From Micropterix aruncella (lineage: Eukaryota; Arthropoda; Insecta; Lepidoptera; Micropterigidae), in NCBI GenBank assembly GCA_944548615.1, contig OX155951.1:42375320-42439319 (forward strand): a stretch of DNA of 64,000 bases, in the 5' to 3' direction. Shown one piece after another: positions 1-64,000 of this stretch. The position numbers and the translations under genes were made by a program. A model generated the notes under the pieces. That model made no database searches. It was given only the letters and a program-made list of their open reading frames with translations, and was not told the DNA's origin. Numbering within the stretch: position 1 is the stretch's first letter; every line of letters begins with the position of its first letter.

Positions 1-198
1 TACTCCTTGCCTATAGAAATCTAATGAGCAAAGTTATCAAGCAGCGTTGAACATTTTTTATTTGCGAGATGACAATTCCAGGGTTGTCACTTTATTTCAA
101 AGAATTGATTACTTTACATTTTATCAGGTTTAAATCTGAAATAAAAACAAAAGTGAACATATCTTTATGCCTATACATAATTTATCTTAACAGTGGCT

Positions 199-310
199 CC
201 AATATGACAGTCTACCCTAGACAAAGGTGGTTGTAACATCGTCGGAACGTTGGGTGCCATAAGTCCACTCTGGAAAATCCGTTTTTAATTTTCCTTAATG
301 TTAAAAAGGC
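199..310 (+). mobile_element. Degenerate Penelope terminal fragment
   Basis: CAGTCTACCCTAGACAAAGG, TCGGAACGTTGGGTGCCA and AATCCGTTTTTAATTTTC follow the order of the family end at 44735-44820 with many substitutions. The first 198 bp and 311-620 show no other feature. Confidence 0.5.
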
Positions 311-629
311 CGCAATGGTCCTCGATTTTTAAGCGACTACAAAAAAATGAGGCGTTATCAATTCGTTTGTATCTTTTTTTTTAATTCAATGTTTGTTACC
401 TCAGAACTCTGCCATTTATGAACCGATTTGGAAAAATCTTTTTTTATTCGAAAGGATATACCTACTTACAGATTGGTCCCATCTTTATTAAAATCCTGTT
501 GTGATGATGGGATCCATGAGGAATTGAGGGAAATCCTCAATTATTATCATTTGAAATTGAAAATTTACATGTTGGTTCAATTCCGATGACAATTAATATA
601 TTTTTATGGTAAGCATGACCTGATTCTAC

Positions 630-1010
630 ACACTGGGATGGCTCCCGACGAGGGAACCCCTCAGCGGTCAACAGCACAGACCCCAAATTTTGTATACTCA
701 TTCAGTTATGATAGCTCGATCTAAGTTTTATCATGACATGGCTGCTGCACTCAGGGTTGGCTCCCGACAAGTGAACTCCTCAACGGTCTACAGCACAGAC
801 ACAAAATTTTATATATGTATTCAATTACGACAGCCCGTTCTAAGTTTCACCAAGGACTGCGGCACCCAGGGTTGGCTTCCAACGAGGGAACTCCTCAACG
901 GTCAACAGCACATACATACAATTTTGTATACGCATTCAATTATGATAGCCCGTTCTTAGTATCACCATGACATGGCTGCTACACTTATAAAAAAAATGGT
1001 GTCGGTTTTC
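630..1010 (-). repeat. 119-bp-unit repeat family, copy 1 (three units, - strand)
   Basis: Three diverged units each contain GTTGACCGTTGAGGAGTTCC on the reverse strand together with CAAAATTTTGTGTCTGTGCT-like and CAGCCATGTCATGGT-like blocks, at about 120-bp spacing. Open frames over it are accidental. Confidence 0.75.
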
Positions 1011-2124
1011 TTTTTGTAAAAATTTTATCTATTATATAATATATTTTATGCTCCCTGCGTTGCGTCATATCCATTACACATTTACAAGCGACCTGACAAG
1101 CAATACTATGTGAAATTGAATTCGACAACCCCAACCCAAATATTTGGTGGGCAATGTTGTCAATGTTAAAGAATCAGTACAATTTATATGAAAATAGCAT
1201 TATTGCCCATTAAATGTACTAATACTAATCTATGAAAGACATTGCACTCGATTTCTGGCAAAATCAAAATTAATAGTATACCTACTTACTAGTGTATACC
1301 TACTTACTACTTGTAGCAATAGTTAGAACTAGCACTTCTAAATAGTTCTAAAAGTTTTTGACACGTATTTGGACCCAACAAAAAGAGGTGTTACCTATTT
1401 TCTTCTCATTTTCTTTGTAATGCATACATCAAATCAGCTAGTTTGCTGGTGATTTTGTGCCAGTTTGTACATCTCTTGATGAAGGAAGGATACTTCTGTC
1501 AGTTTGTTTAACCTACGAACGAAGCAATGGACAGGTCGCATTAGGGCCTAGTACAAGGAACATCTTAGTTACATACACAATACAATGTACAAACTGGAAA
1601 CATGAACAAACGATTATTTTCCGTTCGGAATGTACTCGTAAATAAGGTAGAGGGGGTTCGAATACATTAGGGCGGTGTTCACCAATCTTTTTATACTGCA
1701 GGCACTGCTTTAATTATTTCAGGGGTTGTTTTTAATTATTTCCAGAGCATTATTGGGGAACCCAGATAGGAAAGATTATACCATCGAGAAGATGAATATA
1801 CCTATCTTGTGAACTTATCCATCCATTCTTCATTCTACAAAGGCTCTACTAGGTAAGGGTCATGCTTTAGCAGTAACTAAATTATATCTCTAAGTTCCGC
1901 GAGGTATCAAAGATGTGTCCTCTCTTCACCTGCACGTATAGATACTGATGTAGAGAGTCCACACTCTAGCACCTTGGTCAATGTAGAGTTTACCGATCGG
2001 CGGACCGCCCCCCGCGGACCGTCGCGCAGTGGATCGAATAGAACATGCTAGCCGCCTGTCTATCCGACTGTACATAATAAATTCCTTAGTAGAAAAACGA
2101 ACCTTGTTTGCTTCTTTAGCTTCC
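1011..2124. other. No identifiable feature
   Basis: AT-rich non-coding sequence with TACCTACTTAC words. Open frames are short and show no domain. Confidence 0.6.
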
Positions 2125-2128
2125 TTAA

Positions 2129-2390
2129 CCCCTCAAGCCCCGATTGGCCGATATCGGCCACAAAACGATTCAGCGTGACGGCCCCGTTTTAATTTTATTT
2201 TAATTTAATTTGTTTTATTTTATTATGTTTTATTATGTTAATATGTTTCAATTTAATTATGGGTACAGTGGCTTGGCAGTAATTAATATTTTGGTGAGAC
2301 AGTGTCGTAATTCAATTTTTTTACTAATTTTTACTAAAAATTTTTGGGACAGCAACTTGTCAATAGGCTGAGGGGCCGAGGCCTGAAGGG
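2129..2390. mobile_element. piggyBac-type MITE (TTAA)
   Basis: TTAA at 2125-2128 and 2391-2394 flank ends CCCCTCAAGCCCCG and, on the other strand, CCCTTCAGGCCTCG. The inside is AT-rich and non-coding. Confidence 0.65.
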
Positions 2391-2394
2391 TTAA

Positions 2395-3984
2395 ATAGAA
2401 AATATAAGAGGGGATGAGAGAAGTTTCCTCGATAAGGGAGGCCGGCGTAAAGGAGAATGAAGGCGGAAAAAATTTCAATGACAATTTGATTCAAAACGAG
2501 GCAGCACCGAAAGAAGAGATGTAAACTGAAAATTTGAACAGGCGGATCGTCAAACGAGTTGTAAAAGCGTAGCTGTGTTAAATAAACCCTGAAAGCACCA
2601 GGTACCGAACCCTAACAATACGGAATCCTAATTTTATAATGAGTGTAATTAACGGTGTGTGAAGTGTGGCGAAAATAGTAGGAGGAATGAGGAGTAGGTA
2701 GGGGGGCGGAAGAAGCAAAGCCGGAGGGTTTTAGGGAATGATCTGAAAGTTGGTCTGGGAATGGGATTGGAAAGAGCGTTGATATTGTGTGTGAGACAAA
2801 GTGAATTTATAAAACATACTAATGAATTTCTTTATGAATTAAATTGTTGATCGCGGACAAAGGGGAATGTAGAATTACACCGCAAAATGGGAAAGTCACA
2901 GACAGCTTTTTAACCAAATTTAAAATACGTTTTTTAATTTGATGTTTACGAGAATATTAATCCGTCTTGTAGTCTGTGAGTTTTAGAATCTGTAAGTAGT
3001 CCCTTGCTGTGAATATCAAGAATTCAATAAGAGTATCCACCGGATTTGGCAACTATTTGGCAATACTATCTGCAAATACTATTTAAGTTTAAATTATTTA
3101 GAATTTTGGAGTGATTTTAAATATTTTGTTATCAGAGATAAGGAAATAAATGGGAGAGAATTAAAAATAAACTTATAAAACTAGAAGCCACGTTGCAAAA
3201 TTAAATTCTTAAAAAAATCGTCAAGACAACGTACTTTGCATCAGCGATGAAAGAAGTGTTTTCGAGAAAATCGTGTGAATCTTCTGGACTGGCCATCCCA
3301 GTCGTTTGAAAGACGAATTCATCGAGGTATTTTCCCCCCTTAAAGTTGAACTTAATGGCATCGCCTTCACATTCTACCACATTATCTACGTAATAGAGTT
3401 TAAGCTTTCCCATAAACCACCAAAACCTAGACCCCGAACTTAAAAATGTTCATAGGCTCAAATAAGTTTGTTTTCGTTATTGTATCTTCTTCGGCGGAAG
3501 CACCTTCCTCCTAATCTCCCCCTGAAGATGTTGCAAGTTGATCCCTAAAAGCAAGTTTTTCTTAGTTGGTTTCAGAAGTACAAACGGTTCAGCTCCGTTT
3601 TTTAATTTTTCTTTCAGATCTATTTCTCGTTTTATAATCAACTCAATAATGTTGACAGGATTACACGATAACATATTATAAATGTTAGAGATAAAACATA
3701 CTTATTTATTATTTATTTATTGATTTTGTAAATTTGTACCAATATTTGATACTCACACACACGATTTCAACGCACGAGGTCCATCGAAACTTACCAATAA
3801 TCAAGTACAACCATTGTTATTACATTTAGGATCGTCTTAACGGTGAATGTTCATTTTTTTTTGTTATATGTATCTGTATGTTTCCTTAAAAACCTTAAAA
3901 AAATCTCGAGATCGAACGACAGCATCGAACTGCAGTGCATTTTTTTGATGCATTCTTCCAACGGATGCGTGGTGTTGTTTTAGC
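2395..3984. other. No confident feature
   Basis: Two - strand frames (3413-3201, MGKLKLYYVDNVVECEGDAI, and 3674-3477) are close together and look protein-like, but I recognise neither. They might be remnants of one TE gene. Confidence 0.3.
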
Positions 3985-4690
3985 GAGGAGTGGATACGTT
4001 CGGGTGCGACTTGCGACGGATCCTCGACTTCCGGCGGCGGGAGGGAGACGGCGCAGCGCCGGGAGGGAGCGAGAGAGACGGCGGCGACGGCGGGCGGTGC
4101 GGTGCGGTGCGGTGCGGCGTGCGGCGCGATGCAGCTCCGTGCGCTCCGGCGCAGTCGGCGTCGACTCGCCTTTCGCCCGACGCGCTCCTCGGCGGCGCTC
4201 TCGGCGCTGCGCCGGCGTCCGTCGCACCGCACGCGTTCGCCGCGTTCGCCGTGCCGCGTCGGCCGCGTCCGCTCGAATGTCACGAGCGCCCGCCGCGTCC
4301 TCGCCGCCGTCGTTTCGAAAGCGAAGATCGCTCGTGTCGCAACGCGACCTCATCCGGCGCCGGCGAACCTCCGCGGTCCGCTCGGCCGGGCGGCGGGCCG
4401 AAGCCTCCGACCGCCGCGCCGCGTCCCTCCTCGCCTCGCCGCCGAATTCGCCGACCATTTTCCGATCGAGTAGATCCATTTTCCCGGTCGTTTCGGCGCG
4501 ACTAGTGTAGTAGCCGAGCGCCCGCGCCGCCCGCCGCTCGTCTCCCGCCGCAGCGAACGCCTTTCGCCTCTCGTCTCGCGGACCACTTCGCAGCGCGCCG
4601 GTTCTCCCTGAATGCAGTTCGCGCGGGGAAACCTCCTCCTCTTCTCCCACCCCCGATCCGACCGGAACGACAAACTGACCATACCCTTCT
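3985..4690. promoter_or_regulatory. GC-rich, CpG-dense island
   Basis: About 700 bp of CGGCG/GCGCC-rich sequence in AT-rich surroundings. Overlapping open frames on both strands are Arg/Ala-rich, as expected from composition, and show no domain. A possible splice donor (CAG|GTGCGT) at 4693 on the + strand would fit a non-coding first exon, perhaps of tsl 26 kb downstream; this is inference only. Confidence 0.4.
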
Positions 4691-6689
4691 CAGGTGCGTT
4701 ACCTACAACTGCTATTTATTAACGCGCGTTTCGTTCGTATTACCTAGTTAAAACATTCTATTTGCTGCGAGGCAAACACTATTAGGGACTCAGCACTTCA
4801 AATTGTGTAATTATTGTTTACAAACAAAGTCGACAAACTCGGTACGAGGCAATTAAAGTGATAACATGAAATTTTACATTGGATATATCTAATCATAACG
4901 AGGTCATGTCAAGAAGAGCTCATATTTTCCATAAACCATTGGTTATGAAGCTCTGCGATAGCTACACCAGTACGGTGGCAAAACGAAGCAAAAATGTCTT
5001 ACTTTAATATTTCATATAAGTGGAAAATATAGTGCGTGTCCAGTAAGTACATATTCTTTAATTTTAATCGGATGACGTAAAACATTAATGTTTCCACTCA
5101 TTAAATAATTTCGAATGAAAATTATTCATAATTACAAAATAGAGAAAAGAAGCAGAAGTTTAAAGAAATCTCAAACAATTACATATACACTTACGTACAT
5201 ATATAAATACAAACAATTAATATAAAATAACAGTTTAATATAATAAAATGGGATTGCAAATTTCGTTTTGTGTTCATTTGTAAACATTTCGTTGGGCGGA
5301 CATAGTGAGAGTCGGAGAGTATTCCCCTCGCGAGATATGACAAACGTTCAGTAGAGAGTATTCCCCTCAAGAGGGGTTTCCCCGCATGTACCTACGTTGA
5401 ATACTCCAGTGTGACTGAATTCGCATATGTAGACCGAAGGGATAAAGAGTACTGTAGACATCCATAATGCGGTTGATGGTAGAATTTTAGCCATGGCTTG
5501 TGTTGCATCTGGGCATTTGAAACGTACGAGATCGTCTCGTATCGGGCGTTGACAACCCCTTAGTGACACTCACCCTGACAACCAGTGTTGGAATCAGAAA
5601 ATTATTGTCTATTAACGGCAAATGGATAGGACTTTACAAAAAAGCATTGTTCCCTTTGTTTATGCCATCATATTGATTCAGATTTAAATAAAAAATGCTA
5701 ATTATGTTTTTTAATATTTATTAAATAATCATTACATTAATTTAGTTTACCTATAGTAAAACAACGTCAATATCAGCCGATTCTTCTACTAAATTGGATA
5801 CGTTATATTTGGCATCAATGCGACGTAACATGCCCTCGAACGGTATTAATTCTGTGCATTTTTTTGATTTGCTCTCCTTTACGGCATCGCATGATAGTAA
5901 CGGGTCACACAGGCGTAAAAAGAAATTATAGTATTTTTGCGTACTATGTTGACCTTGCGATCGTATATAGTAGCCGGCATCAAATTATAGCACAAATACT
6001 GTAATTATAGTATGAATTCCAACGCTGCTGACGACTCCGGGAGTCCAGTCGTCCGTTTACTATAGAGTGCAAGAGGGCGCTATGGCGTGCAAGAGTGATC
6101 CTCTGCACCGTCGCGCGTGCAGAGGATCTAAATTAAAATACTCGAGTCTATCTTTGTATGTTGAAGGCCCAGATGTTTCCAGCTATTTAATCGCCGTAAG
6201 AAAACTTTTGTAGTCCTTCTACTCGGTCCTTGTTTACGGCAAAATATGGGTAATAATACAGTAAATGCAAATTCAGTGACGCTTCTAACGAATGTCAAAA
6301 ATAGCGTCTTATGGGCGACTATGTCCTAATTATGAATTCGAGCTTCTTATTAGTTTTATTAACTAAAGTTGATCATCTTATTGGTTTTATTCACTACACG
6401 AGTAGCACCTGTCATCTTCTCATCCGAGTAAACTCCGAAGCCTAATCTGGTCGCATTTTGGGAAGATATGTCGTTAAGCGCCTAACGCATACATTTGTCG
6501 TTAGCATTGCCAGTGTGATATTTCTCGTGAAGAAGATTTTGTTTCATTTGGCGGCGTTCAAGTCCAGCCTATTTTTGTCCGTGGCAATATTGCTTGAGAC
6601 GATCGAGGTCCAATACGGTCCTCCACATTCCTAGATCGTAGATAGATAGATAGAGAGATTCCTCGCTGTACTTAGTTAGTGTACACCTT
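4691..6689. other. No identifiable gene
   Basis: AT-rich. A short direct repeat GAGAGTATTCCCCTC occurs at about 5315 and 5354. No RNA gene or coding frame is supported. Confidence 0.6.
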
Positions 6690-7550
6690 CAGGGCACTGA
6701 ACAAAATACAAATAATTTGTTTGGTGAAAGTATTTGCCGATGTCATGAGTATACACAGTGAATAGTTGCGGTCCCAGGTGGGACCCTTGCGGAAACCCGA
6801 AGTATCATTTATACACCTCGACGATCGACATGCAATCTATATTAAAAATATGCATTGAGACGGAGGCGATTCCGTAGAATAAAATACAATGGCGTCCGTT
6901 TCCGTCCGACTTGGTGTCCGTTTCGACCAGTATCTGTCCTGGCAGCACCATATTAGAGAGATGAGAGGAAAGATCTTCAACAAATGTCATTCGTTGGAGA
7001 GGCTACAAAATTTTGTATAAGAGAAAAGTAAAGAGACAATCTGCCAATCTTTACTTCTCCCACTACTTCACTATGGCGACGCCGCTTTCCTCGATCTGTC
7101 AGAATAGATGGCTACCAAGGTTAAAAGGTTACAGAACGTTTATATCCCCTTCGCTATGGCCTCAGAAAATACGACCATATGACGGATTACAGAAGTATAC
7201 TACAGTGGCTTAACGCAAGGGAGACGAGACAGGTTAGAACTCTCTACCTGTTACATAAAGTCCTTGCAATACGCTATGCCGCTTTTTATCACCGAAAGGT
7301 TCACCGCTCTATCGGCGCACGGCCATCCCCTCAGATCCGAGGGCAATAAGTTGTTTGCATCCCTGGTCACAGCAGCGACTTTTTTCTCATACTATTTCTG
7401 AGTGGAAGCTGCACGACTCTGGTATATTTTACCGAATAATGTCAGAGCAGCCCCCGCGTCGCAGAACAGCATCACCACGTTCAAAGACAGACTCAAGGAT
7501 CACGTACACCTAAAACAATAACATAACCAACCCTCCTCTCTCCTCCTTCT
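6690..7550 (+). mobile_element. LINE fragment with inverted 5' segment
   Basis: 6690-6800 on the - strand reads GFPQGSHLGPQLFTVYTHDI, an RT palm motif. From about 7020 the + strand reads the downstream C-terminal part (WLNARETRQVRTLYLLHKVL, then frameshifts). The 3' region runs to a (TTA)n end near 7795. Confidence 0.65.
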
Positions 7551-8535
7551 CGGATCCTTTTCCTTCCTTCGTCTCATTCCTTCCCTCTGGGTCTTTTCAT
7601 TTGTAGTTTTCCTTCTGATCTTTTGTTTTGTAGTATTTTTTTCTAGTTTTTAGTTTATTTAATCATTTTAATTTTATTTTGTATAGCCAACGCAAAAGTT
7701 GTTATATACACTTAAGCTATAGATTAGGGGATATATATATATTACCGCAAGGCAATAAGCTCGCCTTTTTAAAGACTTTTGTTATTATTATTATAATTTT
7801 GGCTCTAAGAAGCGGAGACATCGCTCTACTTTATGTGTGAGCGCGGATCGCTAATGCAATCCAGGAGGCGACACCTGAAAGACCCAACTGAGATCGAAGA
7901 AATTGTTCCTTCGAAGAAAGTGGAGTCTATAGAAATCACAATACTGGGGAATGCACTGCTAACAGTGCACTGCAAACGGAGGCACAAAAGATCCGCAGAG
8001 GTCGCGAAGACCCCATTCCGACGCATCTAATCTAATCGAAACATCGATCACTTTGGTGTCCAGTTTCACAATTTGGGGTCTATTTCGCAAGAATGATTCC
8101 CTAAATTTCTGTCCTAGGTTGTTCGGTTATCTTTTTTAAGGGGTGCACGATCACTTTCGAAGTGGGTCTGTGCGCTGTCGGAGGATTCGACGCGAAGGCT
8201 GTATGGCGAGACGTGCTGATTATCTATCTATGAAGGTGCGGTGGGATCGGTGCGGGGCGGCGCGACTCGTCCGTTCAGCGCAGCGCGACGAGGACACGCG
8301 CAGCGCGACATTACCTTGCCTCTTTTAAAAAGCAAACGCGTTCTTTGAATATTCAATTTAGCTCTGAATTTTAATTCATTTGATCTTTCTTCTAAACTGG
8401 GCGGCCTCCGGGCTTGCCTAATGAATCGCCCCCCCGCGCGGGCCTCTTCCGCCTCTGGCCTGCGTTCAGCCGCTTTGTTCATCGAGTGCAGTGCGAATCG
8501 AAGCGGTCTTATATCATTTTATCATTTCGGATGAA

Positions 8536-9830
8536 ATTGAAATAGAAATAGAAATAGAAATATTTTATTGTCCGAAATTGTCGTGGTACATTTATGGCGA
8601 TAATGCGTAAAACTATGTATCTCACAATTACCTGTTATTAAAACAGATTGACAAATTTACTTATCTGCTAAATTGACTTATCTGCTAATTATAATATCTT
8701 ATTAAAAAATGTAATTATTTCACTGGTTTAACATGAAAAAATCTAAACAGACCGGATAAGTAGAACTAACAGTAGAAGACAATTAGAAAAAATAATTCAC
8801 CAATAATATAAAAAATAAAGAAAAAATCAAAATCAAGGAATAATCAAAATTCCGCCTATAAATACGAAATGTATATAATTTAAAATGTAACAGTAGAAAA
8901 CAATTATTAAAAAATAATTCACCAAAAATATAAAAAATAACGAAAAAAAAAAAACAAAATCAAGGAATAGTCAAAAATCCGCCTATAAATACGAAATGTA
9001 TATAATTGAAAACTTGTAATCTTCCTAATTGAATTATTGTAAAAACAAAATGAAAATGCATGCCTACAATATAATATTATGAGAAATATTCGTTTAATGT
9101 GTAAAAGCTTTTATCGATAAGCCATTTTTTCAACGCTGCGGTAAACCCTTTTCCTTTTATTTCTTTGATATTTGCAGGTAGGTGGTTATAGATTTTTATT
9201 GCATTGTATAACATTCCTTTTTTAAATAGAGTTAAATTTGGCTTGGGTGCTTGTAGCTCATGTTTATTTCGTGTGTTATAGCCGTGTTCAACATTGTTTG
9301 TTTTGAAATACTGATCGTGGTCCCTTATAAATTTGCAGGTTTTCAAGATGTATATCGATATAAACGTTAGTACAAACTCCTTTTTAAATAGTGGTTTGCA
9401 GCTGTCAGTCTTTGGAATTCCACATATTATTCGTAAGCATCGTTTTTGTACTATGAATATTTCCTCTGCGTTTACCGAATTGCCCCAAAGCGTAATTCCA
9501 TATTTTATGCAGGCGTAAATATATGCATAATATGCCATAAAGGCTGTTTTTTTATCTGTAGTTCGTTTTAAAATCCTTAGAGCGTAGCAAAATTTCGAAA
9601 TTTTTATTTTTACATCTTCGACATGGGCTTTCCAGTTCAAATTACAGTCGATTGTTATCCCTAGTAATTTGAATTTTTGGACCATATCAATAACCTGAGC
9701 GTTATGTTTAATTTCGAATTTGTATTTTTGTGCTTGATAGGAATGAAATTGCATACATTTTGTTTTTTCCGCATTTACACTTAAATTATTTGACCCTAAC
9801 CATATTTGTTCTTTCACTAGACAAAAAAAA
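8536..9830 (-). mobile_element. LINE 3' end with intact 246-aa RT C-terminus
   Basis: The open frame 9817-9077 (-) encodes MVQKFKLLGITIDCNLNWKA, YGITLWGNS, VQKRCLRIICGI and YNTRNKHELQ, typical of the RT thumb and C-terminus of CR1/Jockey-clade LINEs. A non-coding 3' region follows with a tandemly duplicated block of about 120 bp (8770-8890 and 8890-9015) and a (TTTCTA)n tail at about 8540-8562. Confidence 0.8.
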
Positions 9831-11483
9831 ATCTTACCAAATTCAGATGTTCCGTCAATGGTTCTTATTTGTGTAGCATCGATAGTAATATTTCCAACTG
9901 GAACCTCGCGTTTTTATTATCGATGGAAAATTCAATCGGTTTCGTTAAGCACAGTCGCATTTTGTTCATCTGAGGCATCGTTTTTGTCCTTGGTATTACA
10001 ACGATTCGCTTGGGTATTCCGATTCGATGGTAGTTAGGTATTGCATCGCTGCGATTAACTCGTGTATTTCTTGTTATTATTCGCATAATTAGCAGGATAG
10101 TTAAGAACACGTTTTACAAAAGCGACGATTTACAAAGGTATCTATAATAATTTCGATTGTTTTCCGCATTGCCTCAATCGTTAATTAATTTCCTCGAACG
10201 CCTCGAAGTGGTTTAGTGAGCTGATGCTGCCGCGATGACGCTCTGGCGGTCATCGAAGCGGGCCAAAAAAAATGTTTTTACAAATATTCTCCGAAACACG
10301 GACTTAAACAATACAAATATTTTCGGCGATGCCGTTTGTTGATACGTACGCGGCAGTCGTTAAAAGTGATATTGACACGATTAATCAATAATATATCGAC
10401 GGAAATTTGTTCGTAGTGCGGTGGCCAGCCCGTGCGTGTCTCGAGCGGCCCGTTGCGAGCCTTTCGGATGAAGTCGATCGAGGTGCTTTCGTTTTTCATT
10501 GCCAATCGCTCACCTACTAACACATTTTCGTAACGTGGCTGTTAAATAACGCGCTCTTTATTATGCGTTTTTTTAATATACATACATTAATGCTGTGATG
10601 TGGTATTTCTCAACGAATGAGATGCTAATTTTATAACAGCGCTGGCCGTCTACTGTTTTTGCCGTCCACTGATTATCCTACGTCTTCGGGTTACTGATCA
10701 AACCAGTCAAGTGACAAACCACCACTCCTTTTAGGGAGGAATTTCAGCCAAGAGGGAGAGAGAGAGAAAGGGATGGAAATATGCAGATAGAGAAAGACGA
10801 AAGTCGCAGGTTGATCGGAATACGTAATATTTCTTTTTGGTACTTATTGGTTAATTCTATTTTATTCCATTCAAACCACGCATCGGATGAGTGGCGGCAT
10901 GAGAAGTCGAAGTCTGCTGTCGTCCGTTCGGCATTTGCCGTCGTTTGTGGGCGCATTATTACATAATATTTAACATGACCGAGTAATAATTGGGGTTCCA
11001 ATGCGTTATCAATTGTTTATCTGGCCTTATGTGAATCGATTATTTACTATTGGGTGAAGTGAATGCTCAAAACACCACTTTAAACTGAGCACATTTCATC
11101 TAAAAAATCATGTACAGAAAGCCCTATTCCTTTTCTAGGGATAGACTTTTTAAAGACGTACGTGGACTTGACAGCAGACAATTATTTAATAAATAGCCGT
11201 TACTGGTGATATTCTTATCAAATGATAAGTCTAACTTAGTCCAACTCTATATAACACTGAATTTTCTAGAGATAAGCCCTTGGAGAAAATTGTGTTATAC
11301 CAAGAATAAGATCATCGTTTGGCCAACGGAACTACTCGTTCATAGCGCCAAGAGTATTTAACAGTCTGTGCTAGTCGAAATTCATTCCAAATAAACTCAT
11401 CAAATGGTTGTTGAGTCAGAATCGTTTGACAAAACTCTAGATGTTAGACATAGTGGTGTAGAGCCGCAAATTACATTTATTAT
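9831..11483. other. No identifiable gene
   Basis: Low-complexity and AT-rich sequence with a moderately GC-rich block at 10190-10500. No domain-bearing frame. Confidence 0.6.
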
Positions 11484-11905
11484 TATATATATTTTTAAAA
11501 TATATGTATATTTTAATTTACAATTTGATTAGTCACTTTATTGAAATCGGAGACTATCGCGGTTATTCGACATTATAAATAAGATAAAAAACGAATTTAC
11601 CGCGTGAATTTTGTAGCACCCGTCGTATCGGCCACTGATCATATAAATATCGTGACGGTATCGGCGACGTTGCAGCCGCCGTTGTCCAGGGTAGACTGAA
11701 AGAGCTACCTGCGTAACAACGGATTGACAGCTCTTTCAGCCTACCCTGGACAACGGCGGCTGCAACGTCGCCGAAACGTCGGGTGCTACAAAATTCACGC
11801 GGTAAATTCGTTTTTTATCTTATTTATAATGTCAAATAACCGCGATAGTCTCCGATTTCATTAAAGTGACTAATCAAATTTTAAATTAAAATATACATAT
11901 ATTTA
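11484..11905. mobile_element. Penelope end-to-end fold-back remnant
   Basis: Two arms centred near 11722 are reverse complements of each other: ACGGCGGCTGCAACGTCGCC at about 11751 against its complement near 11670, extending outward through ACCGCGATAGTCTCCGATTT and even the flanking TTTGATTAGTCACTTTA. It contains only terminal sequence of the Penelope family, with no coding part. Confidence 0.8.
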
Positions 11906-12059
11906 AAAAATAAGAAGTACTACCAATGTACTCACATCAGATACTACCAATGTACTCACATTGGTAGTATCTGATAGTATTTTATTGGTTCCAATCGGGT
12001 ATCCTCGCTTTTTGCGCTTCTGTGGTTTGGAGGAGAAGTTCCAGCGTCCGCAACGTCTC

Positions 12060-12500
12060 CTCAATACTGTATCTACTGTTTCAGTGTCCGCGACAGCTTT
12101 GTAAAGCGTCTTTGTACTCTCTCTGATAAGTCAATGCCTTTTGTAAAGTAAGGACTCCAAATCTGATAGACTCTATAGCAGTGGTCGAACATCTGTATGA
12201 CTTGTAATTTTTTAACCGTTTTGTCTGCGATAATATTCTTTACCAAATAGGTTAAGGAGCGCGCTTTCTCCACAATGGTAATATGTTTTTCCCACTTCAG
12301 GTCGAACGGCAACAATATCCCGAGATGTTTTAGCTCCTTAATTGTCTCGATTTGAACATCGCCAATATGGTAGTGCAGTTTAGGATTACTCCGGCTAAAT
12401 CCGCAGAACGGTCCACTTGTCCTGGCTCATCTCGATTAGCCATTTCTGCGTCTATTCAGAAACTCTGAGAGATCCTCGCTCAGTTGATAATTGAAATAGA
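12060..12500 (-). mobile_element. LINE RT C-terminal fragment
   Basis: On the - strand: LPFDLKWEKHITIVEKARSL, YRVYQIWSPYFTKG and RVQRRFTKLSR, matching the C-terminal RT region. Upstream frames to 12500 are broken. Confidence 0.7.
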
Positions 12501-13929
12501 CGTTTACTCTGTAAATTGTATTTTAATTTATATCGTTATTTGTGTTATATTCTCCGAACTGATAGATAACACACTATAGTGAATGGCCGGACCTCGCGCA
12601 GCGGGCACAACATCAAATATCGGCTAGAGTAAAAGCTATGTACGAGTACATTACATATTATGTGCGTAACTAAGACTTTCAAGACTTCAAAACTTACTTT
12701 TGAATGTATGCAATATTCGTTCGTTGAGAGTAATTTTTGCAATGTATGAGTGATTGTCTTACATATTCAGTTCGACTCTTATTGAGTCGATTACGACAGA
12801 TCAATTACCTGCGCGATTTCCAAACGCTCGCGGACATGATTAGTAGTTACCATTGTCAGCGTTAAATAATAATATTTTCTCTCGACAGCAAAACAAATTT
12901 TATATATCTTACGGGCACATAAAGTAGGTTCCGCCTTCGTTGCATTCGGTCTATTCTCAGAAACGTATTGGGCGGTGCGCTGTTCCATTTTATTATATCC
13001 GAGGAAATGGCATTTGGCGATGATGTAAGTTTGTAGATTTTATTTACGTGACGAAATGTGGTCGATTGTCTGAGCAAAGTGATGAAATGTCTGCGTCGAC
13101 AAGACCTTGTAGTCGGTTCATTGCCATCGCTTTACGTCATAATTCGCAATCAGATGCATGCGATGCAATGGCGCCCCACAAGCCCGCGCCGAGTCAACGC
13201 GCGACAATTAGAAACAATGGAAACGCCAAACTGCCACGTATTGCACTTCCGCAATAACAATCGATTAGGCTGTTAGTTGTCGATTTCGCTCTCGAACTCT
13301 AAAATAATAGGTAGTAGGTCGAGTTGCAGATCAAGGTACTTGTGTTCATATCGGTAGTCAAAAACATAAAGGTTAAATCGTAAATAGGCTGCACAAAAAT
13401 TGCCACATAAATTCTCTACAAAGCTAACGAATTTATGTCTTACCTTGAAACTCACTGACCGCGCCGGATTGGGCTGCTGTCGAGAATTAAAAGCGAGTTG
13501 AATCACTAATGATAATCATTTATAAATCATTGCTTCATCCACCGCATTAATATATGATTATCTCTCCACATAACACAACAGTAACGTGCCTAATTGTAAT
13601 ATATCAACATAATTATCTAAAATGTTTTTGGTACTGCCGATTTTTTAAAAATATATCTACTAATGTATGTACTTACAATGATTTTCGTTTTTGTATAGAT
13701 ATCATTTAAAATATGACTTAATTGTTACCTACTTACCAAAAATGTAATAGAGCCCTTTCATATCATAACAAATAACGTAAATGAACATCATTTTTAGCCT
13801 AGAAATAACTTATGGATAACGTAGAAATAAATCAATGTAAGTAGTAAGCAAATTAGGTTAATATATAGACTCAGTCATGATAATCCCGAAAATGGGTTCA
13901 ATGTAGTTGACGCAAAGACCAAGAAATTT
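12501..13929. other. No identifiable gene
   Basis: Short overlapping frames at 12.8-13.3 kb on both strands show no domain. Otherwise AT-rich. Confidence 0.55.
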
Positions 13930-14470
13930 TAAATAGACAGACGATAATATACTAATTACCACCAGCTTAAAAGAAATCCAGGTTCTCATTGACAATGTTA
14001 CGAGAGTATGTGACAAATATGGAATTGAAGATGGTTGACTGTAAGATATCGCTATAGCGATAAGTCCGCCATTTGTGCATAAATTGTCTTTTTTATAAAA
14101 CCAGCGTAATATTCATTAAGTTATGTTTTTATAGCACAATAAAGTTATTCTATTCTATTCTATTCTAAGATGAACATCATATAGACCGAATACTTGAGTA
14201 TCAGTAAAGTACCCATAAACACACCTACAGATACAGTTTACGGATTTCGATGGACCGAACAGTCCGATAACATTATTTACCTCGGCTGCAACAGTTGGGA
14301 TGTGAGAAAGGATATCGACATTCGTATTGATACATCGAAAAGTGCATTCTTTAAGATAGAGAAGGCATTTTACAGAAGAAACAACCACCTAAATCTATAT
14401 AGGAGGCTTCTACGTATCCTCAAATTATATGGTATGGATAGACATGCTATAACACTAAACGTACCATGAG
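13930..14470 (+). mobile_element. RTE-like LINE fragment interrupted by a short LINE 3' end
   Basis: 13955-14035 resembles an RT segment (LKEIQVLIDNVTRVCDKYG). 14040-14165 is a separate LINE 3' end (ATAGCGATAAGTCCGCC to (TTCTA)n). The RTE frame continues after it with IRIDTSKSAFFKIEKAF and RLLRILKLYGMD. Confidence 0.6.
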
Positions 14471-14670
14471 CGGTCAAATAACCGTTTGTAAATTTTTAAA
14501 AATCGCTTTTTTACATCTGACTGCATGACTTTTGGTCATGCAGTCAGATGTAAAAACTATACAACTATTTTTATATCATTCATTTATATTTTAATTAGTT
14601 AAATCTGATAAACACGTCTAGCCTAGCCGTTGTTTACCACGACCGGTCATTTGACTGGGAGAAATAATTA

Positions 14671-15158
14671 GGGCCGATTTCTATATGACACGTCTATATT
14701 TCTCTGAGTAAAAGTAAAAGTAAAACTGCCGGTTTGCTCAATATATAGTACATTTGGGTTTCATTACATTTATACCTGATGTCGGTGGATCAAACTAACT
14801 CACGGACAACAGTCAGTTTTCTTTATACAAAATGCGATATAAATGTAATCGGTCGAATTCGGGTTGCTACTCGGGGGGGGGGGGGGGGTCGGGTTATCGG
14901 AAGCCACGAAGGAGATTCCCGGCTCCCGTATGCTCGCATCAGGCTACTTCCACGATTCCGGTACCATGCTGATACCAGGATGCCAGATTACATTTATATC
15001 GCATTTTGTAAGAAGGAAACTGACTGTTGTCGGTAAGTTGGTTCAATCCACCGACATCGGTTACATATTGAAAAGCAAAATGCATGGTATATTGAGAAAA
15101 CCGACAATTTTACTCATACTTTTACTTTTACTCACAGATCTCATCTAGAAATCGGCCC
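14671..15158. mobile_element. MITE with TTA duplication and long TIRs
   Basis: TTA at 14668-14670 and 15159-15161 flank ends GGGCCGATTTCTA; the inverted match extends about 70 bp including the GTAAAAGTAAAAGTA run. It carries a 16-17-base G-run near 14873 and no coding potential. Probably Harbinger-type. Confidence 0.75.
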
Positions 15159-15339
15159 TTACTTCGTCATAAGAGCATTGGTTTCGAAAATAATGCGCAT
15201 TTGCATTCTACGTGTTATCTGGGTTAGTGGTACACTTCTGCAAAGCTATCGCGTAATAACCTTAATCAAAAATAGTTGTGTATTAAAATTTCAATAAAGT
15301 TCAAGTTGCAAGTATCGTTTTAGTGAAAATAAAGGGTAA

Positions 15340-17127
15340 AAGAGTAATTATTGTCGGTAGCTACTTTATATTTTGTTTTTAGCTGCTCTATTACCGTAAC
15401 GTTAGTGTTACCGTTTACCCATAAAAAGGTCGAAATATTCAAGACAGTCCACTTAAAAGAAATAAATAATATAGGCGAAGATTTCTCAGGAAGTGATGAA
15501 GTTGAACTCTCTGAAAGTGAAGATATACTATTTGAAAATGAAAATCATGTATTAGATAGTGACTCAGCGTCTACAGATACCGACGATGAGAAAGAAAATA
15601 TCGTGAATAAACGTGGAGTATGAAAAAGATTGAGATGGCTATCGAGTTCTGCAGATGAAAATAAAAAAAATTATAATCATATTTCAATTGATGGAACTGT
15701 ATGGGAAAAATGCAATTAGTGCTGCACCTTGAAGAGCAGCACTTCATAACATTTTCAAGGAAGAACTAGGTCCAACGGGATATGCAAAACGTAATATTAT
15801 GAAGGGTAAGATGAAGACTGCATTTTCGTTGATTATTGATCACCACATTATGAAACACATAAGAATATGCACAATCGAAGAAGCAAATCGAGTTTTTGTA
15901 ACTGAATTTGTTGCAACTTTATATGCACGATGTACATATAAACAAACCATTTAAAAGTTTCTTTTTTGTAGAATAGAAAATGGGATCCAAAATTTTTCTC
16001 CGAAACCATGAGCAGAAATTGTTCTGTAGAAATTCTCAGATCTATCCGTTTTGATAAAAAAAAGTGTGCGTAGCCAACGCTTGGGAACAGATAAATTCGC
16101 CTTAATATCTTAGGTATGTAATGAATTTATTGAGAACAGCCAAAACTGTTATAAACCAGGGGCAAAAGTTACTGTGGACAAACAACTATTTCCCACAAAA
16201 TCAAGATGCAGATTTAAGTAATATATGCCCAATAAGCCAGATAAATTTGGTATCAAATTCTGGTTAGCATCAGACGTCGACAGTAAGTAGGTACATCATA
16301 AATGCCCTTCCATATTTGGGAAAAGATGATAAAAGGCACCCTGGTCGTACCATTACCCGAATATGTTGTACTAAAACTCGTGGAACCATTTACGGGTTGT
16401 GGAAGAACTGTAACAACATACAACTTTTTACATGCATATCTATAGCTACAAAACTCTTAGCAAAAGGGGCTACATCAGTTGGAAATATCCACTCCAATAA
16501 AAGGGAATTGCCCATAACTGCGAAAAAGAAAAACGATAAAATGAAACGATTTTCAACGTATTATGTTTCTAGGTCAGATAATTGTACTCTTACAATTTAT
16601 AAAAGTGAGCCAAAGAAAAAAGTGATTTTACTTAGCTCCAGGCATAAATATGTAAACATTGAAAAAAAAAACGATAAAAGTTTACCCTGGGGCTATTTCA
16701 TATTACAACCAAACTAAATTCGGTGTGAACATGACCGATCAAATGGCGAGGAAATATAACATAAAATCAAAGCCTCGCAGATGGCCTATCCAAGTATTTT
16801 TTTAATATCATTGGTTTAGCAGCCATAAATGCCAGAATATTGTATAAGCAAGTGATAGGAGAAAATATATCGAGACAAAATTTTATACTCCAGTTAGCAG
16901 TAGAAGTTGCTTCTGATTATTGAAAAGCCAGGGAAGAAACAAAACAATAACAGATACGAAAAGAACATCGACTAATTCTACGACAGATTCTAATATACTC
17001 AAAACATGTCGAATAAAGAATTATAAAGGCAATAACACTATACAAATCTGTTCTAAATGTAAGAAATTTGTTTGCGGAAAATGTGCATTGGAACCTCTGT
17101 GCACCTGTAAAAGATGCGGTCCGCAAT
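15340..17127 (+). pseudogene. Decayed piggyBac-like transposase (second family)
   Basis: Blocks in order: acidic N-terminus (SGSDEVELSESEDILFENEN, about 15490-15620), SIDGTVWEKC, FKEELGPTGYAK, then VTVDKQLFPTKSRCRFKYMP followed by DKFGIKFWLASDV (about 16170-16281), which includes the first catalytic Asp, then KKVILLSS, TKFGVNMTDQMARKY and RRWPIQVF (about 16710-16800), and a C-terminal Cys finger (CSKCKKFVCGKC). Several frameshifts and stops interrupt it. I did not find convincing TTAA-bounded ends. Confidence 0.82.
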
Positions 17128-17849
17128 GAATTACCTATTATTTTTTATTTTTTAATAATAATGGGAAAAATATATTTTTGCGTAATTACTACCTTGTTAC
17201 TGTGTTTGATAATTCCTTACTAAAATCAATAACTTCTCCATTCAATCAGAAAAAAATAAAGCATTTAACAAAAAACCGCTCATTTTCAACCGGTTGCGGT
17301 ACAAATAGGTATACATTAAATCTTGGTACGGCTAATGTTAAGAAAACTGGAAGTTATCAAATTATCAGTCTATTGGAGGATATTAAGTATAAGCCGGGTA
17401 GAGTCGGGAATAAATTTGTCTTGATGTTTTTGGGTAAGAACACAGACATATCGAGGACAATAAAGATCCGTAAAATCGAATAGGTACTTTACTCATATCA
17501 TTCGTCATCCCGAAAGATACAACATTATGTATCTAATAATTTAAGGCTAAATAGTTGGATGAAGAGGTCTAAGATGAATTCTATCATCTTGGCTCAGTAA
17601 TCAACGCGAATGGTTTAAAAAGCTACAGTATCCTTGTTTTCAGCGACAGACAATAAAGTTGTAATACTTAGTCAATGGGTTATAGCCAATGCTCGGTGGC
17701 CGACATGACACTAGAAGAAGAAGAAAAACACGATCCACATATAAAATGTACAGAACAGTTGTAGAAACGGAAAACTGCGAAGCTAGTGTAGGACACTAAG
17801 GATGGTTATGAGACTCGGCATCATGTATATTACATACTCGATGACAGGT

Positions 17850-18060
17850 AGTGGCGCCCTGTTTCGCCCTAGAGGCGAAGACTTTGGAGCGTGGAGAGGA
17901 GGGCGATCGGAGTGACGAGAAGGGAGGAGAGGAGCGGCGATGGCCGGCCGCCGCGCCGGTCGACCTTGGCTCGACGACCGTCGCGTCGCGTCGCTATTAT
18001 GCGCCATCGCGATCGCCAGCCGCGCCACGCACCTGACAAACCCGTTCTCCGACGACACAA
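17850..18060. other. Short GC-rich CpG-dense block
   Basis: A GC-rich block with CCGGCCGCCGCGCCGGTCGA-like sequence and no convincing frame. Possibly regulatory or a TE 5' region. The surroundings from 17130 to 18900 otherwise show only LINE-like scraps (for example FYHLGSVINANG near 17580). Confidence 0.3.
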
Positions 18061-18926
18061 TGCATACGACTACTGGCCTGTCACATCACATCGGATACGA
18101 AACTTTTCGATAACAATATTAGGCTATTAGTAAATAAAATTAGTAAAAAGTATTGACGAGTATTAAAATTCCAGTATAAAATACGTAATAAAATTCCAAT
18201 ACTACTGCGATCTGTCTTTTAATTTAGGTTAGTCAAATTTTTACAATGTCTCCACCGCAAAAAAATATAATGACTCCATCCGTGATATTATTATACGGTT
18301 CGACTCAATTGAACGTATCAAATAATGGCGAATTCTTCACTCATACCATTAGTACCAACGGCTGGCAACCTGGCTATTTTGTTCGTTTCAAACGTACGAT
18401 TTTGAGGAGCGCTGCCAGAAGAGTTGCGAGTACCTCAACGTCAGAGTCAGGACCCTTTTGGTGAACATTTCTCGACTATGGACTATGGTGATAATAAATA
18501 CAGATCGTGTCTGCATAATAGGAATACCAAGCGGAAACACCATAGAAGACAAAATACCTGTGATATGTTTTGTTTTAGTAGGTATATCATCCCAATGTTG
18601 TCACCGCTCCTTAGTAAAGCGGTCATGTTAAACACGAGGAAAAGACGAAAGCGCCATATTGCAGTCTTACGCTCCCCAGCTCCATGTCTTTAAATAGTGC
18701 GTTGTAATTAGCCTCGCTACTTATACTCTCTCGACATGGTCCTCTATCGCCGCTCTCATCTTATGCTAGGTTTACACGGGCTTAGTAACTTGTCACTTTG
18801 TACTTGTCACTTAGTAATGCTTGTCGCTAACCTGCTTAGTGATCGCGGCAAGTAACCTTTTACACGTTGGTATTAGTAAAGTGAATTAGTGGCACGACAT
18901 CCATTCGAAATGGAACACCACCGCCA

Positions 18927-19035
<109 letters not shown>

Positions 19036-19652
19036 GTATGTGTGTATGTATGTGTATGTATATATGTATATATTCTTATGTATTATGCAATGCAACGTAA
19101 GTTCATAACATCAAAAGAGTCAGCTCATCGATACCATTGATTTTATAAAATCAATGTCGATACCTTTAAACAAAAAGCAGCATCCCTAGATACGGGTCTC
19201 TGACCTATGTAGTTAGGAATGCGGATAGACATTTTCACCATAGGATGTGCTCAATCTCTCCCAAATCAACCATAGTATGTTAATGGTGTGTATATGACAT
19301 AATTATAAAGTTATTGTAAATTAATAAATAAATAAATAAATCTTATTTGAGCAATGTGTTGAAACACTATTCAAAAATCATTTTACAGGATGTAAAATTA
19401 AATTTGAGGATTATAAATTTTAATATGGCGATACTATGAGGAATTTAAATTTTAGGATAATAAGGAGGATTTAAATTACTGGAGGAATTTTTTAGTTGTT
19501 CCGGAATGCTACCTTTCTGCAGGGCTTTTTTTATATCCTGCTTGACACATCAATCTGTTTTTCAACATTTAACTACTCCTGTATCTAATCTCTGTCTGTG
19601 TCTATTTTTTATGTTTATTTATCTGCGAAGGATTGTCCATTGACCTTTCTAG

Positions 19653-20102
19653 CTATTCATTGCGAAATCGGTTTATAAGATTCGGAACACTGTTCCTCCT
19701 CAGTCTTGTATCAGGTACACTTCTACATCCCGTCAGATTGGCAGTCAGAGCGTTAACATGATTTGTTAGTTTCTGCTGGTAATTTTGTCCACGAGCTGCG
19801 ATCTCTTGTTTGACCGTGCTGAGCTTCAAATCATGTAAGATGTATTTGTTTTGTAGGGATGTTGAACATAAACCTAATGGCTTTTGTCTGAAACCTATAT
19901 CTTTTGTTACCCTATGCAACACGTTAACTATTCGGGGTACCTCTATGTCCTTTGGAGTTCTTCTTTGTCCCTTTGAGTCCCTTGGAGTAGTTCTTCTTTG
20001 ATTATTGCGGTATTTTCTGAGGCATGTAAGCCTCTGATTACTACTCTGTATGCTCTTTCGCTTTTCAGTTTGTAAGTGTAAAGTTGTTTCTATTTCAAGC
20101 AT
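19653..20102 (-). other. Unassigned 149-aa frame, possibly LINE C-terminus
   Basis: A basic protein frame ending TRLRRNSVPNLINRF, with HVNALTANLTGC before it. The spacing resembles the last residues of Jockey-type RTs (HPN.LA ... RLKR), but no RT motif is present. The flanks are AT-rich and non-coding. Confidence 0.35.
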
Positions 20103-21939
20103 TGTAAATTCAGATTTTTGTTTTTATAAGGTATATTTTTGTATTTTGACCAATTTTGTAATTATTTTCGGCTACTTTTATTATTTAGATTTCTTTTTTA
20201 CTTATAATTTTTTTGGTTATTATAATTTCGTTGCCATTTTGACCAAAGCTTATAAACCCCATAGATCAGAAAACATTTTTCATAAAATTACATTTTAAAT
20301 TGCTATACAGTTGGCGTTTCTATGGAACACGCGCCACCTCATTACGATTGCCGCCGAATCAGAATATTGTGTTTAAATAATTCTTATTTATTTTCTTGAA
20401 TAAATGAAATAAAAATAAAAATAAATTGTGTAATTTTTGTTCATCATTATCCTATCACGTTGTATGTGTACTTTATTTTTGCAAATAAACGTTTTGTTAT
20501 TAATCATAATAAAATTAAACCTAGTTTTTATTATTAACAGTATTATTAATATTATTATTAACATTATATATAACAGTATTATCAGCTCATAAAAACAGTT
20601 ACTTTTAGTGTTAATTCCACCACCTAATCATTAGTATCTATTCTAATTAATTTCTCTAAAATACGCACTTTACAAATATTGCTGAGGAGCGGTCAGTTTG
20701 TGTCTCAAGGCGTTGGTTAAAGTGTTTCATGCAGGTAAAATCGATATCTATAGTAAAATATATAGTTACAGCTTATTTGGGAATCACTGTTTATTTTATT
20801 GCATTTTAAGGACAATTTTGTCAAATAAGATTTCGTCGAATATACAATCGGTCCGTCGTACCTATCTCTTTTTTATTTTCCAATAATAGGTACTTAACTT
20901 CCTTTGATGAGCTGTATATTCGGCGTCTTTCAATTAGGTAGGTACATAGCTTATTGAAAAGCAGTATTTTCAACTCCATTGTGTAAAATATTTTTGAATA
21001 AATAAAAAACTGTGAATTAAGTTAGTCGGGCGGATGTTGAGCTTAGACATAATTATATCTATTATCGATGTCCCACTTTACGTAGGAGTATAATTAAAGA
21101 AAGGTTAAGTAGTTTCCGTGAGAAAATTAAGTGGTTGCATTAATGAGGCATACCTAATTACTGTCGGTGATGATAGGGGGTTGACAAGCAACGACACGCA
21201 ATATAAGTAGGCAGGTAGGTAATTAAAGAGGCGGTCATCGCGGTCGTACGTCGGTCGCGTCCGTCCGTCGCTCGACGCACGCGCTAGCATGCTAGCCACG
21301 CCGCCAGTCGAAACTGTCCAGGCGGATCTTAGATAGTTCGGTATGCACATCACACTGCACAGAGGCCCTTCCGTCTTCCGCGGGGAGGTCCGAGCAATTT
21401 CTCTTTTGTGTCGCGTCTTGTCAATCTAAGCTCGCCGATATTAGCCTCGAGTATGAGGTATGCGTTCTAGTAGCATAGACAATTTTTAGTAATTTCCAGA
21501 CAAATTACTACCAAACTTCCCTATACCGCATATGGGAGAAAACCTCTTCTGCGTTATTATAGTAAAGAAAAAGAGTAAACTTTTCGAGAATCGGAGAGGG
21601 CTTTAGTAGCTTTAGCCACTAGCCACTAGCTTTAGCCACTTTCTGCTGCTTCGGTCGACACAAGCAATGCCTGTGACAATTTTACCAGGCTCACCAATTC
21701 CTCCTTTGGCGGAAATTCGAAACATGGATATTGCTATTCCACGAAACGATGATTCTGAAGTTGTGCTGCTGTAGTTATGATAGATGTTGTCATCACCCCG
21801 AGACTTTCACGGCAACACTATTAGATATTCCAACCAAAATGTCACTACGTGGTTTCGGCCCAACGAGGCATCCGTGCACCGAATTTTAAGTCGTTAAGTC
21901 CAATATTTCGAGATTGGAGCATGACTTGCATAACGTCTA
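20103..21939. other. No identifiable gene
   Basis: AT-rich with TTATTA runs near 20520-20580. A GC-rich stretch of about 90 bp lies at 21230-21320 and a small GCTTTAGCCACTA direct repeat near 21610-21640. Confidence 0.55.
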
Positions 21940-22112
21940 CTATGACCGATTTCAACCACAATATGTTCAACTCTTGTATGACCGAGTGATGCCTGCGTGA
22001 CGAATTTCTGCTCAATCGGATGAAGCGTTTGGGTGCTATTGTGGAGGAATCACAGACGCGCACGAGTGCGTTCAAAATGCTTTCCCTCAGCCGGGAAAGT
22101 AAAAGACCCATA
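21940..22112 (+). repeat. 119-bp-unit family, 3' end block only
   Basis: ATTTCAACCACAATATGTTC, GCTCAATCGGATGAAGCGTT and GGGAAAGTAAAAGACC match the 3' block of the copies at 40.2 and 51.4 kb. Confidence 0.7.
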
Positions 22113-23921
22113 ACATCACTTCAGACACTATTACTTACATACGATCCATTGTGGTTGTAGATTGAATTAGGTATTCTGTTTCCATGCGTGTTGTTATATA
22201 GTTATTTCAAGGTAGGTACTGTAAATGGCAAAACACGAGGAGATGTCACCAAAGTTCTACTGGGTCTTTTTTACCCGGTATCGAGTTCGGGAGTAAATAC
22301 TTACTTATTTATCTAAACTTGTATTATACAGATGGACATGCACATTTTATTAAAAAGAAATACAGAATAAATAAAAAAGGTAATAAAAATAAATTGATTG
22401 AAAAATAATGAAGATATTGAACAGGCTTCTAAAACGTTTCAATAAATTAAGTTATGACTAGATACCGGTCTAGTCGGGGGGGGGGGGGGTAGACATAATA
22501 AGTAGACATGAACCTATATATTTAGATCATTTGTTCCAAAATAACAATTGCTATTGATAGCAATAAGAAAAAAAAACCTAAGCAACACTTGTCTATTTAG
22601 GTGGTAAGTATGCTTATGTAGGTCGGTCGCTGCGGCCGCCCGCGTCGCTCTACCTTGTCATTGCACAAGCGCTGTACCTATATTTTGTAAAATGCTTTTT
22701 ATCGCGGTTCGTTTCTCGCATCGGACGCAATCGTTGCCGCTTGCCGCATCGCACCGCCCGTACCGCCCGCACCGCGCCGCGGTCATATCGGACCCCAGCT
22801 TGCCCGCAAATGCAGCAAACGTGCCATGTGTGCTCTGCAACAGAGATTAATCCGCAGTTTTACCTGTAGGTACTTGATACTAACTCTATAGTAGAAATGC
22901 AGCAGCAGAGCTCTATACAAATGGATATATCAGAGTAAGTTGATGTTTGTGCCGCATATTCATACCATACCTACTGACGGCACCAGAAACATTTTTATTC
23001 GTTAGGTTTGAAGTCTTTTAGAAAAAGTTGACATTTTTGAGATATGTATAAAATAGGATTGTACTTCCACAATCAAAATTAATCGATATATTGCTATGTA
23101 TTCAAATAATCAATATAAAAGATTAGATTTTATTTTTACATAAAAACACATCAGGAATATGGTTTTTTTTAGATGACATTTATAATTGTTGGTTTTTCCG
23201 ATCTGTTTGAAATTTTATATGATATTTCCATAGGTAGTTTGATAAAACGACTGAGCTTGTGCCGGTGGCGGATCCAGAAATGGATGAAACACATTCCAAG
23301 TATTTTTTCCTGTAAGGACGACCACTTGATACATCATGTTGCTTTCAACGCCACTGTCGTCGATATCGCTGATGTCAATTAGTAGCTACCTAATTTGTAA
23401 TAACATCAACTTCACCTTCTCCGGTTGTAGGTAGATACATTCTATTAAAAAATCGTTTTAGTGATGTTTAATATTATTATTGTTAAAATAAAATAAATAT
23501 TCTGTTTATTTAATTTTATGGCAATATAATATTTACTTTTATTGTATATTCTGGATAAATAAATTGACACTGATACATGCAGCCATTCTTCGCAGAAAGT
23601 CTCTGGCGCCTCCGGCTAGGCGGTGAAGGAGCAATCTGGCTGCGCGTCATATAGGCAGGGAGAAAAAAATATATAGTTTTGTAATATCCTGAAACCGGGT
23701 TGCAAAATCAATAGTCGCTGGTTGGCAATGTGCACCAGAGGTGATTTACAGACGTGTACAGTCTTTGGGGTCCCATGAATTGTGATTTTTGTGCCCCCCC
23801 TCTATTTATTTTGCTGATATTTTGTCAGAAACTTCGTTTGGCACCCCCGTCTAACTCACCGACAATACCAAAGGGGGTTGGTGGGTGGGGGGTGGAGGGG
23901 CTGTATCGGCCACTGGCGTGT
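22113..23921. other. No identifiable gene
   Basis: It contains a G-run near 22477-22489, a GC-rich block at 22620-22810 and TE-like scraps, but no supported frame. Confidence 0.5.
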
Positions 23922-24140
23922 ACAGGCCGCGTCAGATTTCTCGATCACTCGCCCACTTGCTCAGATCACACGTATTGCATTTATTGGACACTAAAGCCAA
24001 AAAGGGATATACCTACATTATAATCATTTGAAAGATTTCTATCCCTTGTTGATTTCAGTGCATTAGTGTTCAATAAATGCAATACGACGTGTGATCTGAG
24101 CATGAGGGCGAGAGACCAAGAAATTTGGCGCGGCCTATAG
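23922..24140. mobile_element. Fold-back MITE
   Basis: Arms of about 75 bp pair CAGGCCGCGTCAGATTTCT and GCTCAGATCACACG with the complement at 24065-24138. A 3-bp insertion separates the arms around ACACG/TATTGC. The centre has no feature. Confidence 0.7.
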
Positions 24141-24194
24141 GTACGACGCACCGCGGACAGCAAGGGGGGAAGACGTAGTGGATTTCGACTAATG

Positions 24195-24502
24195 CTACAT
24201 GCAAGACACAGTGTCAAAGCGGTTAGGACGACTGATCTTACATTGAAACGTTCCGGGTTCGATTCCTGGCTGAGACCATTTTCTGTTGGCATAAAATTAA
24301 CGGAATTGTATTTCAATTCTGATCGAATGTAATAACAAGACACACACCAACACTTATGTTACACACACCCACACACACATATAAGCACTTCATAGTAAGG
24401 TTGGTTGTAAGAAATTGTCGTATGAACGAAATTGTCGATGATGAACACGCCCATTGTTAAATTTTACAATAATGATTAGAGACCAACAAACAAACAAACA
24501 TC
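24195..24502 (+). mobile_element. tRNA-derived SINE
   Basis: GGTTCGATTCC at about 24251 is a perfect Pol III B box and an A-box-like AGCGGTTAGGACG lies about 45 nt upstream. The sequence does not fold as a complete tRNA, and it continues into an unrelated body ending in (CAAA)n near 24490-24500. Confidence 0.65.
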
Positions 24503-27329
24503 TCATATCGACTTGAATATGAGTCATAATACTGCTAGCATGTAGGTGATCAGTTTGATGTTTAAATAAAAAAAAATAGTAGGTAATATTTAAAAATTTT
24601 TATTCCACTCTTCTCAAATTACCTTTAGCAAAGTATGCAGAGAGGGTTTTATTCTTCCGTCCCATCGTTATTCTGTCTGCGTAGTGTTGCGGCCGCAACG
24701 CAGTTTGTTGGCTCGAGTGTCGAGGACCTGCTTTAATATTATACTAACTATCTGAAGTCGCCGCGCTTGCCTCGAAAACTAGGTATACTTTTATTAGACG
24801 GTGTGATCGTATGATTTAATGATATTGCGAATGTTTCCTCTTCGTTTTTTCGGCCTGTGGATAACCTAGATGTCCATTTGCCTCCCGCAGTTGACGATGT
24901 GCAGTTAAAAATAATACTGTGTATGACCGCTCGGCACGCGTCCATCGACGACTTTTATATATAAGGATGCTTTCTTTCAATGTATAACGATTGGCCCATA
25001 ACGCATCTAGGTACCATCTGCTGTTTCGATAATTTGACACCGACTAATATGGCGGTTGTCGACATCGTAGGTAATGTGTAACCTCGGTATCCGCTCGGAT
25101 GAGAACCTTTCTTTCCTTCTCCTTTCTCTGAATTAAATGGATGAGGCGTTTCTCAACCTCGTAGAAGACTTAGCCACTGAGATTAAGCGACTACGAAACA
25201 TTTGCTTAAGATTTATTTGCGGCATAAATAAGCTCAATGCTTTAAGAGAAGCTTCGCTGGCCGGCGGTGACGACCCGTGAGAAAAGAGACAGGAAAGATG
25301 TTTGTCTGTTCCTCTCGGTAGAAGGCGCACGGCCGTTTCCACGACATCATCTTATTCGCTTTGACGGTGCGTGGAGTCTTTCTTTGAAAGCTTTTCCAAA
25401 ATATACTAATTATTATAAGAAGATCGTTGAGTATTTTGTGCTTTCAAATCAGACTAAGGCTCAGAGCACAATCGAAATCTTTCCTTCCATCCTTCCTTAC
25501 ATCCGTCCTCTACAAATCCTAATATAGGCTTTCTTGACATTTATATAATAGGTGAGGCACATTCTGGGCGCATGATGCTCTATTTTTATATAGGATTTGT
25601 AAAATGGCACATGTGTATAGGTTTAAGTATAGGTATTTATGGCGCCAACAAATTAATAAGCTACCAAATGAATGTTAGGCTAGGTTTTCTGTGCATTGCC
25701 AATAGTAAGCTTTTCTTCGTGTAAATGAAATGTATATTTATTATTATTATTAAAATATTGGCGTTTCGCACGCTGAAAGCTGAAACTATGTAACAATAAG
25801 CGCAAATATCCTGAAAGTGACAAGGAAGGATAATATCGTGCAAATTTTCGCGTATCTTGAACGATTTTAGTATTGTTTCTACGGCCGTGTGTGTGAACTG
25901 CCACTGCCTTGCGAGGCAATGGCACTGGCGTTGGCGGTTTCGTACGAAACCCGAAGACGCGCCAATTATGGCCGAGTATTGTTCTCGAGATAAGAAGAGC
26001 AGAGCGGGTGTCGGTCGAGTGACTGGCCGTAGCGCTGGCGTCTCGAAATAAGGCCGTCTAAACTGAGCGTAGGTCGGCGTCCTCTGCCTGGTGTCCGGCC
26101 TGCGGCCCTCGCGACCTGCCTTTTTCGTCGGCACCTATCTTCCTAGCGTTTGTTTCTTTTTACTTGCTACCCTCCTCCTCCCAGCTATCGGAACTACGCG
26201 TCTCCTGGCCCTTCAAAACTATATTCTAATATATTATTTAACTGCGTCGATTCCGTTCTTTCATATACAATAGTAAATATTGCTCGAGTAAGTTCGCTTC
26301 GCTAGGAACACCTATTCAAGACCTATTTAGGAATAAATGAAGATGAGGGGAAGGGAGCGGTCACAAAGGCAAAAGACGAAAGTGTTATAACAATAGTACA
26401 CGAGCGCACGATAAGAAGGCTGAATTTGCTTTAATACGAATTAATAATTACATATACATGATGCATGATATGTATATGTTTTTATCTTTTAACCCCTTGC
26501 GGTAATCCCGCATTTTATCCCATTGTGGTAAACCTAATAAGTATGTGAAGGCTTTGCATTCGCCGACCAATTTCTTAATAATCGACGGTGGCGCCACCTA
26601 TAAACAGTTTTAAACACACACACATCCCATTGTCCGGCGACAGTTGGGCGGTGTCAGCTACAACAGGCGAACCCGTCATCCCAGGCTGGTATAACGATAT
26701 GGGATCGTTCTTTCAGCCGTGGGGGATGAGCGTGAAAGACAGAGATAATGGACAATCCACTATATTGCACCGAATATATATTGCACCGAAAATAATCAAC
26801 CGTCTCGATGACAAAATAAAAGAAATAGAAAGTACTATTTTATTATTTTTTAAAAATTAAAAATGGCCTCTTGACGACATAGGTCATTTAAGGACAGAGA
26901 ACGAACTTCTGCAAGTCATATCTAAAAAATATATATTTCTGCATAACTTTACTATTATACTATATAATATGATATAAGATAATAAACAAAATGTAATATA
27001 TTGTAATATAATGCAAAACAATAATACTATAATATATCTAGATCGTTATATTTATATATTTGTGTATGTATATGTATGTGTATATGTATGTGTGTATGTG
27101 TATATGTATCTATATGAGTACCTACATCAGTTAGGTTTCTCCACCCAAGTCAGAAAATAAGTCGTATGCCCAGATACAGGCTATATTCGGCCTAGTTGGG
27201 TGTGCCCTGAGCATGGTCATGTGAATGTGGGCCATTGTTTTTTCGCACCATTACTTGGTATAACCATTTTTATGTGTTTCATCATTATGTTTGAAATAAA
27301 ATAAAAATAAATAAAAACTATCTAGCTCC
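24503..27329. other. No identifiable gene; probable TE tails and microsatellite
   Basis: TATG/TGTG-rich sequence lies at 27060-27110. 27120-27310 ends in an (AAATA)-type tail at 27295-27316, suggesting a short retroelement. CCCATTGTCCGGCGACA at 26625 links to the repeat at 27.8 kb. No domain-bearing frame. Confidence 0.5.
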
Positions 27330-27850
27330 GCAAACTAGCCCGCGAGAAATCAACCCAGCGGGCAGGCCGAGCTCCCTCGCTACCAGTTGTGGTAACATTT
27401 CTTCGGCCTCCCGACTGGTTACAGGTTCGAAGTCGCTTGCGCGATCCTCTTCCTAGTGTAGTGGTGATAGGCGTATACCGAATCTTTTGCGGACCACGGC
27501 ATTCTTTGCCCGGCTTTCACCCGGTATAGAGGGTAGCCGAATGGTCGCATCGAGAGCGGCTTCCACTTTACTAGGTTAAACAACCGCCCCCGCTCTATAG
27601 GAAATAATACTGTTTCTAGACTTCGTCGGCTGTCAGTCGGAATGCACCGTGCGCGAACCGTCCAGGAGCGCCCTAAGGTTGACTCCTGGGGAAAGCTGGC
27701 CCGCAGGCCAGAGTCCTAACCGGGCTCGCACTTCTGCGTGGAGGCCGCCGGATGGAAGTTGACCCGTGAGTTTGGCCGACCCTAAACGCATGGGTCTCAG
27801 TGGCCTAACTGCAACAGAGAGCATTAGCTCCCATTGTCCGGCGACAATTA
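27330..27850 (+). repeat. GC-rich repeat, copy A
   Basis: It matches 53100-53650 in inverted orientation: CCCCCGCTCTATAGGAAA, CCGTCCAGGAGCGCC and GTTGACCCGTGAGT occur in both in the same order. Both copies also share a frame containing LTGQ.PS.GLHA, so this was probably coding or 5' sequence of a TE. CCCATTGTCCGGCGACA recurs at 26625. Confidence 0.65.
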
Positions 27851-27879
27851 ATTATATTCCAAGCGGCCCTACTTTTTAT

Positions 27880-28790
27880 AACATCACGTGGCAGTAAGCA
27901 GATGCGGTCACCCATCGCTGCACTGTGTTCGCCCGATTCTGTTTAGTTTTGGTGATCTGACGGGAACCAGGGCTTTAACGCCTCTACCGACTTTACGATA
28001 TGTACGCAGTGCGGCTGATAAGTGATGAGTTTTCAATGGAACTCGGAAATTAAATAAGCTCATGTCGCCGTACCGCAGAACTATGTGCGTGGTACATAAT
28101 ACCTCAGGTTCAATAATTTCGGGAATTCGTTTTGGATCCGCTCGATTCTGACAAAATTTATTAGACATCATTCTTTGCTCTCGAGAGCATACTTAAGACG
28201 GAGACGGGCATATGCACAGAAAATCGTTTTATAGTTTTTAAATTGAACAAGTGTTCGGCGAATCTCGTAATACAATCTAATATGGCAAATCCGTGGCTGA
28301 TGATGTCAATGTATCGAGAAATCCCTATTTTTCGTTTAGGGTTACGCCAAGGCCTGTAGTTGGTTTTTAATTGATTTCAATAAGGCATTACATTATTTTC
28401 ATCTTGAAATGAATAGAGTGGCATTTGCTGATGTTAAGCTGTAGTTGCTTAAACAGACAAACGCAGAGAAGCGACCTAGATCTTATTAAAAGTTTAACAA
28501 TCTTGAATTGATTTCATTCTCTTAAAAGCCTTCATATCATCTGCGAAGATGAGGATTTAAGAGTGAATAAAACATTCATCTATGTTTATATATATTGAGA
28601 ATGACAGAGGAGCTAAAAAAAACCCCTGCGGAACACCCGATGTTACTAAAACATTCTCTGATTGGAGAACGACTGCAGCCACAATTTGACTCCTATACTG
28701 AACATCTCAACGGGTCACTCTGTATACTGACTCCGAGTAGTTTTGCAATATTAGAAGGTGATTAACCTTATCGAATATCTTACATGTATA
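27880..28790 (-). mobile_element. Decayed LINE RT
   Basis: The - strand reads SGVPQGFF.APLSFSIYIDD (about 28585-28660) and an ADDMKAFKRM block, followed by broken C-terminal sequence (VLRYGDMSLFNFRVPLKTHH at 28030-28085). Confidence 0.65.
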
Positions 28791-28998
28791 CATAGCACAG
28801 TTAGTACTCGTATATATGGCGCGGGTCGGCTCGGTATCGTCGGCCCATCATTTTATTGGTAGTTCAAAAGATTGAAAGCACTTGAAAGTCTTGATTGAAA
28901 ACCGTGCCGGGAGTCACTAATATGTTGTTCCATCGCTGTATACTCTTGGTCGTGCGAATATGTTATTGCAAATGCAAAGTTTAGAGTTCGGCCAATAG

Positions 28999-29916
28999 AA
29001 ATCGAAGACTATCGCGGTTGTTTGACATTATAAATAGGATAGAAACGAAATTTACCGCGTGAAATTTGTAGCACCCGACGTTTCGGTGACGTTGCAACCG
29101 CCGTTGTCTAGGATAGACTGAAAGAGCTGTCAATCCGTTGTTCCACGGGTAGGCTGCATACCGCTGCCGCCACTGCGTAGGTTATAACGGTGGTGGGGAG
29201 GGGGGGGGGGCGGGCTCGGAGCGCGCGAATTTCGAAAATCCGTCTTGCACTCAACACTCACTGTATCCTTTCTTACTTTCTTGCGTTCGGCGTTCGTCGA
29301 CGGGAACATTGTTCCACGTAGAAGAGAGTTTGTAACCGTCGTCTCTATTGAAGTTCGGGATTCTTCTTATTTCAATGGCTTCCCGGATCATGCGAGGAAA
29401 GTAGAATTGTTTCTTGGATAGCACAATGGGATTTTGAAACTGCATCCAGTGGTTACTTCCGCCATCCAATATAATATGTTCGCAGTTCGCCGATTTTTCT
29501 CGCTGAACGTTTTTAACAGCTGGCTGCTTTGGTGTGTTCCGTCAGTCGCGTGGCTATGGGCCGTTTCGTTTGTCCAACGTAGGCTAGACCGCAACTGCAT
29601 TCGACTTTGTATACACCCGGGGTTTGCATTGGTATTACATCCTTTACAGGCCTCAAAAAACGAGCTATATTTTGGGTCGGTTTAAAGATCGTTTTTATAT
29701 CGAATCTTTTAGCATCTTACTTATTCGATCTCTCACGGCCCGGCCCCCCACCACCGTTATAACCTACGCAGTGGCGGCAGCGGTATGCGGCCTACCCGTG
29801 GAACAACGGATTGACAGCTCTTTCAGTTTACACTAGACAATGGCGGCTGCAACGTCACCGAAACTTCGGGTGCTACAAATTTCACGCGGTAAATTTCGTT
29901 TCTATCCTATTTATAA
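28999..29916 (-). mobile_element. Penelope-like element, truncated, 12-bp target duplication
   Basis: TTCGGCCAATAG occurs at 28987-28998 and 29917-29928. The body (about 29170-29735, - strand) encodes the decayed GIY-YIG C-terminal region of the same family as at 41-44 kb. From about 29737 the end sequence is repeated in inverted orientation (CCCACCACCGTTATAACC onward). A G-run interrupts the left side near 29200. The left end carries the longer tail and the right end stops at the same base as the short end of the 41-44 kb copy. Confidence 0.85.
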
Positions 29917-29929
29917 TTCGGCCAATAGT

Positions 29930-30778
29930 TTTAGATGTCTAATTTAACAAAACAATTGTTATTTCACGAGTCTGTCCGTCCGTCCGTTTACACATGTCAT
30001 AAAGAAAAATCGTTAACAGCAAACGACTCGGTATGGTCTGAAATGGTTTATACGCATCTTACTGAGTTTTATTTATTTACTTTTTAATCTATTTCTTTAA
30101 TTTCTTCAATTGTCCGTTGCTTTCGTAAGGGTCATCATTTTCGAACATTATTGACGCATGCGCCACTGCGCACGGGTTGAAACTTCAATAAGCTGTCAAA
30201 TGGGTGCCAAAATAAGCTTTCCATTAAAAAATCGACTCTGGTAAAAAATCGAGTAAAAATTGTCTGCGTGCAAATCAATAGGTACCTACTAATGACCTAC
30301 GCTTTTGTTTAGAACCCTAAAAATAGGCTTCCTCTTGATTTTACGTTCTATCTTGATCAATTATTATGTTATTTAATATTGTTATTATAATACTACTATG
30401 AACACATATTATATTTAAATTATTTTTGTTGATCTATAGATAGATATTCTTTGCTTGTCGGCTGTTGGACGGTGCGTTACATTATGGTAAAATACCTACT
30501 TCCTTTGGAGTTCATGACAGTGTCTTCGGTTTCGCGGACCGCGTGGGGAACGTTAGACAGAATGATTAGATATAGGTAGGCAGGCTATTATGGAATATTA
30601 TGTAGATAAAGTGGCAATGCCAGTGAGGTTGAAATGAGGCGAATTGGTCAAGTCGGATTCTATTGCTATTCATTTGAAGCAATTAAAGAACGCTCGGTAT
30701 TAATTCGGAGCGAATGAAGCCAATCGGCGCTCTGTCGAGCGGGAGACGCGTTCGAGTAGTCGCTCACTCCGACTCTTA
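29930..30778. other. Upstream flank of tsl
   Basis: AT-rich, with no gene. The last 100 bp become more GC-rich and lead into the candidate initiator at 30779. Confidence 0.5.
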
Positions 30779-30812
30779 TCAGTTTGCTCGCTCGCCTACA
30801 TATTCGGAGACG
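30779..30812 (+). promoter_or_regulatory. Candidate Inr + DPE core promoter for tsl
   Basis: TCAGTT at 30779-30784 matches the arthropod initiator with A+1 at 30781. AGACG at 30808-30812 sits exactly at +28 to +32 and matches the downstream promoter element. No TATA box is visible at -30. If used, it would start a transcript about 160 bp before the ATG at 30940 and would include the in-frame ATG at 30859. The alternative is an upstream non-coding exon spliced to 30924. Such short motifs can match by chance. Confidence 0.4.
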
Positions 30813-30939
30813 AAACCGAGCAAATAGGCCAACTCTCCAAATAAATTGGTAGATAATTATGTATCGATTGGCTTTTTTGTTTAATAATTTGATGAATATG
30901 CCGATTGCGGGTTTGCGTTGCAGAAGGCGGTTCGAGGTG

Positions 30940-31127
30940 ATGGTGGTGCGATGGCGGTGGCTTCCGGCTGCCCTCCTGCTGCTGACCCGGCTGCCGGCCG
31001 ACGCGACCGCGACCGCGACTACGACCGCGACTGCGACCGCCCGCGCGACCTCTCTCGCCGACGACGACCGGCCGCCGGATTCGCCCGACGAGATCGAGAC
31101 GGGCGACGCCATCAACATTTTCATGAG
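30940..31127 (+). CDS. tsl: tsl coding exon 1 (signal peptide)
   Basis: The ATG at 30940 opens a short basic-then-leucine-rich stretch (RWRWLPAALLLLTRL), a typical signal peptide, followed by a Thr/Ala repeat and an acidic Asp/Pro segment. The exon ends in phase 2 (AG|gtactc). An in-frame ATG at 30859 would add 27 residues before the signal peptide. I prefer 30940 because a pyrimidine-rich tract and CAG at 30921-30923 look like a 3' splice acceptor, and because the added residues would spoil the signal sequence. Confidence 0.8.
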
Positions 31128-34100
31128 GTACTCACAATAAGCATTCGACTCTCTTTAATCGCCGGGAAGAATTTATAAATATCGCTGCAAGGAATAGTAT
31201 CACTTTTAGTCTTTGAAGCAAAAAATGTAATAAATTCCTAACCTGAAAATATGTAAAATGTATTATAATACGCCAGCTGCTTTAAGCAAGTATGATGGCC
31301 GCATCATCAGCGCATGTCATTACCCCTCCCCCCCCCCCCCACTATCTAGTTCACAAAAATATTGTATATAAATTAGAAATGGGGCAGAGCTTAGAGTTTG
31401 AACTTGCGAATTGCCATAATTAATAAAGCAGTTTTCACTGATTGTGTCACCAACCAGAATTCGCTTTGTTCTCTCATAAAGATAGCTGCGATACCATTGA
31501 TTGTCTCTGTCTTTGATACGTATTTTTAATAATTTCCTAAGCATAATTTCATTCGAGTCGCAAGATGTAAAGGGCGGATTCCACCAGTGTGCAGAACTGT
31601 GCGGCACTGCAATGCACATTGTGCGACACAAATGTTTATTCTGGTCGACTCACTAAAGCAAACAATAACAAATTGTGCGCGAACATTCTAGAAATGTGGG
31701 CAGGCAGTGGACTCGCGTCGACGTGTACAAACCTGTTGTGCGCGAACTCAGTCTTGCTTCCGCTACCGGAGTGAAAACATTGATTTGTGCGCGTACATTG
31801 TTAATTAACCAAGCTAAATATGGATTGGACGAATGATAAAATTATTAATTTTATTCAAGCTATTGAAACTTATCCTGTATTATGGGATTCTAGTCACAGT
31901 GATTATAAAAATAAAAACAAAAAACACGACGCCACTCAAGAGTTGGCGCAAAGTTTCAATTGTGACTCGACTGAGGTAATGAGAAAATGGAAGATTATTT
32001 TGGCTCAATACCGAAGAGAAAAGAAGAAAATCGCGGACTCAAAATCTTCAGGTTCTGGGATTTTAGATATATATAAGCCGAAATGGTTTGCTTATGCATA
32101 TTTGAATTTCTTTCATGGAAGGGATGAGCCGAACGTCAGCTTGAACTCACACGACGAAATAAATGAACAGGTAGGTACGTTTTAAATGTTTATTTTCTTA
32201 CCTCTAATATTATTACTTAGATACCTATACTATTTACGCCAGTGTTTCTTGCCATGGCACCATTCCGATGTCAGTTTGGAAATAATGTGCAAATTCCATA
32301 ATGTAATTAATGGGGAAATTCCAAAGATGGTCAAATTGGCGCTCTAAGATCATCCATTCTTCTAAAGTGTTAGGCATCTGAAAAAGGAAATTTTATTACT
32401 ATTTCAGGTATCACAAGATATTATTATCCAGAATGACACAGTAAATGAAGATCAAGAGTCTCTTCATGAAAGGCCAGTCGAAAAGTTTAAGGCTCCGAAG
32501 AACTCGCTTAAACGCCGTATTGTCGATGAAGACCCGAGAATCGCCCAAGCTTTGTCCATTATGAATAACGTAAACAAGCAGATGGAAGCAAAAAACCTGA
32601 TGACGAAGACATTTTTGCTGCAGCCGTCGCAACGAAATTAAGGAAAATTAGAGATGAGCGAACCAAGATTTTAGTACAAAGGGATATAGATAATTTATTG
32701 TATGACGCTATTATTGGTACTGGAAAATATGTTACAACTCCAATGCCTTCACCGTATTCAGATTCGTCAAATTGTCAGAGTCAAGGACCGGCTTCAAGTT
32801 TTCAGGTCCGCGATAATGATTATTCAGATCTTTTACGTCAGAATGATGGCGTAAAAGATCAAGAAAGAACAATATCTTGGCATGAAATGTAATGCAATAA
32901 AAGTGACTAAAATAAAATGGTATATTATTTTTATTTTCTTACCTTAATATTTTCTTTCAACACGCTTATGTTGCAACGCCTTACAAGTCTCAGGTACAAT
33001 CCGAGCAATAAGCTCTTTTGAAACTTTAAATAAGAACATTAAACTTGCAAAAGAATCTCCAGTAGCAAGATATCTTAAGGTGATTGCAAGCCTTATTGAA
33101 ACAGGGACACATTTTCTGTAGTTGGTATCTTGCTTAGCAATAAAAGGACTAGTTACATTAACCAGCAACTCAAAATCTTCGCAAGATATACGTGTGAAGT
33201 TTTTAAATCCACTCAATGGATCTATTTTTATTTCTTCTAGAAATTTATTCGTTTCTTCATTCCGTCGCTGTAGTAACGGCCTCACCCAACATCGCGGTTT
33301 CTTCCTTCGTTTCTTTTTAAGGAGACTACATAGTAAAACACATGCTGCAGCACAAAGCACTACGTTTTCCTGCCCGTTCATATTAACTACTGAACTGTCT
33401 CGGCAGAAACTCTGCTCAGTGAACATGTTCGCGCACAAGTGTGCTGAACTGTGCGCTTACAAAAGTTACGCACAGCCTTACCAGTGGAGACGGAAGCCAA
33501 ATGCGACACCAGCTTAGTACCTGCACTGTTGGAGTTTCGCACAAAATGTGTGCAAGCAAATGTGCTGCACACTATTTTGGTGGAATCGCACCTTAAGAAG
33601 ATAGCAGGACACTTTCTGTTCTTGTGCAAGGGGTTCGTAATACTTTCTGTGATGCTCAATATGACTTCCTCTATTTGACCGTTTTGACCGCCCGGAAACA
33701 TGTTTTTTCTAAATAACATCTTTTTTGTCTAAATAAGATTTTCTAACACTCTATCGAAAGATAGCACAATACTTACCAACACAGGCCCTTTAATTGTTGG
33801 GATCGCACTTACTGCCTGATTTAAATATGGGGGTAATATTTGAAAACAAACGTTTGGCAAGGGTTTACTTACACAGTATACATTTAGGTTTTTCATTACA
33901 GTAAAAAATCGGTGCAGTTATATATTATATTGCAAAACTTGGGTATTTAGTGGTTGTATTTGACGTTCAGTAGCTTGCAAATTTTCCCATACATCTAATA
34001 CTAGCGTTTTCCGAATGCCCGAGAAATGTTTATTAAGTGCGCTTGTTATTTAATAAACAAATATGAATTTTTTTCACTGGGTAATTTAATTACCATGGTA

Positions 34101-37100
34101 TGATATGCAAGTAAAAACAGTTCGATTTTCTTGTCATTAGTTATCTATGCTACATCCGAGTTACTCCATAAAATATTGAATAGTCTTAATAAGTGCAAAA
34201 CTGTTTTGCGATCTTTCCAAAGCTTTGACTGCGTGAGCCATTTTTTTTGTGTAAACGAACTAACCAATATGTACATAATTCGTTACAAATGTACGGAGCC
34301 ATTAGAATTTTAGCTTCAAATTAGGGATCAACCACCGAGGTTAAACGAAATGTTATGATTACCTAATTTCAAAATTGTAACATGAAGTTTCGCAAGAGGT
34401 TCCATTTTAAGGTCTTTTTTATTTATAGTCTATACAAATGACCTACCGGGTCATGTGTAATTAGTTATGGATAATATTACCCTATGTGCAGCCGATACAT
34501 TGCTAATATTCAGCGATAAATAAAAATAGGCATTCTTAACTGTGTACGATAAACTGACTAATTTTAGCGTAGATGTCTAGTTGACATAAAATAAAAGGCC
34601 ATTATGATATTGATAATTGAGATGATATTTTTAAGGATTTACAATTTACAATAAATTGCAATGGAATATTTACATTTATCAGTAATTTATTAAACTATAT
34701 AGCTCTATTTTCTCCAGAAAATAGGATACTGTTTACGAATATAATTAAAAAAAAGTTGAATAAAAAAATGAGGATGGGTTTGTGACGACTAAATCTGTAG
34801 TACCTACTGTACCTAATCGTGTGAGGTTGGCTGAACTACTGAAATCGACTTTTATGCAGCATCAAAGCGGGTGGCGTAAGGCGCACGTTACACGCCAGCG
34901 TTGCCAGGAACGTTTCGATGAAATCGTATAGCAGCCTACCTCAACACATTTCAGGAATTTTTAAAGAAATAAAAAGGTTCATAACTAATTTTGTACGATG
35001 TACGATCTTCTCCTCTTTCCCTCTTCCCCTCTTTCCCTCTTCCCCTCTTCGTCTCGTTCTGATTGTGGAATGAAAGGCCGTAGCTGCTCAATATCACTAA
35101 ACAGCCACGATTGCGGTACTTCGATCGCGTGATGCGACATGAAAAATGCCTACCTGCAACGTTCACATCTGATTCTCCAAGTAAAAACCAAATAAAAACG
35201 TAATTCCGATTGAGACGACATCCATGTTTAAAGAATTTGCGTGATTGGATCAGCTGCATCAGAACTTCCTTCAATATTCCGAGATACCGCCTCATCCAAT
35301 ATTAAACTGTCATCATTTGTCGTAGTTCTTGACGGAGCATCAAATTTAATTTTTCTCACTGGGTCTTTACAATTTAAGATACCATTGAAATTTTTTAAAT
35401 AAACACCGAGTATCTTTTATATATGAATATCTATTGCCGCTAAAGAGGGTCCTTTAACAATACCAATATCTGATAGGAGAGGAACTATAAGAACAAGATT
35501 AGTTAGTATCTCAAATTGAATATTGTGATAATTTCATTATTTACTATTGAGGTATTCAATGTAGACGTCATCTAGCAGATGTATAGGATAGTCATTGAAC
35601 ACGGACAATATATTTTATTTTCATTCTTACATAATCAGTGTTTTTTATGTATTGGTGGTTGTACTTTGCTAAGTACCCTACTTTGCATTGGCATAAGTAG
35701 CTATTATTATTTATACCCGATTGTTTGGTTTGTGTGCTGATGGCCTTGTTGTTTGGTTCCAGATATGGCTATCTGAGTATCTGCATGCGCGTCGTGCCGC
35801 GCAACGACACCGACCACTGGTGAGTGTCCCCCCCCCCCCTACACTCTCCCTCCCCCTTACGCTTTTAGCCATCGCCTCACAATAGTTGCCTTCTCCTTTC
35901 AGGATATTCCGAGAGCCCACGGTGAAGATCTACCAGAACGACCACGAGCAACTCCACTTCCAGGAGGGCAAGGAGAGTGACTTGATTTTCAATATGGAGC
36001 TTTGTGACAACCTTAAACAATTGTTGCAGGTATGTACTAATACGCACATACTTACACCGATATTACTTCGACTACTCTTCAGATATGTTTGTATACGAAT
36101 TCCAATTAAAGAAATCCCCTTTCTTCTCACAACTTTATTTGCCCAATCTCGTAAAACCCTTAAATTTGTTTAAGTACCTATGCAATTTTAAAATTAATCT
36201 ATTTGAATAAATTTGTACCTGTTTGTGTGTCTGGCTATCTGGCTAACTGTGTATGCACGATAACTCAAAAACGCGTTGTATTGCTGGAAATATACTTCAG
36301 TCGGAGAGTCATCGAGTAGTAATAATAGGAAGAGCATAAATAGATATTTTTTAAAACGCTAGCGCAGCTATCATCAGCTCATCCAAACGACGAATATAAC
36401 TAATTATCGAGAGAATTCTTCAAGTCTGATAATTCGTTTAAAAGCCACGGTGCCTTAAGTCATTCAGATTTGAATTTTGTAACTCGAAAACTATGATGGA
36501 AAGTCCGATTTGAAAAAGTATTTCGATAATTTGTTTTGGTAATAATTTGGATAACTAATAAAAATTTGGCGATCGTACGGATGCAGCTCCCCGATCAATT
36601 TCAGATACGGAACCATCGAGATAAACTCTGTGTACGGAACCTTAAATCTTATCGGCTCCTTCCATCGATGAATAAAACAGATTGGCAAAAGAATTCTCGA
36701 AATCTGACAACGCGCTCTTATGGACTCTTAAGCGTATCATTATAACTCCAGGACGCATAGTTCGAATTCAAAAAGTCGTTGGTAATCGGTTGTTTTTTTT
36801 TAAACCTGAGAACTAATAAAAAGCTAGTGACCTTACGGCTAAAATGTGGATTTTCAGTCGCCCGTTTGTATGGCAGCTCCCTTACTTGATTTATGGACGG
36901 CTCTCAAAATCTTATCAGTTTTTCCCATTGATGAAAAAACAATGGCAAGAGAATTTCCGAAATTAGACAAGACGCTCTTGAGCCAGGATAACGTACAGAC
37001 AGACAGACGGACGGACAGCTTGTTTCGTTTTTCTGGTTCTAAATGAGCTAAAATTATTATTTTATTTTATAAGTGCAAGACGTAAAAAGATCGCGCAATG

Positions 37101-40100
37101 CGGATGGCGCAGCATAAAAAGAGAAGCTAATGAGATTTATGACTACTTTCGCGCAACGACAAATCGGGGAGTTGCCATACGAACGGACGAATACAAAATC
37201 AGATTTTCCGTCACAGGGTTGCATATTTTTAAAGAGTTCTTACGAATTAATAATAAACGGTCCAACACTATTCGGACAAACATAAGGATTGAAAAAAAGA
37301 CATTTCTCCGAACAACCGGTAAGGGCATCCTAACGGTAGTAGTAGTAGTAAACGGAGTGGGGGGCTGCGCACGAGAGGACGAGAGGACGAGTGCACCGTC
37401 CCTCTCCCAGCTGCCGGTAAAGGATGGTGTTTTAGTGCCATCGGGAATTTCCATGATGGCCACCCTAATCTTTTTCCGGATGGCGATTATGTCGCCGGTT
37501 TCAAGTTTTTTGTCAGGGTAGCCCGTTATTATGAGGGCTAGTCTGAGGAGTCCTTTGGTTGCCTGGGCGTAAGAACCTTGGTCTGAGACTTTCGGTCTTT
37601 TCCCTGTCGCCTGATGGGAGGGGCTTGGGGTGTTTGGCCCCTGTCTGGGGCGTTTAGGCGCCCCTGGGGCCTCTGCGATCCCGTCCTCCGGCTTAGAGTT
37701 AGCACTGGAGGCTTGGGTGTTGGCAGTTAGCCCCTCTCTCATAATTTTTTTTTGTAGTGGCGCCTTGCTGCGCCGTTATATCTGGTACGGGTTTTAGGTG
37801 GGCTTTTTGATGCGCCCGCCCCCGCATGGGATGTCTCCGGTTGTTCGCTTTGTGACAGTCACCCCCTGGAGTGCTTCTATTAGGTTTATTTTTGGCGGTG
37901 TACTGTTTATTTGTTCCATTTTGTTCCCACGAGTTCCGCGGTAGTGCGATATCACCCGGACAGAGCCGCGTATGACCGGGGCTCGGCTTATACTACCCGG
38001 AGGACGCCATGCAGCCATTAGCACGGTAGCTAACACCTAGGCTTGGAGAGTTGGTCCGCGGTGGGGTCTTCCACACAGTGTATTAGCCACCACTACCCGA
38101 AGAGCACCCGGCCTCGGGTTATCAGCCTCGAACCGGGGTCCCTCCTCAGGCCTTCTCTTATCCGCCACCTGGAGATGCGCCCGGTTGGTGCTCAGCCGCC
38201 GGGATCCTAACTTATATATTTTAAACAAATTAAAAAAAAAAAAAAAAACATTTTAATTTACCACCAACGGCGGCTACCCTTTATGTCGTGTGTAAAACGA
38301 CCATTTTAAATCGTAGGAGAAGCAGACCCAAAAGAACACCACATATAGAAGTTTCGATATGTGGTGAAAAGACCTTTTTGGTCCCGTAGTTTCGTTCGCG
38401 TGTGCTGTCGTGTGACTGGGTGGATGCAGGACACGCATTTTTTTAAATCACTTCTTTTCGGTTTATGAGCCCTCAAAACACGATGATCCGTTAAAGTTTC
38501 AAGAACCGTTATCGCACGATCGCAAAATTTGCCATATTGCACCGCATCCCGGTTGTAAAAAAGGACGCTTAGAACCCATCCACATATTACGTAATCACGT
38601 TTTTGGAATTTTCGGACCCTCCCTCTCCCCCATGTCAATAAACGTAATCAGCGGCCTGACCCCCCCCCCCAAGATTACGTAATCTACCGAATTTGCGGAA
38701 AAGTGAAGAATCGTGAACCCAGCGTTTGTAAAGTGCTTTTAAAATGTACTTTATTAATTTAAAGTAATTACAAAATCTTAAACTCTTAGGTTTATTTTAC
38801 AAATCCCAATCTTCAGACCGCAGCGCTTCCGGGAACAGGCCCGGGCGACTCAATCGTAGACGAGCGCGTGGAGTATCTACGCACACCGCGCGTGCGGGAG
38901 GGGGGCATCTTCGGCTTGGCACTGCGCTATTTCCGTTCAGGTTTAGATAAAAAAAATGCAATGCGGTGACCAAATTTGATTACGTAATGAGGACAGGCAC
39001 CCCCTCCCCCCCCAAGTAATCAAGCGTAAGCCTCGGCTCCAACCCCTTCTCCCCCTCGGTGATTACGTAATATGCGGATGGCCCCTTACCTGTGGAAAGA
39101 ATTTGTCAAATAAGAGTTAGGCTCGAAAAGTCGTAAGTTTGAATCGCGGCCATTATCATCGAGGCGATTGAGCGATCGGGTCGGTCGGCAGGCGTACTTC
39201 CGCGACTTCGCGTTCGAGGGCCTGCAGCAGCCGTGGCGCGCGTTCAGCGCGGGCTGGCCGCCGGAGGTGCTGGCGCGCAACATGGGCGTGAACGCGACGT
39301 ACGCGGCGGGCGACTACTGCTACGTGCTGGTGCGCTTCTCCGTGCCGCGGCGCGGCGCGCGGCTGCGCGGCCGCCCGCCGCTGGAGCCGGCCGCGGCCGC
39401 CGCGCTCGCCGCGCGCGACGCCTTCGCGCCCGGCGACCTGCCAGCCGCGCTCGACTTCATCCGCAAGTACGGCTCGCACTACATCCGCCACTTCGTCACC
39501 GGCGACTCTCTCTATCAGGTACCCGCCCGCAGACGCTCTCTATATTCGGGACCCTATTGGATTTCTGCCATTCTCACCCTAAATGAAAATGATCAAAAGT
39601 GAGATTTAGCGCTGAATTAAATACCTTTGCTTGAAAAAAGTACGGACCGGGTATATCGAGACTTCGAGATAAATTACGGGTCGATGCTCCCCCGCGTTCT
39701 ACGGTTGCATGTCGTTGCCGAGTTTAGGTGTGAGAAAAACTGTTTCGGCGGATCGTCATGTTACGGTTCGTTTTATTGCGGAAGAAATGAAGATTTCGAC
39801 AGGTAGAGCGCATGGTATTTTACACGGTCGATTAGAAATTAATAATAAACAAAAATTTAACAAAAAAATCGGTTGTGTCACCCCGAGAGTTTCCTGGAAT
39901 AGTTTTATATTTCCTTTTATATTAAATTTAATATTTCCTAGAGAAGCCAGGAACTTAATTCATCTGAATATTAATATCATAAATCCTACCACAACCCCCC
40001 TACTCCCAAATCTAGCGCCACCCTTTAACCCTCGGAAATCGAAATCGACTCGACTTTTCAGACTTTTCGACTTTTTTACTTTTTCGACTTTTCGAATTTT

Positions 40101-43100
40101 GTGTCTGCTGTTGACCGTTGAGGAGTTGTCTCGTCGGGAGCCAACCCTGGGTGGACGGATTTCAACCACAATCTGTTCAGCTCATGCCGTGAGCAAATGA
40201 TGCCTGCATGCCAAATTTCAGCTCAATCGGATGAAGCGTTTCGGCGCTATCGTCGGAGAATACACACAGACCTACAGCAGACACACACACGTGCGTCCAT
40301 AATACTGTCCTTGACGGGAAAGTAAAAAACCGACTACATTTTTTTAAATAAATGCAGCAGCCACGGCGATACTTAAACGGGCTATCGCAATACGTATACA
40401 AAATTTTGTGTCTGTGCCGTTGACCGTTGAGGAGTTCCCTCGTTGGAAGACAACCCTGGGCGCTGCAGTCCTGTCTCGGTGAAACTTAGAACGGGCTGTC
40501 GTATTGAATGAATACAACATGGCTGATGTACCCTGGGTTGGATCCCGACGAGGGAACTCCTCAACGGTCGGCAGCAGACACAAAATTCAAAAAATCGAAA
40601 AAGTAAAAAGGTCGGAAAAGTAGATTTTGATTTCGATTTTCGATGGTTAACCCATTTTGGCCCGGTACCAGATTCCGTTTGAATTTTTAGTTGAATTTTG
40701 GAACCTAGGTTAATTTAGGGCTAATCAAGAAAATTCCGTTGAAATTTTCCGGCTATCTCATACGGTTTTCCCGATAAGACAGGGGTATTTTATGACCCCT
40801 TGGGCCAATACATATAAATAAATGAAATACATAGTTTTATTGAACAAGAAGAGAAATGTTTATTAGAAAGCAATATTAGTGCATTATTTTTACAAAATGT
40901 TTATTTGAGAACATTATTTATGCATGAAATATTTATCAAAACATTTTGGATGCAAATTAACATCGCATTTGATACAAATAAAGGGAGTTATAAATAGGAT
41001 AGAAAACGAATTTACCGCGTGAAATTTGTAGGACCCGACGTTTCGGTGACGTTGCAGCCGCCGTTGTCAAGGGTAAACTGAAGAGGCTGCTGTCAGTCCG
41101 TTGTTTTGCGGGTAGGCCGCAAACCGCTGCCGCCACTGCGTAGGTTATAACGGTGGTGGGGGGCCGGGCTCGGAGCGCGGGAATTTTTAAAATCCGTCTT
41201 GCACACAACACTCACTGTATCCTGTTTTACGTCTTTGCGTTCGGCGTTCGGCGGCGGGAACATTTTAAGAAGAGGGTTCCACGTAGAAGAGAGTTTGTAG
41301 CCGTCATCTCTATTGAAGTTCGGAGTTCTTCTTATTTCAATGGCTTCCCGGATCATGCGAGGAAAGTAGAATTGTTCCTTCGATAGAACAATGGGATTTT
41401 GAAACTGCATCCAGTGGTTACTTCCGCTATCCAATATATGTTCGCAGATCGCCGATTTTTCTCGCTGAACGTTTTTAACAGCTTTGATGTGTTCTGTCAG
41501 TCGCGTGGCTATGGGCCGTTTCGTTTGTCCAACGTAGGCTAGACCGCAGCTGCATTCGACTTTATACACACCCGGGGTTTGCAGTGGTATTACATCCTTT
41601 ACAGGCCTCAAAAATCGAGCTATATTTTGGGTCGGTTTGGAGATCGTTTTTATATCGAATCTGTTTAGCATCTTACTTATTCGATCTGTCACGCCCTTGA
41701 CGTATGGTAAGAATGCTCTTGATCTGCTCGGTTTTTGAGTTTCGTCCGTATTAGATCGTGTGCGTGTCTCGTGATATTTTCCGTATCCATTTTTCCTAAG
41801 GACATCATTGACATGTTCCATCTCCTTCGGAAAATGCTCAGTGTCGCATAGATCGCGTGCTCGATTCACGAGCGACGTTTGCACTGAACGTAGATGGTAG
41901 GGATGATGGTGTGAGCTTGCATGCAAATATCTGTCCGTATGTGTGGGCTTCCGATATACCGTATGTCCGAGAGTATTGTCACTTCTCCTCGTCACTTTGA
42001 CATCCAAAAATGGTAAGGAGCCGTCCTTCTCTACTTCATAGGTGAAACTGATTTTTGGGTGTATGGAGTTTAGATGACCCAGGAATTCTTTCACCGTTTG
42101 AATGTTGCCTTTCAGGATGCAGAAGGTATCATCCACGTAGCGAAGCCAGAGAATGGGTTTAATTTTGGAGGTTTTTATGGCTAATTCCTCAAAATATTCC
42201 ATATATAGGTCACTAACTATCGGCGATACGGGGCATCCCATTGCTACTCCGTCGATTTGTTTGTAATAATCGCCGTTCCATAGAAAGTAGCAGGATGTCA
42301 GGCAATGTTGAAGCATGTCGGCGTAGCTAATAGGGAGGTCCTCAGACCTTAGTTTATCTCTCACCACCGTAAGACACTCCGAAATGGGCAAATTCGTAAA
42401 TAAAGATTCGACGTCAAAGCTCACCATTATTTCGTCTTCGGCCAGTTTTAAGCTTCTAATAATGCTTACGAAATGTCGCGAGTCTTTCACGTAAGACGTC
42501 GTTTTGCCCGTAAGCGGTTGGAGGACACCAGCCAAGTGTTTTGACAGAGGATATGTGGGGCTGTCGATTTGGCTCACAATCGGTCTCAATGGTGCATTAT
42601 CCTTATGGATTTTAGGTAAGCCATATAATTTCGGTGGCTGTACGTTACGTGGTTTAGTGAGATAAGCTATTTCTGGGAGGGAAGTGACAGATTTATCGAT
42701 TAAAACTCTCGTTTGCCTGGTAATTCTGCTCGTGGGATTGTAATTCACCTTCTCGTAAGTGTTGGCGTCTTCTAAGAGCGTCCCAATTTTCCGCTCGTAG
42801 TCCACAGTATCGAGTATCACGGTTGCGTTGCCTTTATCGGCCCGCAACACAACTACGTCCTTATTATCCCGCAGAGATTTTAAGCTTTTTCTCTGGGCGG
42901 CTGTGGTGTTCGACTGTGGGAGCTTGGCCTTGCGTACAAAGACAGCCACATCCTGTCGCAGTAAGTCGGCCTCTGGCGCAGGGATCTTGTTACGAGAGAT
43001 GACTTCTTCAATGCCACCGATAATACTTTCCACAGGCAAACGGTTCGGTGTCGGTACATAATTTAATCCCCTGCTAAGAATTTCTGTCGTCGGCTGGTCA

Positions 43101-46100
43101 ATGTCAATTTTCGAAAGATTAATGACAGTACTTACAGCGTATTTCGGTACCTCCTTGCGGGAATGCCCTGCGTTTGCCAGGCGCAGAAACTTGGCATTAT
43201 GCGACTCCTCACATAGCACCGTGGTACGTTCCGATTGGCTGAAGGAAACTCTGTCGTAACATATCCTCTGTCAAAACACTTGGCTGGTGTCCTCCAACCG
43301 CTTACGGGCAAAACGACGTCTTACGTGAAAGACTCGCGACATTTCGTAAGCATTATTAGAAGCTTAAAACTGGCCGAAGACGAAATAATGGTGAGCTTTG
43401 ACGTCGAATCTTTATTTACGAATTTGCCCATTTCGGAGTGTCTTACGGTGGTGAGAGATAAACTAAGGTCTGAGGACCTCCCTATTAGCTACGCCGACAT
43501 GCTTCAACATTGCCTGACATCCTGCTACTTTCTATGGAACGGCGATTATTACAAACAAATCGACGGAGTAGCAATGGGATGCCCCGTATCGCCGATAGTT
43601 AGTGACCTATATATGGAATATTTTGAGGAATTAGCCATAAAAACCTCCAAAATTAAACCCATTCTCTGGCTTCGCTACGTGGATGATACCTTCTGCATCC
43701 TGAAAGGCAACATTCAAACGGTGAAAGAATTCCTGGGTCATCTAAACTCCATACACCCAAAAATCAGTTTCACCTATGAAGTAGAGAAGGACGGCTCCTT
43801 ACCATTTTTGGATGTCAAAGTGACGAGGAGAAGTGACAATACTCTCGGACATACGGTATATCGGAAGCCCACACATACGGACAGATATTTGCATGCAAGC
43901 TCACACCATCATCCCTACCATCTACGTTCAGTGCAAACGTCGCTCGTGAATCGAGCACGCGATCTATGCGACACTGAGCATTTTCCGAAGGAGATGGAAC
44001 ATGTCAATGATGTCCTTAGGAAAAATGGATACGGAAAATATCACGAGACACGCACACGATCTAATACGGACGAAACTCAAAAACCGAGCAGATCAAGAGC
44101 ATTCTTACCATACGTCAAGGGCGTGACAGATCGAATAAGTAAGATGCTAAACAGATTCGATATAAAAACGATCTTCAAACCGACCCAAAATATAGCTCGA
44201 TTTTTGAGGCCTGTAAAGGATGTAATACCACTGCAAACCCCGGGTGTGTATAAAGTCGAATGCAGCTGCGGTCTAGCCTACGTTGGACAAACGAAACGGC
44301 CCATAGCCACGCGACTGACAGAACACATCAAAGCTGTTAAAAACGTTCAGCGAGAAAAATCGGCGATCTGCGAACATATATTGGATAGCGGAAGTAACCA
44401 CTGGATGCAGTTTCAAAATCCCATTGTTCTATCGAAGGAACAATTCTACTTTCCTCGCATGATCCGGGAAGCCATTGAAATAAGAAGAACTCCGAACTTC
44501 AATAGAGATGACGGCTACAAACTCTCTTCTACGTGGAACCCTCTTCTTAAAATGTTCCCGCCGCCGAACGCCGAACGCAAAGACGTAAAACAGGATACAG
44601 TGAGTGTTGTGTGCAAGACGGATTTTAAAAATTCCCGCGCTCCGAGCCCGGCCCCCCACCACCGTTATAACCTACGCAGTGGCGGCAGCGGTTTGCGGCC
44701 TACCCGCAAAACAACGGACTGACAGCAGCCTCTTCAGTTTACCCTTGACAACGGCGGCTGCAACGTCACCGAAACGTCGGGTCCTACAAATTTCACGCGG
44801 TAAATTCGTTTTCTATCCTATTTATAATGTCAAACAACCGCGATAGTCTTCGATTTCATAAATAAAGGGAGTTTTGGTTTTTTTACAAAATTTGCATCGA
44901 CGTGGTGGAATGCCCTTCTCGCTTTGACTCGGAAAATGGCGTGATGCATTCTGATTGGGTAATTGTGGTGGCACTATTGAAGCAGGAACATCATCGATAG
45001 CAGGCTTGTCCACCGATAAAAGAGCTTGAGTTACTTCGGATCGAAATTTCAGTTAGGACATCGGTTTATTCACCTCGCTTTGTGCCACCAAGCAATGCAA
45101 CTTCCAGGCATTTACCACCATGTTCGAGAGCGTATATGTTAAAAGTGGCCACCACCATTTTTTGCTGCGGATTCCAATACGATAATTCCCCAAGGCGTTG
45201 TCGTGGAGTTCGACGCCTCCCATGCCTTGATTGTATTCCTTGATCATTCGGGGAACATTGATTGATGTTTACATATTTCTTTTGAGTGCGATCATAACGC
45301 TGTGCTGTGGCGAGCGGCTCCACAAACGATTGATTAGATAACATCGCATTATCTCTCCACCGGACCACAAAGAGCTTCTTTTCCGCCTAATATAATGTTT
45401 TACACTCTCCTTATTTGAGTTTATCGGGCAACTTGGCTCCATCGATGCGGGTTACTCGAACTGTTCCTATTGAAAAAAATCGACTATCGCTTAGAAGGCA
45501 CATGAGGTGAAACGAAGTGGAAAAGTTGTCGAAAGAAATCCGATGAGCGGAGGGCGATGAAACGTTCTCCAACAACTTGAGTACAACATCAGGCATCGAG
45601 GCATTGCACCGCGCACAATTGGGATACACAGGCCCGGTTCAAGCGACCAATAGAGAATCAAGAAAAAGGCTGAACAATTTTGCTGGCGATTTTCCAGCTA
45701 ATTGCCTTGCGATGCCCTCGATTTGGTTTGCGTCAATGTCCTTGGAATATTGAAAGACACGCTTCCGCCAAGTTGTACGACCGTATTCGGCCAGAGATTT
45801 GATTTTTTTCGACGCCTGCATTGGTTCATCCTCCTCATACTCTTCCGATCCGTAGCCAGCCGTGTCCGCCGCCGCCGTATCATATTCTATTTAGACCATA
45901 CCAGCAACATCCATAGCAAGCGCAGCATCGCCTTTAATAATCTCGTCGTTTATTGTTTCCTGGTCGCTTGCCTCATCTACGTCCGGTGGCACGTACACCA
46001 CATTCACATCGGCTGAGCGATGCACTGCAGTCGTCACCTCATCCTCTTCATCAGATGATTGTTGTAATATCGTCATAATTTCATCGATTGTGATCGCCTT

Positions 46101-49100
46101 ATGTCGCCTCATGTTCTGTGCATAAGCAAAAACACATTATAATAATTTCATCATATCACATCGCAATCACTAATCGCTGTTATTTCACTCTATTTCTCTT
46201 TCAATTCATGTTATAACATACATTATACTTAAAAATGCAGATGTCAATCCAAAACACTCTTGATTGCTATGTTCCGCACTACTGCAATAGCTAGACCACT
46301 CAAGATCTAGAAACTTTTATTGTATAATTAAAACAGTAATGACTCTTCAGTATGTCTGTAGATATATATTTTCAAACAATTATTTCACCCCACCTAATTT
46401 TATTCACCCGTCGGCAACACGCGCTAATTTACGATCAGTGTCATCTTTTGTCGGATAGAAACAGGAGTAGAATGAGTAGATTAAATACAGAAACAAATAA
46501 TTTAACAGCGATCAGAATCAATTGCGCGGTAAAATTGGCTTCTTTTCGTTAAATCTGTCAAAATGTCCGAAAAGTATTAACACATCGGCCCAAGGGGTCA
46601 TAAACTACCCATGCGTTTTCTACGTCCGGTAACACAGATATGGCAGCCACGCGGCGGATTCTTCATACATATATCGACAGTACCATCCTTTGGCTACACG
46701 AAACTATTGTTATTGTAATTATTTTAAATATTTTTATTAAAAAAAATATATATTCAAAAAAGGCCTTTTTGGAGACTTTCAGAAATAAGGGGGTGGGGGG
46801 AGGGGTCGGTAGGGGCCAAGGCTATCGATACCCATAAATTATAGGCAACATTCCAGAGAATAGATACCTATCAACAAATAATTTTTATTGTACCTAGTTT
46901 CATAGAAATAACTGTTCTAGTACAGGGGTCAAAAACTGCCCGTCTGGGCCAAAATGGGTTAAAGGGTGGCGCTAGGTTGGAGGTAGGGGGGTTGTGGTAC
47001 GATTTATGATATTAATATTCAGATGAATTAAGTTCCTCGCCACTTGACAGGAAAGTCTCGGGGTGATACAACCGATTTTTTAAAAATTTGAATGTGGTTC
47101 GACATCACTCATTAATGCTGTATTTTTTTCTGCAGGTGTTCGTTTATTCTAAGCCGGTTTACACCAGGATTAAAGAGAGGTAAAAGTAGGTCACTTGAGT
47201 AATTCACCTTATACATTATTTATTAGGGAGTTAAATTTCATCCAAGAAATTATTATTATCGCTTTAAAGTTCAAACTATTTTATTTTTACTATATTTTAA
47301 AGTCGATAACCTAGGAATTAATAACTAGGAATTGTGAACTCAGCGTTTGTAAGAGGCACGATCGAGCATGCTTGTCAAGCATCGCGTCGCGGGCTAGGAG
47401 GGGATCGTAAACCGCAGGAAATATGCAAATATTTTTAAAAATATTTACGAAAAATGCCTAATTTTGTAGATTTATACCAGGGAGTCACATCATTCATCAA
47501 TCAATTACGTCTAATTGACGTGACTCCCTAGTATAAACTACAAAATTAGGCATTTTGGTAAATATTACAAAAAAATATTTGCATATTTCCTGCGGTTTAC
47601 TATCCCCTCCCTGCCCGCGACGCGAAGCTTGTCAAGCATGCTTGATCGTCTATAGAGTCCCTTAGGTCTTCGACGTTCAATATTTAAAAAAAAACGTGGT
47701 AAGTGGTAAGTGGAAAAAAACATTTTAGAATGCTTTTAAAAAATTACTTTATTAATTCAAAGTAATTACAAAAACTCAAACTCTTCTCCACTCCTCGTTG
47801 GCCCGCCGTTGAGCCTCCGGTCCCGAGAGGAGGGAAAACGCTTTGACGTATGTAATGAAAAACTCCATGTGTAAATCCGCCATAGTTGGCACAACCATTG
47901 TTCCGCCATAGTTGGCCATAGTTGTGTAAATCCGCCATAGTTGGCCATAGTTGGCGAACGAGGTAGAGCAATAAGTTAGAGTGGAATATAAAACAAACGA
48001 TCGTCGATAAAAACTACTGTCGGACTAATACTTTATCACCATAGCTAATACTGAAAATAATATCTTCAGTATTAGCTATGGTGATAAAGTATTAGAAAAT
48101 GTTGATCATACGAAATTTCTAGGCATTCATATTGATAGCAATCTGCAATGGTCGACTCACCTAGAAGAACTGAGCAAAAAATTAAGTAGCGCCACATTTG
48201 CCATAAAAAAAAATCAAATTGTTATGTGGCTTTGAAGCTTCCAAATCTGTCTACTTTGCCTATTTCCATTCCCTGTTAAGTTATGGCCTCATGTTCTGGG
48301 GAATGGCGGCGAATGTTATAAGGATCTTTCGTCTACAAAAACGAGCGATTAGAAATCTGTTCTCAATATCTTCGCTAACATCTTGCAAGCAGTACTTCAT
48401 CGAATTATGTATCATGACTTTGTACGCCGCGTATACATATATACCAAAACATCATGTATATGAGAAAAAATATCGAGACTAAATCAACTAACTCAAATAT
48501 TCATTCGCATAATACGCGAAATAAAGAGGACTTGCGTCATTTTAAGGTGCGTCTGAGTAAGGTTCGGAATAGCTTTCTCTGCCAATCTTACTTATTCTAC
48601 AACAAACTTCCATTACACATCAGGGGCCTCGGGGAGGTTCACTTTAAGAAAAAGGTACAGGGTATTTTGACTAAAAACCCCATTTATAGCATTGAGGATT
48701 TCGACAACATCAATTTTTCGCAGCTCTATTGACCTACTTGACTATTATTATTCCTTATTCTTTCTATTATTGACTATTTTACAATTGCGTTTTTTTTTCT
48801 TCTTAAACTATTGGCTATTGACAATAATTATTATTACTGATTTGTTTGTATTTGTGTTTTTTCTTTAAAATATCTTCCCGTATGATAATTTGGGAAATTA
48901 TCCAATATTTGTACTTAGGATTATATAGAAAATTAGATAGAAAATTTTACGAAATTACTTAAGAATTTTGATTGAAAATATTGGAAAATGTTGTTTCCTC
49001 TACATATATAACCTAGAAAATCTGCGCTTGGATGTTCAACGTTCATACCTTGCATTACTGACGTTCATATGTTATACCTTAATAGGTATTTATATAAATA

Positions 49101-52100
49101 TTATACTTGTAATTTTCATTACTTTTGACTTAACCAAGTGTAGGAACTCCTATCAACTGGTTTGAAATAAATAAATAAAATATACTCGTCCGAATAAATT
49201 TGAATACATTTCGTGCGGTGTTAGTTTCAGTTGCTTTAGCTTTGGTGGGTAGTTTTAATGCGAAAAAGTTACAACCGTTCATTTCACATTTCGCTCTAGC
49301 GTATTGCCCTGTCTCGTTCACACGGACTTATTTCGGATTTTAATTCACGAAGAAACGCAATCCAGCCCAATATCAGAGTAAAAAAAATTTTTTTGACATT
49401 ATCAATCTCAATCGAAAACACGATTTAATAAAAGTAACTGAAGTAAGTACCTAGAATCTTTGTTGCAAATATACAGGTTAAATGTGTACTGGAACACTTT
49501 TAAAATATATATATATATATACAACTAAATTACCGCAAAATCATTGCTCGGCAAAATATTTTTTCGTGGAGTGTTCTCCATCAAACTTTTCTAATACTCG
49601 AGTTGATATTAATAATTTCTAATATCACATTGTTCGAAGCTGATATTAGATAATAATTTCTAATATCATATTGTTCGAAGATTCCTAGGAACGAAATGTA
49701 CAGTGATAGAAAGGTAATTATTACTTTGTAACGTATTATCACTTAGATCCTACGATTTTTATACCTGGGCGAGCGAGTCTTGCTCAGCGCAGTGCAGAGC
49801 ACTCGCACGTACAATAGAAGTGAGAAGTCGTTTGTTTAGAAACTTAGCGCCACAATTCAATTTATGATATTTACCTAATTTTACGCATTCCCATTTTTAC
49901 TAAAACATGTAATGCTCATTTAGATGAAACAAAAGTTATAAGTAGGTCAGCTCGGGTTCTTACACGAGCTGACCTAATTACAACTTTCGACAACAGAAAA
50001 AATAGGTTGTGTCACCCCAAGACTTTCCTGTCAAGTAGCCAGAAACTTAATTTATCTGAATATTAATTTCATAAATCCTACCACCCCACTCCCCCTAACC
50101 TAGCGCCACCCTTTAACCCCCCCCCCCCCTCCCCCGATGATGATGATGAATCGAAACTGAAATCGAAAACTATCGAAAACGAAATCGGAACTCCTATACA
50201 AAATTTTGGGTCTCTGCTGTTAACCGTTGAGGATCTCCCTCATCGGGAGCCGACCCAGGGTACATCAGCCATGTTATGGTGGAACTTGGAAGAGGCTATC
50301 ATAATTGAATGCGTATACAAAATTTTGGGTCTCTGCTGTTGACCGTTGAGGAGTTTGCTCATCGGGAGCCTCATTAGGGTTCATCAGCCATGTCATAGTA
50401 GAACATGGAAGGGGCTATAATAATTGAAAGCGTATACAAAATTTTGGGTCCCTGCTGTTGACCGTTGAGAAGTTTTCTCATCGGGAGCCAAATTAGAGTT
50501 CATCAGCCATGTCATGGTAGAACATGGAAGGGGGTGTCATAATTGAATGCGTATACAAAATTTTGGGTCTCTGCTGTTGATCGTTGAGGAGTTCCCTCAT
50601 CGAGAGCTAACCCAGGGTTCATCAGCTATGTCATGGTATAAAATGGAAGGGGCTATCATAATTGAATGCGTATGCAAAATTTTGGGTCTCTGCTGTTGAC
50701 CGTTGAGGAGTTCCTTCTTTGGGAGCCAACCCAGGGTACATCAGCCGTGTCATGGTAGAACTTGGAAGGGGCTATCATAATCGAATGCGTATACAAAATT
50801 TTGGGTCTCTGCTGTTGACCGTTGAGGAGTTTGCTCATCGGGAGCCTCATTAGGGTTCATCAGCCATGTCATAGTAGAACATGGAAGGGGCTATAATAAT
50901 TGAAAGCGTATACAAAATTTTGGGTCCCTGCTGTTGACCGTTGAGAAGTTTTCTCATCGGGAGCCAAATTAGAGTTCATCAGCCATGTCATGGTATAACA
51001 TGGAAGGGGGTGTCATAATTGAATGCGTATACAAAATTTTGGGTCTCTGCTGTTGATCGTTGAGGAGTTCCCTCATCGAGAGCTAACCCAGGGTTCATCA
51101 GCTATGTCATGGTATAAAATGGAAGGGGCTATCATAATTGAATGCGTATGCAAAATTTTGGGTCTCTGCTGTTGACCGTTGAGGAGTTCCTTCTTTGGGA
51201 GCCAACCCAGGGTACATCAGCCGTGTCATGGTAGAACTTGGAAGGGGCTATCATAATCGAATGCGTATACAAAATTTTAGGTCTCTGCTATTGGCCGTTG
51301 AGGAGTTCCCTCGTTGGGAGCCAACCCAGGGTGGACGGATTTCAACCACAATCTTTTCTACTCTTGCCATGACCAAATGATGCCTGCATGTCAAATTGCA
51401 GCTCAATCAGATGAAGCGTTTCGGCGCTATCGTCGGAGAATACACACAGAGACACACAGAAGTGCTTCCACAATACTTTCCTTGACAGGAAAGTAAAAGG
51501 AACACTAATACAGGATAAAAAACCCAAACAAAAAATACTTTCAATAAATACTTACCTCGTTTTACCGCGTACGTGACATTATATGTACGAAATAGATCGC
51601 GACCGGTTTTCAAGGTCAAATGGCTAAGCAAAGAAACGTCATCCCTGCCTCGGCTCTAGTGGACGACTGAATAATTCATCCTTGCGCTCGCCTATATATA
51701 ACGAATGATATTTGGCCATAGTAAATTTGTATGGCAGATTCGAGGTATCTTTTCAAAAAATCATATTTTAATAACCAGGGAACATTTTTTAATACCGTTG
51801 ATGTTGTTTCGTAGCTTGAACGTTTGTGATTTATTACGATTTGAAATATGAAATAAAATCCTATTTATGTATTGATAGTGAGCAAAACGCCGGAGTGCTT
51901 TTCTTATATTTTTTCCCAACTTTTAGTTGATAGAAATATATAACTGTAAATGGTTTTTAATTATAGAAGGTGTATTATTGTGAACACATTCGTTGAGATC
52001 TTAAATATATTTTTAAAATATTTAACACTGAAAGATTATGGATTACAGCGACAAAACCGTGATTAACGTTTTCGCTTATTTTACTCTGCGCAGTCTTAAC

Positions 52101-55100
52101 CTACCGGAATTAATATAATATTGAAGTTTTTTCCCCGAAGGGTTAAAAATATTTATTTTGGGTCTTGCCAAAGCTTGACCCTCATGAGATTATCCTCTGC
52201 TTACCACACACCATCAAACATACTATCTGTTCCCTTTTGGCGCGCGGTATCTCTTAACTAAGTAGCTAACACAGCCATCTCGCTCTCGTCATCCACCGCG
52301 CGCGGGCCGCCCACGCCGGCTAGATCACTAGTGCATCAGCACCTTTTAAGCCAGTTAGGTCTTAAAATTGAGGGTCAACGTTTGGCAAGACCCAAAATAA
52401 ATGCTGTTATCCCTTCGGGGGAAAAACTTCAATATTTTGTGTCTGTGCCTTCGCTTCACCCTCATGAGAAGTGTTTATATTATGTCGGCGCTTGTATGCG
52501 TGCTGTGACATCAGAGTAAAAAATTAAACTCACCTTATAAAATAGCATAGAAAACAGTTTTATTAAAAAGTAAACATCAATAGTATCATTATTATCCTAT
52601 CTCAAGTAGTTAAAATAGGCATTTAGGAACAACAGAGATCTATTATTTAGAGCTAAAACGACACTTACTAATTTGAACAATGATATTTTGCCATTAGTCA
52701 AATCACAGTAAAAAAGTTTGAAGGTGCCATTTGCTGTGAAGAATCAGTTGGCACGCTCTATCGATTTACTAGGAAAATTACAACTATTTTTTCAATTGCC
52801 TCTCTTTAAGACATCATTCAAAGCCATTTCTGGACTAAAACGAGAGGAGCCAACTGCTGAGCGTATGCTTACAGGGCTTGTATCGACTCCTATTTCTTTA
52901 AGAATAGTTTTAATCTATCCGGCAATCACTGCTCTAGAGGCCGAGCGTATTGTGCCCCTTGTAGTAATGAAAAGGGAATCTAGGTCATGTATCGCTTTTC
53001 GTCTGCTAGCGGAGAGAGTAATAATTTTTTTAATCCAATATATCTAAGCTATATCTAAGCTTTGGCTTTCATTTCTAGATATCTTCCATCCTGACTGTCT
53101 ATGGGAAGCTGGGAGCTAATGGGCCCATGATGAGGTGGCCACGATGACCCATGTGTTCAGGGTCGGTCACACTCACGGGTCAACACCCATCCGATGGCCT
53201 CCACGCATGGGGTGCGAACCTGGGTAGGACACTGGGTCAACCAGTCTCCCCTGGGAATCAAACCTCTGGCGCTCCTGGACGGTCTGCGCACCGAGCGGCG
53301 CAAGCCAATCGACTGTGCTCTCCGACTAACAGTCGGGGGAGTCTGGGAACTGTATTGTTTCCTATAGAGCGGGGGTGGTTGTCTACCTTACGGCGACTGC
53401 TCTTGAAATGACCATTGGCCATCCGATCCCGGTTCGGAGTCGGCAAAGGACGCCTTGGTCCGCGATAGATTCGGTGCACACCGTTTCACCGCTTCGTAAG
53501 GGAGAGGACCGCGCAAGCGACCTCGAACTCGGAACCAATCGAGAGACCGGAGAAATCTGGTCACAATTGGAAGAAAGGGCGCGAGGGTCGGCCCGCCAGG
53601 TAACACTGGCTATCTCGCGGTAAGGCGTTGGCTTCTTGCGGGTTGTGACATAGCTGGACGTTGGATTTGTTCTGTCCAAAGTCTTCTACGTTCACTGCAG
53701 GGCGATAGAACGAGAAAATCGTTAAAACGTCCTGTGGTGACGGGCTCGCCCGTTGTAGTTGACACCGCAAGTTGTCTATGGGAAGCTGAATCCGTCTTTG
53801 AGCCAAACTTAGACCAAAAATATAAGTGGGATTCAGACTCTTGAATATGAGAACCATTTATTGATTATAAAGTAAGATCAGGGATACGCCTTCCAGAGGC
53901 TAAAAGCAACAACAATGCCTGGAAGATACTATCCTTGTCAGGTGTGGTTGACTCCTGCCAGTTAATCAATTTTGTAACATCCAATATAGAGGATTTCCGT
54001 TCTTTAACACTCGATATACTCGATATACTTCTGTTCTTTAACACTCGATATTGCTTTAATAAGCATATGCTTGACAACTGGATGATTATTAATTATATCA
54101 GCTCGACTAGGATCAGCGAACGAAGTCACCACCGATTTGTTTACTAGAATCGTGCTGTATAGCTATTTCTCAGCATTTCTTGAATGTTATTATTGTTTCG
54201 CATACAGCATGTTATTCCTTTCGAATGATGTGCCACGATGTCTGTTCATTTACCCATGTTGCAAAAATTGTTTGGTTGAATATTGAAATTACATATTATG
54301 ATAATATCTATATAGTTGTAAGTTGCTGTAAATTGGTAAAATGAGGTTTAGCATTTAGATTAGATTTATATTTATATATAGACATATTCGGCAACAATTT
54401 CGTGAATTAATATTTAGTTAGTAAATTAACATAATTTACATTAGTTTGACATAACGTTAGCGGATTCTCGACTGATTTCATCGATTATGAGGTTAGCCGT
54501 AGGTGGGTATCTAACTACGGATTTGTTTTCAAATAGAAGTATCCAGTGTCATTATGGAATATTTATTGTTTATTTTTTATTTAAAATATATGCTATGTCG
54601 TTTTCGAAACTAAAACTATGTATTTTTTCTAAACCACCCTGGTATTGAAAATAAAACAGATATATTGAAGTATTTTGTCGTTCCAGATTACGATCTAAAA
54701 GCAGCGAGGAGTTGAGTCTTTCAGAGCTGAATAATTATTTCTCCCCGTGGTATGCGGATCACATCGGTCAAATAAAGGTAGGTAGGCGGCGCAGCGGGGG
54801 GGGCGCTCGAAGCGAGCGGTGCTAAGAAGGCGGGCGTGGCTTGTGCTTGCAGTTGACGTCCAACAACCGCACGGTGCTGGAGTACGCGCTGCGCAGCCTG
54901 AAGGTGGACTACTACATCTTCAGCTACCCGTCGCTGCTCAAGCTGCGCTCCGACGCCGCGCTCATCGGCCGCCTGCAGCGCCGCATGGGCAACCAGGCCA
55001 TCCTCAAGCTCACGCTGGACACGCTGCAGCCGGTCTTCCAGTAAGGCGCCACACGCAGCCCACCTAATCCCTCGTCACCGCGCGAGATCAGCCTAACGCT

Positions 55101-55944
55101 GTTTTCATCTGTTCCCTCGAAACTCAGCCACCCGCCTCTCGCTGAAACCTTCGGGTTTAGTAAGAGAACATGTCCGGTGGGGGCGCATCTGAAGAATGCG
55201 GAAGGCGGGCGGCGGGTGCGCTCTTCGAAGCCGCCATCCTTCACTGTAGCGTGCGTAATGTGAACCACTCCATTGTCTCGCAAACGGAGTACGAAGATTC
55301 CTATTAAAAAAAACACATTCATTTTTTAATCGGTAGGCAATCTCTGCGTTAGGATAAGAACTATTCTACTTCCCCGTGTGACTCTCACTTCATTTTTCTA
55401 TCTTAATAAAGACCCCCTTGTCCCGTCTGTTCGTATCTGGATTTCAGTCGTAGATAAGTCCTAGATATTTTTTCTAGGAATTGTTAAGGTTGGCTAACGC
55501 TTAATTAACGACTCGGTATTGCCTGCAAGCGGTACCAGCTTCTTATTGTGTTTTATTTATTAATGTACACCCTGTTTAATCCATTTCTTTAATTTTAGAT
55601 GTATTCATATATAATACATAATAATTTAGGGGTCAGTCGCGCTGGCCGCTGCTCATTTCTCCCACGAGATGGCGACCGTGATAGCAAAATTCTGCCAGCG
55701 TTGTTATATGTACAATTAAAATTTTATTTGTACGATTATTATAAAAGTGAAATTATTATAAAAGCAATCGTAGGATCTATGGCCGGAAGATCTACCGACT
55801 AGATTGTACATCGTACATTTTTATTTATTTACAGTATGTTCTTTTATTTAGTTTTTTATTTTTATTTACAGGGATGAAGATCGAAGAAAGTGGTTCATCG
55901 AAGTGCTGGACAATTATTTAAAATTATGGGAGTCAAACATGTGA
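30940..55944 (+). CDS. tsl: torso-like (MACPF-domain secreted protein), eight coding exons
   Basis: Joining 30940-31127, 35763-35819, 35903-36029, 39192-39518, 47136-47179, 54687-54777, 54853-55040 and 55872-55944 gives 1095 nt, that is 364 residues plus TGA. Every junction has GT/AG ends and compatible phase. I recognise the protein as insect Torso-like, which is about the same length in Drosophila. Seen: an N-terminal hydrophobic signal peptide (about residues 1-22), a low-complexity Thr/Ala linker, then a MACPF domain with the signature YGSHY at residues 217-221 encoded in exon 4. The end of the protein is a conserved-looking Trp/Leu-rich tail. Known for the family: a perforin-like secreted protein needed for local activation of the Torso receptor at the embryo termini, with a further role in ecdysone/PTTH growth control. 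No stops or frameshifts interrupt it, so it should be functional. Introns range from 75 bp to about 7.6 kb and are filled with TEs. Confidence 0.93.
31820..32892 (+). pseudogene. Harbinger MADF-domain accessory protein, one frameshift
   Basis: Exon 1 (31820-32170) encodes MDWTNDKIINFIQAIETYP and a Trp/Lys-rich MADF fold (WDSSHSDYKNK, VMRKWKIILAQYRREKKK) and ends CAG|GTAGGT. Exon 2 begins at 32408 after TTTCAG. The frame breaks near 32600 in an A/C run, where one base seems lost, then continues to a TAA near 32892. MADF proteins of Harbinger elements bind DNA and partner the transposase. Confidence 0.75.
32944..33438 (-). pseudogene. Harbinger transposase, N-terminal part only
   Basis: The frame reads the conserved N-terminal region (SCEDFELLVNVTSPFIAKQD, IRLAITLRYLATGDSFASL, FKVSKELIARIVPETCKAL) and then stops within a few unrelated residues. 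The DDE catalytic region is absent, and only about 50 bp separate this from the end of the MADF gene. This looks like an internal deletion, so the element is non-autonomous. Confidence 0.8.
34131..34540 (+). mobile_element. Decayed LINE RT in tsl intron 1
   Basis: LLHKILNSLNKCKTVLRSFQ followed by SFDCVSH resembles the RT block before the first catalytic Asp. After a frame change, FIVYTNDLPGHV and LCAADTLLIFS resemble the YINDL and ADDT blocks. Confidence 0.65.
35763..35819 (+). CDS. tsl: tsl coding exon 2
   Basis: After the acceptor TTCCAG this 57-nt exon encodes YGYLSICMRVVPRNDTDH, a strongly conserved start of the MACPF region in Torso-like. The donor is G|GTGAGTG. The following intron is only 83 bp and contains a C-tract. 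Confidence 0.93.
35903..36029 (+). CDS. tsl: tsl coding exon 3
   Basis: The acceptor CTTTCAG precedes codons for IFREPTVKIYQNDHEQ and so on, ending LKQLLQ at CAG|GTATGT. The reading frame continues exactly from exon 2 through a split Trp codon (TG|G). The exon belongs to the N-terminal part of the MACPF domain. Confidence 0.93.
36230..37060 (+). repeat. Three diverged units of a repeat of about 280 bp in tsl intron 3
   Basis: ATTTCAGATACGGAACC/GGAACC-type blocks, GATGAA.AAAACA..TGGCAA and AGAATT..CGAAAT..GACAA recur in each unit. It ends in a CAGACAGACAGACGG run near 36998-37017. Non-coding. Confidence 0.5.
37143..38230 (-). mobile_element. LINE 5' region / ORF1-like fragment in tsl intron 3
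   Basis: The - strand frame from 37742 reads a Pro-rich start (PKRPRQGPNTPSPSHQATGK) and SYAQATKGLLRLALIITGYP, which resembles the ORF1/gag-like protein of some insect LINEs. Its last 70 residues run into unrelated repeat sequence. A GC-rich 5' region (37743-38228) lies upstream, and an A-run at 38231-38247 lies just beyond it. Confidence 0.45.
38572..39085. mobile_element. MITE with TTA duplication in tsl intron 3
   Basis: TTA at 38569-38571 and 39086-39088 flank inverted ends sharing CCATCC.CATATTACGTAA and TCAC. Internally there is a C-run and a segment (GTGAACCCAGCGTTTGTAA, ACTTTATTAATTTAAAGTAA) also found split at 47.3 and 47.75 kb. It ends about 100 bp before tsl exon 4. Confidence 0.75.
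39192..39518 (+). CDS. tsl: tsl coding exon 4 (MACPF signature exon)
   Basis: This is the largest exon, 109 codons in phase 0/0, with acceptor TCGGCAG and donor CAG|GTACCC. It encodes AYFRDFAFEGLQQPWRAF at its start and the MACPF signature KYGSHYI near its end. Base composition is extremely GC-rich with almost only G/C third positions, unlike exons 2, 3, 5, 6 and 8. A stretch of alanines lies at about residues 187-194. There is no sign of disruption. Confidence 0.95.
39865..40330 (+). repeat. 119-bp-unit family, short copy (one unit) in tsl intron 4
   Basis: It starts AATCGGTTGTGTCACCCCGA, passes TCTAGCGCCACCCTTTAACC, a CGACTTTT-rich stretch and one partial repeat unit, and ends CTTGACGGGAAAGTAAA. 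It is the most compact complete copy. Confidence 0.75.
41093..43219 (-). CDS. Penelope-like reverse transcriptase with GIY-YIG endonuclease (708 aa)
   Basis: A single open frame covering nearly a whole Penelope polyprotein. Palm-domain motifs include FDVESLFTNLP, MGCPVSPIVSDLYME and the catalytic YVDD in LRYVDDTFCI. The C-terminal endonuclease shows GVYKVECSCGLAYVGQTKRP, the GIY-YIG signature, with a conserved Arg and a downstream Glu. A short conserved block (DKGNATVILD, LYGLPKIHK) precedes the palm. Role: copies element RNA and nicks target DNA. The true N-terminus may be missing, since family members are often a little longer. The frame is intact but lies antisense to the element's probable 3' end at 44859. 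Confidence 0.92.
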   Translation of the reverse strand: MLCEESHNAKFLRLANAGHSRKEVPKYAVSTVINLSKIDIDQPTTEILSRGLNYVPTPNRLPVESIIGGIEEVISRNKIPAPEADLLRQDVAVFVRKAKLPQSNTTAAQRKSLKSLRDNKDVVVLRADKGNATVILDTVDYERKIGTLLEDANTYEKVNYNPTSRITRQTRVLIDKSVTSLPEIAYLTKPRNVQPPKLYGLPKIHKDNAPLRPIVSQIDSPTYPLSKHLAGVLQPLTGKTTSYVKDSRHFVSIIRSLKLAEDEIMVSFDVESLFTNLPISECLTVVRDKLRSEDLPISYADMLQHCLTSCYFLWNGDYYKQIDGVAMGCPVSPIVSDLYMEYFEELAIKTSKIKPILWLRYVDDTFCILKGNIQTVKEFLGHLNSIHPKISFTYEVEKDGSLPFLDVKVTRRSDNTLGHTVYRKPTHTDRYLHASSHHHPYHLRSVQTSLVNRARDLCDTEHFPKEMEHVNDVLRKNGYGKYHETRTRSNTDETQKPSRSRAFLPYVKGVTDRISKMLNRFDIKTISKPTQNIARFLRPVKDVIPLQTPGVYKVECSCGLAYVGQTKRPIATRLTEHIKAVKNVQREKSAICEHILDSGSNHWMQFQNPIVLSKEQFYFPRMIREAIEIRRTPNFNRDDGYKLSSTWNPLLKMFPPPNAERKDVKQDTVSVVCKTDFKNSRAPSPAPHHRYNLRSGGSGLRPTRKTTD
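43235..44722 (+). CDS. Penelope-like RT/GIY-YIG, 5'-truncated inverted copy (495 aa)
   Basis: From residue 10 (YPLSKHLAGVLQPL) it is almost identical to the C-terminal two thirds of the opposite-strand frame; I see one residue difference (KTIFKP versus KTISKP). It keeps the catalytic YVDD and GIY-YIG regions but lacks the N-terminal part. The first nine residues come from junction sequence. It is probably inactive alone. Confidence 0.9.
   Translation: MAEGNSVVTYPLSKHLAGVLQPLTGKTTSYVKDSRHFVSIIRSLKLAEDEIMVSFDVESLFTNLPISECLTVVRDKLRSEDLPISYADMLQHCLTSCYFLWNGDYYKQIDGVAMGCPVSPIVSDLYMEYFEELAIKTSKIKPILWLRYVDDTFCILKGNIQTVKEFLGHLNSIHPKISFTYEVEKDGSLPFLDVKVTRRSDNTLGHTVYRKPTHTDRYLHASSHHHPYHLRSVQTSLVNRARDLCDTEHFPKEMEHVNDVLRKNGYGKYHETRTRSNTDETQKPSRSRAFLPYVKGVTDRISKMLNRFDIKTIFKPTQNIARFLRPVKDVIPLQTPGVYKVECSCGLAYVGQTKRPIATRLTEHIKAVKNVQREKSAICEHILDSGSNHWMQFQNPIVLSKEQFYFPRMIREAIEIRRTPNFNRDDGYKLSSTWNPLLKMFPPPNAERKDVKQDTVSVVCKTDFKNSRAPSPAPHHRYNLRSGGSGLRPTRKTTD
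44864..46112 (-). pseudogene. piggyBac-like transposase, decayed and split
   Basis: Order on the - strand: N-terminus MRRHKAITIDEIMTILQQSS followed by an acidic stretch (46112 downwards); a WRKRVF.Y block (about 45770); VVLKLLENV and FDNFSTSF (about 45530-45600), the latter around one catalytic Asp; QGMGGVELHDNALGNYRIG then SKKWWWPLLTY (about 45130-45235); and the start of the C-terminal Cys finger RRCKFCKK (about 44890). Frameshifts separate the blocks. The stretch holding the first catalytic Asp appears deleted between 45640 and 45600. The Cys finger continues across the Penelope insertion at 40976 downwards (CIKCDVNLHPKCF), ending at a stop near 40918. It is not functional. Confidence 0.85.
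47136..47179 (+). CDS. tsl: tsl coding exon 5 (micro-exon)
   Basis: A 44-nt exon between TTTTTTTCTGCAG and GAGAG|GTAAAA encodes VFVYSKPVYTRIKE plus a split Arg codon. The VFVY start follows directly from the SLYQ end of exon 4, as in other Torso-like proteins. It is easily missed by gene finders because it lies between a large TE stack and a fold-back MITE. Confidence 0.88.
47359..47650. mobile_element. Fold-back MITE in tsl intron 5
   Basis: Arms of about 125 bp pair from GATCGAGCATGCTTGTCAAGC to CCAGGGAGTCAC, with the inverted copy ending TGCTTGATCGTC. The sequence on both sides (GTGAACTCAGCGTTTGTAA; ACTTTATTAATTCAAAGTAA) matches the inside of the 38.6-39.1 kb MITE, so this element probably inserted into a related copy. 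A CATAGTTGGC short-repeat run follows at about 47880-47955. Confidence 0.75.
48066..49185 (+). mobile_element. LINE 3' end (RT C-terminus and tail) in tsl intron 5
   Basis: The frame reads VDHTKFLGIHIDSNLQWSTH, then (after a frameshift near 48210) FHSLLSYGLMFWG and, from about 48490, HSHNTRNKEDLRHF and YNKLPLHIRGLG, the usual C-terminal part of CR1/Jockey-type RTs. It ends at a TAAATAAATAAAA tail near 49175. The 5' truncation point carries an inverted duplicate (48028-48098). Confidence 0.8.
49995..51497 (+). repeat. 119-bp-unit family, expanded copy with ten-unit tandem array
   Basis: The copy starts AATAGGTTGTGTCACCCC and ends CTTGACAGGAAAGTAAA; CTTTCCTGTCAAG near its start is the inverse of that end. 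Unit starts (TACAAAATTTT or TATGCAAAATT) fall at 50197, 50316, 50435, 50554, 50673, 50792, 50911, 51030, 51149 and 51268: exactly 119 bp each. Units at 50316-50791 and 50792-51267 are nearly identical four-unit blocks (476 bp). Confidence 0.92.
52118..52440. mobile_element. Fold-back MITE in tsl intron 5
   Basis: Inverted arms of about 75 bp: AATATTGAAGTTTTTTCCCC to TTGGGTCTTGCCAAAG on the left and the complement at 52365-52440. The centre includes a GC-rich stretch at about 52300. No coding potential. Confidence 0.7.
53100..53660 (-). repeat. GC-rich repeat, copy B (inverted relative to copy A), tsl intron 5
   Basis: Inverted copy of 27330-27850, with moderate divergence. TGTCTATGGGAAGCTG occurs at 53096 and again at 53774, which might mark its ends as short direct repeats. 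Confidence 0.65.
54687..54777 (+). CDS. tsl: tsl coding exon 6
   Basis: The acceptor GTTCCAG and donor AAG|GTAGGT bound 91 nt that complete the split Arg codon and encode LRSKSSEELSLSELNNYFSP then WYADHIGQIK. The NYFSPWYADH stretch is typical of the family. Confidence 0.92.
54853..55040 (+). CDS. tsl: tsl coding exon 7
   Basis: Acceptor CTTGCAG at 54852 and donor CCA|GTAAGG enclose 188 nt encoding LTSNNRTVLEYALRSLKVDY and onward to LDTLQPVF. It is separated from exon 6 by a 75-bp intron with a G-run. It is GC-rich like exon 4. Confidence 0.92.
55872..55944 (+). CDS. tsl: tsl terminal coding exon 8 and stop
   Basis: Acceptor TTTACAG at 55871 precedes codons for DEDRRKWFIEVLDNYLKLW and ESNM, then TGA. 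The C-terminal VLDN.LKLWE..M pattern matches the family end, so the gene is complete at its 3' end. Confidence 0.92.
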
Positions 55945-55954
55945 TATAAATAAT

Positions 55955-56087
55955 AATAAATGATATTTATTAGTAATAATCGGGTAGATGCGAATTGTAA
56001 AGCAACTTAACCTATTATGTGTTATATTGTGAATGACTTCTTATAGGTATGATCGCTGTGTTATTATTATAAATATTTGTAAATAAA
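55955..56087 (+). terminator. tsl 3' end: two AATAAA polyadenylation signals
   Basis: AATAAA occurs at 55955-55960, 10 nt after the stop codon, and at 56082-56087. The second, about 140 nt downstream, is the more usual spacing for a 3' UTR. LINE remnants begin just beyond it. Confidence 0.5.
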
Positions 56088-56089
56088 TG

Positions 56090-57010
56090 ATGGCTGTTAC
56101 GAAAATATGTTGTATTTTATTGAAACCTGCTCTCGAAACACTTATTCCTATATTTGAAGAGGGATCTCGTGCAGACATCAATACTAATTATAATTATTAT
56201 CACATTTTGCCATTTTTTAAAAAAACTAGTGAATTACCAGACATTGCTGACATACTCATAAAAAGACATTGCTGAGTCTCGATAACGCTAGAAAAACAGT
56301 TGTTCTCAAACAAATTTTATGTGATCTCTTTAAGGTTTTTGATTGCATTGAACATTCAATTTTTTTTCTGAAACTACAACACTATGGAATCAGGAGTGAG
56401 GGAATATTGCTAATAGAATCGTATTTTCAAAGTGTCACCTAATATATGCAAGTCGGCAACAGCAAGAGCGCGGACAGTATCCAACATTTTTGTGAAAATT
56501 GGGAGCTTTGCATATTAGGAGTAACTTTCTGCAAGTACTAATTTTTATTACCTGCCAAAAATCCTTTAGCGAGTCAGAGATCTAGAGGTTGGGAAAATAT
56601 AGTAACTGCATTTTTCATTGCACTTTCTAATGAAAAACTAAATATATGTTGATTTCTAAGGAAGGACAAAGTAAATGTATGTTGGTTACTTCCATGTTAG
56701 TCCGAAAAGATCGAACCGTTTTACCTGTGCAGTGTTTTCATCTGTTTTTGGTTCTCTTTTAAAATTTGATTTAAAAAAGATATTGTGAATTCCGTAGAGC
56801 AGCCGAGTACCTCTCAATATGTTTCCAAAGGTGTCCCTCAGGGATCGATATTTAGCTTTTTTTTTCCTCGACGACATTGTAAATCATCATTACCATTACG
56901 TATATAAATCATCATTATCATTACATGCTAAAAATCTCTACTAAATAAGTGGGAAGGTATATTTCCCACTTATTTAAAGAGAGCGATTAAAAGGCCACTT
57001 TTTAAAAAAG
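56090..57010 (+). mobile_element. Decayed LINE RT downstream of tsl
   Basis: LFKVFDCIEHSIFFLKLQHY then GIRSEGILLIESYFQ (about 56320-56440) and KGVPQGSIFSF (about 56830) are RT motifs in several frames. LKRPLFKKGDSRNPSNYRP near 56975-57040 is a separate RT N-terminal scrap at the edge of the SINE-like repeat. Confidence 0.7.
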
Positions 57011-57018
57011 GGGATAGT

Positions 57019-57150
57019 AGGAACCCCTCAAACTACCGTCCGATTGAAGAGAAGAAAAAACGAAAAAAATATGAGTCCTGACTAGGTATCGAACCCGGGT
57101 ACCCTGGCCTGTAATACAGTGTTTTTACCCCTCGGCCATTTGGCGTTTTT
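57019..57150 (-). repeat. SINE-like repeat with Pol III boxes, uninterrupted copy
   Basis: On the - strand TGGCCGAGGGG matches the A box and GGTTCGATACC the B box of a tRNA-type Pol III promoter, about 35 nt apart. The unit, beginning GGAACCCCTCAAACTACCG on the + strand, is repeated immediately at 57151. It gives the empty-site sequence for the 4.0-kb transposon. Confidence 0.6.
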
Positions 57151-57247
57151 TGGAACCCCTCAAACTACCGTCCGATTAAAGAGAAGAAAAAACGAAAAAA
57201 ATGAGTCCTGACTAGGTATCGAACCCGGGTACCCTGGCCTGTAATAC
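57151..57247 (-). repeat. SINE-like repeat, half copy left of the transposon
   Basis: Tandem duplicate of 57019-57150 up to GGCCTGTAATAC, where the 4.0-kb transposon begins. The other half resumes at 61262. Confidence 0.65.
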
Positions 57248-57608
57248 TAGTCGCCTATCAAATGTACATCCGTGTGCTCCTTCAGTATGCAAGTGTGGAA
57301 GTAGTCTTAATCTCTTCGTTTGACCATGGAGAAACATAATTTTGATGGTGGCACTCTCAAAAATGGTGCGTTTGGGCGCTGCGGGCCAAAAACAAAATGG
57401 CCGCCATCAAAAACATGTTTTCCTATTTATATCAGTAACCGTTGAAGATACGAAAAATGTTGTTGAATAAAAAATGTAGCCTGACAGATTGTGCATAGAA
57501 AAGGTCCTTACAACTTTCTTTGTATAACTAACCGTTTTCTCAAAAAAATTACTTTTGTAAAAAGAAATATTAGGAAATGAAAAAATCGAAGTTTTAGGGT
57601 TTTGCAAG
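57248..57608. repeat. Left TIR of the 4.0-kb transposon
   Basis: It pairs with 60885-61261 in inverted orientation, from the terminal TAGTC to TTTTAGGGTTTTGCAAG. It lacks about ten bases present near the outer part of the right arm. It contains AAAATGGCCGCCATC at 57394-57408, a self-complementary site of YY1/Pho type. Confidence 0.85.
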
Positions 57609-57848
57609 CACATATTTAAAGTTTTTGAAATTTTTTACATGTTTCTTGATTTATTACAATAATAACTGTATTAAACTTTAATAAATTAACAAATATACCA
57701 TTTTTATATTTTTTTTTATGTAGGAATTGGAAAGAGGAAAGAGACATTTCTTGAAAAGCTCTAATTTGTAATAACAATACTGTTGAAGAAATACAATATT
57801 ACATTTGTTAAATTTTCAAATACAATCAATATCACTGTCAATGCCAAT

Positions 57849-60800
57849 TTAACTTAAACCTAGATCTTCATCATTGTCTTCCTCGCATTCTCCCGTATTG
57901 TCGCAATGGTCAGGATCACCTTCGCACTTGCACATTTCAGTACACCGGAGTCCATTTGACTGACACGTACATGGAGGACAGCAACGTCTTTTTGAGCATG
58001 AGCAGCGGCAAAGCTCCAAGATAAGCTTTGGTGCACAGGGGTTGGTACAAGCAACAGGCTCGTATGCACTACCTATTTTCTGCCATCCAAAATCTGAGGG
58101 TGACGGGTTATTAGGATGCTGAATTAGGTCCTGATTCCACTCAAAACATTGAAGGTGAGCCCGTAGCAATGCTGGATTTAGTGCTGATTTTGTTGGAGGA
58201 AGGTTCTCATCTTGATGTTGTTTTTTAGTAAACAAGAACCATCGCACTGCTCCTATGTCTGTCAATGATGTTTTGGGGATGTATAGCTGACAAATGAGTG
58301 CTTCCAAGTTAGCCCTCACATATTCAGTGAGTAACAGTGTTGTCCCCAATTTAGCCAAAGCTTCTATCATCGTATCACTTGCTGAATTAAAAGCTTTCCA
58401 CCACTTTATTTTTCCTTTGCCAGCAAATGACCCTGTTACATCAGCTCCTGAAAGTGCATGTAGTCCAGGGAGTGCAGAGGCTTTCAGAGGTCCAAGTGCT
58501 CTGTAAATTGACCCTATCTGAACAAACCTTTTCATACCATGTCCAAGATAGAAAGAAAAATCTTTAGAAAGTTGTGGATATCGCCTTAGTGCTAGAATAA
58601 GGACGTCAGTATCAGGGGAGAACACGTGAGTAGTTTTAATTCCTTTCTGTGCTAAATAAGCTGCATGTAATATAATCTTTGTGTCGGCCTCCTCTTGCGT
58701 GCTTGAAAGACAGGATACATCATCCCCATGTGATGACGCTGCCTTGTCCCTCCAACTGAGTACGAACTTCTTGTTGTTGGTCTCACCGAATTTGAGTATT
58801 TGACTGGAAAGGAACTCGGTTAGTTCGTCTTTCGTCTTATCATGGGCCAATAGTTTGTGCATTGGTATGCTTTCAATTTTTGTTTCTGGCCTGACTTTGT
58901 ATTGGATTGGATCAGAGCCTTTTTGCCGTATGTCTCGCATCGCTTTCTTCAATAAGTTTTCTTTGTACGAGTCAAAAACTATATGTACCTCACTATAGTT
59001 ATTGAATTTTTGTCCGATCCATTGGCTGAATTTCACACCGAGGTCATTACATGTCTTCACTGTTGTAGGTTTGTGGTAGGTATGAAGAAGTGCCATGCCA
59101 TCTACTATTACAGCTTTTCCATGTAGCTCGTCATTATGTACTGGAACATCATGAGCTGTAGACGTATTATCATCTTCGTTTTCTTCAGCAGGTTTCTCTT
59201 GGATTGATTCTAGAGCATCTGTAAGTTTGTACTTAGCCAGACAATGGTGCATACTCCCGTCAATTGCAAACAACGACTTTGGTAGTGCTGAAAACTCGTA
59301 GTTGCTTAAATTGTGCCTCAAATCTATGTCAGGTCTGCTTCTGGAAGCTATCAACAATCTTGAAATGAGAGATAAGTCTGTCTTAATGGCAACGGTTTTG
59401 TCTTTGATGGTAATTTTAATCTTCTTAGCTACTGATTTACACGTTTTTATGACATTCTTTTTCATGGGAGCCCAGAACGTAATTGTGTTTGAACGAATTC
59501 GTTGATCTAAGAAAATATTATGGAGATTTTTACCAACTTCGGCAACACTGTCTAAAGACACTTTTACTTCTTGAGGAAAGACTCGCTGAGTGAGGATATG
59601 AATGAGGTCATCACTTTTATATTGGAAGGGATTTGTTGAGTTTTTAAATGCTTCCATTAGTGTAAGCACATTATCGCCCTGGCGCTGTTGGAGTTTTACT
59701 GACACTTCGTGATGTTGACTTCGTACTGTACTTTTTAATCCAATCATTTTCTCAGTTTCACATGCAATTCTAGTTAGTTCCGAATTAGCAAGGAAGAATC
59801 GATTTCGAGCATTCTCATTGAGTGTTTTACCCACAAGTCCTCCATGTACCTTTAGTTTTCGATTTTGGTGTTCCAGAGCCTCATCCGCACTTAGAGAACA
59901 AAATGGTACTTTACTTCTGTTCACTACCCAATTACCTTCCATAAACTGTTTCCAGATTTCTGGATCTGTTGATTCCAAGTTTTCCATCTCTGAAAGATAT
60001 AAGGTGATCATTCTAGCATAGTTAAGTCTATTAAATGTAAAGAAGTATTTAACAAACTCGTGGACGGATGCTAAATACAGTTTCCAATCAGATGTTCTTA
60101 CAGCTCTTATGAAATTCATCATTAATTGCACCATATCCATATACGTGCAAGCTAGTTTGAAAACAGGATGCTTTTGCTTTTTTGTTGCTGAAAAGTTTTC
60201 AATATTTTGAATAATCTTTCTTTCTTGTAGGGAAGAAACTATTGTGGAATTTACCCTTTTCAGCTCTTTTTTATCACTAGTTGTTAATGTTTCTACTAGT
60301 TCTTGGAGATGAGGCTTCAAACAGTCTAGCTGCCCTGGAAATTCTTTTTGAAATTCTTCTAAGAGTAGGTTAGTTAGTGTAGAGGCAGTAGATATATGAG
60401 CTTCAATTCCTCTTCTGATGTGTTTACCGTCTAGGATTTGTTTCATTGTTGCTGCTGAATATAATCCACATTCAACCCACAATTCAGGTATACCTGAACC
60501 TTCAATGAGCTCTCCTATTGTCCGGAGCTGAGCAATTATGATATGTAGCTCACAAGGCTTCAGAAGCCATCCCTCCTTATATTCATTTACAGCCATTTCC
60601 AGCTGTTTTATTGGTTTGTAAAGAGCCATGTCAACTGTGACAACTACCTTTTTCTTAGTGGCTTCTACATCGGGACTTGTATAGTGGACTGAACTATTTA
60701 GTTTCTCCAGTTGTTTCATCACAGTAAGCTGCACTGATTGATTAGTTGGTGACTCTGGGATCATAGCTAGCATGGTAACTCTTGACACAGGCTTCTGCTG

Positions 60801-60863
60801 ATCTATCAAGAGGCTGTTATAGCCAGCCCAAGTTGGAAAATGTGTAGTAGGCTTCTCGTTCAT
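57849..60863 (-). CDS. 1004-aa transposon protein with FEN1/XPG-like nuclease pattern and Cys-rich C-terminus
   Basis: An uninterrupted reading frame with an in-frame TGA seven codons before the ATG, which supports this start unless there is upstream splicing. Residues 1-570 are mostly helical-looking and match no catalytic domain I can name. Residues 584-815 carry acidic motifs in the order and spacing of PIN/FEN1/XPG nucleases: VDGM (D588), VFDSY (D631), QEEAD (E725, D727), SPDTDV (D751, D753) and SGAD (D808) followed by GKGK. Residues 952-993 hold twelve cysteines in CxC and CxxC arrangements resembling a CXC/tesmin-type or Cys8 zinc-binding domain, probably DNA binding. The protein probably cuts or joins the element's ends in the nucleus. 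It is not a host gene: it lacks introns and is enclosed by TIRs and a target duplication. Confidence 0.82.
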   Translation of the reverse strand: MNEKPTTHFPTWAGYNSLLIDQQKPVSRVTMLAMIPESPTNQSVQLTVMKQLEKLNSSVHYTSPDVEATKKKVVVTVDMALYKPIKQLEMAVNEYKEGWLLKPCELHIIIAQLRTIGELIEGSGIPELWVECGLYSAATMKQILDGKHIRRGIEAHISTASTLTNLLLEEFQKEFPGQLDCLKPHLQELVETLTTSDKKELKRVNSTIVSSLQERKIIQNIENFSATKKQKHPVFKLACTYMDMVQLMMNFIRAVRTSDWKLYLASVHEFVKYFFTFNRLNYARMITLYLSEMENLESTDPEIWKQFMEGNWVVNRSKVPFCSLSADEALEHQNRKLKVHGGLVGKTLNENARNRFFLANSELTRIACETEKMIGLKSTVRSQHHEVSVKLQQRQGDNVLTLMEAFKNSTNPFQYKSDDLIHILTQRVFPQEVKVSLDSVAEVGKNLHNIFLDQRIRSNTITFWAPMKKNVIKTCKSVAKKIKITIKDKTVAIKTDLSLISRLLIASRSRPDIDLRHNLSNYEFSALPKSLFAIDGSMHHCLAKYKLTDALESIQEKPAEENEDDNTSTAHDVPVHNDELHGKAVIVDGMALLHTYHKPTTVKTCNDLGVKFSQWIGQKFNNYSEVHIVFDSYKENLLKKAMRDIRQKGSDPIQYKVRPETKIESIPMHKLLAHDKTKDELTEFLSSQILKFGETNNKKFVLSWRDKAASSHGDDVSCLSSTQEEADTKIILHAAYLAQKGIKTTHVFSPDTDVLILALRRYPQLSKDFSFYLGHGMKRFVQIGSIYRALGPLKASALPGLHALSGADVTGSFAGKGKIKWWKAFNSASDTMIEALAKLGTTLLLTEYVRANLEALICQLYIPKTSLTDIGAVRWFLFTKKQHQDENLPPTKSALNPALLRAHLQCFEWNQDLIQHPNNPSPSDFGWQKIGSAYEPVACTNPCAPKLILELCRCSCSKRRCCPPCTCQSNGLRCTEMCKCEGDPDHCDNTGECEEDNDEDLGLS

Positions 60864-60884
60864 TGGCGTACATATGATTATTCA

Positions 60885-61261
60885 CTTGCAAAACCCTAAA
60901 ATTTATATTTTTTGATTATTCTTTTTACAAAAGTAATTTTTTTGAGACAACGGTTAGTTATACAAAGAAAGTTGTAAGGACCTTTTCTATGTATAATTTG
61001 TGTAGCTACATTTTTTGTAAAAAACATTTTTTCGTATCTTCTCGTTTCATCTCTCAACGGTTACTGATATAAATAGGAAAACGTGTTTTTGATGGCGGCC
61101 ATTTTGTTTTTGGCCCGCAGCGCCCAAACGCACCATTTTTGAGAGTGCCACCATCAAAATTATGTTTCTACATGGTCAAACGAAGAGATTAAGACTACTT
61201 CCACACTTGCATACTGAAGGAGCACACGGGAGCCTATATTTGTACATTTGAAAGGGGACTA
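60885..61261. repeat. Right TIR of the 4.0-kb transposon
   Basis: Inverted partner of 57248-57608. Its inner edge lies 21 bp upstream of the ATG on the - strand, so the TIR probably supplies the promoter. The YY1-like palindrome is repeated at 61091-61105. Confidence 0.85.
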
Positions 61262-61620
61262 TACAGTGTTTTTACCCCTCGGCCATTTGGCGTTTTTCTA
61301 TATCGGCAGAGAAGTTCTATATATGTTTTGTCAGATATTTTGTCTATATATCTGGTGCAACCTTATGAAACCACCGGTAGGTTCTGGCATGAAATTTGAA
61401 TTTTCAAATTTGAGGGTAAGTCAGGTCATGTCAGGTCCGGCTCGGCATCGCTCGGCCCCGCTCGTCCACGCTCGTCTCCTATCGGCCCCGCTCGGCCCCG
61501 CTCGGCCCCGCTCGACACCGGTACTAAAATTTTAATTTTTCGATGAAAAAAAAAACTAAAATAGAGAGAGCTAAAATAATGTGTTTTTCGAAATGGTAAT
61601 ACTATTTTAGTAATATCAAG
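61262..61620 (-). repeat. SINE-like repeat, second half, with GC minisatellite
   Basis: It begins TACAGTGTTTTTACCCCTCGG, the continuation of the split copy, followed by the family's flanking block (TCGGCAGAGAAGTTC, CTGGTGCAACCTTATGA). Between 61438 and 61515 it includes a short tandem run of CTCGGCCCCG-like decamers. Confidence 0.55.
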
Positions 61621-61860
61621 AGAAGAAAAAACGAAAAAAAATGAGACCTGACTAGGTATCGAACCCAGGTACCCTGGCCTGTAAAACCGTGTTTTTACCC
61701 CTCGGCCATTTGGCGTTTTTTCTATATCGGCAGAGAAGTCCTATATATGTTTTGTCAGATATTTTTTCTATATTTCTGGTGCAACCTTATGAAACCACCG
61801 GTCGGATCTGGTATGAAATTTGAAATTTCAAATTTGACAGTTTCATTTTAATTTTTTATT
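61621..61860 (-). repeat. SINE-like repeat copy
   Basis: It carries the same A/B box head on the - strand, with a slightly altered B-box region (GAACCCAGGTACC on the + strand), and the same downstream block ending near AATTTGAC. It is followed by AT-rich sequence with a T-tract at about 62008-62028 and no gene to 62330. Confidence 0.6.
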
Positions 61861-62329
61861 TTATAAAATTATCGAATACAATACAATTGATTTTGCGAAG
61901 CAGATAAGATTACATTTGTGTGGATTTTATCACCCCACTAGATTATATATCTGTTCTGGGGTGATAGTATTTAAGACTTCACTTTAATCATAGTGACTTC
62001 ACTTTCTTTTTTCTTTTTTTTTTTTTTTCTTATTCATTCCGATTGCTAATTCATTCTTATAAATTTTAAGGTTAATATAAATATATAAATGTGTATATAA
62101 ATTAAGAACTAATATTAAATAATGAAAATGATAATATTTAAATTTATAGATGAGTAAAATAAATAAATATATAGATTAATATATAACTAAATTGACCAAT
62201 AAATTAAGTAGCCTATAAAGGTTTCTTACTATGCACATATAAAATTGTGAATTTAATTAATTAATATAAAATTATATTTTTTTTTTAAACATAATCAACC
62301 GAAACATATTTCTTATCAAGTATCAGGTG

Positions 62330-63200
62330 ACAGATATGGACAGAAGTTTGATCCCTCAAATTATCGACCGATATCAGCACCTGATGTTTTAGCAAAAATT
62401 TTGGAAAAAATAGTAATTACACAAATCTGTAATCATCTAGAAACCAATCACATGTCATCCGAAAACCAATACGGCTTCAGATCCAAAATGGGAACACAAG
62501 ATGCAGTACTAAAAATGTCGGAGCATATCACTAGGTATGTAGACGCCAACAAAAAGTGTATTACTGTACTTCCTGACCCCTCTCAAGCCCCCGACACAGT
62601 ATCCCACGAAATGCTCCTAATGAAACTTGGGAAATATGGTATTACAGGTATCGAACTAAACTGGTTTCGCAGCTGTATTGGATCCCGAAAACAGCGTACT
62701 ATTACTGGGTGAATCGCCTGCCCGGGCAGGCGATTCACCCAGTAAAAGTCTCCACAATAATCATGGGGTCCCACAAGGAAGCACTCCTGGACCGACTCCC
62801 CTCTCACTCTACACAAATGGGCTTTGTGAAATGGACGTTGGTGCAGATATACTATCCTACGCTGACGATACTGCCCTCATACTCGAATCGAATAGTTGGG
62901 AAAGTGCATACAACAAGGCAGCTGCCGCGATGAAAAGTGTCAAGGGCTGGCCTGACCACAATCTGTCAACGCCGAAACGTGGATAAAACTAAGCTTGTAG
63001 CCCTCAGCAAAGATGCTCGTCAGCAACCTCCACAAAATTATAACCTAGTCCTATACGAAAGCGACAGTCTTGATTGTAACTGTGCACAAATTGAGCATGT
63101 CCATTTTGTGAAGTACCTAGGTGTTCATGTCGATAAACATCTCCGGTGGCAAATACATATCGAAAAGGTCGCCGAAAAAGTCCGTTAACTAATATATATC
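62330..63200 (+). mobile_element. LINE RT fragment containing a perfect palindrome
   Basis: FDPSNYRPISAPDVLAKILE, HMSSENQYGFRSKMGTQDAV, then HNNHGVPQGSTPGPTPLSLY, ILSYADDTALILESN and VKYLGVHVDKHLRWQIHIEK follow the RT domain order. The catalytic pair appears intact (YADD). A frameshift coincides with the palindrome at 62702-62745, and another lies near 62980. Confidence 0.85.
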
Positions 63201-63494
63201 TTCGGGAGTATCAGAAATGTTCCTGAATAGTTGGTACTAAAATTTTAATTTTCGATGAAATAAAAAACTAAAAGAGAGAGAGAGCTGTTGGTACTTCGCC
63301 CAACATATTGAGTCCACAAAAGAATTAGATTCTAGAAAACCATAACTGCAAACACACTTAATATTACACGCGGCAACCTACATTGAATTCTATATAATTT
63401 CGGCAATTAATGCAGACACAACCGATGACTAATATCATTTCTCCTAATCGATTCAAATCGGACATACTCACTTCCCCCACGCATACGGCATTCT

Positions 63495-63790
63495 TAGGTA
63501 TCGGAGTCCTTACTAGGTATCGAACCCGGGTACCCTGGCCTGTAAAACAGTGTTTTTACCCTTCGGCCATTTGGCGTTTTTTCTATATCGGCAGAGAAGT
63601 TCTGTATATGTTTTGTCAGATATTTTGTGTATATATCTGGTGCAACCTTATAAAACCACCGGTAGGTTCTGGCATGAAATTTGAATATTTAAATTTGACA
63701 GTTGGTACTAAAATTTTATTTCCGATGAAAAACAAAAACTATAAGAGAGAGAGAGCTAAAATAATGTGTTTTTTTGAAATGTTAATACTA
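63495..63790 (-). repeat. SINE-like repeat copy
   Basis: Another copy of the ACTAGGTATCGAACCCGGGT head with the TCGGCAGAGAAGTTC block and the GAGAGAGAGCTAAAATAATG tail also seen near 61565 and partly at 63235-63290. The last 210 bp of the window hold nothing I can identify. Confidence 0.6.
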
Positions 63791-64000
63791 TTTTTGAAAA
63801 GCTTCTCCCCTTAACAATGAGCGTAGGTACATATGCTTCTGCAAATCCGATAATTGAGGATTCAAGTGCACGGTAGCTATGTACAAATCCGCGAAATTCG
63901 ACCATTGTTTCATGTTTCCATCAAATTCTGATAACTGAATCTTCGGAAGTGATATACCTATCGAAGGCTAAAAATAATGTCAGATTTGAAAATTCAAATT

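What the first reader, a model, noticed from the sequence alone, without database searches (positions are those of the whole stretch)
57248..61261. Apparently intact 4-kb DNA transposon using an XPG/FEN1-like nuclease instead of a DDE transposase
Seen: TIRs of about 360-380 bp ending TAGTC..CC, a 3-bp TAC duplication, and one uninterrupted 1004-codon frame. An empty site is visible in the same window (57093-57150), which proves precise insertion. The only catalytic-looking pattern is D588, D631, E725/D727, D751/D753, D808, the order seen in FEN1/XPG/PIN nucleases, plus a 12-Cys C-terminus. From memory, the Academ superfamily has 3-4 bp duplications and an XPG-type nuclease. Its mechanism is essentially unknown, so an intact insect copy would be a valuable model; it could also be a new lineage.
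Basis: partly seen in the sequence, partly recalled or inferred. Interest (0 to 1): 0.9.

Follow-up and report, generated by a model that had tools for sequence, protein, structure and literature searches.

The report
Shortened Academ-like transposon with nuclease frame
This 4-kb stretch of jumping DNA, first read as a complete transposon that uses an unusual DNA-cutting enzyme in place of the normal transposase, is a shortened copy of a longer element that is likely of a known type (Academ): it has lost the part that carries the first active-site residue of the predicted main transposase, so it would depend on a longer copy to move.

Summary
The element spans 57248-61261, with 361/377-bp terminal inverted repeats, a TAC duplication and one 1,004-codon frame. 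Of 39 other short copies fetched, 36 had both ends readable; all 36 carry a 3-bp (35) or 4-bp (1) duplication. Residues 543-922 are predicted to adopt the FEN1/Exo1/XPG fold.

"Intact" and "instead of a DDE transposase" are not supported. Twenty full-length relatives (1,467-1,674 aa) carry some 480-680 further N-terminal residues with an invariant DNxD motif. With two acids kept in the window (D78, E331) it forms a likely DDE triad; a relative that keeps it is predicted, with moderate scores, to resemble P-element and Hermes transposases.

In the same genome two long copies hold this region, both broken; 0 of 37 short copies examined keep it, and the left end has 368 first-look candidates, 40 scored. 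Short-copy frames show no purifying selection; 2 of 37 are open for 1,000 codons.

A non-autonomous deletion derivative of a likely AcademX family, probably moved in trans. Known kind; low to moderate interest.

The parts
57245..57247 (.). target site duplication, left copy (TAC)
   Evidence: sequence
57248..61261 (.). whole element, 4,014 bp, internally deleted form
   Evidence: 39 further copies fetched
57248..57608 (+). left terminal inverted repeat, 361 bp, begins TAGTCGCC
57849..60863 (-). 1,004-codon frame: C-terminal two thirds or so of the family's protein; its first Met corresponds to an internal position of the longer protein (in L017 the frame continues upstream)
60630..60632 (-). 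codon of D78, second acid of the inferred DDE triad
59871..59873 (-). codon of E331, last acid of the inferred DDE triad
59730..60365 (-). match to Pfam DUF6589 (residues 167-378, E 8.2e-10)
58098..59237 (-). predicted FEN1/Exo1/XPG-fold nuclease domain, residues 543-922
57903..58004 (-). C-terminal Cys-rich segment with eight invariant cysteines (residues about 954-987); weak Tesmin/TSO1 CXC similarity in some relatives
60861..60866 (.). deletion junction: here about 2.4 kb present in the long C33 copy (L048/L051) is missing
60885..61261 (-). right terminal inverted repeat, 377 bp, begins TAGTCCCC read inward
61262..61264 (.). target site duplication, right copy (TAC)
   Evidence: sequence
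57020..57151 (.). related empty site: neighbouring copy of the target repeat without the insertion

Best explanation
This is a 4,014-bp internally deleted copy of a DNA transposon family that likely belongs to the AcademX lineage: its 1,004-codon frame keeps a predicted XPG/FEN-fold nuclease but lacks about 610 N-terminal residues of its closest full-length relative, among them the first aspartate of a predicted DDE transposase, so the copy was likely mobilised in trans by a longer element. Shown: the ends, a 3-4 bp duplication at 36 of 36 testable short copies, the deletion relative to a 6.4-kb copy in the same genome, short copies with several different deletion endpoints, and decay of their frames at the neutral ratio. 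Predicted: the FEN/Exo1 fold, and the RNase-H/DDE fold of the N-terminal plus middle part. Inferred: in the full-length protein the N-terminal zinc-finger-like region and the Cys-rich tail would bind DNA; the DDE domain would cut and join the transposon ends to a target with a 3-bp (rarely 4-bp) stagger; and the nuclease would trim the 5' strand or flap at the ends. The 4-kb forms would keep what is needed in cis, the inverted repeats.
Confidence: 0.87

Rival explanations
1. One reading: an intact autonomous transposon whose XPG/FEN1-like nuclease replaces the DDE transposase.
For: The frame is open for 1,004 codons, the nuclease fold is well predicted with all acids, short copies differ from the window by 1.2% on average and have perfect duplications, and places with the N-terminal region are few while left ends are many.
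Against: Full-length relatives carry about 480-680 more residues with an invariant DNxD motif, and the window keeps two acids of a likely DDE triad. Frames of the short copies decay at the neutral ratio; 2 of 37 are open for 1,000 codons or more. Several different N-terminal deletion endpoints occur, as expected for deletion derivatives.
Confidence: 0.04
2. The truncated protein is kept as a regulator, such as a repressor that binds the ends through its Cys-rich tail and dampens the full-length transposase, as truncated P-element products do (comparison recalled).
For: The window and L012 retain open frames of 1,004 and 1,014 codons, and the Cys-rich tail is intact in the window.
Against: No excess of synonymous changes among variants shared by three or more copies, and 5 stops occur among them; 35 of 37 frames are shorter than 1,000 codons.
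Confidence: 0.07
3. The family is not Academ but a separate lineage of DDE plus FEN-type nuclease transposons related to P or hAT elements.
For: The best fold match of the DDE part is the P element, with Hermes lower; no Academ reference sequence was compared.
Against: P and hAT elements make 8-bp duplications (recalled), here 3-4 bp; 3-4 bp plus nuclease is what PMC10045372 states for AcademX; curated bivalve Academ elements average 5,565 bp, not far from the 6.4-kb long copy.
Confidence: 0.08

Closest known systems
AcademX lineage of the Academ superfamily (DNA transposons)
   Same: 3-4 bp duplications and an encoded nuclease (passage of PMC10045372); listed as a DDD/E superfamily (passages of PMC9587614 and PMC10294476); long protein with predicted XPG/FEN fold and a Cys-rich tail (that Academ has XPG and Cys8 domains is recalled)
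   Different: The window copy is deleted: it lacks the N-terminal third or so of the protein and the first D of the inferred triad; no direct sequence comparison with a named Academ was possible
FEN1/Exo1/XPG 5' nuclease family
   Different: 12-16% identity to the FEN1, Exo1 and XPG chains listed; embedded in a transposon protein; activity untested
P-element and hAT (Hermes) transposases
   Different: 3-4 bp rather than 8-bp duplications (8 bp recalled); nuclease and Cys-rich tail fused; window copy lacks the first D
Pfam DUF6589 (PF20231)
   Same: residues 167-378 match at E 8.2e-10; 11 of 21 aligned proteins match at E 0.1 or better
   Different: a family of unknown function; here it falls in the middle, mostly helical part, from after the second D to just past the E

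Membership tests
AcademX (Academ superfamily) | target site duplications of 3 or 4 bp | tested here: met
   36 of 36 short copies with both ends (35 of 3 bp, 1 of 4 bp), plus the window; swapped-flank control 72 of 1,260. The long C33 copy shows none
AcademX (Academ superfamily) | encoded nuclease (XPG type, the type name recalled) | tested here: met
AcademX (Academ superfamily) | DDE transposase in the family (full-length members) | tested here: met
   D508, D688, E941 in all 20 full-length relatives and in the C33 long copy; predicted fold of P0042 nearest P element, moderate score
AcademX (Academ superfamily) | complete DDE triad in the window's own protein (needed to call this copy an autonomous member) | tested here: not met
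   first D and about 610 N-terminal residues absent; so filed only as a non-autonomous derivative
AcademX (Academ superfamily) | sequence similarity to a named Academ reference | not testable with these tools
   no Repbase; Kojima 2020 not held
P or hAT superfamily | 8-bp target site duplication (recalled) | tested here: not met
   3-4 bp in all 36
FEN1/XPG nucleases | 5' flap or structure-specific nuclease activity | not testable with these tools
   needs biochemistry

The most novel reading that the evidence does not exclude
The deleted 4-kb form still makes a working product: a FEN-type nuclease with a DNA-binding tail that, without a complete DDE site, takes part in or controls the movement of the many short copies, so that the nuclease half is a separable engine or brake of Academ transposition.
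Probability: 0.06. Interest if true: 0.8.

Novelty: new member of a known kind. Interest (0 to 1): 0.3.

Why it matters
It corrects a reading that would have been remarkable, a transposon driven by a FEN1-like nuclease alone, and shows what is there: a young-looking family with many deletion derivatives. It also offers a natural comparison of the Academ-like protein with and without its DDE half, useful for asking what the XPG-type nuclease adds to 3-bp-stagger transposition, which the read passages leave open.

Tried and rejected
Rejected: intact autonomous element (N-terminal part missing). Rejected: missing part supplied by another exon in the window (tblastn of the N-termini of P0001, P0002 and P0004: the only hit under E 0.5, P0004 residues 648-677 at E 0.007, lies inside the known frame). 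Considered and not supported: frame kept by selection. Considered: single-copy host gene; refuted by 40 near-identical left ends and 39 fetched copies. The target repeat looks tRNA-like to the eye, but Rfam (56500-62500) and ARAGORN (whole window) gave no hit.

Led nowhere: relatives in viral contigs (82 pattern stretches, none confirmed); sequence search of PDB with the window frame (2 matches up to E 10, REV1 and a photosystem chain) and with the family profile (0); papers on DUF6589 (0); Kojima 2020 by PMC id and DOI (not held). The VIA list for P0042 is dominated by winged-helix-like matches to residues 134-222; families missing from the lists are not excluded. In one search my script printed a wrong right end and length for the C33 copy (it found a later GACTA); the 6.4 kb given here comes from the alignment ends. 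A second, distant family (about 25% identity) was looked at in one locus, L052, whose downstream part reads N; left there.

Full report
What was checked. The element at 57248-61261 has ends TAGTCGCC...GGGGACTA and a TAC duplication. The inverted repeats are 361 and 377 bp, 334 of 352 ungapped aligned columns identical, and there is a single 1,004-aa frame on the minus strand. The neighbouring 132-bp repeat at 57020-57151 is identical to the joined flanks over about 80 bases around the insertion point, with one TAC, so it is a related empty site. The window lies at the end of contig C2 of a 1.08-Gb genome, so the host is taken to be a eukaryote; no call named it, and 'insect' was not tested.

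Mobility. The left 393 bp found 368 first-look candidates, of which 40 were scored, all full length at 99-100% identity; the other 328 were not looked at. The window is one of the 40; the other 39 were fetched. Both ends could be read in 36 (L011, L031 and L039 were dropped), and all 36 have a matching duplication: 35 of 3 bp and one of 4 bp (L025). Swapping flanks between copies gives 72 matches in 1,260 pairs. The 37 copies, window included, differ from the column majority by 0.8% on average, and the 36 from the window by 1.2%, which suggests a young family.

The deletion. The N-terminal residues of P0001 are not found elsewhere in the window. In the genome, (72 of 97 candidates scored) found two near-complete same-family places, C33 and C14, both with stops and C14 split by about 5 kb, some fragments, and a more distant family at about 25% identity. 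A 701-bp DNA piece of the region finds 5 places: C33, C14 and three of 81 bp. The C33 copy is about 6.4 kb, 98.5% identical to the window over the first 3,618 bp, then carries about 2.4 kb that the window lacks, then the right repeat at 94%. It keeps every triad and nuclease acid but has six stops in the aligned stretches, which are split in four and overlap by a few residues; it differs at the last base and shows no duplication. At the window's junction the two sides overlap by about five bases. L017 continues the window's frame upstream with residues homologous to P0001 584-613, so the window's Met lies at an internal position. 0 of 37 short copies keep 1.5 kb or more of the 2.45-kb missing region, and several different endpoints occur.

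Selection. 2 of 37 copies have a frame of 1,000 codons or more, the window and L012. Singletons are 200 N: 72 S: 14 stop, variants in exactly two copies 58: 11: 7, and variants in three or more copies 63: 18: 5. A neutral expectation with a transition weight of 3 is 0.695: 0.264: 0.041. There is no sign that the short form's protein mattered while it spread.

How it likely works (inferred). A full-length protein, made by a long copy, would bind the repeats, cut and join through the DDE domain with a 3-bp stagger, and use the FEN-type nuclease on the 5' strand. PMC10045372 (passage) says that the duplication lengths of AcademH and AcademX seem related to their different enzymes, helicase and nuclease. 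The 4-kb forms would be passengers. The two long copies seen are broken, so the source may be lost, unassembled or present in other individuals.

Literature. Only passages were read of PMC10045372, PMC10294476, PMC9143410, PMC9587614, PMC10799480, PMC3985635 (a reference line only), PMC6327564, PMC9783078 and PMC4455052. Kojima 2020 (AcademH) and Yuan and Wessler 2011 were not read; the former is not held. The labels XPG and Cys8 for Academ and the 8-bp duplications of P and hAT are recalled. Searches with XPG or DUF6589 terms listed 20 of 26, 0 of 0, 15 of 243 and 3 of 3 papers; none of those listed is, by title, about this family.

Verdict. Real and well observed, but a deletion derivative of a likely known kind of transposon rather than an intact nuclease-only transposon.

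Noticed in passing
41093-43219 (-) and 43235-44722 (+): Two reverse-transcriptase frames (Pfam RVT_1), likely Penelope-like, lie head to head as an inverted duplication with 1,569-bp arms 99.9% identical.
   Followed up: partly
57020-57151, 57152-57247 with 61262-61298, 61626-61721: A roughly 130-bp repeat unit in several copies, with a stretch that looks like a tRNA B box read on the minus strand, is the target of the insertion; no Rfam or ARAGORN hit.
   Followed up: partly
L052 (G000:C46:102600-109200) and several other places: A second, distant family (about 25% identical to the N-terminal part) with open N-terminal frames of about 637 aa at several places; L052 reads N downstream.
   Followed up: no
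L010, L013, L018, L019, L021: Five of the short copies share an insert of about 375 bp at the same element position (near 2,686), which suggests a subfamily that moved after gaining it.
   Followed up: no
C13:5631351, C23:18950729, C51:16712921: Three places join N-terminal residues 1-62 directly to 536-611 in an open frame: another deletion class, which keeps the N-terminal start but also lacks the DNxD motif. One (L050) was fetched and has a further internal deletion.
   Followed up: partly
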